Below, in pieces: positions 1 through 64,000 of a stretch of 64,000 nucleotides of DNA; the first letter of the stretch is position 1, and each line of letters begins with the position of its first letter. The stretch is from positions 124,001-188,000 of the forward strand of contig NZ_CP031947.1 in the NCBI RefSeq assembly GCF_003443535.1. Reading direction: 5' to 3'. Source of the stretch: Ruegeria sp. AD91A (GTDB lineage: Bacteria; Pseudomonadota; Alphaproteobacteria; Rhodobacterales; Rhodobacteraceae). The notes under the pieces are model-generated. The model had not been told where the DNA came from, ran no database searches, and saw only the letters and a list, made by a program, of their open reading frames with translations. A program made the translations under genes and the position numbers.

Positions 1-774
1 AAGATGCAGGCGGCAGCGCAGAAATGGATCGACAGTTCGATCTCGAAGACGATCAACTGCCCAGAGGACATCTCTTTCGACGCCTTCAAGGACGTGTACA
101 TGCAAGCCTGGGATCAGGGCTGCAAGGGCTGCACCACCTATCGCCCGAATGATGTGACCGGTTCGGTTCTGACCGTTTCGGAAAGCGATGACAAGGTGCC
201 GGGCGAAAGCGCGGATGCTCCGCACGAGGTGGATGGCGGAGACGTCATCTATATGTCCGAGCCACTTGACCGGCCGCAGTCGCTGGAAGGGTCGACCTAC
301 AAGCTGAAATGGCCCGACAGCGAGCACGCGATATATCTGACCATCAACGACATCGTCATCGGCGGCAGGCGGCGTCCGTTCGAGGTGTTCATAAACTCGA
401 AGAACATGGAGCATTACGCCTGGACTTTGGCGCTGACCCGGATGATTTCGGCCGTATTCCGGCGGGGCGGGGACGTGTCCTTTGTGGTAGAAGAGCTGAA
501 AGCCGTGTTCGACCCGCGTGGTGGTGCGTGGGTGAAGGGCAAATACATCCCGTCGATCCTGGCGGCGATCGGTGGCGTGATCGAGCAGCACCTGATCGCG
601 ATTGGGTTCCTCGAGGGTGAGGGCATGGGCTTGAAGTCCGACCCGCAGGCGCAGGTGGTCAACATGGACGCGCCGCGCGGCAAGGCCTGCCCGTCCTGCG
701 GCCAGTACGACATGGTGATGATCGAGGGCTGCATGACCTGCCGCAGTTGTGGGCATTCGAAGTGTTCAGGTTAG
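1..774 (+). CDS. nrdJ: Adenosylcobalamin-dependent (class II) ribonucleotide reductase, C-terminal part
   Basis: The reading frame is open from the first base, so this is the 3' end of a gene that begins outside the window; the first ATG at 4 is internal. The visible 257 codons contain the NrdJ C-terminal region, including the stretch DQGCKGCTTYRP and a cysteine-rich tail with CPSCGQ and CMTCRSCG. That tail is the swinging-arm/zinc-ribbon-like end that re-reduces the active-site disulfide in B12-dependent enzymes. The enzyme reduces ribonucleotides to deoxyribonucleotides in the cytoplasm. Class II enzymes of this long type are normal in marine Rhodobacteraceae. No partner gene follows; the next 640 bp are non-coding or IS debris. 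Confidence 0.93.
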   Translation, partial: KMQAAAQKWIDSSISKTINCPEDISFDAFKDVYMQAWDQGCKGCTTYRPNDVTGSVLTVSESDDKVPGESADAPHEVDGGDVIYMSEPLDRPQSLEGSTYKLKWPDSEHAIYLTINDIVIGGRRRPFEVFINSKNMEHYAWTLALTRMISAVFRRGGDVSFVVEELKAVFDPRGGAWVKGKYIPSILAAIGGVIEQHLIAIGFLEGEGMGLKSDPQAQVVNMDAPRGKACPSCGQYDMVMIEGCMTCRSCGHSKCSG

Positions 775-1012
775 TTTTCTTAGTCCAGTTAAGAAAGGAC
801 GGGCAATTCAGAGCCGCTTTGGCTGAATTGTCTGCCACTTTTCAGGTCCGTTTCTTCCACTGCGACTTAAGTCATTGAAATCATTAAAAGTGAAATGCGC
901 CGATCTGCGAGGGTCGGCGCATTCGTTTGGGGTCGTACAATTCCCGGCCTCCACTTGAAGCCACCGAGAAAAACGATGTTTGTCTTTGGTATAATAGCGC
1001 ATCGCCATATCC
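775..1012. other. Spacer downstream of nrdJ
   Basis: No convincing gene is seen between the nrdJ stop and the IS remnant. A minus-strand open frame of 66 codons (808-1008) is present, but it has no recognisable motif, and the strong hairpin at 894-923 lies inside it. I treat it as probably non-coding. The stretch most likely holds the nrdJ 3' untranslated region. Confidence 0.5.
894..923. terminator. Hairpin, possible nrdJ terminator
   Basis: A perfect 10-bp inverted repeat (AATGCGCCGA / TCGGCGCATT) encloses ten bases that can extend the stem by wobble and Watson-Crick pairs around a GCGA tetraloop. It lies 120 bp past the nrdJ stop. The T-rich tract behind it is weak on either strand, so it could instead be an mRNA-stabilising structure. 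Confidence 0.45.
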
Positions 1013-1200
1013 GCCGCAGCTGCGTTACGCGAAGCAAAAACCTTGATCGAACAACGGAGGAGACACTGTAAAATAAAACGCCCCCTTAGTGTTCTGGGCT
1101 ATCGCCCGCCAGCGCCCGAAACCATCATCCCGGTGGATTACAGGCCGATGATACACTTACAATCAAACTGGACCAGTCAGATGAGGCCGCACAGGGCCGC
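1013..1200 (+). pseudogene. Remnant of IS3-family transposase (OrfB C-terminus) and IS end
   Basis: In the plus frame reading through 1043, the translation contains TLIEQRRRHCKIKRPLSVLGY followed by RPPAPETIIP. This is the C-terminal signature of IS3-family integrase-type transposases (usual form IEQWRRHYNxxRPHSALGYRPPAPE). An in-frame stop at 995-997 bounds it upstream, and the catalytic DDE core is absent. From about 1147 another frame reads DDTLTIKLDQSDEAAQG, which resembles the usual last residues of such transposases and suggests a frameshift. The Y and W/H positions of the usual motif are altered, so the fragment is old and inactive. From 1201 to 1415 I see nothing recognisable. Confidence 0.6.
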
Positions 1201-1415
1201 TGCTGCCAGAATTGCACCCAAAATATTGCACTCAGTTCGGACCAGTTTCTGGGGTCAAGACCAAAGTCTGGCCTTGCCGCCCTATACTGCAACGAGCCGG
1301 AGTCGCTCACTAAACCAATCAAACGCTCGTGTTCCAAATCGTTCGATGACAGACACTGCCTGCAACAATGGGGCTTTTTAGCGGTTGAAACCCGCACCCG
1401 TGACTCCGGCCCCAA

Positions 1416-2513
1416 TCAATCGATCAAGTAAACCGTTTCACCAGTTTCTATTGCTTGTTGTGCCGCTTGCCCCATCCTAACGGCCGAGAGGCCGTCCTTC
1501 AAACTCACATCCGGTTTTGCCTTTTCGCCACGAAGCACGGCCAGGAACCCTTTATGCTGATAGTAGGTCGACCCATTGTGATCCCCGGCCGCCAAAAGGT
1601 TGGGGTTCACCGGAACGTCCATTGATACCGGACCTTTGGGATTGCGCGGGCTCAGGATCAACTGCGGCAGTGGCGGGGTTCCCAAATGATCGGGCCAGAA
1701 TCGTCCGGGTCCGGGCACCAACGCCTCGATCTTGGCGTCCGGTCCGACGGCCGATATTTCTTCTTGATAGCGTGAGCCTTCGGCAAACATGCAAAGTTCC
1801 AACATCGCGCGCGCACCCGAAGCAAAGTCGACCAGAACATAGCCGTGATCCAGAATATCTGGGGTTTGACCGTCGTAACTCTCGTTCAAATGGTTCACCG
1901 CCTGCCCACCACTTGCCGTTATACGCACCGGATCGGATTTCAATATCAGACGCATCAGGTCGAAGAAGTGGCAGCATTTCTCGACAAAAGTACCACCAGT
2001 ATTTCGGTTGAACCGGTTCCAGTTGCCGACCTTGTCCAAGAATGGAAAACGATGCTCGCGGATCGATAGCATTTTTACCCCACCTGTCGCCTCAGCCTTC
2101 TCGATCAGAGCAGCAATGGGGGGCATGTACCGGTATTCCATCGCAACCCAAATCGGGCAAGTGTAGTCGCGCTGCAACTGCTCGAGTCGCGGCATGTCTT
2201 GCGGGTCGGTGAACAATGGCTTTTCTACCAAAAGCGGTAGTGGACGTGTTTCAGCGATTTCGCAGATCTGGTCCACATGAAGATGGTTCGGGCTGACAAT
2301 GACGACGCAGTCCAGCTCCTCTACCGCCAGAAGCTCTTGCACGGAACCTACCACGGTTGCAGTTGGCGCAATTGCCTTAGCGGCTTTTGCCATCTCCTGA
2401 TCTGGTTCAAAGATCGCAGCCACACTGGTGCCTTCCAGCAATCCGATATTGTGCAGGTGCTCTTGCCCCATCATTCCGCATCCAATCAGCCCGTAATTGA
2501 TGGTCCGGGTCAT
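1416..2513 (-). CDS. Gfo/Idh/MocA family oxidoreductase
   Basis: The protein has 365 residues, normal for the family. An N-terminal Rossmann fold is shown by GLIGCGMMG at residues 8-16, and the family's EKP motif lies at 97-99 (LLVEKPLF), where the lysine usually takes part in catalysis or substrate binding. The C-terminal half is the alpha/beta substrate domain. Members oxidise or reduce sugars, inositols and related polyols with NAD(P). The gene lies 12 bp downstream of the GntR regulator on the same strand and diverges from the monooxygenase/TRAP cluster, so it probably acts on the same imported substrate or on a sugar product of it. The exact substrate cannot be read from sequence. Confidence 0.85.
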   Translation of the reverse strand: MTRTINYGLIGCGMMGQEHLHNIGLLEGTSVAAIFEPDQEMAKAAKAIAPTATVVGSVQELLAVEELDCVVIVSPNHLHVDQICEIAETRPLPLLVEKPLFTDPQDMPRLEQLQRDYTCPIWVAMEYRYMPPIAALIEKAEATGGVKMLSIREHRFPFLDKVGNWNRFNRNTGGTFVEKCCHFFDLMRLILKSDPVRITASGGQAVNHLNESYDGQTPDILDHGYVLVDFASGARAMLELCMFAEGSRYQEEISAVGPDAKIEALVPGPGRFWPDHLGTPPLPQLILSPRNPKGPVSMDVPVNPNLLAAGDHNGSTYYQHKGFLAVLRGEKAKPDVSLKDGLSAVRMGQAAQQAIETGETVYLID

Positions 2514-2525
2514 GTGCGATTCCTT

Positions 2526-3275
2526 TTACTTCAGACGTTGAACGTAGTTGGCCCGATCCGGGTCGAACCATGTTTTTGAGAATTCAACGGGTTCGGCGCT
2601 TTCCGACCAGCTGAACCGCTCGATATAACCTACCGCTTGGCCCGCTGGTTTGGTGAAGTTTGGGGGCGTCCAGTCCGGTAGAGGCCGGACCGAGACTCTG
2701 TCTTCGGCCCTTGCGATCCAAAAGCCCAATTGGTGCTGATAATAGCGATAGAGCGAGTCGGACAGCAGGCTCTGGTCGATTAGGCCCGCTGATTCGTCCA
2801 GCCATATTTCTTCGACAGCGATGATTGTATCATTCAGGTAGCGCATCCGCCGGACACGCGAACCGGCATCAGAAGCGCCGAATTTTGGCAGTTCGACTGG
2901 CTTCTTCAGATGGTTAACCGACAGGATATCTGCACGTGGCAGGCCACCTCCTTCAGGCAGTTCCAGCCTAAACATTGCATAGACGCTGTTTTGTGTGCCG
3001 GTCTCGCGGATGTAGTTGCCCGAGCCTTGGATACGCTCCAACATCCCCTTTTTTTCTAGCTCAGAGAGCGATTTTCGCAGCGTTCCAACCGAGACATTCA
3101 ACTCCGCGGCCATCTCGCGCTCGGGTGGCAAGCGCTCACCTTCAATAAGGCGACCAGCCGCGATGTCACGGATCAGAAGTTCCGCGATCTGAATATATAC
3201 CGGCAGGGCATTTTGGTTTCGGTTGGACACAGGCACAGTAGACGCTTCACTCGGCCGCAGGAAGAATTGATACAC
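2526..3275 (-). CDS. GntR-family (HutC/UTRA-type) transcriptional regulator
   Basis: An N-terminal winged helix is present (IAAGRLIEGERLPPEREMAA then a second helix with SVGTLRKSLSELEKKGML), followed by a C-terminal UTRA ligand-binding domain (YRYYQHQLGFWIARAED; PAGQAVGYIERFSWS). The open frame starts at a GTG at 3275. GTG codons at 3236 and 3230 are alternatives, and 3230 would give the more typical start SNRNQNALPVYIQIAELL. It is divergent from the monooxygenase gene and co-directional with the dehydrogenase, so it is the likely local repressor, responding to the substrate or an intermediate of this pathway. Confidence 0.85.
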   Translation of the reverse strand: MYQFFLRPSEASTVPVSNRNQNALPVYIQIAELLIRDIAAGRLIEGERLPPEREMAAELNVSVGTLRKSLSELEKKGMLERIQGSGNYIRETGTQNSVYAMFRLELPEGGGLPRADILSVNHLKKPVELPKFGASDAGSRVRRMRYLNDTIIAVEEIWLDESAGLIDQSLLSDSLYRYYQHQLGFWIARAEDRVSVRPLPDWTPPNFTKPAGQAVGYIERFSWSESAEPVEFSKTWFDPDRANYVQRLK

Positions 3276-3341
3276 TATTGATCTACATCAAAGCGATTGC
3301 TACGCAAGAGGAAAGTCAAAGATGTACGGAGCGTGAATCAA

Positions 3342-4496
3342 ATGAGCATCGTCCCCATCACATCCCCCGATCTGGATGCGGCCGAAGTTTCGTGGTTTGC
3401 CGCGCTGTGCTCGGATGATTACCAGTTCCTTGGCGTTCCCGATGGCGACCTGCGGTCGAGTTGGGAGCATTGTTCGAACATTGTGAAAGAGGCCGAAGCG
3501 CAGGGTTTTCGCAACATCCTCTGCCCGTCCTCCTATCAGGTCGGTCAAGACACGCTGAGCTTTGTCGCCGGCTGCGCTCCGATCACCGACCGGATCAACC
3601 TGCTGGCCGCCGTACGCTGTGGTGAGATGCAACCGATCATGCTGGCCCGCACCATCGCAACGCTGGATCACATGCTGAAGGGGCGGTTGACGGTTAACAT
3701 CATCTCATCCGACTTTCCCGGTGAGAAAGCCGACAGCGCGTTTCGCTATCAACGTTCGCGCGAAGTGGTGAAGATTCTGAAACAGGCCTGGACGCAGGAT
3801 GAGATCAATCATGCAGGCGAAGTCTATAACTTCTCGGGCCTGACCACTGATCCAGCCAAGCCATACCAGACTGGAGGGCCGCTACTCTATTTCGGCGGCT
3901 ATTCTCCCTCCGCTTTGGATCTGTGTGGCGAGCACTGCGATGTCTATCTGATGTGGCCTGAAACCAAGGACCAACTGGCTGAACGGATGAAGGCTGTTCA
4001 CGCCGTCGCTGAAAGCTACGACCGCACGCTGGATTACGGCCTGCGTGTCCATATGATCGTTCGCGATACCGAGGCTGAGGCTCAGGAATACGCGGATTAC
4101 ATCGTCTCGAAGCTGGACGACGAATACGGTCGCGCCATCCGCGAACGGGCGCTGGATTCGACCTCGCTGGGTGTGGCGCATCAGGCCAGGAACCGCGACC
4201 TGGCGGATGAGTACGGCTATGTCGAACCCGGTCTCTGGACCGGTGTTGGCCGGGCGCGGTCTGGCTGCGGTGCCGCTCTGGTCGGATCAACCGATCAGGT
4301 TATGTCGAAGATCGAGGAATACCAGAAGATGGGCATCCGCGCTTTCATCTTCTCGGGCTACCCGCATCTGGGCGAAGCCCGTCATTTCGGCGCCCGCGTG
4401 TTGCCGAACCTGAAAACCTGTTCCCTTCCCAAAGCTTACGGAAGGGTTCCAAATGCGACCCCGGCCACACCGCTGGGCAACGGAGAACGCCGCTGA
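3342..4496 (+). CDS. SsuD-like FMNH2-dependent monooxygenase (LLM class)
   Basis: This luciferase-like monooxygenase of 384 residues closely follows alkanesulfonate monooxygenase SsuD. Visible features are the N-terminal VSWFAAL strand, the loop GRLTVNIISSD, and a C-terminal GRARSGCGAALVGS with IFSGYPHLGEA. The ATG at 3342 is preferred because a GGAG lies upstream and family proteins begin close to this point; the frame is open back to 3297. Such enzymes cleave C-S bonds of sulfonates with O2 and FMNH2. The stop overlaps the next ATG (TGATG). With the flavin reductase and aldo/keto reductase downstream, the set equals SmoC-SmoA-SmoB of the oxygenolytic sulfoquinovose pathway. Taurine- or alkanesulfonate-type substrates are not excluded. 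Confidence 0.82.
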   Translation: MSIVPITSPDLDAAEVSWFAALCSDDYQFLGVPDGDLRSSWEHCSNIVKEAEAQGFRNILCPSSYQVGQDTLSFVAGCAPITDRINLLAAVRCGEMQPIMLARTIATLDHMLKGRLTVNIISSDFPGEKADSAFRYQRSREVVKILKQAWTQDEINHAGEVYNFSGLTTDPAKPYQTGGPLLYFGGYSPSALDLCGEHCDVYLMWPETKDQLAERMKAVHAVAESYDRTLDYGLRVHMIVRDTEAEAQEYADYIVSKLDDEYGRAIRERALDSTSLGVAHQARNRDLADEYGYVEPGLWTGVGRARSGCGAALVGSTDQVMSKIEEYQKMGIRAFIFSGYPHLGEARHFGARVLPNLKTCSLPKAYGRVPNATPATPLGNGERR

Positions 4497-5386
4497 TGCA
4501 ACGTGTGAAACTATCTGACTCGCTGGAAATGAGCCGCCTTGTCTATGGCATGTGGCGGTTGGGCGATGACAGTGACACGTCCGCGGGCCATGTCGAGGCC
4601 AAGATTCAGGCCTGCCTAGATCAGGGCATCACCACCTTCGATCAGGCCGACATCTATGGCGGCTACCAGGCCGAGGCTGTGCTGGGCACGGCCTTGCGCG
4701 CCAATCCAAGCCTGCGTCAGAAGATGGAAATTGTCACCAAATGTGACATCGTCGCGCCGGTTGGCCGTTACGCAGATGCGAAAGTAAAATACTACGACAC
4801 CTCGCGCGCCCACATTCTGAAATCGGTCGACACGTCGCTGTCGGAAATGGCGATTGACCACATCGATCTGCTGTTGATCCACCGCCCAGATCCCATGATG
4901 GACCACCATGAAACTGGAGCAGCTCTGGATGAGGTTTTTGCCAGTGGCAAGGTCGGCGCCGTCGGTGTGTCCAACTTCCGCCCGTGGGATTGGTCGTTGC
5001 TGCAATCGGCGATGAAAACGCAGTTGGTCACCAACCAGATCGAAATCTCTCTCGGTGAGATCAGCCCCTTCACCAACGGAGACCTGGCGTTTCACCAACA
5101 GCATGGCCATCCGTTGATGGCATGGTCGCCGCTGGGTGGAGGTCTGTTGATGGCCGGAAACCCACCGGTTGGGGTCGTCGCTGATGAAATCGCAGCCGAG
5201 TTCGGCGTGGATCGCGCCGCCGTCGCCGTGGCGTTCCTGCTGGCCCATCCGGCCAACATCCTGCCGGTTCTGGGCACCAACAGTATGGACCGGATCAAAC
5301 GCGCCTCGGACGCATTGAAAGTCAAACTGGATCGGGAAAGCTGGTTCCGCCTGTACGAGGCTGCACTGGGGCACGAGGTTCCATGA
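4496..5386 (+). CDS. Aldo/keto reductase
   Basis: The 296-residue TIM-barrel enzyme has the complete AKR tetrad: D49 and Y54 (TTFDQADIYGGYQAE), K82 (IVTKCDI) and H129 (LLIHRPDP). The overall pattern is that of the YdhF-like subgroup. It should reduce an aldehyde or ketone with NAD(P)H. It is translationally coupled to the monooxygenase upstream (one shared base) and to the flavin reductase downstream (four-base overlap). In the sulfo-SMO pathway an AKR (SmoB) reduces 6-oxo-glucose released by the monooxygenase to glucose; an equivalent role here is inference from gene order. Confidence 0.85.
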   Translation: MQRVKLSDSLEMSRLVYGMWRLGDDSDTSAGHVEAKIQACLDQGITTFDQADIYGGYQAEAVLGTALRANPSLRQKMEIVTKCDIVAPVGRYADAKVKYYDTSRAHILKSVDTSLSEMAIDHIDLLLIHRPDPMMDHHETGAALDEVFASGKVGAVGVSNFRPWDWSLLQSAMKTQLVTNQIEISLGEISPFTNGDLAFHQQHGHPLMAWSPLGGGLLMAGNPPVGVVADEIAAEFGVDRAAVAVAFLLAHPANILPVLGTNSMDRIKRASDALKVKLDRESWFRLYEAALGHEVP

Positions 5387-5901
5387 TGAACGCAATCTCA
5401 AAGGACATGACCCACACCTTCGTTCCTCAAAAGGACGACACCCGCACCTTGCGCGATGCCTTCGGCCGCTTTGCGACCGGTGTCACCATCGTCACTTGTG
5501 ACAGCGCGGACGGGCCGGTCTGCATCACCGCGAACAGCTTTTCGTCCCTATCGCTCGACCCACCGCTGATCATGTGGGCCGGAGACCGCAACTCGCGCCG
5601 CTTCCCCTATTTCCACAAAGCCCGTCATTTCAGCGTCCACGTGCTGTCCTCGGAACAGGCCGAGCTGTGCTTCGGCTGCTCGAAAGACGCCTTTGCACTG
5701 CGGGACATCAACCACGAGCGCTGTGAGAATGGGACACCGGTGTTGGCGGACTGCCTGGCTCGGTTCGAATGCGAACAGCACGCGTATCACGATGCAGGCG
5801 ATCACGTTATTGTAGTTGGAAAGGTTCTCAAGGCCAGCATGTCGGATGGAGACGCGCTGACCTTCTATGCTGGGAAACTCGGCCAATTCGCGAAAGCCTA
5901 A
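5383..5901 (+). CDS. Flavin reductase family protein (NAD(P)H:FMN oxidoreductase)
   Basis: This 172-residue protein of the HpaC/RutF/DIM6-NTAB split-barrel family shows the N-terminal FGRFATGVTIVTC, the flavin-binding ITANSFSSLSLDPPL and the following SRRFPYFHKARHFSVHVL. It supplies FMNH2 to the LLM monooxygenase encoded two genes upstream. The start overlaps the aldo/keto reductase stop. ATGs at 5386 and 5407 are also possible. The exact donor (NADH or NADPH) cannot be told. Confidence 0.88.
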   Translation: MMNAISKDMTHTFVPQKDDTRTLRDAFGRFATGVTIVTCDSADGPVCITANSFSSLSLDPPLIMWAGDRNSRRFPYFHKARHFSVHVLSSEQAELCFGCSKDAFALRDINHERCENGTPVLADCLARFECEQHAYHDAGDHVIVVGKVLKASMSDGDALTFYAGKLGQFAKA

Positions 5902-5954
5902 GCGCGATTTGACGACCGTGGGACATACCCGCGGCTGAACAAGGGAGGATCCGC

Positions 5955-6542
5955 ATGAGCGGACTGGCATCGGTGCTTGCGCCGATTGCATTCGTGAACG
6001 AAACCGTGCTGCGTCTGGGCCGCGCGGTTGGTGTTGTTGCGATTGCGCTCATGGTTATCGCAATTCTGATCCAGGTGTTCTTCCGATACGTTCTGGGCAA
6101 CGCGCTGCCCTGGCCGGATGAGGCCGCGCGGTTCTGCATGTTGTGGATGACCGGTCTTATGGCGCCCACCGCCTTTCGGCGCGGCGGCTTTGTGGCCATA
6201 GACATGCTGGAACGCTTCCTTCCCCGCGTCATCGGCCAAACGCTGAATTTGTTCCTGCTTTTGATCGCGCTCTCCGTCTTGGCGGTCGCTGTCAACATCG
6301 GCTGGTCCGAGGTTACCGGCTTTGGCGGCAAATTCGCCACTGCCGCGCTGTATCTGCCCACCTCTTTCGGGTTCGACGAATGGTATCGCATTCCGCGCAG
6401 TTGGATGATGGCATCGCTGCTGGTGGGGATCATCCTGCTGATCTCGGTGAATATCGAGCTGATCCTGCGATCCTTCATCACTCTGCTGGGCGGCGGCCAC
6501 CTGTTGCCGGAAATTCCCGATGCGGCAGTGGGGGCCGAATAA
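5955..6542 (+). CDS. TRAP transporter small permease (DctQ-type)
   Basis: The protein has 195 residues and four predicted membrane segments (roughly 20-42, 55-75, 90-115 and 150-175), with the typical DctQ motif NALPWPDEAARFCMLWMTGL. A strong GGAGGATCC precedes the ATG. It forms the membrane part of a tripartite solute importer together with the large permease, whose ATG follows the stop codon directly. Confidence 0.9.
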   Translation: MSGLASVLAPIAFVNETVLRLGRAVGVVAIALMVIAILIQVFFRYVLGNALPWPDEAARFCMLWMTGLMAPTAFRRGGFVAIDMLERFLPRVIGQTLNLFLLLIALSVLAVAVNIGWSEVTGFGGKFATAALYLPTSFGFDEWYRIPRSWMMASLLVGIILLISVNIELILRSFITLLGGGHLLPEIPDAAVGAE

Positions 6543-7832
6543 ATGCTGATCTGGTTCCTGCCCACTTTTCTGATTTTCCTGCTGATCGGCCTGCCGGTCT
6601 TTTTCGCTTTGCTCGCGGCGCCCGGAATCCTGCTGTGGCTGAACGGCCAGACGAACGACATCACGCTGCTCTATCGCAATGTCTATAACGGCATGGACAG
6701 CTTCCCTCTGATGGCGATCCCGTTCTTCATGCTGGCAGGAGAGCTCATGAACCGAGGCGGCATAACCATCCGCCTCGTCGAGTTTTCCCAGGCTTTGATG
6801 GGCCACCTGCGCGGTGGTCTGGCGCATGTGAACGTCCTCAGTTCGATCCTGTTCGCGGGCCTGTCCGGTTCTGCCGTTGCTGATACCTCCGCGTTGGGAT
6901 CGATGCTGATCCCGGCGATGGAGAAACAGGGCTACACCCGCAAATTTGCCGCCGCGATCACGGCGGCGAGTTCCGTGATCGGGCCGATCATTCCGCCCTC
7001 GGGCATAATGATCATCTATGCCTATGTGATGGGCGAAAGCGTGGCCGCATTGTTCCTTGCGGGTATCGTTCCGGGCGTGATGGTCGGAGTCGGTCTGATG
7101 CTGATGATCAAACTGATGGCCGACCGCTACGACTTCCCCGTCGCCAGCCGCAAATACACATGGTCCGAGCGGCGTCAGGCCAGTTTGAAGGCCTTCTTCC
7201 CACTTATGACACCTGTGATCATTCTGGGCGGTATTCTGGGTGGTATCTTCACGCCAACTGAGGCTGCGGCAGTCGCCGTGGGTTATGCCTTCATCATCGG
7301 TTTCTTCGTCCTGCGCACACTGACATGGAAAGAAGTTCCCGAGGTGCTCAGCAACGCTAGCATGACCTCAGCCGTTGTTCTTCTGCTGGTCGGCGCGGCA
7401 ATGGCGTTCAAGACGGTTGTCAGCCTCAGCCATGCGCCGGAACAACTGGCCTCGCTGATCCTCAGCCTGTCAGAAAACCCGCTGATCCTTCTGTTCCTGA
7501 TCAACCTGCTACTGTTCATCGTCGGCATGTTCCTGGACGCAGGCCCCGCGATCATCATCCTTGGACCAATCCTTGGCCCGATCTTCACCAGCCTCGGCGT
7601 CGACCCGATCCATTTCGCCATCATCATGAGCGTCAACCTGACGGTCGGCCTCGCCACACCACCGATGGGTTTGGTGCTGTTTGTGGCAGCAGCCGTATCC
7701 CGCGAACGGGTCGAAACCATCGCCAAGGCGATCCTGCCGTTCCTGGCGGTCGAAATCATCGTGATCTTCCTGATCACGTATATCCCCGCACTATCCATGA
7801 CGATCCCGAGGATAACGGGATTTGCCAACTAA
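6543..7832 (+). CDS. TRAP transporter large permease (DctM-type)
   Basis: This is a 429-residue integral membrane protein with about 12 hydrophobic segments. Family signatures visible are MAIPFFMLAGELMNRGG, the SGSAVADTSALGSMLIPAM loop, GPIIPPSGIMIIYA and FTPTEAAAVAVGYA. It is the Na+-coupled translocation subunit. It lies in an operon between the small permease and the binding protein, so the cluster imports an organic anion or polar compound presumably degraded by the upstream enzymes. Confidence 0.93.
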   Translation: MLIWFLPTFLIFLLIGLPVFFALLAAPGILLWLNGQTNDITLLYRNVYNGMDSFPLMAIPFFMLAGELMNRGGITIRLVEFSQALMGHLRGGLAHVNVLSSILFAGLSGSAVADTSALGSMLIPAMEKQGYTRKFAAAITAASSVIGPIIPPSGIMIIYAYVMGESVAALFLAGIVPGVMVGVGLMLMIKLMADRYDFPVASRKYTWSERRQASLKAFFPLMTPVIILGGILGGIFTPTEAAAVAVGYAFIIGFFVLRTLTWKEVPEVLSNASMTSAVVLLLVGAAMAFKTVVSLSHAPEQLASLILSLSENPLILLFLINLLLFIVGMFLDAGPAIIILGPILGPIFTSLGVDPIHFAIIMSVNLTVGLATPPMGLVLFVAAAVSRERVETIAKAILPFLAVEIIVIFLITYIPALSMTIPRITGFAN

Positions 7833-7856
7833 CCAAGTTCCACAGGGAGGAAACGC

Positions 7857-8918
7857 ATGCTCAGAGACTTTATCAAAACCGCAGCGGTGGCCACATCGCT
7901 GGTGGCGGCGTCCGCAATGGCCGCGACAGCCGCCGACTATACGCTGCGCGCAACTGCAAATTCGAACGAAAACGATGAGGATTATGATGGTCTGATCGTC
8001 TTCAAGAATTATGTCGAATCTGCCTCGAACGGCGCGATTGAAGTCGATCTGTTCATCGGCACACAGCTCTGCTCGAACGGAGCCGAATGCTTGCAGGGCG
8101 TGGCAGATGGCACAATCGACATCTACATCTCCACTTCCGGCGGTGCCTCAGGCATCTTTCCCTACGTGCAGGTTTTAGACCTGCCCTATCTGATGGCCGA
8201 TGATCGCATTGCCGAGCATGTACTGTCGGGCGACTTCACCCGTACCATGCGTGACATGGCGCTTGAGGATTCCGGTGGCGCAATCCGCCTGATGACCATC
8301 GGCAACACCGGCGGCTGGCGCAACTTTGCCAACACCCAGCGCCGGATTGCTGAGCCTGCCGATATGGAAGGTTTGAAAATCCGCACCGTGGTCGCCGATC
8401 TGCCACAGGAACTGGTCAAGGCGTTGGGCGCTTCGCCTACCCCGATCCCATGGCCGGAACTGTTCACCAGTTTCCAGACCGGTGTCGTTGAAGGATCCAA
8501 GAACGGCATCACAGACATCATGGGCATGAAATTCCCGGATGCGGGCCTGCAATATGTGACGCTGGACGGCCACGCCTATATGGGCGCACTGTGGTGGATG
8601 AACAACGCCAAGTTCCAAGAGATGCCTGAGGATATGCGTCGCGTCGTGGTCGACGGGTTCTATGCGTTGCAACAGGCCACTTTTGCTTCTCCCAAGCGCA
8701 AGTCGATTCAAGCCTATGAGGATTTCGTCGCCGGTGGCGGTGACCTCTATGTGCCGACACCCGAACAGAAAGCTGCGTTCAAAGAGGCCGCAACGCCAGT
8801 CTATGATTGGTTCCAGTCCAACGTTGCTCGTGGCGATGAGATCTTCGTTGCAATGACCGAAGCGGTTGCGGCGGCTGAGGCGGACATCAACGCCGCTCGC
8901 GATGCGGACCTGAACTAA
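7857..8918 (+). CDS. TRAP transporter substrate-binding protein (DctP-type)
   Basis: A 353-residue periplasmic protein with a Sec signal (hydrophobic residues 9-25, ending ATAADY). The conserved GLKIRT supplies the arginine that binds the ligand carboxylate or other acid in DctP proteins, and TSFQTGVVEGSKNG is the usual hinge/ligand motif. GGGAGG precedes the ATG closely. It is the last gene of the operon, before a hairpin terminator. The ligand is unknown; a sulfonated or carboxylated sugar would fit the neighbouring monooxygenase. Confidence 0.9.
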   Translation: MLRDFIKTAAVATSLVAASAMAATAADYTLRATANSNENDEDYDGLIVFKNYVESASNGAIEVDLFIGTQLCSNGAECLQGVADGTIDIYISTSGGASGIFPYVQVLDLPYLMADDRIAEHVLSGDFTRTMRDMALEDSGGAIRLMTIGNTGGWRNFANTQRRIAEPADMEGLKIRTVVADLPQELVKALGASPTPIPWPELFTSFQTGVVEGSKNGITDIMGMKFPDAGLQYVTLDGHAYMGALWWMNNAKFQEMPEDMRRVVVDGFYALQQATFASPKRKSIQAYEDFVAGGGDLYVPTPEQKAAFKEAATPVYDWFQSNVARGDEIFVAMTEAVAAAEADINAARDADLN

Positions 8919-8923
8919 ACGGA

Positions 8924-8949
8924 AGGGTCGGGCTTTACGGCCCGGCCCT
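8924..8949. terminator. Hairpin between convergent dctP and Sel1 gene
   Basis: AGGGTCGGGC and GCCCGGCCCT form a 10-bp stem (one G-U pair) with a six-base loop. It lies between two convergent stop codons and can serve both directions. No long T tract follows. Confidence 0.6.
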
Positions 8950-9419
8950 CACCGAAACGGGTACATCCACCCTTTGTAGTCATTGACGAGAACATGCGCC
9001 CTTTCGATTTGCTCCGGCGACATTTTCTTTACCACTTCCTCAAGGCTGATCGCCGCGTCGGGGTCGCCGCCAATGGCGCTGAGCGTGTACCACATATACG
9101 CACGCACCAAATCGGGCGCAGGTATTCCCAGACCCAATTCGTAGTACCAGCCAACGCCCGACTGCGCCCCCGGATGCCCCTTCATCGCGGCGCGCATATA
9201 CCATTCAAAGGCCCGTTCGTAATCCTGCTCGACCCCGAGACCCAGCCCGTACATCACGCCGATCAACTCCTCGGCCTCGGCGTTGCCCGAGCGAGCGGCT
9301 GGAAGAAGTTCCTCGCGTGCGGCTGCAAACTGTCCGGCTTCCATCATATCGCGCGCTTGCTCCAGTTCAGCCAGAGCCGGAGACGCAAAAACGCAAAGGG
9401 CAAAAACAAGCTGGCGCAT
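8949..9419 (-). CDS. Secreted Sel1-repeat (TPR-like) protein
   Basis: From the ATG at 9419 the product has 156 residues. A short signal peptide (RQLVFALCVFASPALA) is followed by Sel1-like repeats: GNAEAEELIGVMYGLGLGV, GHPGAQSGVGWYYELGLGI and a third, weaker copy around DPDAAISLEEVVKKM. The frame stays open to 9593, but 9419 is chosen for its signal peptide and an AGGAGAG ribosome site. Sel1 proteins are periplasmic scaffolds for protein-protein contacts. It starts three bases from the divergent di-haem protein gene. No specific function can be named. Confidence 0.82.
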   Translation of the reverse strand: MRQLVFALCVFASPALAELEQARDMMEAGQFAAAREELLPAARSGNAEAEELIGVMYGLGLGVEQDYERAFEWYMRAAMKGHPGAQSGVGWYYELGLGIPAPDLVRAYMWYTLSAIGGDPDAAISLEEVVKKMSPEQIERAHVLVNDYKGWMYPFR

Positions 9420-9422
9420 GGG

Positions 9423-10706
9423 ATGATTGCTCTCTCCTGGGTCGCGGCCGCTGCGGCACAGGAATTGCCGCACCCGCTGACCGATGATGACTTTATCCCC
9501 TTTGATATGGAACAGGCCGCCATCGGTCATCAACTGTTTTACGACCCGATCCTGTCCGGCAACCGCAATATTACCTGCGCCCATTGTCACCACCCGGATT
9601 TCGGCACCTCGGACGGGTTGTCGCTGGGCATAGGAGAAGGCGGACAGGGATTGGGACCGGACCGCACACCCGGCACCGGGGCCGACAGAATACGCAAACG
9701 CATCCCCCGCAACTCACCGGGCCTATGGAACCTTGGGGCCAAGGACATTCACACCGTCTTTCATGACGGCAGGCTGAGCATTTCCAACGACTACGGCAAC
9801 GGCTTCAATTCCCCGGCGCAGGAGTGGCTGCCCGAAGGCCTGAATTCTCTGCTTGCGGCACAGGCTCTGTTTCCGCTGACCTCACAATTCGAGATGGCGG
9901 GCAATGTGGCCGAAAATGAGGTCACGGGCGCGGTGCAGGATCGTATTGACAAGGGCTGGCCGATTCTGGCGAAACGCGTCCGCACCGATCCACGCTATGG
10001 TCCGGCCATCGTCGCCGCCTTTGATGAGGTCGAGACGACCGAGGACATCACTATCACGCACGTCGCCAACGCTCTGGCCGCTTTCATGGCGATTGAGTGG
10101 CGTAGCACCGACAGCCCGTTTGACCACTACCTTGCGGGCGACACGAATGCCCTTTCAACAGCACAAATGGATGGGATGAAGCTATTCTACGGCGAAGCTC
10201 GCTGCTCCACCTGCCACACCGGACCGCTCTTGTCAGATCAGAAGTTCCATGCATTGGGTTTACCACCCTTTGGGCCGGGTCGTACCCGGCAGTGGGATCC
10301 CTTCGTCCGGGATGTGGGCCGCATGGGTGAAAGCAACCGCCTGGAGGATGCTTACAGGTTCCGCACCCCGATGCTACGAAACGTTGCCCTGACCGCGCCC
10401 TATGGTCACAATGGCGCGTTCCCCGATCTTGAAAGCGTCATTCGCCATCATTTGGATCCGCAGGCAAGCCTCGACACATGGACTCCTCAAATGGCTGCAT
10501 TACCCGAGGTACCATGGTTACAAAAAACTGATTTCCTAGTTTGGGAGGACTACTATGAAATGGAGCGTCAACGCAAAAAAAATGACATTGAACCGATCCA
10601 ACTCACGGAAGTGGAAACCCAAAACCTGATTGCTTTTCTGCATTCGTTGACAGGTAGCAGCGTCGACTCGTCGAAATTCGGTGTGCCGAAGGGATTTGCT
10701 CCTTAA
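9423..10706 (+). CDS. Di-haem cytochrome c peroxidase/MauG family protein
   Basis: Two CxxCH haem sites are visible: CAHCH in NITCAHCHHPDFGTS near the N-terminus and CSTCH in EARCSTCHTGPLLSD in the second half. A later methionine-containing stretch RTPMLRNVALTAPYGHNG is typical of the bacterial CCP/MauG family. From ATG 9423 the product is 427 residues, with a short signal-like sequence (MIALSWVAAAAA) that lacks a charged n-region. A start further upstream, which would bring in several lysines, is possible because the frame is open from 8994. The protein should be periplasmic and use H2O2 or modify a partner protein. Confidence 0.82.
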   Translation: MIALSWVAAAAAQELPHPLTDDDFIPFDMEQAAIGHQLFYDPILSGNRNITCAHCHHPDFGTSDGLSLGIGEGGQGLGPDRTPGTGADRIRKRIPRNSPGLWNLGAKDIHTVFHDGRLSISNDYGNGFNSPAQEWLPEGLNSLLAAQALFPLTSQFEMAGNVAENEVTGAVQDRIDKGWPILAKRVRTDPRYGPAIVAAFDEVETTEDITITHVANALAAFMAIEWRSTDSPFDHYLAGDTNALSTAQMDGMKLFYGEARCSTCHTGPLLSDQKFHALGLPPFGPGRTRQWDPFVRDVGRMGESNRLEDAYRFRTPMLRNVALTAPYGHNGAFPDLESVIRHHLDPQASLDTWTPQMAALPEVPWLQKTDFLVWEDYYEMERQRKKNDIEPIQLTEVETQNLIAFLHSLTGSSVDSSKFGVPKGFAP

Positions 10707-11109
10707 TCATCCCTCATATCATCAAGATACGGCCAGAGAAATCGCATCCTGCCGTCCTTCTTGACTCTCCCTTCTGACGCGAGCGTGGAATGAAGTGATC
10801 CGTAGAAAGAAAGTCTCTGTAGAGCGGCGCGAAACAAAAAATACTCACTTCTGATATGGTATCGGACCGATTAAATCTGACAAGACAAACATCAGTATCT
10901 GGGGCGCTGTTCTTGAGGGCGGCATATTTCCGTTACCATATGAATTCAATCTCGACCGCGCGTCCTTATCGCCACCCCCGGATACGAAAAACCACCAACA
11001 AAGCCGTCATACGCACTTGCTGATCTATCGGGTATCGATCAGGAAAGCATACTGGTGGGATGCTCTTGTTGCGCTTCGCATTTCGTTGCGGTGTATTGCT
11101 GTAAAACAA
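10707..11109. other. Spacer between the di-haem gene and the genomic island
   Basis: Four hundred bases without a supported gene. Open frames are short and without motifs. Base composition is lower in GC than the flanking genes. It is the chromosomal side of the left island junction. Confidence 0.5.
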
Positions 11110-11129
11110 AAGGCCCCGTCAGGGGCCTT
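11110..11129 (-). terminator. Original tRNA-Pro terminator, now stranded at left island junction
   Basis: On the minus strand AAGGCCCC-TGAC-GGGGCCTT is followed by TTGTTTTA, a good intrinsic terminator. It stands at the same distance from the repeated tRNA 3' end as the terminator at 22986-23005 stands from the intact tRNA. This suggests it ended the tRNA-Pro transcript before the island inserted. Confidence 0.7.
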
Positions 11130-11134
11130 ATTTT

Positions 11135-11183
11135 ATTGGTCGGAGTGAGAGGATTCGAACCTCCGACCCCTGCCTCCCGAAGA
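11135..11183. repeat. Left attachment site: 49-bp copy of tRNA-Pro 3' part
   Basis: This stretch is identical over 49 bases to 23011-23059 and covers the CCA end, T arm, variable region and the 3' side of the anticodon stem plus anticodon (minus-strand sense). Beyond 11183 the sequence departs from a tRNA (tcggtg in place of cagtgc). It is the duplicated half created by site-specific integration into the tRNA. Confidence 0.92.
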
Positions 11184-11319
11184 TCGGTGCAGGTGGCCAA
11201 GTTATTGATTTTTGGTCAAAGGAGCCCTGTTTTTCAGGCTGCTTTGCCAAGCAAACCAACTAAGATACGGTTCGACAGGTTCATTGAACCTGAGAGCACT
11301 GTCTACATGCGCGTTAATC

Positions 11320-12336
11320 CTACAGTTCCCGTAACAGCTGCTGCGTTTTCGGCATGCGGTCCAGGCTGGCCTCAATCCTAGAACGCCACTTGGGGCCACG
11401 AGAGAGTGCATCTTCGTAGGCGTCATTCAATTCATCCGGCCGATCCTGAGCAAGCACCTCGACTAGAAACGCGGCCTGTCGTCTGTCCTTTTCTGCTTTG
11501 AGGGCATTTTCACCGGGACGACGACGGTCCGCGACAATCAACTTGTGGATGGCATAGCGTTCTGGCTGCGGGATTTGCACCAAAACGCCACTCCGGTAGG
11601 TTACAGCAGCGTTGATTGGCTCCGCGATAAGGTAGTTCAGATGGTGCAGCCCTTGCGCATCCACTCCCAAAGCGGGCAGTTCGCGCACATCCTCATCCTC
11701 ACCAAATGATGGAGTGAGGAATTCTATAAGCGTGTCGCCTCGTGTCTGTTTCCAACGCCAGGTGCGTCCGGCCGTGAGACTGGGCTGCGCCATGAAGTCG
11801 AAATCGCGGAACACATCTTCCAGCGGTGGTGATGCAGTGTCCTCCAGCACCAGCGACAACCTAGAAAAGCTGGCGATGTCGATGTCATCCGTGTGAGCGG
11901 TCATATCCATGTCGAAACGCACACCCAATTCACCTTCGTAGAGGCGGAAGGCGTGGGTCCCCACTATGGTGCCGCCTAGACGAAATACGCCGGACGTTGC
12001 CATCGCAGAGAGCAGGCTGCCGGTGGCAGCGTCCAGACCCAGGAAACCTTCTGCTCTTAGGAGCCGCACGAGGCGCGCCCGGTTGCGGCGGCGGTCTTCC
12101 TGTTGGGCTTTCAAAGTTTTGTGCTGTTCCAGCCGGCCGCGCAGTTCCTCACAATCTTCTCCCAGGTAGTGCTTTTTGACATCGGAACCGACCCGGTAGG
12201 TGTCATACCAGTAGGTCCTGTCGTTGCGTTCGACTCGTGTGGGGGTGCCCCGGATGTCCGAATCGGAATCGTCTCGCAGTGAACGCAGGAGATCGTGATA
12301 AGCGGCATGTGCTATGGATGAATGGCGCGTGAACAT
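11320..12336 (-). CDS. Nucleotidyltransferase-fold protein (GSU2403/NTP_transf_8-like)
   Basis: From ATG 12336 the product has 338 residues; a TTG at 12357 is the other candidate start. The central part reads IVGTHAFRLYEGELG then TDDIDIA, the G-[ST]...DxDxx arrangement of the DNA polymerase beta-like nucleotidyltransferase active site. The charged N-terminal part (EELRGRLEQHKTLKAQQEDR) is likely coiled-coil, and the C-terminus is helical. I recognise it as the GSU2403-like family, whose reaction is unknown. Related folds act as toxins or tRNA/protein nucleotidylation enzymes. It follows yhaN on the same strand with an 87-bp gap that contains a perfect palindrome, so it may be separately regulated. 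Confidence 0.75.
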   Translation of the reverse strand: MFTRHSSIAHAAYHDLLRSLRDDSDSDIRGTPTRVERNDRTYWYDTYRVGSDVKKHYLGEDCEELRGRLEQHKTLKAQQEDRRRNRARLVRLLRAEGFLGLDAATGSLLSAMATSGVFRLGGTIVGTHAFRLYEGELGVRFDMDMTAHTDDIDIASFSRLSLVLEDTASPPLEDVFRDFDFMAQPSLTAGRTWRWKQTRGDTLIEFLTPSFGEDEDVRELPALGVDAQGLHHLNYLIAEPINAAVTYRSGVLVQIPQPERYAIHKLIVADRRRPGENALKAEKDRRQAAFLVEVLAQDRPDELNDAYEDALSRGPKWRSRIEASLDRMPKTQQLLREL

Positions 12337-12366
12337 CTTGGCTTCCACTGTGCTCAACGGATTTTA

Positions 12367-12399
12367 TTTTTGTTGAACATAACATATGTTCAACAAAAA
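12367..12399. promoter_or_regulatory. Perfect 15-bp palindrome, putative operator upstream of nucleotidyltransferase gene
   Basis: TTTTTGTTGAACATA and TATGTTCAACAAAAA are exact inverted repeats separated by three bases. A third half-site, TGTTGAACA, lies at 12406-12414. The site stands 30 bp before the nucleotidyltransferase ATG, where a repressor of that gene would bind. As an AT-rich structure it could also end yhaN transcription, but the third half-site favours a protein-binding site. Confidence 0.6.
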
Positions 12400-12423
12400 A
12401 TAAAGATGTTGAACACCACGCTT

Positions 12424-15400
12424 TTAGCCCTGTAACTCGTGAATACACACAGATGGGCATATATTTCTCGCGATGTCGCAGAGATGCGCGTGATGAGTCA
12501 GGTAGATCACCTGGCCGCTTTTGCTCATCTCAGCTAGCAGGCCGAAGGCCTCGGCGGTGCGATCGTCGTCGAAGCTTTCCATGATGTCATCGGCAATGAA
12601 CGGCACTGGGCCGTTGTTGCGAGCAAACTCGTGGTAGCCTGCAATGCGTAGCGCAAGGTAGAGCTGAGCACGGGTGCCGTCTGAGAGTTGGTCAGCCTGT
12701 TTCGAGCCACCCCCAGCGGCCAGCGCCACCAATACTTCGCGGGAACCATCCGGCTGTGCGGCGAGGCCGGAATAGCGGTCCCGCGACATGATGCGGAAGG
12801 CTTCTGATGCGCGTTCGAGCATACCGCTGCGGTGAGTGTCACGATAGCTCCTGAGAGCGGCTTCGACTGCCAAGAGCCCCAAACGCTGCCGTAGGTGGCG
12901 CCGGGCGCCGTCCTCAATCTCAAGCAACAATGTCTGGCGTTGTTCTTCCAGACGGGCAACTGCGTCATCGCCACCGACCGCTTCGACGGCGTCTTCCGCC
13001 TTGCGAAAGTCGTCCTGTGCTTCTTCCTGTGCTGAGCGCAGGGTTTTCAAATCGGTCCGCAGGCTGTCAGCGCGTGCGGCGAGCGCATCGGCATCTAGAT
13101 CACGCAGTTGCGCACGTGCTTTTTCGACTGTATCGCATCGCATTCCTGCACAGAGGTCTTCGGTCAGTTCGCGCTGAGTTTCACGCAGTTTCGACAGTTC
13201 CCCTGCTCGCGTGAGCGCATCGCGCGCTTCGGCCCAAACGTCGACTTCAAAGTGACGGGAAAACTCGACGGTCCGATTGCGATGAATCTCGGCTTCCTCT
13301 TCCAACTCCGAGAGGGCTTGTGTGGCCGTCGTCAAACGATCTGAGAGGTTGGCTCGCTGATCTTCGCGGCTCTCCGCTGCGCGCTGTCGCCGGGTGATGT
13401 CACGCCACAGATCAGTCGCTGGCAGATCGGAAGGCATTTCGAGGCGAACCGCCAAATCGCGAGCCTCTTTTTCAAACCTTTCGCGGTTGGATTGCATGGT
13501 CGTTATCCGGTGGGTCAGTTCACCGATGCGGTCCTGATGTTCACGTAGTTGGTCGAGCTCTTCGAGGATCGCACGCATCTCGTCGACAGCGGGTGGCGCG
13601 TCAGCCATCCAAGTGTCGGCACAGGCGGCTTCCCACTCCACCTGCCATGCGGCGCGCGCGTCGTCTGCCTCTAGTTTGTTGCGCTCACGTCTGGTCAGGT
13701 TCTGGCGGGCCTCGGCTTCGGTCTCGCTCAAAGCCTCAACCTTAGACACTTGGTCCAAGAGAGATTGAGCGGTTTCAAGGGCTAGGGCCAGGCTCGTATC
13801 TTTGGGTATTGCGCGGCCCGCCTGTGCGAAAGCGTTCGAAATATCCAAACGAGCCTGGGCGACGATTTGCACGCGCCGGGCAAGATCGCGCGCCTTGTCA
13901 TCGTGCTTGACCTGGGCATCCTGTGCTATGTCGAGCTTGTCGAGCCAAGCGCGGAAAGTTGGCAGGTCGATGTCGGTGGGGAGTGCGGGGGAGACCTTGG
14001 CAGCGATTCCGGCAAGCCGTTTCGCCAGGTTTTTGCGCCGCTCCCTGGCCTCGGCCGATTTCACTTTGGCAGCTTCAACTTGTTGGTGGGCTTCGACCAA
14101 CGCACGCTCGGCCTCGGCAGTCTTTTCGGCATGGGCGCGCTGATCCGCAAGGGTGGCGGTCACCTGGTCGTCGAGGCGCATCGCAACCTCAAAGCACTCT
14201 GCTGTTTTGTCCGTCAGATCCGCACGGTGGCGGGACCATTCTAATTCCCGACGTGTTCGCACTTGAGCTGCCTCTTCCAGAGTAACTACGGCAGTTGTTC
14301 CGACTGCATCGCGTCGAGCGAGAGCTTGGGTCACAGCGTGTTCTAGTTGCTCCAGCCAATCATCCGCCCGGTCGATCGCCCTATCAGCCTCGGCGATTTC
14401 CGCGTCCAGTTGCTCAAGAGCGGCGTCGTCTGGCGGAGTCAAACTCGCCAGTTCATCGTTGTTTCCCGTCCAGGGCGAAAGCGTAGACAGGGCTGATTTC
14501 AAACGCGCTTCCTTCTCTTCAAGCTCGGTGCTTACACGGTCGTGAGCGCCGACAGGATCGTCGCGGCGAAGATTTTGCACCAAACCGGCCAGCCCACCCA
14601 AATTTGACACGCTGCCTCCAGCCTTACTTAAACGCCGCTCAGCGCGCTCGAGGCCATCTTTAGCAAGCTGCAATTCTCTAGTCGCAGAATCGCACGCGGT
14701 TTCCACACCAGAACTTTTTTCGATCAGCGCGCGCAGGCGCCCCAGGCTTCTTGCCTCGGGCAACAGCTTGGTCGGATCCGCCCCGACGTGCCCCAGTCGA
14801 GACAGGCAATCATTAACTGCTGCGGCCCTAGCATCGAGCTCTCCCCGCCGTTTGGGCAAGTCCTCCACCGCGGTGTCATGGGCCGATTTCAATTGTTCCG
14901 CCGCCTCGATGTCCTCGCGTGCTTTCAGAACCACCCCGTCGGGTGGGAGGTCGTTCAATTCGGCTACCAACCCTGCCACAGTCTTTTTCGCGGCCTCAAG
15001 CCGGGTGGCAATGGCGGTCTCCCTGCGGTCAAGTTCGGGAAGTTCGGCGAGCCATCCCTCTGGAGGTTCTGGTAGCGAACCGTAACTGGCGATCTCCGCC
15101 TCTAGACGGTCCAGCCGCGGCAAAAGCGGTAGTGCTGCGATGTGGCGGTCGGTCTCGATTACATCGGTCTGTGCAGCTTCTGCCGCCTCGCGCGCCTTGT
15201 GCCGGGCATCTTTGGTCCGATCGCATTCAGTTGATAGGCGAGCATACTCGGAAGCAGCAGTGTCCAATTCCTTAATCTGCCTTCCCAAGTCGTCGTAGGC
15301 GGCACAAAGATCGCGCAACGCACCCTTGCGTCCGGTCCTGTTCAGGAACCCCTCTGACTCTGCATTCAATTCGTCCAACTGCGCCGCCAAATCGGTCATC

Positions 15401-15867
15401 CCCGCGCTTGCCTGAAAAAGCAACTCACCGAGATCCCCCTTGCTGGCAAGGATGCTTTCGCCTCCTTCATCCAGGGTCTGTCGATTGAGTGAGAACATCG
15501 CCGCATAGGATGTGCGGTCGAGTCCTCGCAGACCGCCATGCAGCAGCGCTTCACCCAGCGGTTCACCGCTGGCGTCGAGCAGAGAATTGTCACGTTTCTT
15601 GACCCGAAGCAGTTCATGCGTCTGCCCGTCGATTTCTAGCACGGCCCCCAACTGCATCGACTGATAGGGGTGAATGAATCCCATGCTGCTTCGCACGGGG
15701 ATCTGGAACAGCATGTCCAGCCAACCTTCGAGCAGGGTGGATTTCCCAGCTTCGTTTGCGCCGTAGATCACGTGCAGGTCGGGGTCACCGGGTGTTTGGA
15801 CGGGAAACGAAAGGCTCAGATCAGTGAACTTGCCAAAACGGGTGAGGTCGAGCCGGTTCAATCGCAT
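12424..15867 (-). CDS. YhaN-like SMC/Rad50-type AAA ATPase
   Basis: The 1147-residue protein has an N-terminal ATPase lobe with Walker A GANEAGKST at 36-44. Very long coiled-coil arms follow (about 170-1000, rich in A, E, R, L and D). The C-terminal lobe carries the YhaN-type signature LSDGTRAQLYLALRIA near 1060, Walker B PFIADDIMESFDDD near 1095 and a final H-loop VIYLTHHAHLCDIAR. This is the SbcC/Rad50 architecture in its YhaN version. It starts three bases after the stop of the nuclease gene, so the two form one transcript and should assemble like SbcCD/Mre11-Rad50 on DNA ends. Its place in a mobile island suggests defence or island maintenance more than core repair. Confidence 0.88.
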   Translation of the reverse strand: MRLNRLDLTRFGKFTDLSLSFPVQTPGDPDLHVIYGANEAGKSTLLEGWLDMLFQIPVRSSMGFIHPYQSMQLGAVLEIDGQTHELLRVKKRDNSLLDASGEPLGEALLHGGLRGLDRTSYAAMFSLNRQTLDEGGESILASKGDLGELLFQASAGMTDLAAQLDELNAESEGFLNRTGRKGALRDLCAAYDDLGRQIKELDTAASEYARLSTECDRTKDARHKAREAAEAAQTDVIETDRHIAALPLLPRLDRLEAEIASYGSLPEPPEGWLAELPELDRRETAIATRLEAAKKTVAGLVAELNDLPPDGVVLKAREDIEAAEQLKSAHDTAVEDLPKRRGELDARAAAVNDCLSRLGHVGADPTKLLPEARSLGRLRALIEKSSGVETACDSATRELQLAKDGLERAERRLSKAGGSVSNLGGLAGLVQNLRRDDPVGAHDRVSTELEEKEARLKSALSTLSPWTGNNDELASLTPPDDAALEQLDAEIAEADRAIDRADDWLEQLEHAVTQALARRDAVGTTAVVTLEEAAQVRTRRELEWSRHRADLTDKTAECFEVAMRLDDQVTATLADQRAHAEKTAEAERALVEAHQQVEAAKVKSAEARERRKNLAKRLAGIAAKVSPALPTDIDLPTFRAWLDKLDIAQDAQVKHDDKARDLARRVQIVAQARLDISNAFAQAGRAIPKDTSLALALETAQSLLDQVSKVEALSETEAEARQNLTRRERNKLEADDARAAWQVEWEAACADTWMADAPPAVDEMRAILEELDQLREHQDRIGELTHRITTMQSNRERFEKEARDLAVRLEMPSDLPATDLWRDITRRQRAAESREDQRANLSDRLTTATQALSELEEEAEIHRNRTVEFSRHFEVDVWAEARDALTRAGELSKLRETQRELTEDLCAGMRCDTVEKARAQLRDLDADALAARADSLRTDLKTLRSAQEEAQDDFRKAEDAVEAVGGDDAVARLEEQRQTLLLEIEDGARRHLRQRLGLLAVEAALRSYRDTHRSGMLERASEAFRIMSRDRYSGLAAQPDGSREVLVALAAGGGSKQADQLSDGTRAQLYLALRIAGYHEFARNNGPVPFIADDIMESFDDDRTAEAFGLLAEMSKSGQVIYLTHHAHLCDIARNICPSVCIHELQG

Positions 15868-15870
15868 CGC

Positions 15871-17118
15871 TCAACCATCGGTCTCTTCGAGGCGCGCAAG
15901 AACCTCCATTGCGCCCTGCTGCATCGCATGGACAATAGTCGCGGCCGTCTCTTCCTGACTATCACCCAGGAGCGCTCGCAACTCACGTGGGATATACTTC
16001 AGCAAACGTTCCACGTCTTCCAGAACGGCCGGATCATCAGGGGGAAGACTTCGCTGCGTGATGATCTGAGCCAGTTCCTCTAACGCGCCTCCAGTGGACG
16101 CATTGCTGACGGCGGACAACGCAAGCTCGATCTTGTCGATCCAAAGCGTGCCGATCTGCTCGGCGACGTTCTGCGCCTCGGCGTGTAGCAGGTCGAGGTC
16201 ACGACCCGCTCTCCAGGCCAATGGAGTTTTTCCAGTCAGCACTGGTCGGACGATCAGCTGCTCACCAGCGTGGTCACGCCGCGCTGTGTGCAGAGCATGC
16301 TTCAGCGCCTCAATTAGGTCTGGCCAGTCAGATAATAGGTGGCATTCCACCGGGAGCCGTTCGAACTGCGCCATCGCGAGGTGCCGTTCTTCTACTGCGA
16401 CCAAACCGTCGTCGGCCACCGAAACCAGCGAAACCGACTTGTTCCCGGCCTCACCGATGTCGCGACCTTGCGGTATTCCGGGCATGACTACAGTTGTCGT
16501 GCCGGTGTGAATGGTCCGCCGGTGGATGTGCCCCAGCGCCCAATAGTCGAACCCGGTCGCTTGAAGTTCGGCCAGCGTGCAAGGTGCATATGGATCATGC
16601 CCCTGCGCTCCGCCGAGGGACGTGTGTAGCATTCCTAGATTGAAAGCTCCCATCACCGGTGGCCCAAAACGGTCCAACAGAGTGTCGGGTGCATGGGGGT
16701 CACGAAATGAAACACCGTGAACAGCAACTGAATGATCGTTCCAGTCAGTCTCGACGACCTGTGCTTTGCCCGGGAACACCGTCACGTTTTCCGGCAAGAC
16801 TAGCTCACGCGTGATCTTGGATGCCGCATCGTGGTTGCCGCGGATAATGAAAACCGGAATGCCCGCTGCGTCTAGGCGCTCCATCTCTAGAGCGAGGATC
16901 CGAGCAGTCTTCATTGATGTTTGACTGCCGTCATACAGGTCGCCGGCAATCAGCAGCGCCTGGACATCTTCGGTCACGCACAGATCGATCAGCCGCCTAA
17001 ATGTGGTTCGGGTCGCATTTCCGACTACTTCTGCCAGTGCTTCGTCGCGCATGGCTAGAGACTTTAGCGGTGAGTCCAAATGAATATCTGCAGTGTGAAC
17101 GAACCGGAAGGCCAACAT
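15871..17118 (-). CDS. YhaO-like Mre11/SbcD-type metallophosphoesterase (DNA exonuclease)
   Basis: This 415-residue protein contains all calcineurin-like nuclease motifs: D11-x-H13 (HTADIHLDSP), GDLYD at 59-63, GNHD at 94-97, a histidine in LGMLHTSLGG and the final GHIHRRT. Two manganese ions are expected. The C-terminal region (about 290-415) is the capping/ATPase-contact part. It is the first gene of the minus-strand operon yhaO-yhaN. YhaO proteins are annotated as DNA repair exonucleases. The partner ATPase would gate access to DNA ends. Confidence 0.88.
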   Translation of the reverse strand: MLAFRFVHTADIHLDSPLKSLAMRDEALAEVVGNATRTTFRRLIDLCVTEDVQALLIAGDLYDGSQTSMKTARILALEMERLDAAGIPVFIIRGNHDAASKITRELVLPENVTVFPGKAQVVETDWNDHSVAVHGVSFRDPHAPDTLLDRFGPPVMGAFNLGMLHTSLGGAQGHDPYAPCTLAELQATGFDYWALGHIHRRTIHTGTTTVVMPGIPQGRDIGEAGNKSVSLVSVADDGLVAVEERHLAMAQFERLPVECHLLSDWPDLIEALKHALHTARRDHAGEQLIVRPVLTGKTPLAWRAGRDLDLLHAEAQNVAEQIGTLWIDKIELALSAVSNASTGGALEELAQIITQRSLPPDDPAVLEDVERLLKYIPRELRALLGDSQEETAATIVHAMQQGAMEVLARLEETDG

Positions 17119-17122
17119 ATTT

Positions 17123-17195
17123 CCCCAATAAACACTAAAACTATGAGAGAAATTGAAACTACGACGTCGTGACCGTCAAGGCAGAATTATTGGGG
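17123..17195. promoter_or_regulatory. Divergent control region with nested inverted repeats
   Basis: The 200-bp gap between yhaO (minus) and the HTH gene (plus) contains CCCCAATAA (17123-17131) and its exact complement TTATTGGGG (17187-17195). In between lies the self-complementary ACGACGTCGT (17161-17170). The nearby HTH protein is the natural candidate to bind here and control both directions. Promoter elements were not identified with confidence. Confidence 0.4.
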
Positions 17196-17318
17196 TCGCT
17201 ATAGTCGACGAAAACACGGGAATTCAAACAGCATATCGTTTCCCTGGAAATACCCAATCATCCCTTCGCTATATCGAAAACATGCAGTGAGTGCTGCGTG
17301 AAATCTGAGAGGATAGTG

Positions 17319-17720
17319 ATGACAAAAAAACCGCATGCGGACACCCGGATGGCGAGGTATGTCGAGCGCCGGGTGCTCGAATTGAAACCCAAAAAGAAAC
17401 AGGCTGAGATTGCCGCCCTGGCTGGCTATGTGAACCAGAACATGATCACAATGATCAAGCAGGGTAGCTCCAAAGTGGCGCTGGATCGAGTCCCGGCGTT
17501 GGCGAAAGCTCTGGAATGCGACGCCGCCTACCTTTTGCGCCTCGCAATTGAGCAGTCGATCGGCCTGACTGCAGCCGAGGCAGTTGTCGAGGTGTTCGGA
17601 GAACCTGTCACGTCGAATGAACTTGGCTGGCTGAAAGCAATACGCAAAGCCTCCAACAACACGGATCCTCGGCTGACCTGTCGGTCAGAGACGGCGATCA
17701 ATGCGATCTTTGGGAGGTGA
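17319..17720 (+). CDS. Small XRE-like helix-turn-helix protein
   Basis: From the ATG at 17319, preceded by GAGAGG, the product has 133 residues. Residues about 25-75 (QAEIAALAGYVNQNMITMIK and following VALDRVPALAKALECDAAYL) have the Cro/CI-type helix-turn-helix pattern. The C-terminal part ends with LGWLKAIRKASNNTDPRLT, a segment echoed in the next gene. It is divergent from yhaO-yhaN and may regulate that operon. A GTG at 17298 is an alternative start. Confidence 0.7.
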   Translation: MTKKPHADTRMARYVERRVLELKPKKKQAEIAALAGYVNQNMITMIKQGSSKVALDRVPALAKALECDAAYLLRLAIEQSIGLTAAEAVVEVFGEPVTSNELGWLKAIRKASNNTDPRLTCRSETAINAIFGR

Positions 17721-17725
17721 ATTTC

Positions 17726-17869
17726 ATGTCTGACAATGAGGGAGACTTGACACCCAATGAGCGCGCCTGGCTGCGCTTCCTACGAGAAGTGAGTAACAAG
17801 AAAGATCCGAGGCCGACTTTGCGCCGGGTGCAACTCCTTCGGCGCCTTTGCGAACCTCGGAGAGCTTGA
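17726..17869 (+). CDS. 47-residue protein resembling the C-terminus of the upstream HTH protein
   Basis: ATG 17726 is preceded at good distance by GGGAGG, which itself overlaps the stop codon of the HTH gene, so the two are translationally coupled. The product contains NERAWLRFLREVSNKKDPRP. This lines up with NELGWLKAIRKASNNTDPRL of the preceding protein (AWL/GWL, V/A-SN-DPR conserved), pointing to a partial duplication or a separately encoded domain. No function is known. Another frame continues with GELDGNTEKDGGEEWLKS after the stop, so a frameshift is also possible. Confidence 0.55.
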   Translation: MSDNEGDLTPNERAWLRFLREVSNKKDPRPTLRRVQLLRRLCEPRRA

Positions 17870-17904
17870 TGGAAATACAGAGAAGGATGGCGGTGAGGAA
17901 TGGC

Positions 17905-18343
17905 TGAAAAGCTGAGATTCACCGGATCCCTTTGGAGACACGCGAGATAGAGGGTGATCTTCGCGTGGCCATTCCCGCATGTGAAGAAAAGGAGACACCA
18001 GTCGCGACAAAATAATTAACTTTGGCGTAATCGGTGAGTTGGAACAGCCGGTCAAGAAGGATGACCGCGATGAGATAGCTGAAATTCGATACAACTAGCT
18101 CGGCATCGGTTTCAATTACGAGGGCATGCCGGTCTATCAGTCCACAAACACCGTCCAATCTGTGAAGACATTCACACCCAATTTCTCAAAAAGGTCTGGA
18201 GTCTCGGATTTCACATCACCATCGACAACATCCATCCCTTCGTCGATCTCTGGTATGACGGCGTAGAAAGCAACCACGCCACCTTGACGACACAAGAGTT
18301 CCGGAAGATGACTGGGCAGATTTATCAAGGAGCACCAAAGTGA
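17905..18343 (+). pseudogene. Frameshifted remnant of an unknown protein gene
   Basis: Protein-like stretches appear in succession in different plus frames: ETREIEGDLRVAIPACEEKE (about 17935-17995), then INFGVIGELEQPVKKDDRDE running to RYN and a stop at about 18095, then LGIGFNYEGMPVYQSTNTVQ, and last DIHTQFLKKVWSLGFHITID continuing to YQGAPK with a stop at 18341-18343. Together they read as one gene broken by two frameshifts and a nonsense codon. The final stop overlaps the GTG of the next gene, which is how an intact operon would be arranged. The family is not recognised. Sequencing errors are the other explanation. Confidence 0.45.
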
Positions 18344-18522
18344 ATACCACGCAGCTCAAAATCCGCTACATCTTAGAGGTGGTCGCAGCGGCATTGGTCA
18401 CAACTTTCATAGCATGGGGCGAAAGCCAGAACGGTCTTGCCGCGACTTACGTGGTAGGCATCGGTCTCTTGATTTGGGTCGGCATACGACACATGCTTGC
18501 TATCGGCAGACATTGGGCCTGA
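18340..18522 (+). CDS. Small membrane protein of unknown function
   Basis: The 60-residue product begins at GTG 18340, which overlaps the stop of the preceding broken frame (GTGA), and has AAGGAG upstream. Two hydrophobic segments (about 10-25 and 33-50, containing YVVGIGLLIWVGI) suggest a two-span inner-membrane protein. It may be the last gene of the small HTH operon. Function unknown. Confidence 0.5.
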   Translation: MNTTQLKIRYILEVVAAALVTTFIAWGESQNGLAATYVVGIGLLIWVGIRHMLAIGRHWA

Positions 18523-18587
18523 GGCCTCGTAGCGCCTTGGCCCTTTGGTCTACTCATCCTGCTCTGCATGCCGCCTAAGAGAGCTGC

Positions 18588-18760
18588 AAAGGTTGCATAA
18601 GGTTGACAAAGGTTTACATCCGCCCTCGCGGGACTGACGGAATGTAAACCTTTCACCTCTCAAACCACCCCAAAATCAGGCCAAAGGTTTACACTAAGTT
18701 TACATTAAGTTGACAGATTTCGCCCAAAATCAGGTTTTTCAGACCAAAATGTAAACCTTT
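18588..18760. repeat. Iteron-like array of AAAGGTTTACAT elements
   Basis: Direct copies lie at 18608-18619 and 18683-18693, inverted copies (ATGTAAACCTTT) at 18642-18653 and 18749-18760. Weaker direct copies lie at 18588-18600, 18601-18608, 18696-18706 and 18707-18715. A second short element, CCCAAAATCAGG, occurs twice (18669-18680 and 18723-18734) next to them. Mixed orientation and helical-scale spacing are typical of binding sites for an initiator or a regulator. Confidence 0.65.
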
Positions 18761-18870
18761 CACAGAGCAAAACCCAATAAAACATGGCTCTTCGGAAACA
18801 ACACATCCGAACCAAGGCCAGAAAAGCGCACAGAACAGCGAAACACAGGCCAGCTAACACCTGACACACG

Positions 18871-19143
18871 TAAGAGAACGGACAGCACTCAGGCCAGCGC
18901 ACAGTAAGCCTGAGCATAAACCTCATAGAGAACAAACACACAGGTCTAGGCCAGCAAAGCTTTCAAGCTACTCCGGAGATCAAATACCGACGATTACACA
19001 TAGAGCGGTAATAGATGCACCTAGAGAGAAACACTCTAAGAGAGCGGTCACACGTAAGAGAGCCCTAGAGAGGTGCCAGTAGAGAGAAAGTCCCTATAGA
19101 GAGCGTATGTGCCTAGAGAGAACAGGTGCGCGTGTGTAGAGGG
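18871..19143. repeat. Array of TAGAGAG / TAAGAGAG short direct repeats
   Basis: Eleven copies or near-copies, all in one orientation, start at 18871, 18926, 19001, 19022, 19037, 19055, 19066, 19080, 19097, 19114 and 19137. The eight from 19022 on are 11-23 bp apart, and several are preceded by CC. The intervening bases differ, so this is not a simple tandem repeat and not a CRISPR. Confidence 0.65.
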
Positions 19144-19323
19144 GTAATCGTAGGAGGGAGTATTCGGGGCGGCGCCCAATTTGCGCTTGCGTTTACCAGA
19201 CCTTTTGTATGCTCTGTTGCTTCTAAGTGCTCATTGGGAAGCTGGCAACTTGCGGTGAAGCGTATTGAAGGCTGCACTTTGAATTTTTGTGCTGCTATTC
19301 CTTTGGGAGTTCGTATTGCGACT

Positions 19324-19521
19324 TCAAGAGAGTAGCTTCATCGAACCCTTGAGGCGTTGTTCCGCATCTTTTGCAATCGCCATGAGTCTTTCCTGTCGAG
19401 TTGGCTCACTAACAGCGTCGCTAACCGATATGGGCCCGCTCTCGTCTGGGCGATCCGACTTTTCATTGTTCGGCCGGCTTGGAACGTTTTTCGGTGTATG
19501 CGGATTCTTAGATTTTACCAT
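19324..19521 (-). CDS. Small hydrophilic protein of unknown function
   Basis: The 65-residue product begins at an ATG with AGGAG ten bases upstream on the minus strand. The first half is rich in K, P, N and S and probably disordered. The second half (RQERLMAIAKDAEQRLKGSM) is a likely helix. No family is recognised. The opposite strand also has an open frame, but its translation is cysteine- and serine-rich and looks like a shadow. Confidence 0.5.
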   Translation of the reverse strand: MVKSKNPHTPKNVPSRPNNEKSDRPDESGPISVSDAVSEPTRQERLMAIAKDAEQRLKGSMKLLS

Positions 19522-19697
19522 AACCCCTAACTCCTAAACTCATCGAAAATAGACCGATGATTGTTTTCTGGCAACCGCCCGGAGATCAACACCAGCAAAA
19601 CAGGCGTGTCGCCCCTTCGCACAAGTCTCGCGGTCGTATAACTTGCAGTTCGTTACGCCCAACTGGGCGGCTCAAAAAACTGATCGAGGGCCTAGAG

Positions 19698-20585
19698 TTG
19701 GACAAACTGTCAGTCATGCAAGCTTTTCGCCGTATCGTTGAACGCGGTAGCTTTGCCCGTGCGGCGGAAGACCTTGGTGTTTCTCCCGCGCTTCTCAGCA
19801 GAGAAATCAAGCTTCTGGAAGAAAGTCTGGGAACCGTCCTCCTAACCAGAACGACCCGATCCATGTCACTGACTGACACCGGCAGTCTCTATTACCAAGA
19901 TGCAATTGGAATTCTCGACGCTGTCGAAAAAACGGAACAGACCATCAGGGAAGGTGCAAAAGCGATGCGCGGGCACCTTCGGGTGAATGCATCAAGCTCT
20001 TTCGGCCAAACCGTTATCGCACCGATGCTTCCCGAGTTCTTGGAAACCTATCCTGATCTGCGATTTACGCTTTCGATGGACGACAAGGTGATCGATATGG
20101 TCGAGGGCGGGTTCGATCTGTCGATACGTATCCGTGCTGCCATGCCGGATTCGGCACTGGTCGCCCGACGGATCGGCGTGATGCGGCAGAGAGTATTTGC
20201 GTCTCCTGACTATTTGGAGCGATGCGGGACGCCGACCCAGCCGGCGGATCTGAAAAGCCACGCGATCATCGGCTTTTTGCTTGCTGATCATTTGACCAGC
20301 TGGAAGCTCTCGGCCGCCAACGGTGTCACCGCATTAGAACTTGATCCGCGCGTGCGGGTCGGCAACAGCCTCGTTTTGCGGGATCTGCTGATAGCGGGGC
20401 AAGGTATCGGAACACTGCCCGAGTTCGTCTCTGATGCTCCCGAAGCCAGCGGGGCCTTGGTGCGAGTTCTTCCTGACCACGAATTGCCCGCGCCGGAAGT
20501 ATTCGCCGTTACGGCATCTCGCTTGGGAATGGACGCCAAGGTCACAGCCTTTCTTGATCATCTGCGCCTGGCTCTCAGGTCGTGA
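19698..20585 (+). CDS. LysR-family transcriptional regulator
   Basis: From the TTG at 19698, preceded by GAGGG, the product is 295 residues and begins DKLSVMQAFRRIVE as family members do. The helix-turn-helix is RGSFARAAEDLGVSPALLSR and the rest is a periplasmic-binding-like effector domain. The frame is open back to 19557, but that extension is not LysR-like. It lies 106 bp upstream of wrbA on the same strand and probably controls wrbA and the EamA gene in response to a quinone or electrophile; that role is inference from position. Confidence 0.88.
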   Translation: MDKLSVMQAFRRIVERGSFARAAEDLGVSPALLSREIKLLEESLGTVLLTRTTRSMSLTDTGSLYYQDAIGILDAVEKTEQTIREGAKAMRGHLRVNASSSFGQTVIAPMLPEFLETYPDLRFTLSMDDKVIDMVEGGFDLSIRIRAAMPDSALVARRIGVMRQRVFASPDYLERCGTPTQPADLKSHAIIGFLLADHLTSWKLSAANGVTALELDPRVRVGNSLVLRDLLIAGQGIGTLPEFVSDAPEASGALVRVLPDHELPAPEVFAVTASRLGMDAKVTAFLDHLRLALRS

Positions 20586-20691
20586 CATTGTTCAATACAG
20601 GTAAAGAGTGATGTCAAAGAGCGCGACTTAATTGGCGGCGCAACAAATTCCATTCTCTCAGGGAACAAGTCACAGCCCTGAGAGGTATCCT

Positions 20692-21315
20692 ATGTCACGT
20701 ATTCTCGTTCTCTACTATTCAAGCTATGGCCACGTCCGCACATTGGCCGATGCAGAAGCTGAAGGCGCCAGAAGTGTTCCCGGCACCGAAGTTGACGTTC
20801 GGCGTGTGCCCGAAACCGTCCCTGAAGAACTCCGCCAGCAGGCCGGTTATGTCGTCGATGATACGCCTATCGCCTTGCCGGCAGATCTGGAAAACTATGA
20901 TGCAATAATTTTAGGAACACCGACCCGGTTTGGCATGATGGCCGGCCAAATGAAGTCGTTCTTGGATCAGGCTGGCGGGCTTTGGGCTAGGAATGCTCTG
21001 GTTGGTAAAGTCGGGGCGGTCTTTGCATCTACGGGTTCGCAACATGGCGGGCACGAGGCGACCCTTCTGACAACGCAAGTCCCTCTTCAACACTTTGGGA
21101 TGCTGATTGCCGGAATGCCCTACACATTTGCTGGCCAGACTACATCAGAAGAAATCATTGGCGGCGCACCATATGGTGCGGGAACGATCGCCGGTGCTGA
21201 TGGTTCTCGCACGCCTACCGAAACCGACCTAGCCGGGGCGCGGTTCCAGGGTGCTCATGTTGCAACGATTACAGCGTGCCTCGCTGGATCAAACCTTCAA
21301 GCGGAAGCAGCGTAA
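20692..21315 (+). CDS. wrbA: NAD(P)H:quinone oxidoreductase, WrbA type
   Basis: From ATG 20692 (GAGAGG upstream) the product has 207 residues and a flavodoxin-like fold. [17 protein letters not shown] is the FMN phosphate loop, and [19 protein letters not shown] with [20 protein letters not shown] are the WrbA signatures. It reduces quinones by two electrons and protects from oxidative stress. It lies between the LysR and EamA genes of the island cargo. Confidence 0.93.
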
Positions 21316-21373
21316 CCCGCGCGCCTCTGACGTCTCACTCAAATTCTCAAACGCCTCAGCCGGGAGACATACA

Positions 21374-22270
21374 ATGTCACGCTCAACCGATATTCTTCTC
21401 ACTTCGCTCGCCCCAGCGGTATGGGGAAGCACTTATCTGGTAACTACGGAAGCGCTCCCGGCTGGCTATCCGATTACCCTGGCTGCGTTACGAGCTCTGC
21501 CAGCTGGCTTGTTGTTGCTTGCAGTGACGCGCTGCGTTCCACCACGCGAATGGCTCGGTCGAACTTTCGTCTTAGGCAGCCTCAATTTCGCTCTGTTCTG
21601 GGTGCTCCTCTTCGTTGCTGCGTATAGGTTGCCTGGTGGTGTGGCAGCCACCCTGGGATCGTTGCAAGCAATGATCGTGATTTTGATGGCGTGGGGATGG
21701 CTGGGAACCCCAATCCGACTTGGTGCACTTGGCGCCGCCACGACTGGCGTAATGGGTGTGTCTCTGCTGCTGATCGGACCAGAAGCACAACTTGATTGGA
21801 TCGGTATAGCAGCGGGTTTGGGAGGAGCCGCGTCAATGGCTGCCGGCACTGTTCTCAGCCGGAAATGGCAACCACCGGTCTCGGCGCTTAGTGTCACAGC
21901 GTGGCAATTAACAGCCGGTGGTTTGATACTGCTGCCAGTCGCACTGTTTCTTGAGCCGCCTCTACCTGCGCTCAGCGCGACAAATGTCGCCGGCCTTATT
22001 TGGCTTGGGTTGATTGGTGCTGCAGCAACCTATGCTCTTTGGTTTCGTGGCATAGCGCGCCTGGACCCCAGTGCAGTCTCGATGCTTGGCATGATGAGTC
22101 CTTTGACAGCTGTCGTGCTCGGCTGGGTATACTTGGGACAAACGCTTAGCTTCACTCAGTCCATAGGAGCAGCCATAGTTATTGTCTCTGTTGTGGTCGG
22201 CCAGAGCGTGAGCAGAAGGGACAATTCGGGTTTGAAAAAATGGAGACCAGCAACAGCTGGATCTGTCTGA
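21374..22270 (+). CDS. EamA/DMT-family transporter
   Basis: From ATG 21374 the product has 298 residues with ten predicted membrane segments made of two EamA repeats. The first repeat begins LAPAVWGSTYLVTTEALPAG; the second contains AWQLTAGGLILLPVALFLEP and ATYALWFRGIARLDPSAVS. It is a drug/metabolite exporter of unknown substrate, 58 bp after wrbA and probably co-transcribed with it. Confidence 0.87.
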   Translation: MSRSTDILLTSLAPAVWGSTYLVTTEALPAGYPITLAALRALPAGLLLLAVTRCVPPREWLGRTFVLGSLNFALFWVLLFVAAYRLPGGVAATLGSLQAMIVILMAWGWLGTPIRLGALGAATTGVMGVSLLLIGPEAQLDWIGIAAGLGGAASMAAGTVLSRKWQPPVSALSVTAWQLTAGGLILLPVALFLEPPLPALSATNVAGLIWLGLIGAAATYALWFRGIARLDPSAVSMLGMMSPLTAVVLGWVYLGQTLSFTQSIGAAIVIVSVVVGQSVSRRDNSGLKKWRPATAGSV

Positions 22271-22401
22271 TGGGTGCTGAGTCGTAAACAACGGACCCAA
22301 TCACGCAAGCGGGCGAGGAATGGCAGAGCGCCTCGTTCAAGCCCGTTCTCCAGATCCCAACAATATCGAAGTCCTAGGTTTCCCCACGCATAATTAAGGG
22401 G

Positions 22402-22941
22402 ATGGGTTCTGGGTCCGCAGCGTTTGATTGGTCCAAACCTCCCGTAGCTATTGTTGCTTTGTGGACAAACGATCCAAAGCGCTTAGAGCGCTCAGGGCGT
22501 GCACTTCTACTTCAATGCTGTCGTGTATCGAAAACAGCGCTGGACGTTGCCAGAGAGCACCCTAGCCAGCCCAGTGATCTTCCTCGGCGGGAGGGGCAGA
22601 GGAAGGGCCGGGCCATCGTCCCCATGACCGGGAGCCTGCGTGCGGCGCTCCTGGAGGCGCGGAAGGCGGCTTTGTCCGACTACGTCGTGGAATGGGCCGG
22701 TGGGCCCGTGAAGTCCATCAAGAAGGGCTTCAAGGCCGCCGCGATCGAGGCAGGTCTGCCTGATGTGTCACCGCACGTTCTGCGCCACACAGCGGCAGTC
22801 CACATGGCGGAGGCCGGCGTCTCGATGGAGGAGATAGCCCAGTTTCTCGGCCATTCAAACTCACGGATCACCGAGTCTGTCTATGCGCGCTACAGCCCGG
22901 ACCACCTGCGAAAAGCGGCCGACGCACTGGAGTTCGAGTAG
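22402..22941 (+). pseudogene. 5'-truncated tyrosine recombinase (island integrase)
   Basis: Recognisable integrase sequence starts only at about 22590 (QRKGRAIVPMTGSLRAALLE). It continues through the beta-hairpin lysine, the box SPHVLRHTAAVHMAEAGVSM (H-x-x-R), GHSNSRITE (second H) and VYARYSPDHLRKA with the nucleophilic tyrosine. The first catalytic arginine, the core-binding domain and the arm-binding domain are missing; the sequence in front does not resemble them. It lies 70 bp from the tRNA-Pro attachment site, the usual place for an island integrase. Confidence 0.85.
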
Positions 22942-22985
22942 TGCTCAGGTTCACTAAACACTGGATCACTGTCTTACAAACAACA

Positions 22986-23005
22986 AAGGCGCCCTTGGGC
23001 GCCTT
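22986..23005 (-). terminator. tRNA-Pro terminator supplied by the island
   Basis: On the minus strand AAGGCGCCC and GGGCGCCTT form a nine-base stem directly downstream of the tRNA 3' end, followed by a T-rich stretch (TGTTGTTTG). Its design matches the terminator at 11110-11129 but the sequence differs. Confidence 0.75.
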
Positions 23006-23010
23006 ATTTA

Positions 23011-23059
23011 ATTGGTCGGAGTGAGAGGATTCGAACCTCCGACCCCTGCCTCCCGAAGA
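23011..23059. repeat. Right attachment site inside tRNA-Pro
   Basis: This is the second copy of the 49-bp direct repeat (first copy 11135-11183). It contains the 3' end of the tRNA as far as the anticodon loop; crossover must lie inside it. The chromosome continues with the 5' half of the tRNA at 23060. Confidence 0.92.
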
Positions 23060-23089
23060 CAGTGCTCTACCAGGCTGAGCTACACTCCG
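23013..23089 (-). tRNA. tRNA-Pro, anticodon CGG
   Basis: The minus strand folds as a full cloverleaf of 77 bases including an encoded CCA. The acceptor stem is CGGAGTG/CACTCCG with discriminator A, the D arm is GCTC...GAGC, the anticodon stem CTGTC/GGCAG carries a TTCGGGA loop, and the T arm is GGAGG-TTCGAAT-CCTCT. The anticodon at loop positions 34-36 is CGG, reading CCG proline codons. It is the integration target of the adjacent island. Confidence 0.93.
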
Positions 23090-23208
23090 ACCGTGGCGGG
23101 TGATCTATACGCGGTGCTGCTGTTGCGCAAGAGGTTTTTGAAATGGGGACACCCGGATCACTCAGTCTCAAAAATCGAAAAGAATTTGGGCGGAACCCGA
23201 TTTGGCAA

Positions 23209-24324
23209 TCACGACAAGGGATCGGTTTTGTACAGGCGAATTTTGGTTCCTCCATGGTCCACTACCGGTCCTGGTGCCAGCAATGGCAGGCGTGTGGCCC
23301 GAGCAAGCCCGGGGGCGCTGGTGATTACGCCTACGCGCCATCCCCTGAATCGGTTCATCAGGGTTTTTCCCATGGCACCATAGACTGAACGCAAGCGTTT
23401 TTCGTCACCAATTCGCGCTCCATATGGCGGGTTGACAATGACCAGCCCCGCAGGACCCTCGGGTGGTTTGATGTCGCTGACGGAATGCTGTCGAAACCGT
23501 GTCCAAGCACCGACTTGTGCCCTTTCAGCATTGGCGGTCGCAGCATCAATTGCGCCGGTGTTGCGATCCGAGCCGTAGAAGGTAAGGGCACATTCTGCCG
23601 TATTCGTTTCCCTTCGCATCTTTTGCCACTGATCAGGATCAAAACCCGCCAGTTCTTCGAATGCAAAACTACGGGAGCGGCCAGGACGCAGACCCAGAGC
23701 GATCTCGGCGGCCTCGATCACGAATGTGCCTGACCCGCACATCGGGTCCAGTACGGGTTCGTCGCCCGAGTAGCCGCACTCTCTCAGGAACATTGCGGCC
23801 ATTGTTTCTCGCATCGGAGCCTTGGCAATGGCTTCCTTGTGGCCGCGCTTGTGCAAAAGCTCGCCAGAACTGTCGACGGAGATCGTGCAAATGTCTTTCT
23901 CGATTCGGAGCAAGACCCGAAGCCCTGCGTCGGATGAAATCGGAGCGCCCAATGTTTCGGATATTGCCCGCTCGATCCTCTGACGCGCTGCACCCGCATG
24001 ATAAATTCTGGATTTGCGGCTGGTGGCCTCCACCTTGATCGGCACGTCAGGACGCAAGACATCACCCCAAGGGAATTTGCGTGCACGTTTGTCCAATTGG
24101 GCAAGATGCACAGCGGGGAAACTGCCGAGTCGCACCAGAACCTTGTTGGCGCCTCGCAGCATCAGGTTGGCACGCCAGACCTCGGGCCACGACCCCCGGC
24201 ATGACACGCCACCTGGTACGGTTCTGACCCCTGCGAATCCGTTCGATTGCGCCTCGTCACCGAGAGGTGCTTCAAGGCCTGGGGTGGCAACCAGAAAGAT
24301 TTCCAAATCTGTGTCTTTTTCCAT
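23209..24324 (-). CDS. THUMP-domain class I SAM-dependent RNA methyltransferase (RlmL-like)
   Basis: The 371-residue protein has an N-terminal ferredoxin-like/THUMP region (about 1-165) and a Rossmann methyltransferase domain. That domain carries the SAM motif PVLDPMCGSGTFVIEAAEIA (about 193-212) and the amino-methylating NPPYG motif near 295. This is the N2-guanine or N6-adenine RNA methyltransferase group typified by E. coli RlmL. The length corresponds to the single-domain form without the RlmK half. It is 120 bp upstream of tRNA-Pro on the same strand and divergent from the nqr operon. Confidence 0.87.
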   Translation of the reverse strand: MEKDTDLEIFLVATPGLEAPLGDEAQSNGFAGVRTVPGGVSCRGSWPEVWRANLMLRGANKVLVRLGSFPAVHLAQLDKRARKFPWGDVLRPDVPIKVEATSRKSRIYHAGAARQRIERAISETLGAPISSDAGLRVLLRIEKDICTISVDSSGELLHKRGHKEAIAKAPMRETMAAMFLRECGYSGDEPVLDPMCGSGTFVIEAAEIALGLRPGRSRSFAFEELAGFDPDQWQKMRRETNTAECALTFYGSDRNTGAIDAATANAERAQVGAWTRFRQHSVSDIKPPEGPAGLVIVNPPYGARIGDEKRLRSVYGAMGKTLMNRFRGWRVGVITSAPGLARATRLPLLAPGPVVDHGGTKIRLYKTDPLS

Positions 24325-24621
24325 TCCGGTTGCTTACACTGGAACTTGGGTGGGCGCGACATACAATTGTACGCTTCGGATTCGGTAGGTTTGAACGGTA
24401 AATTGCAGGATTGTGTGGTTCATTCTTAACTTTTGGCGGTAACAGGTTTGCGTTTGTGAACTTCCCCGCGTAAAGGGTCCTTGATCGGAAATACGCCTGC
24501 GGATTTTGGACCGTTTTCGACGCTTTTGCGACGGAGGTTCGAGAAAACCGCGCTATTGCATGACCCCGAAAGGGCGTTGGCAGAGCTGGCGCAGAAAAGA
24601 GGCTTGGAAGAACGTAGCAAC
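24325..24621. other. Upstream region of the nqr operon
   Basis: About 300 bp separate the divergent RNA methyltransferase and nqrA genes. The nqrA frame is open back to 24481, but the added residues do not match NqrA, so this is leader or promoter sequence. It must hold both promoters; no consensus boxes could be assigned with confidence. Confidence 0.45.
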
Positions 24622-25965
24622 ATGCAAACTTTCAAACTGAAAAAAGGGCTGGATCTGCCAGTGGCAGGCGCTCCTGACCAGACCATTCACCCGGGCCCGG
24701 AATACTCGACCGTAGGCGTCTTGGGCGGTGACTACATCGGCCTGAAACCCAAGATGCTTGTGCAGGAAGGCGACAGTGTTGCGCGTGGCGCGCCGCTGTT
24801 TTGTCACAAGGATGCACCTGACGCGATGATGGTCGCACCGGTCAGTGGCAGGGTCGTCGCGATCAACCGTGGTGCCCGCCGGGTGCTGCAAAGCGTTGTG
24901 ATCGAAGTGTCCGACGTCAATGACGCTGGTATGGATTTCTCGGGCGTAGGGGATGCTGAAAGCGCTGAAGGCGTGACCGCCAAACTGTGCGCTGCCGGTC
25001 TGTGGACGTCGTTCCGTACGCGGCCCTATTCAAAAATGCCGGAGCCCGGCGTCAAACCGGATGCAATTTTTGTCACCGCAATGGATAGTGATCCGCTGGC
25101 TGCGGATGTTGCCTTGATCCTTGCGGAGGCACCGGAAGCATTTGCTGCCGGGTTGGCCGCGGTCACCACGCTGACCGAGGGTAAAACCTATATTTGCCAA
25201 AAGGAAGGCGACGCAATACCCGGCACAGATGTCGCCGGTGTCGAAACTGCATCTTTCGAAGGCCCGCATCCATCAGGGCTGGCTGGAACGCATATTCACT
25301 TCCTCGAACCTCTTGCAGGTGACAAGCAGGTCTGGACCATCGGGTATCAGGACGTCATCGCCATTGGCCGCTTGATGCTGACCGGCCATCTGGATCCGAA
25401 TATCGTGATTGCTTTGACGGGGCCCGGTGCGCGTCAACCGCGTTTGATCCGTACCGTGATGGGCGCATCAACTGACGATCTGACCCGCGACGAAGTCAAT
25501 TTGGACGGCACACCTCGGATCATTTCGGGTTCGATCCTGTCGGGCCGACACGCTGATGGCCCGACAGCTTATCTGGGCCGGTTTGCACGTCAGATCAGCA
25601 TTATCCGTGAAGACCCCGATCAAATCCCATTGGGCTGGATTCGTCCGATGCCGTCGAAATACTCGGTCCAGCCTGTATTGGGTTCTGCATTCGCCAAGAA
25701 GCTGTATGCGTTCACATCCAACCTGAACGGCGGTCGTCGCGCCATGGTGCCGACAGGTGTTTTCGAAGAACTGATGCCGCAGGACTATCTGCCCACTCAA
25801 TTGCTGCGGGCACTGCTTGTAATGGATACGGACACGGCCCAGTCTCTGGGCGCGCTGGAGCTGGATGAAGAAGATCTGGGTCTTGTGGGCTTCGCCTGTC
25901 CTGCGAAATATGAATACGGGCTGGCGCTACGCGATTGCCTGACCAAGATTGAAAAGGAGGGCTGA
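24622..25965 (+). CDS. nqrA: Na+-translocating NADH:quinone reductase subunit A
   Basis: From ATG 24622 the product has 447 residues, the usual NqrA length, beginning with KLKKGLDLPVAGAPDQ. The N-terminal biotinyl-like barrel contains PKMLVQEGDSVARGAPLF and a cytoplasmic quinone-site domain follows. NqrA has no covalent cofactor and is peripheral to the complex. The first gene of nqrABCDEF; nqrB follows after 5 bp. Confidence 0.95.
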   Translation: MQTFKLKKGLDLPVAGAPDQTIHPGPEYSTVGVLGGDYIGLKPKMLVQEGDSVARGAPLFCHKDAPDAMMVAPVSGRVVAINRGARRVLQSVVIEVSDVNDAGMDFSGVGDAESAEGVTAKLCAAGLWTSFRTRPYSKMPEPGVKPDAIFVTAMDSDPLAADVALILAEAPEAFAAGLAAVTTLTEGKTYICQKEGDAIPGTDVAGVETASFEGPHPSGLAGTHIHFLEPLAGDKQVWTIGYQDVIAIGRLMLTGHLDPNIVIALTGPGARQPRLIRTVMGASTDDLTRDEVNLDGTPRIISGSILSGRHADGPTAYLGRFARQISIIREDPDQIPLGWIRPMPSKYSVQPVLGSAFAKKLYAFTSNLNGGRRAMVPTGVFEELMPQDYLPTQLLRALLVMDTDTAQSLGALELDEEDLGLVGFACPAKYEYGLALRDCLTKIEKEG

Positions 25966-25970
25966 TCCAA

Positions 25971-27179
25971 ATGGGTTTGCGCAGCTTCTTCGATCGGATC
26001 GAGCCGAACTTTACCAAGGGCGGCAAGTACGAGAAGCTTTTTCCCATCTACGAGATGGTGGAAAGCTTTATCTACACTCCGAAAACTGTGACCACCGTTG
26101 CCCCTCATGCGCGGTCTTACGTGGATATGAAGCGGATCATGACCTACGTCGTGATCGCGACGATCCCCTGTATCTTATGGGGGATGTGGAACACCGGTTA
26201 TCAGGCCAATTCAGCCATTGCTGAGCTTGGGTCGGACTCGGCTACCGGCTGGCGGATCGCGATTTTGCAGGTATTTGGCATTTCGCTGAACCCGGACAGC
26301 ATTTTTGCCAATGTCATGCACGGGCTGATGTACTTCTTGCCGATATATATCGTCACGCTGGTGGCAGGCGGCATCTTCGAGGTCATTTTCGCGACCGTTC
26401 GCGGGCATGAGGTGAACGAAGGTTTCCTTGTTACATCAATGCTGTACACGCTGATCATGCCTGCAACCACGCCCCTTTGGCAGGTCGCATTGGGCATCAT
26501 CTTCGGTGTTGTGATCGGCAAGGAAGTGTTCGGTGGAACGGGTAAGAACTTCCTCAACCCGGCATTGGTTGGACGGGCCTTTTTGTACTTTGCTTACCCC
26601 GCGCAGATGTCGGGCGATGCGGTTTGGACCCCGGTTGACGGGTTTTCGGGCGCTACGGCTCTGGCGGTATCGGCTGCTGACGGCGTGCAGGCCCTGGCTG
26701 CTGACGGCATCACGTGGTCGAGCGCGTTCTTCGGCCAAATCCAGGGCAGTTTTGGCGAGACATCGACACTGGCCTGCATGATCGGTCTGGCTTTCCTTCT
26801 GATGACCAAGATCGCCAACTACCGCCTGATTGTCGGCTGTCTGGCGGGCACCATCGGCTTTACCCTGCTGCTGAACCTGATCGGATCGGACACGAACCCG
26901 ATGTTTGCGATGCCATGGTACTGGCATATCGTGTTGGGAGGTTACGCTTTCGGCCTGGCCTTTATGGTGACGGAACCGGTTTCGGCCAGCCACACCAATG
27001 TGGGTCGCTATGTCTACGGCGCGCTGATCGGTGTGATGGTCGTGATGATACGTGTGATCAATCCGGCTTTCCCCGAAGGCATGATGCTGGCAATCCTGTT
27101 CGGGAACGTTTTCGCACCGCTGATCGACTATTTCGTCGTGCAAGCCAACATCAAACGGAGGGCGCGTCGCCATGTCTGA
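25971..27179 (+). CDS. nqrB: Na+-NQR subunit B
   Basis: This is a 402-residue membrane protein with about ten spans. The covalent FMN attachment motif S-G-A-T is at residues 226-229 (GFSGATALAV), T229 being the flavinylated threonine. It also carries riboflavin and forms the sodium path together with NqrD/E. The last codons overlap the nqrC start by 8 bases. Confidence 0.96.
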   Translation: MGLRSFFDRIEPNFTKGGKYEKLFPIYEMVESFIYTPKTVTTVAPHARSYVDMKRIMTYVVIATIPCILWGMWNTGYQANSAIAELGSDSATGWRIAILQVFGISLNPDSIFANVMHGLMYFLPIYIVTLVAGGIFEVIFATVRGHEVNEGFLVTSMLYTLIMPATTPLWQVALGIIFGVVIGKEVFGGTGKNFLNPALVGRAFLYFAYPAQMSGDAVWTPVDGFSGATALAVSAADGVQALAADGITWSSAFFGQIQGSFGETSTLACMIGLAFLLMTKIANYRLIVGCLAGTIGFTLLLNLIGSDTNPMFAMPWYWHIVLGGYAFGLAFMVTEPVSASHTNVGRYVYGALIGVMVVMIRVINPAFPEGMMLAILFGNVFAPLIDYFVVQANIKRRARRHV

Positions 27180-27987
27180 TACGCAATCCCACGAACCCAA
27201 GGGCGCATTGGCCAAGTTTCTGGCGGCATCGCCGGATTCAGTTGGCAAGACGATCTTCATCGCCGTTGCCGTCTGTCTGGTCGCCTCGATGGTAGTGTCC
27301 GCGGCGGCAGTCAGTCTGCGCCCGGTGCAAGAGGCCAACCGCCTGAAGGACAAACAGGTGAACGTTCTGCAAGTTGCGGGCGTGTTCGAGCCCGGCATCG
27401 ACGTAACAGAGGCTTTTGCCGCGTTCGAACCACATGTGTTGGAACTGTCCACCGGTGCGTTCGTCGATGATCAGTTTGATCCGACCACGTTTGACGACAT
27501 CGCCGCCGCCAGCGATCCAGAGCTGAGCGTCGCGCTGGACAACGACCCCGCCGGTATCGGACGCAAATCCAAGTACCGCGTTATATATCTGCTGCGCGAT
27601 GACGCAGGTGAACTGGACAAGGTGATCCTGCCTCTGCACGGCTATGGTCTATGGTCGACGCTCTATGGTTTTATCGCGCTTGAGAATAACGGCAACGATA
27701 TCTACGGCCTGCAATTCTATCAGCATGGTGAAACACCGGGCCTTGGGGCCGAAGTGGACAACCCACGCTGGAAAGCACTGTGGAACGGTAAAAAGCTGCG
27801 CGACGAAGCAGGTGAATTGCAAATCACCGTTGCCAAATCGCAGCCCTCAGCCGGACCAGATTTCTATGTCGATGCGCTGGCGGGAGCCACGCTGACGTCG
27901 GTCGGTGTCGATAACCTTGTGAAATTCTGGATGGGCGATGCGGGCTATGGTCCCTTCCTGGCCAAACTGCAAGCAGGAGAGATTTGA
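27172..27987 (+). CDS. nqrC: Na+-NQR subunit C
   Basis: A 271-residue protein with one N-terminal membrane span (about 25-47) and a periplasmic FMN-binding domain. The flavinylation motif reads D-A-L-A-G-A-T at 234-240, with T240 as acceptor; the usual serine or threonine at the fourth place is alanine here. FMN attachment is performed by ApbE, whose gene lies 5.4 kb downstream. The stop overlaps nqrD (TGATG). Confidence 0.95.
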
Positions 27988-28640
27988 TGTCCCAGACCAA
28001 AAAAGAGATGCTGGTCGACCCGCTTGTCGACAATAACCCGATCACTTTGCAGGTGCTGGGTATCTGTTCGGCGCTGGCGGTGACTTCGTCACTGCAGGTG
28101 TCGATGGTAATGGCGCTCGCGGTGATCTTCGTGACCTCTTTCTCGTCCTTCTTCATCTCATGCCTGCGCAACCAGATCCCAGGCTCGATCAGGATCATCG
28201 TTCAGATGGTGATCATCGCCTCGCTGGTGATCCTCGTGGATCAGATCCTGAAGGCTTATGCGTTTGAGATTTCGAAAACCCTGTCGGTCTTTGTCGGCCT
28301 GATCATCACCAACTGTATCGTGATGGGTCGCGCCGAGGCGTTTGCGATGAAGAATCCCCCGGTTGCGTCCTTCATCGACGGGATGGGCAACGGAATGGGC
28401 TATGGCCTGATCCTGCTGCTGGTCGGCTTCATTCGCGAGCTGTTTGGGGCAGGGTCGCTGTTCGGAATCACGATTCTGGAAACCGTCAACAACGGCGGCT
28501 GGTACGTGCCCAACGGCATGCTGCTGTTGCCGCCTTCGGCGTTCTTCATCATCGGTCTGATCATCTGGGCCTTCCGCACCTGGAAGCCGAACCAGGTGGA
28601 AGAGCGTGAATACAAAATTCAGCAGGTAGAGGCCCACTGA
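27987..28640 (+). CDS. nqrD: Na+-NQR subunit D
   Basis: This 217-residue protein with six membrane spans contains [20 protein letters not shown], whose cysteine is one of the ligands of the intramembrane iron centre shared with NqrE. The ATG at 27987 shares a base with the nqrC stop. The stop overlaps the nqrE start. Confidence 0.95.
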
Positions 28641-29248
28641 TGGAAGGTCTGATCTCACTGGCCGTAAAGGCCATCTTTGTCGAAAACCTTGCGCTCAGCT
28701 TTTTCCTTGGCATGTGCACTTTCATCGCCGTGTCCAAGAAAATATCAACCGCGCTGGGTCTGGGTATTTCGGTCATGGTTGTTCAGGCCATCACCGTACC
28801 TGCCAACAACCTGTTGCTGAACTATCTGCTCAAGCCGGGCGCGCTGGCCTGGGCAGGGTTCCCGGATGTGGACCTGACCTTCCTTGGCCTGATCTCCTAT
28901 ATCGGTGTGATTGCGGCGATGGTGCAGATACTTGAGATGGTTTTGGATAAGTACTTCCCACCGCTTTACAATGCGCTGGGGATCTTCCTGCCGCTGATCA
29001 CAGTAAACTGCGCCATCCTTGGCGGGTCTCTGTTCATGGTGGAGCGTGACTACAACTTTGCCGAGGCGGCGACTTATGGCTTGTCTTCCGGTTTTGGCTG
29101 GGCACTGGCAATCACGGCAATGGCCGGAGTTCGGGAAAAGCTGAAATATTCGGACATCCCCGATGGCCTGCAAGGTCTTGGCATTACCTTCATTACCGCA
29201 GGTCTGATGGCTATGGCCTTCATGTCCTTCTCAGGCGTGAAACTGTAA
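28640..29248 (+). CDS. nqrE: Na+-NQR subunit E
   Basis: A 202-residue protein with six spans and inverted topology relative to NqrD. The motif [15 protein letters not shown] supplies the second cysteine pair of the membrane iron site, and [17 protein letters not shown] the other half. Coupled to nqrD by a one-base overlap. Confidence 0.95.
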
Positions 29249-29258
29249 GGGGGCGTTG

Positions 29259-30482
29259 ATGGAAACCTTTACCCTAGGCGTAGCTCTTTTCACCTTAATC
29301 GTTCTGGCATTGGTGGCCATCATCATGGCCGCACGATCCAAGCTGGTTTCGACTGGCAACGTCAACATCACGATCAACGGCGAAAAGACCATTTCCGTTC
29401 CAGCAGGTGGCAAGCTGTTACAGACACTGGCTGCCGAGAAGCTCTTTGTTCCTTCGGCCTGCGGTGGCGGCGGCACCTGTGCGCAATGTCGAGTGCGGGT
29501 GCATTCGGGGGGCGGGTCGATCCTGCCAACCGAAGAAAGCCATATCACGAAACGCGAAGCGTCGTGTGGTGATCGCCTGTCTTGTCAGGTTGCCGTCAAG
29601 CAGGACATGGACATCGAAGTTCCGGAAGAAGTTTTCGGCGTTAAGAAATGGGAATGTACCGTTCGTTCGAACGAGAACGTAGCGACCTTTATCAAAGCGC
29701 TGACCCTGGACCTTCCGGAAGGTGAGGATGTGAACTTCCGCGCTGGTGGCTACATCCAGATCGAAGCTCCGGCGCACCAGTTGAAATACACCGATTTCGA
29801 CGTGGAAGAGGAATATCGTGAGGATTGGGATCGCTTCAATCTGTGGCAGTACGACTCGGTCGTTAATGAGCCGATCGAACGCGCCTATTCGATGGCCAAC
29901 TATCCAGATGAAAAAGGCATGATCATGCTGAACGTCCGCGTCGCCTCGCCCCCTCCGGGCTCAGAGGGTATTCCGGCGGGTCAGATGTCGTCTTACATCT
30001 TCAACCTGAAACCAGGCGATAAAGTCACGATCTCTGGTCCGTTTGGTGAGTTCTTCGCCCGCGAAACCCAAAAAGAGATGGTGTTTATCGGCGGTGGCGC
30101 GGGCATGGCGCCGATGCGCAGCCACATCTTTGACCAGCTTAAGCGTTTGGAAAACCGTGATCGCAAGATCAGCTTCTGGTACGGTGCGCGGTCGAAGAAA
30201 GAGATGTTCTTTGTTGAAGATTTCGACCAATTGGCCGAAGAGTTCGACAATTTCGATTGGCACGTCGCCTTGTCGGACGCACAGCCCGAGGATGACTGGA
30301 AAGGCTATACTGGCTTTATCCACAACGTTCTGTTTGAAGAGTACCTCAAGAACCATCCCGCGCCCGAGGATTGCGAATACTACATGTGTGGTCCGCCAAT
30401 CATGAACCAATCGGTCATCAACATGCTGCTGGATCTGGGCGTGGACCGTGAAGACATCATGCTCGACGATTTTGGTGGGTAA
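29259..30482 (+). CDS. nqrF: Na+-NQR subunit F (NADH dehydrogenase)
   Basis: The product of 407 residues starts at ATG 29259 after AAGGGGG; the in-frame TTG one codon earlier is less likely. It has an N-terminal membrane anchor, a [2Fe-2S] ferredoxin domain with [10 protein letters not shown] and a distal cysteine in [12 protein letters not shown], the FAD site [10 protein letters not shown] and the NADH site [11 protein letters not shown], ending with YYMCGPP. It feeds electrons from NADH into the complex. Last gene of the operon, followed by a strong terminator. Confidence 0.96.
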
Positions 30483-30491
30483 GAAACAAAG

Positions 30492-30521
30492 AAAAACCGG
30501 CGTTGAACACGCCGGTTTTTT
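30492..30521 (+). terminator. Intrinsic terminator of the nqr operon
   Basis: AAAACCGGCGT and ACGCCGGTTTT pair around a short loop and run into a tract of six T. It also has an A tract on the left side, so it can end the convergent epimerase gene as well. Confidence 0.88.
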
Positions 30522-30541
30522 CAATTGGCGGCTGGCCCGCG

Positions 30542-31555
30542 CTATTTTCCGTAATAGTCCCGATACCACGCGACGAATTGAGCGATACCGTCACTCAGCT
30601 CTGTCTGTGGACGATAGTTCGTCAGTCGTTGTAGCAGTCTGTTGTCAGCCCAAGTGGCGTAAACATCGCCCAACTGCATCGGCATGAAATTCTTCACGGC
30701 TTTCTTTCCTACGGCCTGCTCGATGGCTTCGATGAAATCCATCAGACGCACTTTGTCTCCGTTGCCGATGTTTACGACGCGGTAGGGCGCGACGGGTGAC
30801 AGGCTGTCACCGTCCACGATGTCATCACGACTGGCTGGCCGCACCGGAGGCACGTCGATCAGCAATCTGATCCCGCGCACAAGGTCTTCGACATGGGTGA
30901 AATCCCGATACATGTCACCGTGATTGTAGATATCGATCGGGCGGCCATCCAGGATGGCGGCAACAAATTTGAAATACGCCAGATCGGGCCGCCCCCAAGT
31001 GCCGTACACAGTGAAGAACCGGAACATTGTCGTCGGTAAGTCCCACAGATGCGCGTAGGAATGCCCCATCGCCTCATTCGCCTTCTTTGTCGCGGAATAG
31101 ATGGTCAGTTGGGTGTCGGCTTTTTCCGTCTCAGTGAACGGCATCTCTTCGTTGGCACCGTATATCGATGAGGTCGATGCCATCAAAAGATGTTCCACCT
31201 TATGCTGACGCGCAATTTCCATCACGTTGAAAGTTCCAACGACGTTTGATTCGATATAGCTGCGGGGGTGTTCCAAACTGTGTCTAACACCGGCTTGAGC
31301 CGCCAGATGAACAATGACATCCGGCTGAAACTCTTCGGCGACCTGCAACAGCCGATCATAGTTTTCCAACCGATCCTCGGTTGCCGTAAAGCCGGGTGTC
31401 TGAAGCAGAATTTGATTGCGGCGCTGCTTCAGGACCACGTCATAATAATCCGTCATCCCGTCGTAGCCATGCACGCGGTACCCTTCCTCCAACAACAGTT
31501 TCGCCAGATGGAACCCAATGAACCCCGCAGAGCCCGTAATCAAAACCCGTTTCAT
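30542..31555 (-). CDS. UDP-glucuronate 4-epimerase-like NAD-dependent epimerase
   Basis: From ATG 31555, which has GAGGG in front, the product has 337 residues. It is an extended short-chain dehydrogenase with GSAGFIGFHLAKLL, HLAAQAGVRHSLEHP, the serine in STSSIYG and the catalytic YSATK. The insert YYDVVLKQRRN and the segment FTVYGTWGRPDLAYFKF are typical of UDP-GlcA 4-epimerases (LpsL/Cap1J/WbnF). It makes UDP-galacturonate for LPS or capsule. No other polysaccharide gene is nearby, so it is a solitary gene. Confidence 0.85.
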   Translation of the reverse strand: MKRVLITGSAGFIGFHLAKLLLEEGYRVHGYDGMTDYYDVVLKQRRNQILLQTPGFTATEDRLENYDRLLQVAEEFQPDVIVHLAAQAGVRHSLEHPRSYIESNVVGTFNVMEIARQHKVEHLLMASTSSIYGANEEMPFTETEKADTQLTIYSATKKANEAMGHSYAHLWDLPTTMFRFFTVYGTWGRPDLAYFKFVAAILDGRPIDIYNHGDMYRDFTHVEDLVRGIRLLIDVPPVRPASRDDIVDGDSLSPVAPYRVVNIGNGDKVRLMDFIEAIEQAVGKKAVKNFMPMQLGDVYATWADNRLLQRLTNYRPQTELSDGIAQFVAWYRDYYGK

Positions 31556-31739
31556 AGAACCCTCAATACGCCCTGCATGACTATTGCTGATCAAAAGACT
31601 TTGTCCCTGGTATCGGGGCAAATACTTTTGACCACTTCGAAAGTCATATCGGACATCCCGACGTCATTGGTCAACTCTTTGCCGATTCAATCAGTTGTTC
31701 ATTGCCGCCAATTGACGAGAAGGGTAGGGATCAACGTGC

Positions 31740-32504
31740 ATGATTACGAACTGGATCAGACGGCGGTTCGACCGCGCACCGGGGCAGACAACGGATACAG
31801 TGCCTTGCGACATCGCTCCGGCTGCGAAAGTGACGGCCGTGGGCGATATTCATGGTCGTCTGGACTTGCTGCAGGCGTTGTTGCCCAGGCTGGACGATCA
31901 GTGCTCGCTGGTTTTTGTCGGCGACTACATCGATCGGGGGCCGTACAGCGCACAGGTATTGCACCATCTGCGTCACCTGAGCGAGACGTCAGAAGGTCGT
32001 GTTCACTGTCTTCTTGGAAACCACGAAGAGATGCTATTGCGATTTCTGGATGTGCCGGAATGCAATGCCCGGCTCTGGTTTCAAAACGGGGGCGTGCAAA
32101 CGCTGGCGTCTTTCGGGCTAAAACCTCCTGAAAATACCAATGAAAACCAGCAGGTTCAAAAGTTGGCGGATGACCTTCGCCTGAAGATGGGAGAAAGCCT
32201 GCTCAACTGGCTTGCCGATCGGCCCCTGGCCTGGACCAGCGGCAACGTCACATTTGTTCATGCGGCCCTGGACCCCCGACAGCCGGTTGAGGTCCAGGAA
32301 CCACAGATTTGCCTCTGGGGGCATCCCATGTTTCCCAGGCTCGCACGCAGCGATGGCCAGTGGGTGGTGCATGGCCACACCATCGTAGACCTTCCCCGGG
32401 TCAAGAACCGGGTGCTGTCTCTTGACACAGGAGCTTTCGCTTCGGGTCGCTTGACAGCCGCCGAGATCAACACCGGCTGCGTTCGGTTCACCTCAACCGT
32501 TTGA
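31740..32504 (+). CDS. PPP-family metallophosphatase (ApaH/PrpA-like)
   Basis: The 254-residue product shows the three serine/threonine phosphatase motifs GDIHGR (near 36), GDYIDRG (near 61) and LLGNHE (near 90), then HAALDPR and VHGHT. Length and order fit the bacterial PrpA/PP2A-like or Ap4A hydrolase group; which substrate is used cannot be told. AGGGTAGGGA precedes the ATG. Cytoplasmic, single gene. Confidence 0.85.
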   Translation: MITNWIRRRFDRAPGQTTDTVPCDIAPAAKVTAVGDIHGRLDLLQALLPRLDDQCSLVFVGDYIDRGPYSAQVLHHLRHLSETSEGRVHCLLGNHEEMLLRFLDVPECNARLWFQNGGVQTLASFGLKPPENTNENQQVQKLADDLRLKMGESLLNWLADRPLAWTSGNVTFVHAALDPRQPVEVQEPQICLWGHPMFPRLARSDGQWVVHGHTIVDLPRVKNRVLSLDTGAFASGRLTAAEINTGCVRFTSTV

Positions 32505-32515
32505 ACAATGGACGA

Positions 32516-33040
32516 TTAACCGACGATCATTTGCTTCATGCGAAGGGCTTCGTATTCCAGCTCTTTCAGGCGGAAGTGGACAACGTCTCCGATCGTGATA
32601 ACGCCGCATAAATTACCGTCGCGCAGCACCGGCATATGGCGAAAACGGCCTTCGGTCATTGTTTTCAGGACTTCATTCAGCAGATCATCGGGTGTGCAAG
32701 TCTTTACGTCCTTGGTCATCAGGTCTTCGACCGATTGCGGCAGGGTCTGGCCGGGTGTATCTGCCATCCGCCGGACAATGTCCCGTTCTGACAAAATCCC
32801 CTGCAACACCCCGTTCTGATCCGTCACAAGTACAGCGCCAATCCGTTTTTCCTTCAGCGTGTTGACCACAGAATGAATGGTGTCGTTTGGGCGCACCGAA
32901 AAAACCGCGTCCCCTTTACCTTCAAGCAGCTTGGCCACAGTTGTCTGCGAGTGCGAAAGGTTCGATTCCGCTGACTGGCTGTACGTCGTCTTGTCAGCCT
33001 TGTCGCCGCGCGAGGGCGACTGGTAAGAGGTTGGAGCCAT
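32516..33040 (-). CDS. Protein with paired CBS domains
   Basis: From ATG 33040 (AAGGAG upstream) the product has 174 residues. After a serine-rich N-terminus there are two CBS motifs, one with VRPNDTIHSVVNTLKEKRIG and GVLQGILSERDIVRRM, the other with CTPDDLLNEVLKTMTEGRFR and LCGVITIGDVV. Such stand-alone Bateman modules bind adenine nucleotides. Common in alphaproteobacteria, regulatory target unknown. Confidence 0.87.
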   Translation of the reverse strand: MAPTSYQSPSRGDKADKTTYSQSAESNLSHSQTTVAKLLEGKGDAVFSVRPNDTIHSVVNTLKEKRIGAVLVTDQNGVLQGILSERDIVRRMADTPGQTLPQSVEDLMTKDVKTCTPDDLLNEVLKTMTEGRFRHMPVLRDGNLCGVITIGDVVHFRLKELEYEALRMKQMIVG

Positions 33041-33163
33041 GGGCAATCTCCTTGTGGTTCTTGCAAAGTCTTTCCCTTTCACCTTAGCGCAGCTAAACGA
33101 CCTGTATAGGGTGCAATTGCGCGGATCGGCAAAAACGCGGGCCCGGAAAGGACGTTTAAGCTA

Positions 33164-33349
33164 TTGAGTGAACTCTATCTTACTCCAACCATAGCGGCAT
33201 TGATCTTCTTTGCGGTTGTCGTATGCGGCCACAATTTTCGCATGGCGTGGAAGCAACAGCCGCCGGGTTGGCAAAAACGTGCGTGGTTCTTTGGCGTGCC
33301 GGCGGGGGTCGGCCTGTTGGTGCTGGGATTCCTGCCGCTAAAGATGTGA
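33164..33349 (+). CDS. Small two-span membrane protein
   Basis: The 61-residue product starts at TTG (33164), with AAAGGA about 12 bases before. Two hydrophobic segments (IAALIFFAVVV and GVPAGVGLLVLGFL) are separated by a basic loop. No family is recognised. It directly precedes apbE with a 66-bp gap and may be part of its transcript. Confidence 0.55.
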   Translation: MSELYLTPTIAALIFFAVVVCGHNFRMAWKQQPPGWQKRAWFFGVPAGVGLLVLGFLPLKM

Positions 33350-33415
33350 TCGCAGTTTGACTCTGGCCGGGGCCACTGGCATATGCCGGGCACAGAATTT
33401 CCCGGAGATCGACCG

Positions 33416-34441
33416 ATGCGTCTTATGCCTGTACTGGCCGTTGCCACCCTCCTTTCCGGCTGTCTGTTCGACAAGGAACCCGAGGTGGTTCGTCTGTCGG
33501 GCGAAACAATGGGCACGACCTTCAATATTACCGCGATCGGTGAAGATATTGATGAGGCCGCATTGGCCGCCGCGGTCGAAGAGACGCTGGCCGAGGTCAA
33601 CGCCAAAATGTCCAACTGGGATCCAAAGTCCGAGGTTTCTGTCTTTTCGGCTTCAACCAGCACAGCCCCGGTTCCGGTTTCAGACGAACTCGCGCTGGTC
33701 CTTTCGGCAGCCAATGACGTGCACGAAAAAACTGGTGGGACCTTTGACGTAACTCTGGGCCCGCTGATCGAACTTTGGGGCTTTGGCCCGCGCAAGCCCG
33801 AGGATCCGGTGCCATCGGATGCCGAAATCGAGGCCGCGTTAAGCGGCGTCGGGCAAGCCAGTTTGCTGACGCTCAACACCGAATCTGGCACTCTGTCAAA
33901 ATCTGATCCGCAAGTGGGCATCAACCTGTCGGCGATTGCGAAGGGCTATGGCATCGATGCGGTTGCCGGCGCTTTGCAGGATGCCGGTATCGACGATTAC
34001 CTTGTCGAGATCGGCGGTGATCTTGTCGCCAAGGGAAAGAATGAGCAGGGCGAAGCCTGGCGCATTGGCATCGAAAAGCCTGAAACGGGCACTCAGAGCA
34101 TTCAATTGATCGTTTCCCTGGATGATCGTGGCATGGCCAGCTCGGGTGATTACAAGAATTTCTTCGAACAGGACGGTGTGCGTTATTCGCATATCATCGA
34201 TCCGACCACGGGACGCCCGATCACACATCGCACGACCTCTGTCACGGTTCTGGCGGGAAACGCTATGTTGGCGGATGCCTGGGCAACAGCCATGCTGGCT
34301 TTGGGTCAGGAGAAGGGAATGGACATTGCGGAAAAGCATAAACTTGCCGTGTACTTCATTTCGCGGGATGTGACAGGCGGCGAAGATGCCTATATTACGT
34401 CGCACAGCACCGCGTTCAAAGACGCTTTGGGAACCAACTGA
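33416..34441 (+). CDS. apbE: FAD:protein FMN transferase
   Basis: From ATG 33416 (GGAG upstream) the product has 341 residues. It is a lipoprotein with the lipobox LLSGC, then ApbE motifs SGETMGTTFNI, GGTFDVTLGPLIELWGFG, NLSAIAKGYGIDAV, LVEIGGDLVAKG and the metal/FAD segment SHIIDPTTGRPI. It attaches FMN to the threonines of NqrB and NqrC in the periplasm. Directly followed by nqrM, which supports service to the NQR complex encoded upstream. Confidence 0.95.
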   Translation: MRLMPVLAVATLLSGCLFDKEPEVVRLSGETMGTTFNITAIGEDIDEAALAAAVEETLAEVNAKMSNWDPKSEVSVFSASTSTAPVPVSDELALVLSAANDVHEKTGGTFDVTLGPLIELWGFGPRKPEDPVPSDAEIEAALSGVGQASLLTLNTESGTLSKSDPQVGINLSAIAKGYGIDAVAGALQDAGIDDYLVEIGGDLVAKGKNEQGEAWRIGIEKPETGTQSIQLIVSLDDRGMASSGDYKNFFEQDGVRYSHIIDPTTGRPITHRTTSVTVLAGNAMLADAWATAMLALGQEKGMDIAEKHKLAVYFISRDVTGGEDAYITSHSTAFKDALGTN

Positions 34442-34456
34442 CAGGCAGGGACCAAG

Positions 34457-34693
34457 ATGAGCACTTTTATTCTGGCATTTATTCTGCTGGCACTTGTCAT
34501 GGTCGGTATGTCTTTGGGTGTCATACTGATGGGTAAGACCATCAAGGGCAGCTGTGGTGGCCTGAACGCGATTTCGGGCGCTGATAAGTGCGTTGTGTGC
34601 CAGAAAGATGTTGACCCGGACAGCCCGCTGCGCGACCAATTGCAATGCAAACGTGCCAGGAAGATGCTGGAACAAATGGAACAGCAGACCTGA
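34457..34693 (+). CDS. nqrM: Na+-NQR maturation protein NqrM
   Basis: The product is 78 residues: one N-terminal membrane span (about 4-26) and a cysteine-rich tail with KGSCGGLNA, DKCVVCQKD and a last cysteine in QLQCKRAR. This is the four-cysteine DUF539/NqrM pattern. NqrM delivers iron to the NqrD/NqrE site. 15 bp after apbE. Confidence 0.93.
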   Translation: MSTFILAFILLALVMVGMSLGVILMGKTIKGSCGGLNAISGADKCVVCQKDVDPDSPLRDQLQCKRARKMLEQMEQQT

Positions 34694-34764
34694 AGCAAGT
34701 TTTTCTTCGCTCTGCGGGCGGAAATGGCTAACTAGGTCCCCATGACTTTCGGAGAGGCGTCGCG

Positions 34765-36435
34765 TTGGCCAAGGCAAAGAATATCCTGTTCATCATGTTC
34801 GACCAGCTGCGCTGGGATTATCTGAGCTGTTATGGGCATCCACATCTGCACACTCCGAGTATCGATCGTCTGGCCGCGCGCGGTGTCCGCTTTGACCGCG
34901 CCTATATCCAGTCCCCGATTTGCGGCAGTTCACGTATGTCGACCTATACCGGACGATATGTGCATTCCCATGGTGCATCATGGAACAACATCCCTCTGAA
35001 AGTGGGCGAGATCACGCTGGGCGACCACCTGCGCAAAACGGGAATGGATTGCTGGCTTGTTGGCAAGACACATATGGCCGCGGATGCCGAGGGGATGGCC
35101 CGTCTTGGGCTGGAGCCCGACAGCGTCATCGGTGCCCGCGTGGCGGAATGCGGGTTTGACGTGTTCGAACGCGATGACGGGTTGCGTGCCGAGGGTCCGG
35201 ATGGGTTCTATGATCCGGACGGGGCAAAGAAATACAACCAATACCTTGCGGACAAGGGATACGAGAGCGACAACCCCTGGCATGACTTTGCCAATTCCGG
35301 TCTGGATGCCGATGGCAATGTTCTGTCAGGCTGGTTCCTGAAGAATTCATCCGAGCCTGCAAACATTGCAGAAGAGGACAGTGAAACTCCATATCTGACG
35401 ACCCGTGGGATCGAGTTCATGGAAAGCCATGAAGGACCATGGTGCTGTCACCTCAGTTATATCAAGCCGCACTGGCCTTACGTTGTGCCAGAACCTTACG
35501 CTTCGATGTATGGACCAGAGCATGTTGTGCCCGTGGTCCGCTCTGAGGGCGAGCGAATGACTGCACACCCCGTCCTGAAGGCCTTTATGGACACCAAGGT
35601 CGGGCAGGCATTTTCGCGTCAGGATGTCCGCGAGGCGGTGATCCCAGCTTACATGGGGCTAATCAAACAAGCTGATGACCAGATGGGTCGCCTGTTCGAC
35701 TGGATGGAGAAAACCGGGCGGATGGACGACACGATGATCGTGTTGACCTCAGACCATGGCGACTTTCTGGGCGACCACTGGATGGGTGAAAAGACGTTTT
35801 TCCACGATGCCTCAACCAAAGTGCCGCTGATTATTTATGATCCGTCACCTGAAGCAGACCTCACGCGCGGCACCACCTGCGACGCGCTGGTCGAGTCGAT
35901 CGATCTGGCGCCAACGTTTCTGGAACAGGCAGGCGGTGGAAAAGCCGGTCATATTCTCGAGGGGTATTCTCTGCTGCCGATCCTGCATGGTCAGTCCGAC
36001 AAAACGCCCCGAACGGTCGCAATCTGCGAGTACGACTATTCCGCGTCTCCGATCGCGCAGCGGCTGAACGCATCTGTTCGCGATGCGGTGATGTTCATGG
36101 TCGCGAATGAAAAGTGGAAGCTCATCCATTGCGAAGGTGGGTACAGGCCGATCCTGTTCGATCTGAAAAACGACCCGGATGAGCTGATCGATTTAGGTGA
36201 CAGCGCGGACCATTCGGATGTTATCGCGCAGATGTATGATCACCTGTTCGCCTGGGCGCGGCGCACGTCTCAGCGCACTACCCGATCCGAACAGCAGTTG
36301 GTCGATATGCGGACGCGAAGTGGGGGTACAGGAATCATGATCGGTATTTACGACGAAAACGACACGCCGTTGGAACTGACGGTCAAGTATCGCGACCGCA
36401 TGGCGCAGCCATACAAAAGCTACCTAAAAGATTAG
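34765..36435 (+). CDS. Sulfatase/phosphonate monoester hydrolase family enzyme
   Basis: A 556-residue alkaline-phosphatase-fold hydrolase starting at TTG after GGAGAGG. Metal and catalytic residues are visible: D13 in FIMFDQLR, the nucleophile motif C53-G-S-S-R57 (SPICGSSRMSTYTGRY), LVGKTHM, and TSDHGDFLGDH near 330. The C-x-x-x-R motif implies conversion of C53 to formylglycine; the third place is S instead of the usual P or A. Overall it resembles phosphonate monoester hydrolase/phosphodiesterase proteins more than classical sulfatases. There is no signal peptide, so it is cytoplasmic. Substrate unknown. Confidence 0.85.
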   Translation: MAKAKNILFIMFDQLRWDYLSCYGHPHLHTPSIDRLAARGVRFDRAYIQSPICGSSRMSTYTGRYVHSHGASWNNIPLKVGEITLGDHLRKTGMDCWLVGKTHMAADAEGMARLGLEPDSVIGARVAECGFDVFERDDGLRAEGPDGFYDPDGAKKYNQYLADKGYESDNPWHDFANSGLDADGNVLSGWFLKNSSEPANIAEEDSETPYLTTRGIEFMESHEGPWCCHLSYIKPHWPYVVPEPYASMYGPEHVVPVVRSEGERMTAHPVLKAFMDTKVGQAFSRQDVREAVIPAYMGLIKQADDQMGRLFDWMEKTGRMDDTMIVLTSDHGDFLGDHWMGEKTFFHDASTKVPLIIYDPSPEADLTRGTTCDALVESIDLAPTFLEQAGGGKAGHILEGYSLLPILHGQSDKTPRTVAICEYDYSASPIAQRLNASVRDAVMFMVANEKWKLIHCEGGYRPILFDLKNDPDELIDLGDSADHSDVIAQMYDHLFAWARRTSQRTTRSEQQLVDMRTRSGGTGIMIGIYDENDTPLELTVKYRDRMAQPYKSYLKD

Positions 36436-36627
36436 TTTTGTCCGCGTTTTCATCGAACAAAACATGAGGCCCTTTAATCGAGTTGTTCAGGGGTTCGTTG
36501 TCTTCCAGCGGGAGATCTTGGGCACCCGGCGGCTTGATTAATTCTGCGCAAATTAACGCAAAGACGGTTCACCCCTTGCCAGCCAGACGGTAGAAGATGA
36601 CCCAAGAGCAGTAATCGGAGAATTTCA

Positions 36628-38145
36628 ATGTCCACCCCCAAACCAGTTGTACTGTGTATTCTTGATGGTTGGGGCCTGTCTGACGACAAGCAGGCGAATG
36701 CGCCTTTACTGGCGAACACTCCGACCTTTGACGCGATCATGGCCAAGTTCCCGCACGCCACGCTGGTAACGCACGGCCCTGATGTGGGTTTGCCCAACGG
36801 GCAGATGGGTAATTCCGAAGTAGGCCATACCAATATCGGCGCAGGTCGCGTTGTTGCCATGGATCTGGGTCAGATTGACCTGGCCATCGAAGACGGTTCA
36901 TTTTTTGGCAATGAGGCCCTGCAGGCTTTTATTTCCAAGGTCAAAGCCTCCGGGGGGACGGCTCACCTTATGGGGTTGGTCTCGGACGGTGGTGTCCATG
37001 GGCATCTGAACCACATCATAGCTGCAACCAGGGCCATTACGGACACCGGCGTTCCTGTCGCCCTTCATGCCGTTACCGACGGGCGCGATGTGGCCCCCAA
37101 ATCTGCGCTGACCTATTTGTCCCGGTTGGAAGAGCGGCTGCCCGAGGGTGCCCGCGTTGTCACGGTGAGCGGTCGCTATTTCGCCATGGACCGCGACAAT
37201 CGCTGGGAGCGGGTATCAGAATCTTACGACGCGATGATCAACGGCAAGGGCAGGGCGGCCAACACCGCACATGGCGCCGTGGACCACGCCTACAACCAGT
37301 CGGAGTCTGACGAATTCATCACGCCAACCGTACTGGAAGGTTACGAAGGCGTCGTCGACGGAGATGGCTTCTTCTGTCTGAATTTCCGAGCAGATCGCGC
37401 TCGCGAAATTCTGCGCGCGATTGGTGAACCGGGCTTTGCAGAGTTCGAAACCGGGCCGCGGCCAAAACTGTCGGCGCTGCTGGGTATGGTGGATTATTCG
37501 GACGGTCACAACGCATACATGACCACGGTTTTTCCGAAACGGGCGATTGAGAACACGCTCGGGGAATGGGTGGCTAAGCAGGGATTACGTCAATTCCGGC
37601 TGGCTGAAACTGAAAAATACCCCCATGTAACCTTTTTCCTGAACGGGGGTAAGGAAACCCCGGAACAGGGTGAAGATCGCTGTATGCCCAAGTCACCTAA
37701 AGTCGCGACCTATGACTTGCAGCCCGAGATGTCCTCGGCTGAGGTCACAGCCAGGTTTGTCGAGGCGATTGAACAAGGGTATGACCTGATCGTGACCAAT
37801 TACGCCAACCCTGATATGGTCGGGCATACCGGCGATCTGCAAGCTGCGATCAAGGCATGTGAGGCTGTCGATACAGGGTTGGCACAGGTCGTTGCTGCCT
37901 TGGAAAAGGCAGGCGGTGCAATGATTATCACCGCCGACCACGGAAACTGTGAAGTGATGGTTGATCCGGCAACCGGTGGTGCACATACGGCGCACACGCT
38001 GAACCCAGTGCCCGTTGCGTTGGTTGGCGGACCTGAAGGGGCGCGATTGCGTCAAGGTCGATTGTCTGATCTGGCGCCGACGCTGCTTGACTTGATGAAC
38101 CTGCCCAAACCGCCAGAAATGACCGGAGAAAGCCTATTGTCATGA
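36628..38145 (+). CDS. gpmI: 2,3-bisphosphoglycerate-independent phosphoglycerate mutase
   Basis: The 505-residue product begins with PVVLCILDGWG, D13 being a metal ligand, and has the phosphorylated S63 in QMGNSEVGHTNIGAGR. The C-terminal metal site is ADHGNCE, and VTDGRDVAPKSALTYL is in the transferase insert. It interconverts 3- and 2-phosphoglycerate with Mn2+. The stop overlaps the next ATG by four bases, making an operon with the EnvC-like and CtpA genes, an order common in Rhodobacterales. Confidence 0.96.
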   Translation: MSTPKPVVLCILDGWGLSDDKQANAPLLANTPTFDAIMAKFPHATLVTHGPDVGLPNGQMGNSEVGHTNIGAGRVVAMDLGQIDLAIEDGSFFGNEALQAFISKVKASGGTAHLMGLVSDGGVHGHLNHIIAATRAITDTGVPVALHAVTDGRDVAPKSALTYLSRLEERLPEGARVVTVSGRYFAMDRDNRWERVSESYDAMINGKGRAANTAHGAVDHAYNQSESDEFITPTVLEGYEGVVDGDGFFCLNFRADRAREILRAIGEPGFAEFETGPRPKLSALLGMVDYSDGHNAYMTTVFPKRAIENTLGEWVAKQGLRQFRLAETEKYPHVTFFLNGGKETPEQGEDRCMPKSPKVATYDLQPEMSSAEVTARFVEAIEQGYDLIVTNYANPDMVGHTGDLQAAIKACEAVDTGLAQVVAALEKAGGAMIITADHGNCEVMVDPATGGAHTAHTLNPVPVALVGGPEGARLRQGRLSDLAPTLLDLMNLPKPPEMTGESLLS

Positions 38146-39272
38146 GGCTGACCGCCCTTGCACTATTTTTGCTGTCAACCTTGCAGGCTCTGGCCCAGAC
38201 TGACTCATCCCAGGCTGCACTTGAAGCCGCAGAGATGCTGGAACAGGCGTCTATCTCTCTGACTGAAGCCGAAGGTGCCCGGGATCGGGTGCGCGCGTTG
38301 ACCGAAACGATACAGGCCTATGAGGCCGGGCTAAGCGCGATGCGGAATGGTCTGCGCAAAGCTGCGACGCGCGAAGCGCAACTGAGCGCGCAACTGAGGG
38401 TGCGCGAAAAGGATGTCAGGCAATTGCTTGGCGTTTTGCAGACCATTGAAACGACCGCCCCGCCGGTGCTGATGTTGCACCCTTCAGGCCCATTGGGCGC
38501 GGCGCGGGCCGGAATGATACTGTCTGAGGTCACGCCTGGTCTCAACGCTAAAGCGCAAGCGCTGGCACAGGACCTGAACGAAGTTCAGACACTGCGCCTT
38601 CTGCAGCAAAGCGCCTCGGAAACTCTGACAGAAGGGCTGAGCGGTGTGCAAGAGGCCCGCACACGGTTGAGTGAAGCGATTGCCGACCGCACTGATTTGC
38701 CGCGTCGATTTGTTGAAGACCCGGTGCGCACGGCCATTCTGATATCATCCACCGAGACTCTGGATGGCTTCGCAAGCGGCCTGTCAGAAATCTCGGAAGG
38801 TGAGATCATGGAATCCGACGCTAGCGTCTTGGACCAGAAAGGGCAGATCGCTTTGCCAGTTCAAGGCGTCGTGCTTCGGAAGGCAGGTGAGCCGGACGCG
38901 ACAGGGGTTACCCGCGCAGGCCTGGTTATCGGCACTCGTTCCCGTGCGCTTGTAACATCCCCAACCGCGGCCACGATCCGCTATCGCGGGCCATTGCTGG
39001 ATCTGGGAAACCTGGTCATTCTGGAGCCGCAACCGGGCCTGTTGTTCGTGTTTTCGGGCTTGCAAGAGGTCTATGGTCACCCCGGGCAGGTGATCCCAAA
39101 AGGCACTCCGGTTGGTCTGATGCCGGGTGAAACGCCGGAAATCGGCGCAATATTGTCAACAAGCGGTGATGGCACTGGAACTGATCGCCCAGAAACGCTC
39201 TATATAGAGGTAAGAGAAGATAACAGCCCGGTGGACCCGGAAACGTGGTTTCGGACCGACAAGGATGGATAA
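38142..39272 (+). CDS. EnvC-like murein hydrolase activator (degenerate M23/LytM domain)
   Basis: The 376-residue product has a signal peptide (LALFLLSTLQALAQ), a long coiled coil (about 25-190) and a C-terminal LytM-type barrel (about 250-370: YRGPLLDLGNLVILEPQPG, PKGTPVGLMPG, LYIEVREDNSPVDPETWF). The zinc-binding HxH of active M23 peptidases is replaced by TLYIE, and the first histidine is missing as well. So it is an activator, not an enzyme, as in EnvC. It should act in the periplasm on amidases during division. Coupled to gpmI and 6 bp before ctpA. Confidence 0.85.
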   Translation: MRLTALALFLLSTLQALAQTDSSQAALEAAEMLEQASISLTEAEGARDRVRALTETIQAYEAGLSAMRNGLRKAATREAQLSAQLRVREKDVRQLLGVLQTIETTAPPVLMLHPSGPLGAARAGMILSEVTPGLNAKAQALAQDLNEVQTLRLLQQSASETLTEGLSGVQEARTRLSEAIADRTDLPRRFVEDPVRTAILISSTETLDGFASGLSEISEGEIMESDASVLDQKGQIALPVQGVVLRKAGEPDATGVTRAGLVIGTRSRALVTSPTAATIRYRGPLLDLGNLVILEPQPGLLFVFSGLQEVYGHPGQVIPKGTPVGLMPGETPEIGAILSTSGDGTGTDRPETLYIEVREDNSPVDPETWFRTDKDG

Positions 39273-39278
39273 ACGAGT

Positions 39279-40619
39279 ATGAAGAAATTTGTGATGGCCG
39301 GTATGGCCGGAACGGTGGCAGGCATTCTTGCTACAACGCAGATCGCAGGCCCCCTGCTGGCGCAAGAGGCCGTGAACAAGGCCAGCGTCTATGAACAGCT
39401 TGACCTGTTCGGTGACATTTTCGAGCGCATCCGTGCACAATATGTCGAAGAGGTTGAGCCCGAAGAACTGATCGAGGCTGCTATCGATGGCATGCTGACC
39501 TCTCTTGATCCGCACTCCAGTTATCTTTCGCCCGATGATGCCGAACAGATGCGCGTGCAGACTCGGGGCGAGTTCGGTGGGCTGGGCATTGAGGTCACGC
39601 AGGAAGACGGTTTTGTCAAAGTCGTGTCTCCCATAGATGACACACCCGCTGACGAGGCCGGGATCGAAGCCGGCGATTTCATCACACATGTGGATGGAGA
39701 AAGCATTCTGGGCCTGACGCTGGACAAAGCGGTGGATCTGATGCGTGGTCCGGTCGGCTCAGAGATTGTCATTACCGTCGTGCGCGAAGGCGAGCCTGAT
39801 CCCTTCGATGTCACCATTATCCGTGACACGATCAAGCTGACCGCCGTTCGTGCGCGCACCGAAGGCACTAGCGTCGTCCTGCGCGTAACGACCTTCAATG
39901 ATCAGACCTTCCCAAACCTGCAGGAAGGGTTGCGGGAACAGATCGAAGAAGCCGGTGGCATCGACAAGGTCAATGGTGTCGTATTGGACCTGCGCAACAA
40001 CCCCGGCGGACTGTTGACACAGGCCATAAAAGTTTCGGATGCGTTCCTGAACGAAGGTGAAATCGTGTCGACCCGTGGACGGGACCCGGAAGAGGGTGAG
40101 CGGTTCAACGCTGCGCCCGGAGATCTGGCGGAAGGCAAACCCATTGTCGTGCTGATAAATGGCGGATCGGCTTCAGCGTCCGAAATCGTTGCCGGTGCCT
40201 TGCAGGATCATCGCCGCGCTATCGTCGTCGGCACCAAAAGCTTCGGCAAGGGGTCGGTTCAGACGGTGATGCCGCTGCGGGGTGATGGTGCGATGCGCCT
40301 GACCACGTCCCGGTATTACACCCCATCAGGGCGGTCGATTCAGGCTCTGGGTGTCAGCCCTGATATTATCGTGGAACAACCCCGCCCGGCGCCTGAACCG
40401 GAAGAGGAAGAAACCAACGCCCGTTCGCGGTCCGAGGCCGATCTGCGGGGCAGCCTCAACAATGACAGCCTGAGCGAAGATGAGATCCGCCAGATCGAAG
40501 AAGATCGCGCCAAGGCTGAGGCGACGGCTGAGTTGAGGGAAGAGGATTACCAGCTGGCCTATGCTATCGACATCCTGAAGGGGCTGTCGGCCTTCAACCC
40601 CAACGGGCCGTCACAGTAA
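39279..40619 (+). CDS. ctpA: C-terminal processing peptidase (S41 family)
   Basis: The 446-residue product has a signal sequence (about 1-29), a PDZ domain (about 97-180, starting GGLGIEVTQEDGFVKVV) and the S41 core. The catalytic serine lies in GGSASASEIVAGALQDH (about 295-311) and the lysine in SFGKGSVQT (K324). LDLRNNPGGLL is the conserved strand. An acidic tail follows residue 365. It cleaves periplasmic substrates from their C-termini. In this operon it probably works on cell-wall enzymes with the EnvC-like activator. Confidence 0.94.
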   Translation: MKKFVMAGMAGTVAGILATTQIAGPLLAQEAVNKASVYEQLDLFGDIFERIRAQYVEEVEPEELIEAAIDGMLTSLDPHSSYLSPDDAEQMRVQTRGEFGGLGIEVTQEDGFVKVVSPIDDTPADEAGIEAGDFITHVDGESILGLTLDKAVDLMRGPVGSEIVITVVREGEPDPFDVTIIRDTIKLTAVRARTEGTSVVLRVTTFNDQTFPNLQEGLREQIEEAGGIDKVNGVVLDLRNNPGGLLTQAIKVSDAFLNEGEIVSTRGRDPEEGERFNAAPGDLAEGKPIVVLINGGSASASEIVAGALQDHRRAIVVGTKSFGKGSVQTVMPLRGDGAMRLTTSRYYTPSGRSIQALGVSPDIIVEQPRPAPEPEEEETNARSRSEADLRGSLNNDSLSEDEIRQIEEDRAKAEATAELREEDYQLAYAIDILKGLSAFNPNGPSQ

Positions 40620-40626
40620 ACTGTAG

Positions 40627-40647
40627 GGGCTGCGCATGTCGCAGCCC
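40627..40647. terminator. Intrinsic terminator after ctpA
   Basis: GGGCTGCG and CGCAGCCC form an eight-base stem with a five-base loop, followed by TTTCT. It lies between convergent ctpA and an MFS gene. Confidence 0.8.
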
Positions 40648-40660
40648 TTTCTGACCGGCT

Positions 40661-42187
40661 TCAGCTTTCGATCCTGTGCAGTTTCTTTTCATCGAGAAGC
40701 AGCGCCAGAACGAGACCGACCGAGACCGATAAGGCAGAAAAGACGAAAGCCATACTCATCCCGCTGTCAAACGCTGCCGACAATGCCCGATGAACCGTCT
40801 CTGCTTCGCTGGATGACAACCGGCTGATAACCGCGTGGGCGGACGGCGTATCAAGTGTTCCGCCATTGATCGTCCGAAGCTCTGCTTCCGTCAACTTGAT
40901 ACCGGAAGCAACCACATACTGGCGAAGCTCAGACAGGCTGACGACGTACATAATGGCCGTGGCACACGCGACAGAAATTGCTCCATAAACCAGATGGGTC
41001 ATAAAGCTCAGACCGCCGACCAGCCCAGCCCGTTCCGGCTTCACTGCACACATTGCAGCCGTGCCGGACGGTCCGACGGTCAGGGTTGCCCCCAGTCCGA
41101 TCATCGCCATGCCGGGCAGGATACGAAAGTATCCCAGATCGCTGGGCATCACCACAATCGTCGCAGCCCCAATCGTGGCAATCAGGTACCCCCAAAACAG
41201 TAACCGCTTGGGGCCGAAATCACTGTAAAGCGTGCCTGAAACGACTGACCCCACCGCGAGCAACACGGTTAGCGGTGCCAACCCCAGTGCAGATTCAAAC
41301 GTGGACCAGCCCAGCACCTTTTGCATGTATTGCGGGAAATACAGCAGCCCCACAAAAGCCGCGGACACGTTGAACATGTTCAGGCCAAGGGTGATGCGAA
41401 ACTCGCGGTTTTGCATCATCTGCGGTAAAAGCAGTGGCTCTGTTACGCGTTGCTCGACTTTCGGGAACAGAATGAATAGCGCAGCGCTGATGAAAAAGAG
41501 CATCAACAACGGTACGGACGTCCACCCCCAATCCGCGCCCACATCCAGACCGTAAAGCAGAATTAATACGGCGAAGGACAATACACCCATTCCGGCGAGG
41601 TCGAGATGCTCACCCTGTTTGTGATGGGTTTCCCGTTCCATCAGGATCAGCGCGGTGGCCATCGAAATGCAGGAAAAGACGACATTGGCGAGGAAGAAGT
41701 ACCGCCACTCCCCCAGGTTCACAGCCAGCCCGCTGATCATCGGGCCAAACACATTACCGGTCGTTACACCCGCCAGAATAAGCCCCATCACCAACGCCCG
41801 ATGCTCAGGCTTCGACACCTTGGTTGCCCCGAACGCCAGAGTGCAAGGCCAGACGCATCCCGCGCCAATACCTTGCAACGCACGTGCAACGATCAGGAAG
41901 TCAAGGCTAGGCGAAACAAAGCACATGACCGAGGAAAAAAGAAAGATCGACAAGCCGAAAAGCATCATCCTGCGGTGGCCATACATGTCGCCAAGCCGCC
42001 CGCCTGCGACCATGGTCATGGCAAAAAACAACGCATAGATGTTCAGAACCCATTGGGTGCTGGTGATATCGGCGTCAAAGCCGTTTTCGATTGCAGGCAC
42101 CAGCATGAGGGCACCGGTAAAATCGATACCGATGCCAAATCCTGTCACCATCAACGCGATGACTTTGACAATGCTGTTGCGGTCCAT
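40661..42187 (-). CDS. MFS transporter, DHA2-like (14 spans)
   Basis: From ATG 42187 the product has 508 residues with about 14 hydrophobic segments. Family signs are TQWVLNIYALFFAMTMVAGG, GRLGDMYGHRRMML (loop 2-3 motif A), ARALQGIGAGCVWP and LAGVTTGNVFGPMISG (motif C, antiporter type). It is a proton-linked exporter of the EmrB/QacA group. Substrate unknown, no regulator adjacent. Confidence 0.87.
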   Translation of the reverse strand: MDRNSIVKVIALMVTGFGIGIDFTGALMLVPAIENGFDADITSTQWVLNIYALFFAMTMVAGGRLGDMYGHRRMMLFGLSIFLFSSVMCFVSPSLDFLIVARALQGIGAGCVWPCTLAFGATKVSKPEHRALVMGLILAGVTTGNVFGPMISGLAVNLGEWRYFFLANVVFSCISMATALILMERETHHKQGEHLDLAGMGVLSFAVLILLYGLDVGADWGWTSVPLLMLFFISAALFILFPKVEQRVTEPLLLPQMMQNREFRITLGLNMFNVSAAFVGLLYFPQYMQKVLGWSTFESALGLAPLTVLLAVGSVVSGTLYSDFGPKRLLFWGYLIATIGAATIVVMPSDLGYFRILPGMAMIGLGATLTVGPSGTAAMCAVKPERAGLVGGLSFMTHLVYGAISVACATAIMYVVSLSELRQYVVASGIKLTEAELRTINGGTLDTPSAHAVISRLSSSEAETVHRALSAAFDSGMSMAFVFSALSVSVGLVLALLLDEKKLHRIES

Positions 42188-42266
42188 GGCTGGGCACGAT
42201 CCGTTTCGAATGCAACCATGATGCACGGAATCGGTGAAAAGGATAGAAAAAACAGGCCAGAACGGA

Positions 42267-42626
42267 TCAGTAGCCGTCCCGGCAGATACGACGAAATGCG
42301 CGTTTCAGCATATCCAGCTCTGCACGCAACAAATCTACTTCGGCCCTGAGATCATCTGCTGCAGGCTCACCCGAGATTACCGTGAAGTGTCCCAGTTTTT
42401 CAGCATTAGCTGCGTCTGCAATGACGAACGTGTGCACGCCTTCGGATAGGGCGGCAACAGGCACCTGTATGCGTAAATCCCATCCGTCTTCTGCGGGCGA
42501 CAGGTCAACATTGTTAAGGGTTTCGCCCTGGTAGCTGACCTCCAGAATCGGCTCACTGCTGGCTTGAATATGGCCTTGCCAGCTTCCGTTTTCGAACCGA
42601 ATGAAGGTTAACGTGGTTTGCGTCAT
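42267..42626 (-). CDS. Unknown protein, beta-rich with C-terminal coiled coil
   Basis: From ATG 42626 the product has 119 residues. The first 90 are beta-type (TFIRFENGSWQGHIQASSEP; DGWDLRIQVPVAALSEGVHT). The end, DDLRAEVDLLRAELDMLKRA, is a leucine-zipper-like helix, so it probably oligomerises. It is 11 bp downstream of another unknown gene on the same strand. I do not recognise the family. Confidence 0.65.
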   Translation of the reverse strand: MTQTTLTFIRFENGSWQGHIQASSEPILEVSYQGETLNNVDLSPAEDGWDLRIQVPVAALSEGVHTFVIADAANAEKLGHFTVISGEPAADDLRAEVDLLRAELDMLKRAFRRICRDGY

Positions 42627-42637
42627 GTCTGATCTTC

Positions 42638-43399
42638 TCACAAGTCGGCGCGATGAAAACGGCAAAACGTAAGATCCCGCACCACTATGCGGTTCATCTC
42701 GGGCATTTCAAAAATCAGGTCCAGCCAGATTTTTTCGATCCTGCGCTCATTCAGGGGGAGGTGCGCCAGATCAAAATCCACCGCATTCGACGCCTCAGTG
42801 GGATCAAGGCTTCGCAACACTTGCTCCATATTGGGCCCGTGCTGAATGTTGAGGCGCGCGAACACGCTCGATGGCTTTTCACACTCGATCAGGGTTTCCA
42901 CCCTCACAAGGTGCTCGCGTGTGAGGTTAACTGCTGCATCCTCAGGTAATTCGACCGAAACTGACAGAAAGGATCCTTCAAAGCTGAAAACCTCGACCAC
43001 GAGACTGAACGGGGCCAGATCCCTGCCGTCCCTGTTGCGGACCTGCCGCACGGCAATTTCAGAATGCGGGCAATCGTGGAACAGGCTGACCTGCCTATCC
43101 AGAACGGCCTTTCGCGGGGCCGAAGCCACACCCGGTTGCGTCAGGGGGCCACGCCAAAGGTCGGGGCGACAGCTCCAGTCCGTCCCGAGGGGCTTGGAAA
43201 ACTGCGTGGACCCAACCTTTGGCCGGATAAGGCGGCTGTCTGCCTGCTGAATCAAATGATCAAGATGCCGGCGCAAACCGCGGGCCTGGTCTCGTTGCAA
43301 CCGCAAATCTGCCTGCGTGGCATACGGGGCCTGGTGCGCGGCCCGGCGCCAACGCCCCATAATCTTGCGATGAATATAGCTATCCAGAATCCTGCTCAT
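42638..43399 (-). CDS. Unknown protein conserved in type with Rhodobacterales (possibly DUF6478)
   Basis: From ATG 43399 the product has 253 residues (a GTG two codons earlier is possible). The N-terminus is basic and helical (RKIMGRWRRAAHQAPYATQA). The middle reads TDWSCRPDLWRGPLTQPGVA and the C-terminus is beta-rich (SLVVEVFSFEGSFLSVSVEL). I recall this layout from a domain of unknown function common in Rhodobacterales, but cannot verify it. Likely cytoplasmic; paired with the small gene downstream. Confidence 0.65.
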   Translation of the reverse strand: MSRILDSYIHRKIMGRWRRAAHQAPYATQADLRLQRDQARGLRRHLDHLIQQADSRLIRPKVGSTQFSKPLGTDWSCRPDLWRGPLTQPGVASAPRKAVLDRQVSLFHDCPHSEIAVRQVRNRDGRDLAPFSLVVEVFSFEGSFLSVSVELPEDAAVNLTREHLVRVETLIECEKPSSVFARLNIQHGPNMEQVLRSLDPTEASNAVDFDLAHLPLNERRIEKIWLDLIFEMPEMNRIVVRDLTFCRFHRADL

Positions 43400-43444
43400 G
43401 GCCACGTCGTCCGATAATGCCCGTCGTTAGTCAAGGAGAAGAGC

Positions 43445-43639
43445 ATGAACAAACCCGCAATAACAAAATTGCTATCGAAAGCCTGCGGTTTTCTGTTGGG
43501 GTCGGACCATAATTTGGATAGGCGCGACGTGTTGGATATGAACTGGTCTATTCTTGCAATACACAGGGTCAGTGCTTACCGTCTGGTACCTGCAAAGTGG
43601 GTCACCCCAACAACAGCCACGCAACAGTTTAGCTCATGA
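43445..43639 (+). CDS. Possible small protein before the ABC transporter gene
   Basis: A 64-codon frame starts at an ATG with an AAGGAG seven bases upstream, better than many real genes here. The translation (NKPAITKLLSKACGFLLGSD and on) has no recognised motif. It ends 12 bp before the ABC transporter ATG and could be its leader or a short coupled gene. Confidence 0.35.
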   Translation: MNKPAITKLLSKACGFLLGSDHNLDRRDVLDMNWSILAIHRVSAYRLVPAKWVTPTTATQQFSS

Positions 43640-43651
43640 CAAGGCCAGGTT

Positions 43652-46600
43652 ATGGAGTCCACTTTATTTGCCTTCATTTGGAAACATTCGAAGAAACAGC
43701 AACTTGTTCTTCTTCTGCTGACAGTCTTGTCGTTCCCGTTTCTTTATGCCTCGCTGGAATTGCCCAAACAAATCATCAACGACGCAATCGGCGCGCCGGG
43801 TGACACGGTAACCATCTGGAATTTCACCGTGACGCAGGTGCAGTATCTGATGATACTGTGCATTGCATTCCTGGCGACGGTGATCGCAAGTGGTGTGATG
43901 AAGATGCGCATCAACACGATGAAGGGCATCCTTGCGGAACGCATGCTGCGGCGCCTGCGTTATACGTTGATCCAGCGCTCGATGCGGTTTCCGAAATCCT
44001 ATTTCGCGACCACCAGCCAGGGTGAGCTGGTATCGATGATCACATCCGAGGCCGAACCGATGGGCGGCTTGATGGGGGATGCCATCGCACAGCCGGTTTT
44101 TCAGTTCGGCCAGATGATGACGATCGTCACATTCCTGTTCATGCAAAGTGTTTGGTTCGGACTTGCCAGTATCGCGCTGATCCCGCTTCAGGCCTGGCTG
44201 ATCCCCAAGCTTCAGCGGCAGATCAATCTTCTGAACAAGGACCGCATTCAGGAAGTTCGACGTCTGAGCTCGGAGATCGGCGAAACTGCGGCGGGTATCA
44301 GCGATCTGCGTACCAATGGCGGTTGGCGCTATCGCCTGGCGCAATTCAGCCATCGGTTGGGGACCCTGTTCGAGATCCGCTTCAAGATCTACAACAAAAA
44401 ATTCTTCATGAAGTTCCTCAACAATCTGATTACTCAGATAACGCCCTTTCTGTTTTATTCAGTGGGTGGATATCTGGCGATTACCGGTGAGGTGACCGTA
44501 GGCGCTCTGGTTGCTGCATTGGGTGCCTACAAGGATCTGAGCGGCCCATGGAAGGATCTGCTGACCTATTACAACCAGGTGCAGGACATGTCTTTGCGGT
44601 GGGAGATCGTCACCGAGAGATTTGCTCCGGATAACATGATACCGGAAGAGCTGTTCGAGGGTGAACCTGAAACCATCCCGCGTCTGACTGGCGATATCGA
44701 GCTGCGAAATGTGACGGTCCGCGATATTGATGGTAAAACCGTTCTAGAAGATCTCGATCTGACCATTCCACGTGGCGCGCGTGTCGCGATTCAGTCTCCA
44801 CACGCGTCGGAGCGTAGTGCGTTGGGGCAGCTCCTGACACGTGAAGTGTTACCGGTGCAGGGCGAGGTGATTATGGCCGGACACAATCTACGCGGCCTGC
44901 ATCAGTCCGTCATTGCGGCCCGGATCGGCTATGCCTATTCGCGCCCGTACCTGTTTGACGGGACGTTGGGCGATAACCTCATGATGCCCTTGCGGACGCA
45001 CCCACGTCATGAAGCAGAAACGCTCAAAGCCCCGACACGGTGGCAGATCGAAGCTGTTCGTGCAGGCAATTCACCGGATTCTCTGGGCGATGAATGGATT
45101 GATCCGGGTCTCGCTGGCCTTGACGATATCGAAGACATACGTGACTGGTGGTTCCAGCTAGTGGAAGCGATGGGCATTGATGAGTTCATGTTCCGCCGCA
45201 CATTGCGTACGCAGTTTGACCCCGAAGTTCACCCGGTTCTGGCACAGGAAGTGGTCAATCTACGAGGGACAATCGCCAAGCGCCTGGCGGAAAAGGGGCT
45301 TGACCGCTATGTGTACCGGTTTGACCCCGATCGCTTCAACCCGGCAGTTCCGCTGGGCGGCAACCTGTTGTTCGCGGCACCATCCAGGGACATATCTCCG
45401 GACATTCTGGCAGGTGACGAACGGTTTGTTCAGATGCTCAGCGCCCATGATCTGGCTGACGACGTGATTAGTATCTCTCAGGCCGTTATGGATACGCTCA
45501 GCAAGACCTTCGGGAGGGACGGAGCGGATCACCCGCTTTTCCTAAGGCTTGGTATGTCCAAGGACATGTATCACAACTTGCTGGATATCGAAGAACGGCG
45601 CAAAGCCAAAGGTGATATGGCTGTGAGCGATCAGGAGCGTGCATTGCTATTGACGGTGCCGTTCCTGTTGACGGCAGAACAGATCGGCCCGGACTTTCCG
45701 GACGAGTACAAGGAAAAGATTCTTGCCATTCGCAAAAGTCAGGCCAAGCGGCTGCGGGATGCGATGGGTGGTATGTTCATAACGGTTGCGCCGGATATCT
45801 ATGTGCCACGTCTGACAGTATTGGAAAATGCGATCTACGGCCGGGTGTCTTTGATGGCAGGTGCACATGCAGACGACATAGAAGACGTCGTGGCCGAAGC
45901 CATGAACGAAGCCGGCTTGCGACGCCGGGCAGCGGCCATCATTTATGATCTGCCAACGGGTCTGGGCGGGAACAATCTGCCGACCGTCTTTCAGGAACGT
46001 GCCGCTTTCTCTCGCGCCGGTATCAAGCGTCCTGACATCCTGATTTTGGATAAGGCTCTGGCAAGTCACGATTCTGAAAGCCGGCTGCGCACCCGCCTGA
46101 AGCTACGGGAGTTGCTGCCGGATTCCATTATGATCTTTATGGAAGATCACTTTGCACATCCCGAAGCTTATGATTTGTTTGTGGAAATCAAAGAAGGTCG
46201 TATCGACGGAGTATCACGCACTTCTTCAACAAAAGAAGACAGCACTTCGGACGACCTGAGCCGAAAGCTTGAAATCCTATCCGCCACCGAGTTGTTTTCC
46301 GGCGTGGACGGTCGCAACCAGCGACTGCTGGCCTTCTCAGCGCAATGGTACGAGGCTGCAGCTGGGCAAGTCATCTTCTCGCGTGGTCAGGCACCGGACG
46401 CGGCGTATCTGTGCATCTCAGGTCGGGCCAGACTGGACTGGCCTGCGGATGATGGAACAAAACACCCAATCTCGATCATCGAGCCCGGGCGTCTGATCGG
46501 TGATCTATCCATCATTACAGGAGAACCCAGACAACTGGATCTGGTCGCCATCGAAGACTGTAGTTTCCTGCGTATCGGTGCAGAGGAACTGCGTGCCGTG

Positions 46601-46759
46601 GTCGAAAGCGACGCTTCGGTTGCAACACAATTGCTGCAGACTGTCGCGGGGTATCTGACTACGCTGTCCACAAGAATCAACGCAGCACAGAACCCTGAGG
46701 AGCTGCTCCCTGCCATTGCGGATCAGGTGACTCCGGAAAGCACGGATAAAAATGCCTAA
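43652..46759 (+). CDS. ABC exporter-like protein with degenerate ATPase and cyclic-nucleotide-binding domain
   Basis: Domain order in 1035 residues is a type IV ABC transmembrane domain (about 1-325, six spans), a nucleotide-binding domain (about 345-865) and a cNMP-binding domain (about 880-995, with YLCISGRARLDW and EPGRLIGDLSIITGEPRQLD). The ATPase domain is abnormal. The Walker A position reads QSPHASERSALG instead of GxSGSGKST, Walker B ends ILILDKALASHD with lysine for the catalytic glutamate, and the signature place reads TVFQERAAFSRAG. About 410 residues separate A and B, against about 120 normally. The D-loop and Q-loop neighbourhoods are still recognisable. It may work as a heteromeric or regulatory subunit. 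The stop overlaps the CPBP gene. Confidence 0.8.
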   Translation: MESTLFAFIWKHSKKQQLVLLLLTVLSFPFLYASLELPKQIINDAIGAPGDTVTIWNFTVTQVQYLMILCIAFLATVIASGVMKMRINTMKGILAERMLRRLRYTLIQRSMRFPKSYFATTSQGELVSMITSEAEPMGGLMGDAIAQPVFQFGQMMTIVTFLFMQSVWFGLASIALIPLQAWLIPKLQRQINLLNKDRIQEVRRLSSEIGETAAGISDLRTNGGWRYRLAQFSHRLGTLFEIRFKIYNKKFFMKFLNNLITQITPFLFYSVGGYLAITGEVTVGALVAALGAYKDLSGPWKDLLTYYNQVQDMSLRWEIVTERFAPDNMIPEELFEGEPETIPRLTGDIELRNVTVRDIDGKTVLEDLDLTIPRGARVAIQSPHASERSALGQLLTREVLPVQGEVIMAGHNLRGLHQSVIAARIGYAYSRPYLFDGTLGDNLMMPLRTHPRHEAETLKAPTRWQIEAVRAGNSPDSLGDEWIDPGLAGLDDIEDIRDWWFQLVEAMGIDEFMFRRTLRTQFDPEVHPVLAQEVVNLRGTIAKRLAEKGLDRYVYRFDPDRFNPAVPLGGNLLFAAPSRDISPDILAGDERFVQMLSAHDLADDVISISQAVMDTLSKTFGRDGADHPLFLRLGMSKDMYHNLLDIEERRKAKGDMAVSDQERALLLTVPFLLTAEQIGPDFPDEYKEKILAIRKSQAKRLRDAMGGMFITVAPDIYVPRLTVLENAIYGRVSLMAGAHADDIEDVVAEAMNEAGLRRRAAAIIYDLPTGLGGNNLPTVFQERAAFSRAGIKRPDILILDKALASHDSESRLRTRLKLRELLPDSIMIFMEDHFAHPEAYDLFVEIKEGRIDGVSRTSSTKEDSTSDDLSRKLEILSATELFSGVDGRNQRLLAFSAQWYEAAAGQVIFSRGQAPDAAYLCISGRARLDWPADDGTKHPISIIEPGRLIGDLSIITGEPRQLDLVAIEDCSFLRIGAEELRAVVESDASVATQLLQTVAGYLTTLSTRINAAQNPEELLPAIADQVTPESTDKNA

Positions 46760-47636
46760 AGCATATACCGCTCATAGCAATTTGGTCGAAACGGCACGCG
46801 CCAAACCGGAAATCTGGCGCCTGTTGCTGGGGCTCTTGCTGGTTGCAGTGCTGGTCAGCGTTCTGAATATCGTGTTTTTTACCGTGATCGCCGGGATGGG
46901 GCCGGAAAGCTGGGCGCAGACGCTTTTGATGGGCAGTTCACCCCTCGCGCTGCTGTTGCTGTTGGCCAGTTTCGGTTTCATCATTCTAGGCGTGGCAGTC
47001 GCCGCGCGGCAAGTTCAGCAAAGGTCTTTGGCGTCTATCATCGGCGGGTACCGATTGGCAGCGGGGCAATTCCTGCAAGTGTTGAAAGCACTTCTTATTT
47101 TGGGTGTGGTCGGGTTCTTGTTGCCGCCTTATGGCTTCGGCGGATCTCTATCGCAGAACCTGCCATTGTCGACCTGGCTTCTTCTGTTGCCGGTTTCGGC
47201 GTTGGTTGTTCTGGTACAGACCAGCGCCGAAGAACTATTGTTCAGAGGGTATATCCAGCAAACTCTGGCAGCCAGATTCCAATCTCCTGTCATCTGGATG
47301 GGGGTACCCTCAATCCTTTTTGCCGTTGGACATTACACGCCCGACATGGCTGGCGACAATGCGCTGCTGATTGCGCTATGGGCTTGCGTTTTCGGTCTGT
47401 TGACGTCGGACCTGACGGCCCGGGCTGGAACACTGGGACCTGCTATTGCATTGCATTTTTTCAACAACATCATTGCGTTGCTGTTCATCTCGTTGCCTGA
47501 CAACCTGAACGGGCTGGCCCTGTTTACCCTTCCGTTCGACGCATCTGACGCCGAGCAGCTTCGTCCCTGGCTTCTGGTGGACCTGGCTGTGATGTTCGTT
47601 TGCTGGCTGGCCGCGCGACTTGCGCTCAGGCGTTGA
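46752..47636 (+). CDS. CPBP-family intramembrane glutamic endopeptidase
   Basis: The 294-residue product has eight predicted membrane spans. Motif 1 is TSAEELLFRGYIQ (E160, E161, R165), motif 2 is SILFAVGHY and motif 3 HFFNN, all typical of Rce1/CPBP proteases. The eight-base overlap with the ABC-type gene implies co-translation and a possible functional link. Substrate unknown. Confidence 0.87.
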   Translation: MPKAYTAHSNLVETARAKPEIWRLLLGLLLVAVLVSVLNIVFFTVIAGMGPESWAQTLLMGSSPLALLLLLASFGFIILGVAVAARQVQQRSLASIIGGYRLAAGQFLQVLKALLILGVVGFLLPPYGFGGSLSQNLPLSTWLLLLPVSALVVLVQTSAEELLFRGYIQQTLAARFQSPVIWMGVPSILFAVGHYTPDMAGDNALLIALWACVFGLLTSDLTARAGTLGPAIALHFFNNIIALLFISLPDNLNGLALFTLPFDASDAEQLRPWLLVDLAVMFVCWLAARLALRR

Positions 47637-47696
47637 TTGCAATTCCTTCCGTGGCGTCCTATTTGACGTCAACACCGCACAAGCCAAGGTTCCGAC

Positions 47697-48626
47697 ATGA
47701 ACTGGATCACAAACTACGTCCGCCCCCGGATCAACTCGATCTTCTCACGCCGCGAAGTGCCCGAAAACCTCTGGCACAAATGCGACGAATGCGGAACGAT
47801 GCTGTTCCATCGCGAGTTGGCGGAAAACCAGAATGTCTGCACACAGTGTGACCACCATATGGCGATCACGCCGCGTGAACGGTTCAAGCACTTGTTTGAC
47901 GGCGGAGTCTTTGCCGAGGTTGAGGTGCCCACCCCAAAAGACGACCCGTTGCAATTCCGCGATCAGAAGAAATATCCCGACCGCATGAAAGCAGCGCAGA
48001 AAAAGACCGGCGAAAAGGAAGCCATGCTGGTCGCCTTGGGTGAAATTGGCCGCACCCCAATCGTGGCCGCAGCCCAGGACTTTTCGTTCATGGGCGGATC
48101 GATGGGGATGTATGTCGGCAACGCGATCATCGCTGCCGCGCAGGAAGCGGTAAAACTCAAGCGTCCTCTGATCCTTTTCTCGGCTGCCGGTGGGGCCCGT
48201 ATGCAGGAAGGCATCCTCAGCCTGATGCAGATGCCGCGCACCACTGTGGCAGTTGAGATGCTGAAAGAAGCCAACCTACCATATATCGTTGTTCTGACTC
48301 ATCCGACGACTGGCGGGGTCACTGCATCTTATGCGATGCTGGGCGATGTCCACATCTCGGAACCCAATGCGCTGATCTGCTTTGCCGGACCTCGCGTGAT
48401 CGAGCAGACGATTCGCGAAAAACTACCCGAAGGCTTTCAGCGCGCCGAATACCTGCTGGATCACGGTATGCTGGACCGTGTCACCAAACGTACCGAATTG
48501 CGTGACGAGTTGATCACCATCACGCGCATGCTGATGAAGCTGCACCCTGCGATCAAGGGTGATCTACCCGCACCGGAACCAGCCGACGCAATCGAGGCCC
48601 CAGTGGAAGAGACAGATCCAAAATGA
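47697..48626 (+). CDS. accD: Acetyl-CoA carboxylase carboxyltransferase subunit beta
   Basis: The 309-residue product has an N-terminal zinc ribbon ([10 protein letters not shown] and VCTQCDHHM). A crotonase-like carboxyltransferase domain follows, with [29 protein letters not shown] and [16 protein letters not shown]. It works with AccA to make malonyl-CoA for fatty acids. Its stop overlaps the folC start (ATGA), the usual accD-folC pair. Confidence 0.96.
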
Positions 48627-49897
48627 AGGCCAAGACGTCTGACGCCATCCTCGACCGGATGATGGCGCTGCATCCCAAGATCATTGATCTGACCTTGGAC
48701 CGCGTTTGGCGTTTGCTGGCGGCGCTGGACAATCCTCAACTTAAACTGCCGCCGGTCATTCATATTGCCGGCACCAACGGCAAGGGCTCGACTCAGGCGA
48801 TGATCAGAGCGGGGCTTGAGGGGGCAGGACGCTCGGTACACGCTTATACGTCGCCGCACCTGGCACGATTTCATGAACGCATTCGATTGGCCGGAGAGCT
48901 GATCTCGGAAACAGAACTGACGGCGGTTCTGGATGAATGCTACGCTACCAACGGCGGTGAAAACATCACCTATTTTGAGATCACCACATGTGCTGCCCTG
49001 CTGGCCTTTACCCGTGCCAAAGCAGATTACACACTGCTTGAGGTCGGGCTGGGCGGGCGTCTGGACGCTACAAACGTGATCGAAAACCCGACCGTCACAG
49101 TTATTACACCCGTATCCATCGATCATGAACAATTCCTGGGTGATACCTTGGGCAAGATCGCGGCGGAAAAAGCGGGTATCATCAAGCCCGGCGTTCCGTG
49201 CATTGTCGGCTCACAACAGGACGAAGCGCTTGAGGTCATCGAGTACACCGCCGCCCGTTTGGGTGCGCCTTTGCTGGTCCATGGGCAGCACTGGCACGTG
49301 CAGGAAGAAAACGGGCGCCTGATCTATCAGGACGAAACAGGTTTACGCGATGTGCCTCTGCCCAACCTTCTGGGCGCGCACCAGGTTCAGAACGCCGGCG
49401 CAGCGTTGGCAGTTCTGCGTCATCTGGACATGGGCGACGACGCATACGAAGCCGCTGTCACCAAAGCCGAATGGCCGGCACGCATGCAGCGTCTGAAATC
49501 CGGCCCGCTCGTAGATCAGGCCCCGCAGGCCGAGCTTTGGCTGGACGGTGGTCATAACGCCGCCGCAGGTGTCGCGTTGGCGGATGTGTTGACGAATCTG
49601 CCAATAAAACCGACCCACATGATTTGCGGCATGCTCAACACCAAGGATGTGACCGGGTATCTCGCACCTATTGCTGAGAAGGCCGCAAGCCTTACAGCCG
49701 TCTCCATTCCGGGCGAAGCGGCGACGCTTAGTGCAGAAGAAACCGCTGCGGCTGCGACCAAGGTCAACCTGCCCGCGTCCACCGCAGACAGCGTAGCGGA
49801 CGCGTTGAAAGTGATCACGGACAATGACCCGCAGGCGCGTGTTCTGATCTGCGGTTCGCTTTATTTGGCCGGAAAAATTCTGCAAGAAAACGCGTAG
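48623..49897 (+). CDS. folC: Bifunctional folylpolyglutamate synthase/dihydrofolate synthase
   Basis: The 424-residue Mur-ligase-type protein has the P-loop [15 protein letters not shown] near 45, [43 protein letters not shown] and [15 protein letters not shown]. It adds glutamate to dihydropteroate and to folates. Convergent with zapE, 62 bp apart. Confidence 0.95.
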
Positions 49898-49959
49898 GCG
49901 CGTTCCAGCCTCTTGATCTGGCTGACATAGTCTTGGGTGGGTCACGCGATACGGGCGGA

Positions 49960-51027
49960 TCAGCGCCCAAGTTGCCCCCAATCCTGATCCTGCATTTCCC
50001 GCAGGCGCGATGCGGTGCGTTCAAACTCGAATGTCCCTTCGCCTTCGACATACAGCATCTCGGGTTCGGCCGCGGCCGAGCAGATCAATCGCACCCTGGC
50101 TTCGTAGAGCGCATCGATCAGGGTGACAAAACGCTTGGCCTCGTTGAAATTGTTCCGCGACAGGCGCGGGATATCCTCAAGCACCAGCACCTTCACTTCT
50201 TCCGCAATCGCCAGATAATCCCCCGGTCCCAGCATGCGCCCACACAGGTCATAAAATGAAGCCCGGGCCACTCCGTTGCGAAAGGCTGGCAGTTCAACGG
50301 CACGGCCTTTGACTTGCAATAAAAGCGGTTCTGCGGGTCCACCGGCAAGATCTGTCCAGACCTCTCTGATTTTCTGCCGGGCTTCTGGGCCAATCGGTGT
50401 GAAGTAGACCGGGGCACCCTCCAACCTGTTTTGCCGGTAATCCGTGGGTGACACCAATTCCCACACCTGCGACTGCTCTTTGATATGCGCGATGAAAGGC
50501 AGGAACAGCTGCCGGTTCAGCCCATCCTTGTACAGATCGTCGGGATGCCTGTTCGACGTGGTTACAACGACTACGCCGCCCTCGTGCAGCAAGTCAAACA
50601 GCCGCCCGACAATCATTGCGTCCGTAATGTCGGTGATCTGCATTTCGTCAAATGCGAGCAAGCGAACTGAATTGACCACCTCTTTCGCCACTGGTGCCAG
50701 GGCATCCTCGACATTTTGTTGTCGTGCCTTGTGCATTCCAGCATGGATTTCCTGCATGAAAGCATGAAAATGCACACGTCGTGCGGGGATGTCGCTCAGC
50801 GTATCGACGAACATATCCATCAGCATCGATTTTCCACGCCCGACACCGCCCCATAGATACAGTCCTCTGGGGGGCGGAGGTGCCTTGCGGAAGAACCCGC
50901 GTTTGACCGGCTCGGACAAAGCGGCTCGGATACGTTCGAATTGAGGCAGAACGGCCTCTTGCGCGTCGTCGCGTGTCAGGGTTCCATCCGCGATGCGGGC
51001 CTCGTAGAGCGAAATTAGATCCGTCAT
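49960..51027 (-). CDS. zapE: Cell division protein ZapE (AFG1-like ATPase)
   Basis: The 355-residue AAA+ ATPase has Walker A LWGGVGRGKSMLMD near 60, Walker B RLLAFDEMQITDITDAM and the sensor VVTTSNRHPDDLYKDGLNR. Its N-terminus, ADGTLTRDDAQEAVLPQFER, is typical of ZapE. It binds FtsZ at the constriction site. Single gene on the minus strand. Confidence 0.93.
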   Translation of the reverse strand: MTDLISLYEARIADGTLTRDDAQEAVLPQFERIRAALSEPVKRGFFRKAPPPPRGLYLWGGVGRGKSMLMDMFVDTLSDIPARRVHFHAFMQEIHAGMHKARQQNVEDALAPVAKEVVNSVRLLAFDEMQITDITDAMIVGRLFDLLHEGGVVVVTTSNRHPDDLYKDGLNRQLFLPFIAHIKEQSQVWELVSPTDYRQNRLEGAPVYFTPIGPEARQKIREVWTDLAGGPAEPLLLQVKGRAVELPAFRNGVARASFYDLCGRMLGPGDYLAIAEEVKVLVLEDIPRLSRNNFNEAKRFVTLIDALYEARVRLICSAAAEPEMLYVEGEGTFEFERTASRLREMQDQDWGQLGR

Positions 51028-51175
51028 GAATCTGAGCCTTACCCGTCACCTCGCCTGTTGAAAAGAAGCCATTTTTGGCGACACATCAATTTTGTATATC
51101 CGTGACCGCAAATCTGCTGAATTGACGCTGACACCAAAACTAATACGGTCCTTCGGACGCAATGCCTGAGGTCCC

Positions 51176-52411
51176 ATGCCCCAATACGCCCGCTTGTTGA
51201 ATCCGATCCTGATCGTCGGATGCATCATCGTCACGGTCAGTTTCGCCGTGCGCGCCTCTTTCGGCTTATTCCAGATTCCGATAGCGGATGAGTTCGGCTG
51301 GCTGCGGACCGATTTCTCAATGGCGATTGCAATTCAGAACCTGGCTTGGGGTATCGGACAGCCGATCTTTGCCGCTATTGCCGAAAAGGTAGGCGACCGA
51401 CGAGCCATCATTCTTGGCGCTCTCACCTACGCGGCCGGCATGGTGCTGACAGCGTGGTCTGTCACACCGTTCGAACATCAGATGTATGCGTGGCTGGTGG
51501 GTTTCGGTATCGCCGGGACCGGGTTTGGTGTGGTTCTGGCGGTCGTCGGTCGCGCGTCTGCCAACGAAAACCGGTCCATGTCGCTTGCCATCGTTACCGC
51601 CGCGGGCAGCTTTGGGCAGGTTGTGGGGGCGCCAACGGCGGAATGGCTGCTGTCATTCTTGCCATGGCAACACGTCTTTGTCGTGTTCGCCGTGGCGATT
51701 CTTGCGCTTGTGTTGACCTTGCCCTTTATGCGCGCACCACAGACGATCTCGAAGGCTGAGCTGGAAGAAAGCATGAGCGAGATACTGGGCAAGGCGTTCC
51801 GCGATCCTTCCTACGCTCTCATTTTTCTGGGGTTTTTCAGCTGCGGATATCAACTGGGCTTCATCACCGCGCATTTCCCGGCTTTCGTAACCGAGATGTG
51901 CGGGCCAATCCAGCCCGGAGGTGTACTGCATTCCATCGGTATCACCTCCACATCGGCGCTTGGTGCGGTGTCGATTTCATTGATCGGTCTGGCCAATATC
52001 GGCGGTACGCTTCTAGCAGGTTGGGCCGGCAATCACTTTCACAAGAAATACCTTCTGGCCGCAGTCTATACGGGCCGGACGATTGCCGCGGCATTGTTCA
52101 TCCTGTTCCCGATCACACCACTTACGGTCATCGTATTCTCGTTGATGATGGGATCGCTTTGGCTGGCTACCGTGCCGCTGACTTCGGGTCTCGTCGCGCA
52201 TCTTTACGGTCTGCGCTATATGGGCACGCTCTATGGTTTTATCTTCCTGAGCCACCAGATCGGCAGCTTCCTGGGCGTCTGGCTTGGCGGTCGCATGTAT
52301 GACCAGTATGGCGACTACAACATGGTTTGGTGGATCGGGGTCGCGATCGGTGCCTTCAGCGCGATAGTACACCTGCCGATCCGTGAAGACCGATCCGCAG
52401 TTCCTGCCTGA
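51176..52411 (+). CDS. MFS transporter
   Basis: The 411-residue protein has 12 spans, starting at ATG 51176 with GAGG upstream. Family signs are FGLFQIPIADEFGWLRTDFS, IAEKVGDRRAIILG (motif A) and the second-half equivalent GWAGNHFHKKYLL. It resembles the monocarboxylate/oxalate-formate group of the MFS by its N-terminus and length. Convergent with the aldolase-dehydrogenase fusion; substrate unknown. Confidence 0.85.
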   Translation: MPQYARLLNPILIVGCIIVTVSFAVRASFGLFQIPIADEFGWLRTDFSMAIAIQNLAWGIGQPIFAAIAEKVGDRRAIILGALTYAAGMVLTAWSVTPFEHQMYAWLVGFGIAGTGFGVVLAVVGRASANENRSMSLAIVTAAGSFGQVVGAPTAEWLLSFLPWQHVFVVFAVAILALVLTLPFMRAPQTISKAELEESMSEILGKAFRDPSYALIFLGFFSCGYQLGFITAHFPAFVTEMCGPIQPGGVLHSIGITSTSALGAVSISLIGLANIGGTLLAGWAGNHFHKKYLLAAVYTGRTIAAALFILFPITPLTVIVFSLMMGSLWLATVPLTSGLVAHLYGLRYMGTLYGFIFLSHQIGSFLGVWLGGRMYDQYGDYNMVWWIGVAIGAFSAIVHLPIREDRSAVPA

Positions 52412-52456
52412 GGCACATCGGTACACCACAGGCAGGGAACCAATCGGGCAAAGGCG

Positions 52457-54496
52457 TTACCGAAGCTCGGCTTCGGTGTTGCCGCCATCCACCGTCACGA
52501 CATGACCGGTGGTGCGTTCCATCAGCGCCAATGCAACAAAGGCATTTGCGACGTGCTTTGCCTCTACTTCGCGGCCCAGCAGGTTGCCTGACATATAGGT
52601 CTCCTCGGAAACGCCACGTGCGGCAGCGCGTTCCTGAATGAACCCATCCGTCAGCAGGCCAGACCGAATTCGGTCTGCATTCACCCCATTCACACGGATT
52701 CCATATTCGGCCAATTCAAGCGTCAACTGGCGCAACAGAAACAGGGTGGCGGCTTTCGGCGTGCCATAGGCCCCCATGTTCCGGCCCGGGTTGATCGCCT
52801 GTTTCGAGATATTGAACAGGATCTGACCGCCGCGGCCCTGAGCTTGCATAACTCGGGCAGCCTGTGTCGCAAATGCTTTGTGCGCGAAGAAATTCAGTTC
52901 AAAAGCAGCACGGAATTCCTCGTCGCCAAGATCCAGCAATGCGCCCGAGGTCGCGGCCCCGGCATTTGACACCATTACATCGAGCCCACCAAACCGGTGT
53001 ATCACCGCGGCTATTGCGGCATCCGCGGCGCCTCTTTCGGTTACGTCGCAAGCGTATGTCGAATGCCATGTGCCAAGGGTCGATTTGGCCTCGGCCAACG
53101 CGCCTTCATCCCGGTCCACCAGAACGACATTTGCACCGGCATCAGCAAAGGCCTTGGCTGTCGCCAGACCTATCGCTCCTGCACCGCCGGTCACCATAAC
53201 AATCTTACCCTGAAGCGGAGGTGGTGAGCTTTTGCCCAGCTTCGCCTGTTCCAGCGACCAGTATTCACAATCAAAGCGATCTTTTTCATTGTTGGGAAAA
53301 AAACCGCCCGCGTCTTCGCCCACTGATCGCACCCGCAGGTTTTGTTCCGCAAGATCCGCCGCTGTCGAGGCAGCCTTCGCGTTTGGGCCTATTCCAATGA
53401 TCCCAACACCCTCGATCCAAGCATGCTTGGGGTCTTGGGGCAGCAGTTTCTTGGGCTCGTCGACCTGCGGGGCCTGCCGTTCAAAATATTCCCGATAGTC
53501 TTTGGCAAACTCTGCGACCTTCGCCTTGATCCGCGCCCGGCCCCCAGACAAATCCGATGCTCGCAATACAAGCGGGCAGCCTTTTGTCCGTAATACATGA
53601 TCCGGCGACGCCATGCCTCGCTGGGCCAATGAATCAATATCCGGACGATCAAAAAACTGCATGACATCCGGCCCGTTGCGGAGGTCAAAAACCGGCATCT
53701 GGTCATCCCGTTGGGCTGCGACTTCGGCAATGACCCCGCGCAGGATCGGCAATACCTCAAGATTCTCAGCCGGATCGCGACGGCCAATTGTTGTCAGGTC
53801 CTTCATTCCGAAATAGGCAGCGACTTCGTTGGTATGGGCCACGATCCGGTCATAGCTTTCCTGCGCCGTCGCGCCGAACGTAAAATGCCCATGCTGAAGC
53901 AGCAGAAGTCCTTCGACATTCGGGTTTTTGTCAAACACCTCGGCCGCCTTTTTGGCCAGCCCAAAGCCAGGCTTGATATAGGGTACAATGCCCAATCGGT
54001 CATCAAAAATCTCGCGGCAAACCTCCTCGGCGTTTGGCAGATTGGCGAGCACCAGAAAGGGTGTCGCGTGCGTATGATCCACATATTTGTGCGGCAGAAA
54101 CGCATGCAACAGTGTTTCTACAGAGGGGTTCGGTGAGCCCGAGTCCAGCAGATTGGCGCGCTGAACATTGACCATCTGCGCATCTGACAGGTGGTCCAGC
54201 GCGCGCAGTTTCATCAAAGGATCAAGCCAAACACCTGGCAGGCCCGGCGCCTCGATGCTGTCTAGATCCCACCCAGACCCCTTGACATGCAGAACACGCC
54301 GCGGATCGCCGAACAGATCAGGGCGTTCCAGCTTGACTGACGTGTTGCCTCCACCATGCATCAGAAGGTCCGGGTTCTGACCGATCAGCCGCGAGGTGTA
54401 GACACGTTCGCCCAGTTCCTGATCTGCGGGATCTGTTCCGACCCGATCCCGCCATTTTCGTGCCTCATCGGCCCTGTACCAGTTTTCAATCATCAT
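52457..54496 (-). CDS. Bifunctional class II aldolase/short-chain dehydrogenase (RhaD-ADH type)
   Basis: The 679-residue fusion has residues 1-410 as a class II aldolase/fuculose-aldolase domain (LMHGGGNTSVKLERPDLFGD; the metal histidines in YVDHTHATPFL and LLLQHGHFTFG). Residues about 430-679 are an SDR (VMVTGGAGAIGLATAKAF, NAGAATSGALLD, the YxxxK in MGAYGTPKAATL). Related proteins are named rhamnulose-1-phosphate aldolase/dehydrogenase. Here the gene follows mtnA on the same strand by 75 bp and no rhamnose gene is near. A role in splitting 5-methylthioribulose-1-phosphate or 5-deoxyribulose-1-phosphate into DHAP and an aldehyde, then reducing or oxidising the aldehyde, fits the context better. 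Confidence 0.85.
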   Translation of the reverse strand: MMIENWYRADEARKWRDRVGTDPADQELGERVYTSRLIGQNPDLLMHGGGNTSVKLERPDLFGDPRRVLHVKGSGWDLDSIEAPGLPGVWLDPLMKLRALDHLSDAQMVNVQRANLLDSGSPNPSVETLLHAFLPHKYVDHTHATPFLVLANLPNAEEVCREIFDDRLGIVPYIKPGFGLAKKAAEVFDKNPNVEGLLLLQHGHFTFGATAQESYDRIVAHTNEVAAYFGMKDLTTIGRRDPAENLEVLPILRGVIAEVAAQRDDQMPVFDLRNGPDVMQFFDRPDIDSLAQRGMASPDHVLRTKGCPLVLRASDLSGGRARIKAKVAEFAKDYREYFERQAPQVDEPKKLLPQDPKHAWIEGVGIIGIGPNAKAASTAADLAEQNLRVRSVGEDAGGFFPNNEKDRFDCEYWSLEQAKLGKSSPPPLQGKIVMVTGGAGAIGLATAKAFADAGANVVLVDRDEGALAEAKSTLGTWHSTYACDVTERGAADAAIAAVIHRFGGLDVMVSNAGAATSGALLDLGDEEFRAAFELNFFAHKAFATQAARVMQAQGRGGQILFNISKQAINPGRNMGAYGTPKAATLFLLRQLTLELAEYGIRVNGVNADRIRSGLLTDGFIQERAAARGVSEETYMSGNLLGREVEAKHVANAFVALALMERTTGHVVTVDGGNTEAELR

Positions 54497-54571
54497 TCAT
54501 TCTCAGCAAGTTAAGCGGGTGCATAATCCGCGGGGGCGATTGCACAATTCAGGACTGCGCTAAACAAAGTA

Positions 54572-55666
54572 TTAACCAGCCCGTTCGGGAAACAACCGGG
54601 CTAGCCCGTCGGTAGAAGCCTCGCTGATGCCGCGCTCGGTGATAAGCCCCGTCACCAGCCGGTTTGGTGTGACATCAAAGGCAGGATTGCCACCTTCTGT
54701 GCCATTTGGCGTCACGCGTACGTCCGAGATATTCCCCTGCCCATCAACCCCCATGACATGGGTTACTTCCCTTGCATCACGTTCCTCGATCGGGATTTCG
54801 GCCACACCGTCGCGAACTGTCCAGTCAATCGTAGGAGAGGGCAGGGCGACGTAAAATGGCACACCGTTGTCACGTGCAGCCAAAGCTTTCAGATAAGTCC
54901 CGATCTTGTTGCAAACATCACCTTGGGCCGTGGTTCGGTCTGTGCCCGTAATCACCAAATCAACCAAGCCGTGCTGCATCAAATGACCGCCGGCATTGTC
55001 CACGATGTAACGATGGGGAATGCCATGCTCACCCAATTCCCAGGAGGTCAGTGCGCCCTGGTTGCGCGGTCTGGTTTCATCCACCCAGACTTGCAGGGGG
55101 ATGCCCGCGTCATGCGCGTGATACATCGGGCTTGTGGCCGTGCCCCAATCCACAGTCGCCAGCCATCCCGCGTTGCAATGGGTCAACAACCTTACCGGCT
55201 CACCGGCGGGTTTTCGAGCTGCGATATCCTTGATCAGTTCCAGCCCGTGACGGCCAATTGCGGCGTTGATCTCGACATCTTCGTCTGCAATCTCCTGCGC
55301 CAGCGACCAGGCGCGCTCGGCACGATCACCAGGAGCAAGCGGCATCAGCGCTTCTCGGCATCTGTCCAATGCCCAGCGCAGGTTGATTGCGGTGGGTCGG
55401 GTTGTGTGCAGAACGTCATACGCAGCGTCGAAGGAAGCTTCCGAACTGTCCCGAGACATCTGCTCGGCAATTCCAAACGCAGCGGTCGCACCAATCAAAG
55501 GTGCGCCCCTGACCCACATATCCCGTATCGCCGCTGCGAATTCGTCAAGCGTTTTCAGGGTTACGACCCGAAAATCATGCGGCAACCACCTTTGGTCGAT
55601 GATCCGAACCACACCTGCCGGTTTGTCCCACCAAATCGACCGGTAATGGGTGCCCTGTACTTTCAT
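54572..55666 (-). CDS. mtnA: S-methyl-5-thioribose-1-phosphate isomerase
   Basis: The 364-residue product of the eIF2B-like sugar-phosphate isomerase family has [29 protein letters not shown] (catalytic cysteine) and [20 protein letters not shown] (catalytic aspartate). It converts methylthioribose-1-phosphate to methylthioribulose-1-phosphate. No mtnB, mtnC or mtnD is next to it; the downstream partner is an aldolase-dehydrogenase fusion, pointing to the DHAP shunt instead of methionine regeneration. Confidence 0.94.
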
Positions 55667-55788
55667 AATGCAGTCTCCGTATTCGAATGGCCTGGCCAGA
55701 ATTCAATTACAGGGTGCTTTCTTATGAAGAACTTGTAAACGGGCGTTTCTGATTTCGCGTCAGTAATTTGGGCAGGCCGCCGCCTTGG

Positions 55789-56244
55789 CTATCCCCGTCT
55801 GGCGGCACGTAATTCCCGTTCCAGGGCGTCCAGAAATCGCGAGCGGTCTGCCTTGCCGAACGGTCGACCACCACCGCCGGTTCCCAACGGATTGGCCGCG
55901 CGCAGATCGGCCATCAAATCACGCATAGCCAGTTGCTGACCAATATTCGCCGCTGTGAAGATTTCACCGTTTGGGCGCAGCACGCGCGCACCCGCTTCGA
56001 CGCATTTTGCAGCCAAAGGGATGTCGGACGTAATGACGACATCCCCCGCTCCACAGCGTTCGGCAATCCATTTGTCGGCCTCATCGGCGCCTTCGGAAAC
56101 GACAATGACCTGCACCAGCGGGTTGGCCGATGGTCGAAGCCCACCATTAGACACCAGCGCCATTGGCACTTTGTGTCGCGTTGCGACCCGTTCGGCCTCG
56201 GCCTTTACTGGACAGGCATCGCCATCGACATACAGCGTCGTCAC
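55789..56244 (-). CDS. YaiI/YqxD (DUF188) family protein
   Basis: The 151-residue product is of the UPF0178 family with [20 protein letters not shown] at the start, [20 protein letters not shown] in the middle and [20 protein letters not shown] near the end. It has a PIN-like acidic layout and is presumed to be a nuclease, unproven. Its ATG overlaps the sthA stop by four bases, last gene of fghA-sthA-yaiI. Confidence 0.9.
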
Positions 56245-57698
56245 GCTTTCTTCGCCTCTTTCTTTGCCGGTTCCGCTGGTCTCTTTTTAACCTTGAATTC
56301 CTCTGGTATGGGCATTCGGTTGAACGCATCCAGGCCCGCAATTTTGTAAGCTTCGGCAAGTGTCGGGTAGTTGAACGTGTTCTGAACGAAGTAGTCCACT
56401 GTGCCTTTCAGGTTCAGCACGGCCTGCGCGATGTGAATCAGTTCAGTCGCGCCTTCACCGACGATCTGAACGCCCAGCACCCTGCGGGTCTTTAGCGAGA
56501 ACAGCATCTTCAACATGCCGTGTTCCAGCCCCATGATATGCCCGCGTGACGTCTCGCGGAACCGTGCCACACCGACCTCGTAGGGTATGTTGCGCTCCTG
56601 CAATTCTTCTTCTGACATTCCGCAGGTTGAAATTTCGGGCACTGAATAGATGCCGTACGGATACCACGGGCTTTCCGGCAGCGTGGGCGTCTCGAGCGCA
56701 TGACAGGCAGCCACTCGCCCCTGTTGCAAAGAAGTTGACGCCAGTGAAGGATGTCCGATCACATCGCCTGTGGCATAGATATGCGGCACAGCCGTTTGAT
56801 AGGTCTTACGGTCGACCTTGATCCGGTTGCGGTGGTCCGTCTCCAGCCCGACGGCATCCAGATTGAGTTTGGACGTCGCTCCCATGCGCCCGGCCGCGAA
56901 CAGAAGCATTTCAGCACGAACGTGGCGACCGTTGTCGAGGGTCACTTCCACATGTTCGCTGGCGTCTTCAATCTTCTCGACAGCCGAGCCCAAACGCAGG
57001 TCGACACCGTTTTCCCGAATCTGGTGGGTGAAGTCGTGGATCAACCGGCTGTCGATGAAATCCAGAAACGTGTCGCGGGGTTCAATCAACGTGACGCGGA
57101 CGTCCAGTGCCGAAAACATTGTGGCGTATTCCACGCCAATGACCCCGGCACCGATGACAACCAGCGAGCGCGGAATCTCTGCCATTTCAAGAAATTCGTC
57201 ACCATCGACCACGGTTTTGCCGTTGAACGGAACATAATCCGGGCGATAGGTTTTCGTGCCTGTCGCAATCAGGAACTTCGCGGCCGTCACACGCGTTGTT
57301 TCTCCGGCATCGGTTGCGACTTCTACTTCGTGCGGTCCAACAAACCTGGCCAAACCGTCCAGAGTTTCGACGTGGTTCCGGTTGAACTGATGCTCCAAGA
57401 CGTCGACCTCATGGTCGAGGGTCATATGCAGGCGGGCTTTCAGATCCTCTGCACGAATCTGATCCTTTACCCGGTAGGAACGCCCATAAAAGCTGCGCTC
57501 GCGCCAGCCCGACAGGTTCAGCACCGTTTCGCGCAGAGTCTTGGACGGAATTGTACCGGTATGGACAGAGACGCCACCAAAACGGTCCTTGCGATCGATG
57601 ACCAACACACGCCGTTTCAGTTTGCCTGCCTGAATAGCCGCAGAACGCCCTGAAGGTCCTGACCCGATGATGATCAGGTCGTAATCGTATTTGTTCAT
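56241..57698 (-). CDS. sthA: Si-specific NAD(P)+ transhydrogenase
   Basis: The 485-residue flavoprotein of the lipoamide dehydrogenase fold has the FAD site [20 protein letters not shown] and the second Rossmann motif [16 protein letters not shown]. The place of the redox disulfide reads [14 protein letters not shown] without the cysteine pair, as normal for SthA. The C-terminal tail is lysine- and alanine-rich. It balances NADPH and NADH in the cytoplasm. Three bases after fghA. Confidence 0.93.
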
Positions 57699-57701
57699 CC
57701 C

Positions 57702-58535
57702 TCAGTCTCCGTACAGTGCCTCGGCATGGAAGATGATGTGATCTTCCATAAACGTGGACACAAAGAAGTACGAATGATCGTAACCCGGCTGGAAGCGATA
57801 TGTCGCTTGCTGGCGACGTTCGGCGATGGCTTGCGCCAAAGCTTCGGGACGCAGAAGATCCATGAACTGATCGTTTGCACCGGTGTCGATCAGGATCGGA
57901 CCGTCGAAACCGGATTTCTTCATCAACAAAGACGCATCGTGTTTTGCCCAAAGCGCTTCGTCGTCACCGAGATAGGCACTCAGCTGTTTGCGGCCCCAAT
58001 CCGCTCCGGTCGGGTTCGAGATAGGCGCAAAGGCTGACACCGAACGGAAGCGTCCGGGCAGGTCCATGGCAAGTGTCAGGGCGCCGTGCCCCCCCATGGA
58101 ATGGCCCGTAATGGCCTGGCGTTCGCTGTCGATGGCGAAGTTTTCGAACAGCAGGGCGGGCAGCTCTTCGGCAACATAGTCCCACATCCGGAAATGCGGC
58201 GCCCAAGGTTCCTGTGTCGCGTTCACATAGAAACCTGCGCCCTGACCCAGATCGTAATCTTCGTGATCCGCGACGCCTTCACCGCGCGGCGACGTATCCG
58301 GAAACATCACGGCGATCCCTTGTTCCGCAGCCCACGCCTGAGCCCCGGCTTTGGTCATCGCGTTTTCATGGGTGCAGGTCAATCCTGACAAATACCAAAG
58401 AACCGGAACCGGCCCGTCCTTAGCCTCGGCTGGAAGAAACAGGCCAAAAGTCATGTCACACTTGCACGACGAGGAGGCGTGGCGGTACACGCCCTGCACA
58501 CCGCCAAAACAGGCATTTTCCGAAAGGGTTTCCAT
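57702..58535 (-). CDS. fghA: S-formylglutathione hydrolase
   Basis: This 277-residue esterase-D family protein has nucleophile S146 in GHSMGGHGAL, aspartate in ILIDTGANDQF and histidine in GYDHSYFFV. LSGLTCTHENAM is the oxyanion region. It hydrolyses S-formylglutathione to formate in glutathione-dependent formaldehyde oxidation. The formaldehyde dehydrogenase gene is not in the window. First gene of a three-gene minus-strand operon. Confidence 0.94.
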   Translation of the reverse strand: METLSENACFGGVQGVYRHASSSCKCDMTFGLFLPAEAKDGPVPVLWYLSGLTCTHENAMTKAGAQAWAAEQGIAVMFPDTSPRGEGVADHEDYDLGQGAGFYVNATQEPWAPHFRMWDYVAEELPALLFENFAIDSERQAITGHSMGGHGALTLAMDLPGRFRSVSAFAPISNPTGADWGRKQLSAYLGDDEALWAKHDASLLMKKSGFDGPILIDTGANDQFMDLLRPEALAQAIAERRQQATYRFQPGYDHSYFFVSTFMEDHIIFHAEALYGD

Positions 58536-58638
58536 CAGGCACCGTCCTTATTTTAGAGTCGCAACATGGCTAACGATCAGCAGACCCGGCGTAAAGTCTG
58601 CGCGCCTTCGTTGAGAGATTTTTTCGAAAACGTGAAAG

Positions 58639-59568
58639 TCAGAATGCGCCCATCCAGGCGATCACCATTGGCACGGTGAGAATACTGACGATTGTGGATA
58701 GAAGGATTGCGGCTGACGCGCGATGCGGGGCGATTCCATAATGCGCGGCCAGCATGTAAACATTGCCCGCAACAGGCAAAGCGGCTGCTGCGATGGCAAC
58801 AGTTGCCGGAAAAATTTCAATCGGTATCAGCCACAACAGAGCGACCGCAACGCAGGCCGGGTGGATCACCAGTTTGCAAAAGCTTAACCAAGCGGCGATC
58901 TGGACACGTTCAGCCGACTTGCCTGCCAACGATGCGCCAATAGCGAACAATGCTCCGGGAGTTGCGGCACCACCGAGAATGGTCAGAAAATCGCCAAGAG
59001 GTTCAGGAACAGGTATTTGCAGCCAGGACCAGACGAGGCCGGCTGAGATGGATACGATCATGGGATTCCTGACCAAACCCATTCCGATCAGCTTGAACGT
59101 GGCCGGAGTCAGCTTTCCGTCACGGCCGCCATTGATCAAGATCACGATAAGGGATGAAAACACCACCAAATCGACAGTCAGGACCAGCATCACGGGCCCA
59201 ATCGCAGCCTCAGAGAACAAAAGAGCAAGCATGGGAAGTCCCAGAAACCCGACATTGCCGATGGCCGCGCACTGAGCTTCGACCGCGGCGGTCGGAATAT
59301 CGAGCCCACGCAGCCACGCGACGACCGTCGCCAGCACATATACAATCACGGTTCCCAGCAGATATCCAAGGATGAGCCGGGCATTGAAAATCTCGGCAAA
59401 GGGTAGGGTGGCTGCAAAGCGAAACAGCATCGCCGAAAGCGCAAAATAAAAGACGAACTTGGTCAGATATGCCGTGGCTTCAGCCGTGAAAAACCGTGTG
59501 CGCCCCGCCCAAAAGCCCAGGCCGATAATCGCGAAAAACGGAAGGGTGCGCAAAAAGATGTCGAGCAT
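58639..59568 (-). CDS. AEC family transporter (auxin efflux carrier-like)
   Basis: The 309-residue membrane protein has ten spans. Typical segments are FFAIIGLGFWAGRTRFF at the start, AIGNVGFLGLPMLALLF in the middle and LPVAGNVYMLAAHYGI near the end. Bacterial AEC proteins move dicarboxylates such as malate or malonate; the substrate here is unknown. Divergent from the TetR regulator with 146 bp between them. Confidence 0.87.
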   Translation of the reverse strand: MLDIFLRTLPFFAIIGLGFWAGRTRFFTAEATAYLTKFVFYFALSAMLFRFAATLPFAEIFNARLILGYLLGTVIVYVLATVVAWLRGLDIPTAAVEAQCAAIGNVGFLGLPMLALLFSEAAIGPVMLVLTVDLVVFSSLIVILINGGRDGKLTPATFKLIGMGLVRNPMIVSISAGLVWSWLQIPVPEPLGDFLTILGGAATPGALFAIGASLAGKSAERVQIAAWLSFCKLVIHPACVAVALLWLIPIEIFPATVAIAAAALPVAGNVYMLAAHYGIAPHRASAAILLSTIVSILTVPMVIAWMGAF

Positions 59569-59714
59569 GGGCCAAGTCCTAGCACGGTTTGAACTCGCTG
59601 CAAGTACCCGACATCAAAGCAAATGCACCGTCGGATTCGCTGAAGTATCCGAGAATCGTTGTATCTAAACCGAACGGTTTATAAGCTGGTGTAGTTATCG
59701 ATCAAGGAGACGAC

Positions 59715-60332
59715 ATGACCCAGACCGCCACCATCCTGCGCACCGGCCGAAAATTCGACCAGGTTCTGCGCGGGGCCCGAGAGGTTTTCATGGCGGACGG
59801 GTTTGAAGGTGCAAGTGTAGATGACATCGCCCGCGCGGCTGGCGTGTCAAAAGCAACGCTATACAGCTACTTCCCTGATAAGCGCCTTTTGTTCATGGAA
59901 GTTGCCCAAACAGAATGCTGCCTGATGGCCGAGCGGGTCATCTCGATGATCGACGAAACCAAACCTGCTCGTGAAGTGCTTCAGATCACGGCGACACAGC
60001 TGACCAGTTTTCTTGTGTCAGATTTCGCGCAACAGGTATTCAGGATCTGCGTTGCCGAACGCGACAGGTTCCCCGAACTAGGTCGCGCTTTCTATGAGGC
60101 TGGGCCACAAAATGGCCAGCGACAGATGGCCGAGTACCTGGAAAAGGCCGTGGCCAAAGGCGAATTGGCCATTGAAGATGTACATATCGCCGCCGAGCAG
60201 TTTTCCGAACTGTGTAAAGTGCGGATCTGGACCCGGGCGGCTTTCGGCATTCAGAACACTTTCACCCAGGATGAAATAGATCAGGTTGCTGCTCAGGCCG
60301 TTGACATGTTTCTTGCTCGTTATGGGGTGTAG
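59715..60332 (+). CDS. TetR/AcrR family regulator
   Basis: The 205-residue product has the N-terminal HTH (REVFMADGFEGASVDDIARA then AGVSKATLYSYFPDKRLLFM). The C-terminal helical domain contains ERDRFPELGRAFYEAGPQNG, as in AefR-type regulators. It may regulate the divergent AEC carrier, or genes outside the window. AAGGAG stands upstream of the ATG. Confidence 0.87.
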   Translation: MTQTATILRTGRKFDQVLRGAREVFMADGFEGASVDDIARAAGVSKATLYSYFPDKRLLFMEVAQTECCLMAERVISMIDETKPAREVLQITATQLTSFLVSDFAQQVFRICVAERDRFPELGRAFYEAGPQNGQRQMAEYLEKAVAKGELAIEDVHIAAEQFSELCKVRIWTRAAFGIQNTFTQDEIDQVAAQAVDMFLARYGV

Positions 60333-60818
60333 CCCACCAAAAGGATGGCCCGCGCCCGGAACAGGGGCGCAGACCATCGCTCACACACCAAAACACTCGA
60401 TACACAAATGTTTAAAGCTATAAGTCTTGTAAAACCGTTTACTCGATAAACGTTTGGGCCAGACACTCGCTGATAGGCTGTGCCGGATAAGCAATCACTG
60501 CGCGTTCGCCTGTGCTTGCGAACAGGTCTGCGGGCATACCGGGGACCAACCCCAAAGCCGCCACAGCAACGGATTGCTTTTCATCCACTTCGACCCGGGC
60601 TTTTGAAAGATCCCGCAGGTATGTTCACTTTCCAATGCGTCAGCCGAGATATCAAAGATAACACCTCGGGCCTCGGGCACATCGCCTGCGCGAAAAGGGA
60701 CAAACTGACCTGCCCCAGAAACGTCCCTCGTTCTGATGTAGGGTTTGTTTAGCTTTGGAAGGCGCAAATGAATGCGAAAAGCTGTTTCACGAAAGCCCGG
60801 ATCATTGGGATGGACCCG
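60333..60818. other. Gap between TetR gene and IS remnant, with an unassigned minus-strand frame
   Basis: No gene is certain. A minus-strand frame of 90 codons (60495-60767, TTG start) reads YIRTRDVSGAGQFVPFRAG and then DISADALESEHTCGIFQKPG. This looks protein-like and could be the end of a gene cut by the adjacent IS. No family is recognised. The plus-strand frame over the same bases looks like a shadow. Confidence 0.35.
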
Positions 60819-61513
60819 TCACGCTTTCGTGCCGCTCCGATTGCTTGCTATTGCAGCCTTTGCATCGAAGGCCAAAGGGCTTTTCCAGCCGAGGGCCGAG
60901 TGCCTGCGTCGTGGATTGTAGAAGCCGTTGAAATATTCGAAGATTGCGATCTCGGTGTCTCTACACGTTTTCCAGGATTGCTGCCACAACAACTCAGCTT
61001 TGATCGCCTTGAAGAAGGTTTCGACCATTGCCCGGCAGGCTCATGTATAGCATTCTTTCCAGAGGCGGGCGGCGTTATCATAGCAGTTGCTGGTTCTGGC
61101 TGAGCGGACGATCGCGTTAGCCGCGATACCCTCTTGGACTGACATCCATGATCTGGCACAGCCGCTCGACAGGGAGGATGTCGGAGGTCTTGACGATGAA
61201 AGCAAACCTCATTTGCTTTACTCCGCAAAGAACTGGGTGGCAATTTTCAGCTCCTCTCCTTCTTAAGCATGCGGTTCTCTTTCCGCAGTTCCGCGACCTC
61301 GCGCTCGAGATCAGACTGGGCGGACAGCTTCTCAGGATTGCGCCGATCCTGGTGGATCAAACGGCTCAGCGTCGAGAAGCCGACACCAAAATCTGTTGCA
61401 ACCTGCTTTCGCGGCAGGCCGCTGGTTAACCTTACCCGCGCTGCCTCCGCGCAAAACCCCGGGACAGGACCAGATAGGCTGGCTTTAGGATCGAAATGTC
61501 ATCTTTCGGAAGG
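60819..61513 (-). pseudogene. IS3-family element remnant (orfA and orfB, internally deleted)
   Basis: Reading the minus strand, 61505-61227 gives an orfA: KASLSGPVPGFCAEAARVRL, then PRKQVATDFGVGFSTLSRLI and a zipper ELRKENRMLKKE. An in-frame stop lies at its start and a frameshift near the end. OrfB begins at about 61206 (MRFAFIVKTSDILPVERLCQ), hits a stop after about 30 residues, and then jumps to the C-terminal part VETFFKAIKAELLWQQSW and NPRRRHSALGWKSPLAFD (61028-60819). Most of the DDE core is missing. The element is dead. It lies between the TetR gene and the hut genes. Confidence 0.85.
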
Positions 61514-61524
61514 GTCAAAGGGGC

Positions 61525-61560
61525 TATGACGGTAGTAAGGAATATGACGGCAGTAAGGAA
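61525..61560. repeat. 18-bp tandem duplication
   Basis: TATGACGGTAGTAAGGAA is followed at once by the same 18 bases with one change (T to C in the ninth place). It stands just outside the IS orfA remnant and may be part of the element end or a replication slip. Confidence 0.6.
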
Positions 61561-61619
61561 GGTGTGTTCGAAACAGTAAGGTTTTTCACCACCATCAAAA
61601 CCTGTTCAGCGCGTTGGTC

Positions 61620-62336
61620 TCAATACGTGGTGCGCATCTGGTATCCCTGATGGAAAGTCATGCGCACGAATGTAACCGGATCGCTGCGAAACCAGGTCGT
61701 GCGTTCCAATCGAAACAACGGTGTGCCGGGCGGTACCGCCAGGAACTCCTGTAAATGCCCTGTTGCCGGGACGGCCGAGAAGGCAATTTCAGCGTTTGAA
61801 AACGGCACCTCGGACAGCAGCCATTCATTCGGCCCGGTGGTCAGGAAATCTTCGTTGAGAACCTGAGGCACGGTGCTGACGTTGATCCAGCGTTCCTCGA
61901 ACTGAAACGGACGGTTGTCGGCGTGGTGCATACATTGCAAATGGACGACCTGCGCGCCTTCGGGAATGCTCAGCTTTGCCTGTAACCACGCGGGGCAGTC
62001 GATCAGTGTTCGGCTGACCAAAGCATAGCGGTATTCGGCATTCATTTCTTCTATTGTCTGCCGAACGACAGTGATTGGCAGCTTCGCCTGCTTTACCGGC
62101 GTGGTCACAACACGCGTGCCACCCTTACGTTTGCGGGTGACAATGCCCTGTTCGGCAAGTTCCCGCAGCGCCCGATTGACCGTCGCCCGTGCTACGCCGA
62201 ACTCGGCTGCCAATTCCATCTCGGTGGGCAACAGACTTCCCTGCGGCCAGACTCGGGTTTGAATGCGGTTCACGACTTCGTCCCGAATGTCCTGAAAGCC
62301 GAGGTGTTTTTGATCGGTCACGTGGTGTTCATCCAA
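61620..62336 (-). CDS. hutC: GntR-family histidine utilisation repressor
   Basis: The 238-residue product has a winged helix (LLPTEMELAAEFGVARATVN then RALRELAEQGIVTRKRKGGT) and a UTRA domain (ERWINVSTVPQVLNEDFLTT, RLERTTWFRSDPVTFVRMTF). The UTRA sequence and the position 63 bp after hutF identify HutC. It represses hut genes and is released by urocanate. Confidence 0.92.
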   Translation of the reverse strand: MDEHHVTDQKHLGFQDIRDEVVNRIQTRVWPQGSLLPTEMELAAEFGVARATVNRALRELAEQGIVTRKRKGGTRVVTTPVKQAKLPITVVRQTIEEMNAEYRYALVSRTLIDCPAWLQAKLSIPEGAQVVHLQCMHHADNRPFQFEERWINVSTVPQVLNEDFLTTGPNEWLLSEVPFSNAEIAFSAVPATGHLQEFLAVPPGTPLFRLERTTWFRSDPVTFVRMTFHQGYQMRTTY

Positions 62337-62399
62337 TTACGTACAAACATATTGGTATTATGAAGCCATTTTTGTCAGCCCGTAAAGGGAACAGCAAAC

Positions 62400-63761
62400 T
62401 CAAAGCCTCAGTATGAGATCAGCCATAGCCCGCCGATAGTCAAATACGATTCGATCCCGTGCAATATGACGGCCCTGGCGTACCTGATGGCGGCCCGCCG
62501 ACCACAGATCGGTCACTACGTGATCCTTCGCGGCAAAGACCAACCCGTCGAGCAACTGTTCAGGACGCAGGGCACAAAGCGCGGGATCCTGACTGTCAAT
62601 GGCAACAAGATCCGCCAGCATCCCTTCTGCGATCTGACCCGCTGCGCGCGCCAGGGCTTGCGCGCCACCCAAAGCCGCATTGCAATAAAGTGTCTGTCCA
62701 ACCGAACCGTCCCCGTCGACCAGAACATTGCGCGACAGGTCTCGCAGACGTTGTGAGTACTCCAGCGTTCGCAGTTCCTCTGTCATTGAAATCAAAATGT
62801 TTGAATCCGACCCAACTCCGAAACGACCGCCGGCTTCAAGATAGACAACTCCGTTGAAAGGGCCATCGCCCAAATTGGCCTCGGTGATCGGGCAAAGCCC
62901 CGCGACCGCGCCGGTTGCCGCCATATCTCGGGTTTCCCTTTCGGTCATATGAGTGGCGTGGATGAGGCACCAGCGATTGTTTACCTCTGCATTGTTCAAG
63001 AGCCATTCCACCGGGCGTGCGCCCAGACTCTCGTGAACCTGCGCTACCTCTTTGGGCTGTTCCGCGATGTGAATGTGGACAGGTCCTGTCGTTTTGGTTT
63101 CCGAAACCCGGGCAAGATCTTGTGGTGACGTCGCGCGTAAGGAATGCGGGGCAATGCCTATCTGACAGTCATCCGGCAGATCGCCCAGTGCCGCTTGCGC
63201 TTGCTCGACCAGCGCCAGATAGCGGTCCACATCATTGCCAAATCGTTGCTGTCCCGATTCCAACGGTTGCTCGCCGACCCCTGCATAAGAATAAAGTACG
63301 GGCAGATGCGTCAGTCCGATTCCAGACTCGGCCGAAGCAGCCATGATCCGCTGGGACAGCTCTGCAAGATTGCCATAAGGTGTGCCGTCTGGCTGGTGAT
63401 GCAGATAATGGAATTCACCAACCGAGGCATAGCCGGCTTCCTGCATCTCCATATAGACCAGTGCGGCAATCGCCTGTACCTGATTGGGCGTCAGGTGCGC
63501 GGTGAATCGGTACATTAGTTCCCGCCACGTCCAGAAGCTGTCGCGCCCGGCCTTTCGATATTCAGTCATCCCCGCCATCGCGCGCTGAAATGCGTGGCTG
63601 TGAAGATTGGCCAATGCGGGCAGCAAAGTGTCGACGCGCGTATCGCCATCTTGCGTCGTCGCGCCCTTCTGCAACGACGTTATCAGACCTTCCTTGATTT
63701 CGACCCGCAGGTTCGAAGCCCAACCGGTGCTCAATAATGCGCGATTAGCGAAGATAGCCAT
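62400..63761 (-). CDS. hutF: Formimidoylglutamate deiminase
   Basis: From ATG 63761, with GAGGTGG a few bases upstream, the product has 453 residues; three ATGs further upstream are in frame. It is an amidohydrolase with the metal site LANLHSHAFQRAM, VGEFHYLHHQPDG, HIHIAEQPKEV, LIHATHMTERE and GVGSDSNILISM. It deaminates N-formimino-glutamate to N-formyl-glutamate in the five-step histidine pathway. Divergent from hutI. Confidence 0.94.
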   Translation of the reverse strand: MAIFANRALLSTGWASNLRVEIKEGLITSLQKGATTQDGDTRVDTLLPALANLHSHAFQRAMAGMTEYRKAGRDSFWTWRELMYRFTAHLTPNQVQAIAALVYMEMQEAGYASVGEFHYLHHQPDGTPYGNLAELSQRIMAASAESGIGLTHLPVLYSYAGVGEQPLESGQQRFGNDVDRYLALVEQAQAALGDLPDDCQIGIAPHSLRATSPQDLARVSETKTTGPVHIHIAEQPKEVAQVHESLGARPVEWLLNNAEVNNRWCLIHATHMTERETRDMAATGAVAGLCPITEANLGDGPFNGVVYLEAGGRFGVGSDSNILISMTEELRTLEYSQRLRDLSRNVLVDGDGSVGQTLYCNAALGGAQALARAAGQIAEGMLADLVAIDSQDPALCALRPEQLLDGLVFAAKDHVVTDLWSAGRHQVRQGRHIARDRIVFDYRRAMADLILRL

Positions 63762-63843
63762 TTTCCACCTCATTTTATGCATAGACATATAATTGATAGA
63801 AATGTACTAGAAAAGAAGGAAATGCACGGAGGTTGCGAGTCAC
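63762..63843. promoter_or_regulatory. hutF-hutI divergent promoter region
   Basis: These 82 AT-rich bases between the two divergent hut starts must contain both promoters and probably a HutC site. No operator could be picked out with confidence. GGAGG before hutI is the likely ribosome site. Confidence 0.5.
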
Positions 63844-64000
63844 ATGCAGACGCAAACGCGGGTTTTGACCGATCTTGACGCCGCAACGATGACCGAAGGC
63901 AGCACACCATACGGTTTGGTTCCAGATGCCGCGATCGCGTTGCAGGACGGGCGCATCGCATGGATCGGAGCTGTCGCTGACCTTCCTTCACGATTCGCCG
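63844..64000 (+). CDS. hutI: Imidazolonepropionase, N-terminal part
   Basis: The frame from ATG 63844 runs off the window. The 52 visible residues (TRVLTDLDAATMTEGSTPYG; AIALQDGRIAWIGAVADLPS) are the start of the amidohydrolase beta-sandwich of HutI. It is divergent from hutF. The start of the rest of the hut operon can be expected beyond the window. Confidence 0.88.
   Translation, partial: MQTQTRVLTDLDAATMTEGSTPYGLVPDAAIALQDGRIAWIGAVADLPSRFA

Follow-up and report, generated by a model that had tools for sequence, protein, structure and literature searches.

Tycheposons and marine phage satellites are small tRNA-linked islands of marine bacteria, with swapped cargo and a suspected dependence on helpers. 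Both are named in PMC11389934. CIMEs (cis-mobilizable elements), as presented in PMC5704250, are elements that have kept their att sites and lost their integration and transfer genes. Two further groups offer points of comparison: the SGI1-type integrative mobilizable elements with a replicon (PMC7433901) and the ssrA-specific islands of Dehalococcoides (PMC3146451).

The window, which is the whole stretch of 64,000 nucleotides analysed here, corresponds to bases 124001-188000 of the 743,267-base second contig (second replicon) of a Ruegeria host. The relatives of the host genome are Ruegeria, as are 5 of the 9 plasmid records with a DNA match. Positions 11135-23059 are very probably an integrated element at tRNA-Pro(CGG), flanked by att sites, CIME-like, dependent on help and with a decayed integrase. 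Its features are as follows.

11110..11129, minus strand: terminator-like hairpin behind the outer core copy, within DNA (11077-11134) that resembles the arm of G026-type elements.
11135..11183, minus strand: att core, outer copy, 49 bp, identical to the other (repeat comparison; homology ends at the core in G020 and G032).
11276..11307, minus strand: arm-type site of the left end, near-palindromic, orientation not firm.
11320..12357, minus strand: NTP_transf_8 nucleotidyltransferase (98% identical protein in R. halocynthiae G032).
12424..15867, minus strand: AAA_27/SMC-like ATPase, partner of the next gene (domain search, neighbourhoods).
15871..17118, minus strand: SbcD/Mre11-like metallophosphoesterase (domain search).
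17319..17720, plus strand: 133-aa regulator of XRE type with an HTH_3 domain; belongs to the core of the island family (domain and genome searches).
17726..17869, plus strand: 47-aa ORF with 40% identity to the one that follows this regulator in Gemmobacter plasmid p6.
17985..18340, plus strand: frame-broken phage gene remnant (87% over 128 bp, 18191-18318, to a viral contig; the rest by reading frames).
18587..18800, plus strand: conserved non-coding array of about 200 bp with seven heptamers, GTTTACA/GTTGACA (alignment; viral contig match).
19698..22571, plus strand: cargo block of LysR (YafC-like), WrbA and EamA exporter genes (93.6-93.9% identical in G018 and G020, 79% in G014).
22591..22941, plus strand: 3' stub of a tyrosine integrase (open frame from 22402; matches the end of the G002 integrase).
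22946..22978, minus strand: arm-type site of the right end (local alignment with the left arm).
22986..23005, minus strand: terminator-like hairpin behind the tRNA-proximal core copy, in the integrase-side arm common to G002, G012, G016, G020, G024, G029 and G035.
23011..23059, minus strand: att core, tRNA-proximal copy, 49 bp (repeat comparison).
23013..23089, minus strand: intact tRNA-Pro(CGG), whose 3' part is the right att core (ARAGORN; Rfam tRNA, 62 bits).

The resemblance to tycheposons is one of general description (small, tRNA-linked, marine, swapped cargo, suspected helper dependence). Like the CIMEs of PMC5704250, the window island lies at a tRNA gene between attL and attR, with identical cores and arm sites at both ends, and has lost its integration genes down to an integrase stub. 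A further shared trait in that text is the formation of arrays beside other elements, and G018 carries three cores in a row. The likeness covers the att and integrase parts, whereas descent from an ICE or IME is putative; no transfer gene was found among the eight island proteins scanned, and no intact parent with transfer genes was found. With the SGI1-type elements (PMC7433901) the island shares cargo and a repeat region near a regulator, in an iteron-like layout. It differs from them in having no rep gene (no replication initiator among the eight proteins scanned) and no identified helper, and its array is at most a putative origin. The Dehalococcoides islands (PMC3146451) likewise show a single RNA-gene hotspot, a conserved integration-side module, varied cargo and a size of about 12 kb, but phylum, target gene and integration module are others. 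Judged by titles, no paper on Ruegeria tRNA-Pro islands was found in the open-licence literature. The island is ordinary in kind, and the part worth following is the module shared with phage-plasmids.

The first-pass annotation had reported an exact 49-bp direct repeat of the tRNA 3' part at both ends, an intact tRNA at the right end only and two different terminators behind the two copies. All three were borne out, and its interpretation was in essence right. It did not mention the wider family of islands with decayed integrases, the stacking on an older element or the segment in common with a phage-plasmid-like contig, which are described below. Positions 11135-11183 and 23011-23059 are identical at 49 of 49 bases, and the similarity extends to 75 nt at 92% (11109-11183 and 22985-23059), reaching into the two terminator-like hairpins. 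ARAGORN reports a single tRNA in the window, and apart from it the Rfam scan gave nothing above the gathering score. A 111-bp query of the own genome returned nine matches, which are the two att copies and seven weaker ones; six of the seven were inspected as loci and proved to be other tRNAs (Arg-CCG, Pro-TGG, Thr, Arg-ACG, Pro-GGG and Lys). Similar arm sites of about 32 bp stand at both island ends, with an alignment as good in 1 of 2000 shuffles for the window and in 0 of 2000 for the G020 pair. They are near-palindromic, and their scores on the same versus the opposite strand are 35 vs 31 in the window and 40 vs 30 in G020.

The window's outer flank is probably not the native one, because 11077-11134, beyond the outer terminator, aligns at 82-85% with the arm of another element type (G026) and, at E 1e-6, the native flank of Ruegeria sp. 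B32 matches nothing in the window's stretch. The left side appears to show accretion (stacking) or rearrangement on an older element and not one insertion into a native site, because the left flank gene, a cytochrome c peroxidase, lies elsewhere in G001 (same contig, about 338 kb away), G005 and G030, and the native flank of B32 is different. This gene is not a neighbour of the tRNA in the other genomes checked. A sequence of about 200 bp at 10879-11077 recurs at 74-79% in G034, G015, G072 and G027. All four matches stop at 11077, unlike a fifth and shorter one in G061. We read it as the end or remnant of a mobile element.

By sequence, the window island belongs to a modular family with those of G002, G018, G020, G024, G026, G061 and R. 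conchae. Its left end, up to 11309, recurs in G020, G024 (in part), G026, G061 and R. halocynthiae G032. The match stops at the core in G020 (11309-11134, at 89%, the flank beyond not being shared) and in G032 (to 11133), and continues to 11077 in G026; the boundary at the core is placed by the G020 and G032 comparisons. The slot beside the left end holds the ATPase, phosphoesterase and nucleotidyltransferase genes in the window, and a pair of 405-aa and 790-aa genes in G018, G020, G024 and G061, which we read as methionine gamma-lyase-like and transketolase/E1-like. On the side away from the tRNA, which is the one compared, the R. conchae island has only the regulator and array after the core, then an IS6 transposase. 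The last 55 bases of the G002 replicon equal its first 55, and it appears to be circular; no outer core was found there in 36 kb past the contig start. The G026 integrase is intact and of another type, and the outer core of that island shows 7 mismatches. In the DNA fetched, an intact integrase and two exact cores come together in none of eight islands (G000, G002, G018, G020, G024, G026, G061 and R. conchae).

The regulator and the array form the core module of the family. The full-length regulator and the array co-occur in the same 8 of 54 same-genus genomes: in tRNA-Pro islands of G000 (the host's own genome), G002, G018, G020, G026 and G061, and outside tRNA-Pro in G029, where they lie near tRNA-Val with a different integrase next to them, and in G006, where they lie near tRNA-Ser. 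In 4 further genomes of the 54 the regulator match was partial or weak and the array was absent. Among 295 genomes drawn from the host's taxonomic family, the core array pattern was found in 3, its own included. The heptamers start at 18602, 18612, 18643 (minus strand), 18687, 18698, 18709 and 18750 (minus strand), with a spacing that is partly 10-11 bp. In nine aligned copies, the 49 heptamer columns are conserved at 0.968 vs 0.752 elsewhere, a result reached in 0 of 10000 permutations and in 4 of 216 cyclic shifts (zero shift included). The 47-aa ORF behind the regulator resembles the regulator's C-terminus (32%). Next to the array, at 18990-19130, there are dense TAGAGAG-like repeats, also seen in R. 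conchae and not in G018 or G020.

This module looks to be of phage-plasmid kind, and a phage-plasmid satellite origin of the island is possible. The best surviving alternative to a CIME-like element, though we consider it unlikely, goes further: the island family would consist of satellites (hitchhikers) of a Rhodobacterales phage-plasmid, with tRNA integration as the resting state. The XRE regulator and the array would answer to the helper and be where its proteins for replication, partition or packaging act; taken as a whole, this reading is doubtful. A single homologous viral record, IMGVR_UViG_3300037566_000044, bears on it, and the record is a linear metagenome fragment of 62,872 bases, which weakens the case. 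Its content, on the other hand, speaks in favour. Both the array region (81% over 623 bp, all seven heptamers present) and the phage gene remnant match this one contig. In it a RepA initiator is followed, at a distance of about 0.24 kb, by a related regulator (48%), and DnaB, primase, ligase, ParA and a ParB-like protein are encoded as well. The DnaB is closest to those of Rhizobium phages and of plasmids of 116-119 kb, several of which have the regulator beside repC.

The regulator matches 34 plasmid and 10 phage records, and in 6 of the 9 named plasmid or phage records inspected the homologue lies within 3 kb of repC or repA, as satellites of a phage-plasmid might suggest, whereas for the other 3 no initiator is seen in the stretch inspected around the regulator. 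The co-occurrence of regulator and array near three different tRNA genes, the conserved heptamers and the size of four family islands (9-14.5 kb) all favour satellites; against this, the G002 and G026 islands are larger and much of the family's cargo is metabolic. The array matches no annotated phage and, among plasmids, R. conchae only, and no close relative of the regulator turned up when viral contigs were scanned. The RepA of the viral contig has its own 22-bp iterons of other sequence, of the kind seen in Gemmobacter p6, so that the array as a RepA origin was not supported. Phage structural genes were not found among the island proteins (eight by Pfam, five by PHROGs) beyond a weak coiled-coil match of the ATPase, and the integrase is broken. 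Stated in full, and in our judgement improbable, the proposal is that the Ruegeria tRNA-Pro islands are an undescribed family of helper-dependent phage-plasmid parasites. They would own the regulator type of the phage-plasmid, with the shared array as their signal for replication, partition or packaging, and would exchange metabolic and defence genes among one another. Their integrases, acting at tRNA-Pro, -Val and -Ser, would be interchangeable and would have been lost time and again while both att sites stayed. The regulator and array, with a DNA-level match to a phage-plasmid-like virus, offer a lead on the upkeep or movement of stranded islands.

Separately, a 6.3-kb viral contig (L257) was excluded, since its match to the array pattern came only through an AT-rich simple repeat. 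On the 44-kb plasmid p4 of Cereibacter azotoformans (L244:6611-16725), a regulator homologue is found close to a type I-U CRISPR-Cas locus, and the same holds for C. sphaeroides p.C.

The preferred reading, an att-flanked element with a decayed integrase, draws on the gene beside the tRNA. The 5'-truncated tyrosine recombinase noted at first reading is there, with the last 115 or so codons (about the last third) left. The ORF at 22402-22941 matches Phage_integrase over profile positions 109-169 of 172 only. In G002, an intact, orthologous integrase of 327 aa lies just as far from the tRNA (offset 149-1132 vs 149-688 in the window). Homology to it begins at about 22591, and the DNA up to about 22571 is the cargo block shared with G020. 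Identity to G002 over 22591-23009 is 81% at the DNA level. The stub shares 102 of 115 residues with the intact protein (dS 1.06, dN 0.065, dN/dS 0.061 over 115 codons); the low ratio suggests recent truncation or remaining constraint, and from dS and dN most of the divergence therefore seems to predate the truncation. The point of truncation (22571-22591) might be read as a pseudo-att, an idea that was dropped for the inverted orientation.

No other close full-length match to the G002 integrase was found in the 54 same-genus genomes, the next being G067 at 43%. The own genome gives 16 Phage_integrase matches, the stub and fragments included, which counts somewhat against immobility. No close intact homologue was found elsewhere in it (next best 30% identity); together with the truncation, this supports the earlier suggestion that the island may be stranded or dependent on help from another element. 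Integrase end and arm DNA occur at the tRNA in G012, G016, G020, G024 and G035 (96-250 bp), and the arm alone in G029. The matches in G020 and G024 measure 104 bp and 122 bp (integrase end plus arm), and G018 has a 132-aa stub. In G061 no integrase was found by profile, a profile that also missed a distant integrase in L236 found by Pfam. These matches suggest repeated decay of the G002-type integrase, and the short ones of about 100 bp by BLAST could instead reflect divergence. Loss of the integrase with both att sites retained, in several related islands, is part of what makes this site informative.

The stub remains an open frame under apparent constraint, and residual function is possible. 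That it works as a small recombinase or directionality factor, and is not a decayed gene, is nevertheless very unlikely. The open frame, the dN/dS against the intact gene and the H-x-x-R and Tyr region that the stub retains would suit such a protein, but the N-terminal domain and the first catalytic Arg region are gone, and the matches in relatives differ in length, with three stop codons in the G016 copy, as decay predicts.

An integrated element with a decayed integrase is also the reading that fits the same site in relatives. The left flank was searched in 54 same-genus genomes, and 37 (the own and 36 others) were inspected at the tRNA, G061 being added later. The tRNA-Pro(CGG) gene is present in the fetched stretch in 37 of 37. 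A second core downstream (up to 6 mismatches) is present in at least 8 of the 37 (G000, G008, G015, G018 twice, G019, G020, G030 and G033), a lower bound because the fetched stretches vary from 3.6 to 38 kb. G024 and G026 have weaker second copies by BLAST, and G061 has a second core with 3 mismatches.

The first-pass annotation had proposed a search of related genomes for an empty site, and this comparison gave two results. In G029 the island is missing and both flanks are colinear with the window: the left flank matches at 94.5% over 9,284 bp that end at 10705, the right flank at 88% over 23204-24421 (1.2 kb of the RlmL gene), and there is one repeat copy in the 18 kb inspected. A further 430 bp of left flank are missing and the DNA between the flanks looks like an insertion sequence, and we take G029 as not a clean empty site. 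In Ruegeria sp. B32, the sequence after the tRNA equals the DNA directly behind the outer repeat of the 36.5-kb G008 island (97.5%, 1898 bp), that is, an exact insertion at tRNA-Pro with the native flank behind the second repeat. We regard B32 and G008 as the cleanest empty and occupied pair for the tRNA site in general, not for the window's own island. This pair fits the earlier claim that the island brought its own tRNA 3' end and terminator. In the genomes examined, no island-free relative has both repeats and the internal genes show no universal synteny. The tRNA 3' end repeated directly on either side, a single intact tRNA and absence at the same site in relatives (G029; B32/G008 for the site generally) give the locus the marks of a tRNA-integrated tyrosine-recombinase island.

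That the repeats are a tRNA gene and a chance or duplicated tRNA fragment with ordinary replicon genes between them can be dismissed, since, even if tRNA fragments do occur in genomes and gene order on the left flank varies within the genus, the interior is absent in G029, the occupied and empty sites contradict it, the G020 and G032 matches stop at the core, both ends carry arm sites and other islands end in the same core.

Under the preferred reading, a tyrosine integrase, most likely of the G002 type, recombined the element into the 3' part of tRNA-Pro(CGG), next to the arm of an older element. The tRNA would have been restored with the element's own 3' end, leaving the displaced 3' end 11.9 kb away. 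Cargo would have been exchanged inside the hotspot, and later cargo DNA would have been joined to the middle of the integrase gene, with about two thirds of the integrase lost. The remaining att-flanked unit probably does not excise alone. It could move only in trans, with an outside integrase of matching specificity, or in cis, with a new element integrating beside it. The comparison with relatives shows integration and truncation themselves, and from it we infer the order of these events, the exact crossover point, the present immobility and the mobilization in trans or cis. With an occupied and empty pair and an intact relative of the broken integrase, one tRNA site on the second replicon of a marine bacterium thus documents how islands collect, recombine and get stranded.

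The tRNA-Pro(CGG) of G016 (L089:1252-1328) differs from that of the window at 7 positions, in the T-arm and 3' part. Its last 48 bases are the core variant of G032, and the outer core of G026 looks the same by reading. It is as if the T stem had been rewritten by an integrating element.

Regarding the cargo, the ATPase and phosphoesterase genes, which we take to be YhaN-like and YhaO-like, sit side by side in every one of the best 80 among 315 loci. Among these, NTP_transf_8 stands beside the pair only in R. halocynthiae (L126, the genome of G032/L114); G016 has the NTP_transf_8 gene alone near its tRNA-Pro. The LysR-WrbA-EamA block is also found in G061, G026 and G002 at about 94%. The ATPase, phosphoesterase and nucleotidyltransferase cargo was not classed as defence, as the PADLOC matches for the ATPase are weak. 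In Lamassu, LmuB is paired with an LmuA effector; here the similarity to LmuB is weak (46 bits), no LmuA was found among the eight proteins and the partner is SbcD-like. The site across the genus was also rejected as a defence hotspot: in 19 other genomes, the 20 large ORFs scanned around the tRNA fall by Pfam under transport, metabolism, helicase or unassigned. G002 is the only one among the genomes scanned near the tRNA with type I restriction-like and CBASS-like genes.

A few smaller observations concern these genes. Between the nucleotidyltransferase and ATPase genes (12350-12416) lies a 32-nt AT-rich inverted repeat (81%). In another genus, Rhodalgimonas zhirmunskyi (L119:6263-7991), the phosphoesterase/ATPase pair stands about 0.4 kb behind tRNA-Pro(CGG). 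Lastly, the G002 island (L239:4283-6656; L086/L239) carries a CBASS-like pair of CD-NTase and patatin phospholipase together with type I restriction-like genes, and a second, divergent EamA end is found beside them.
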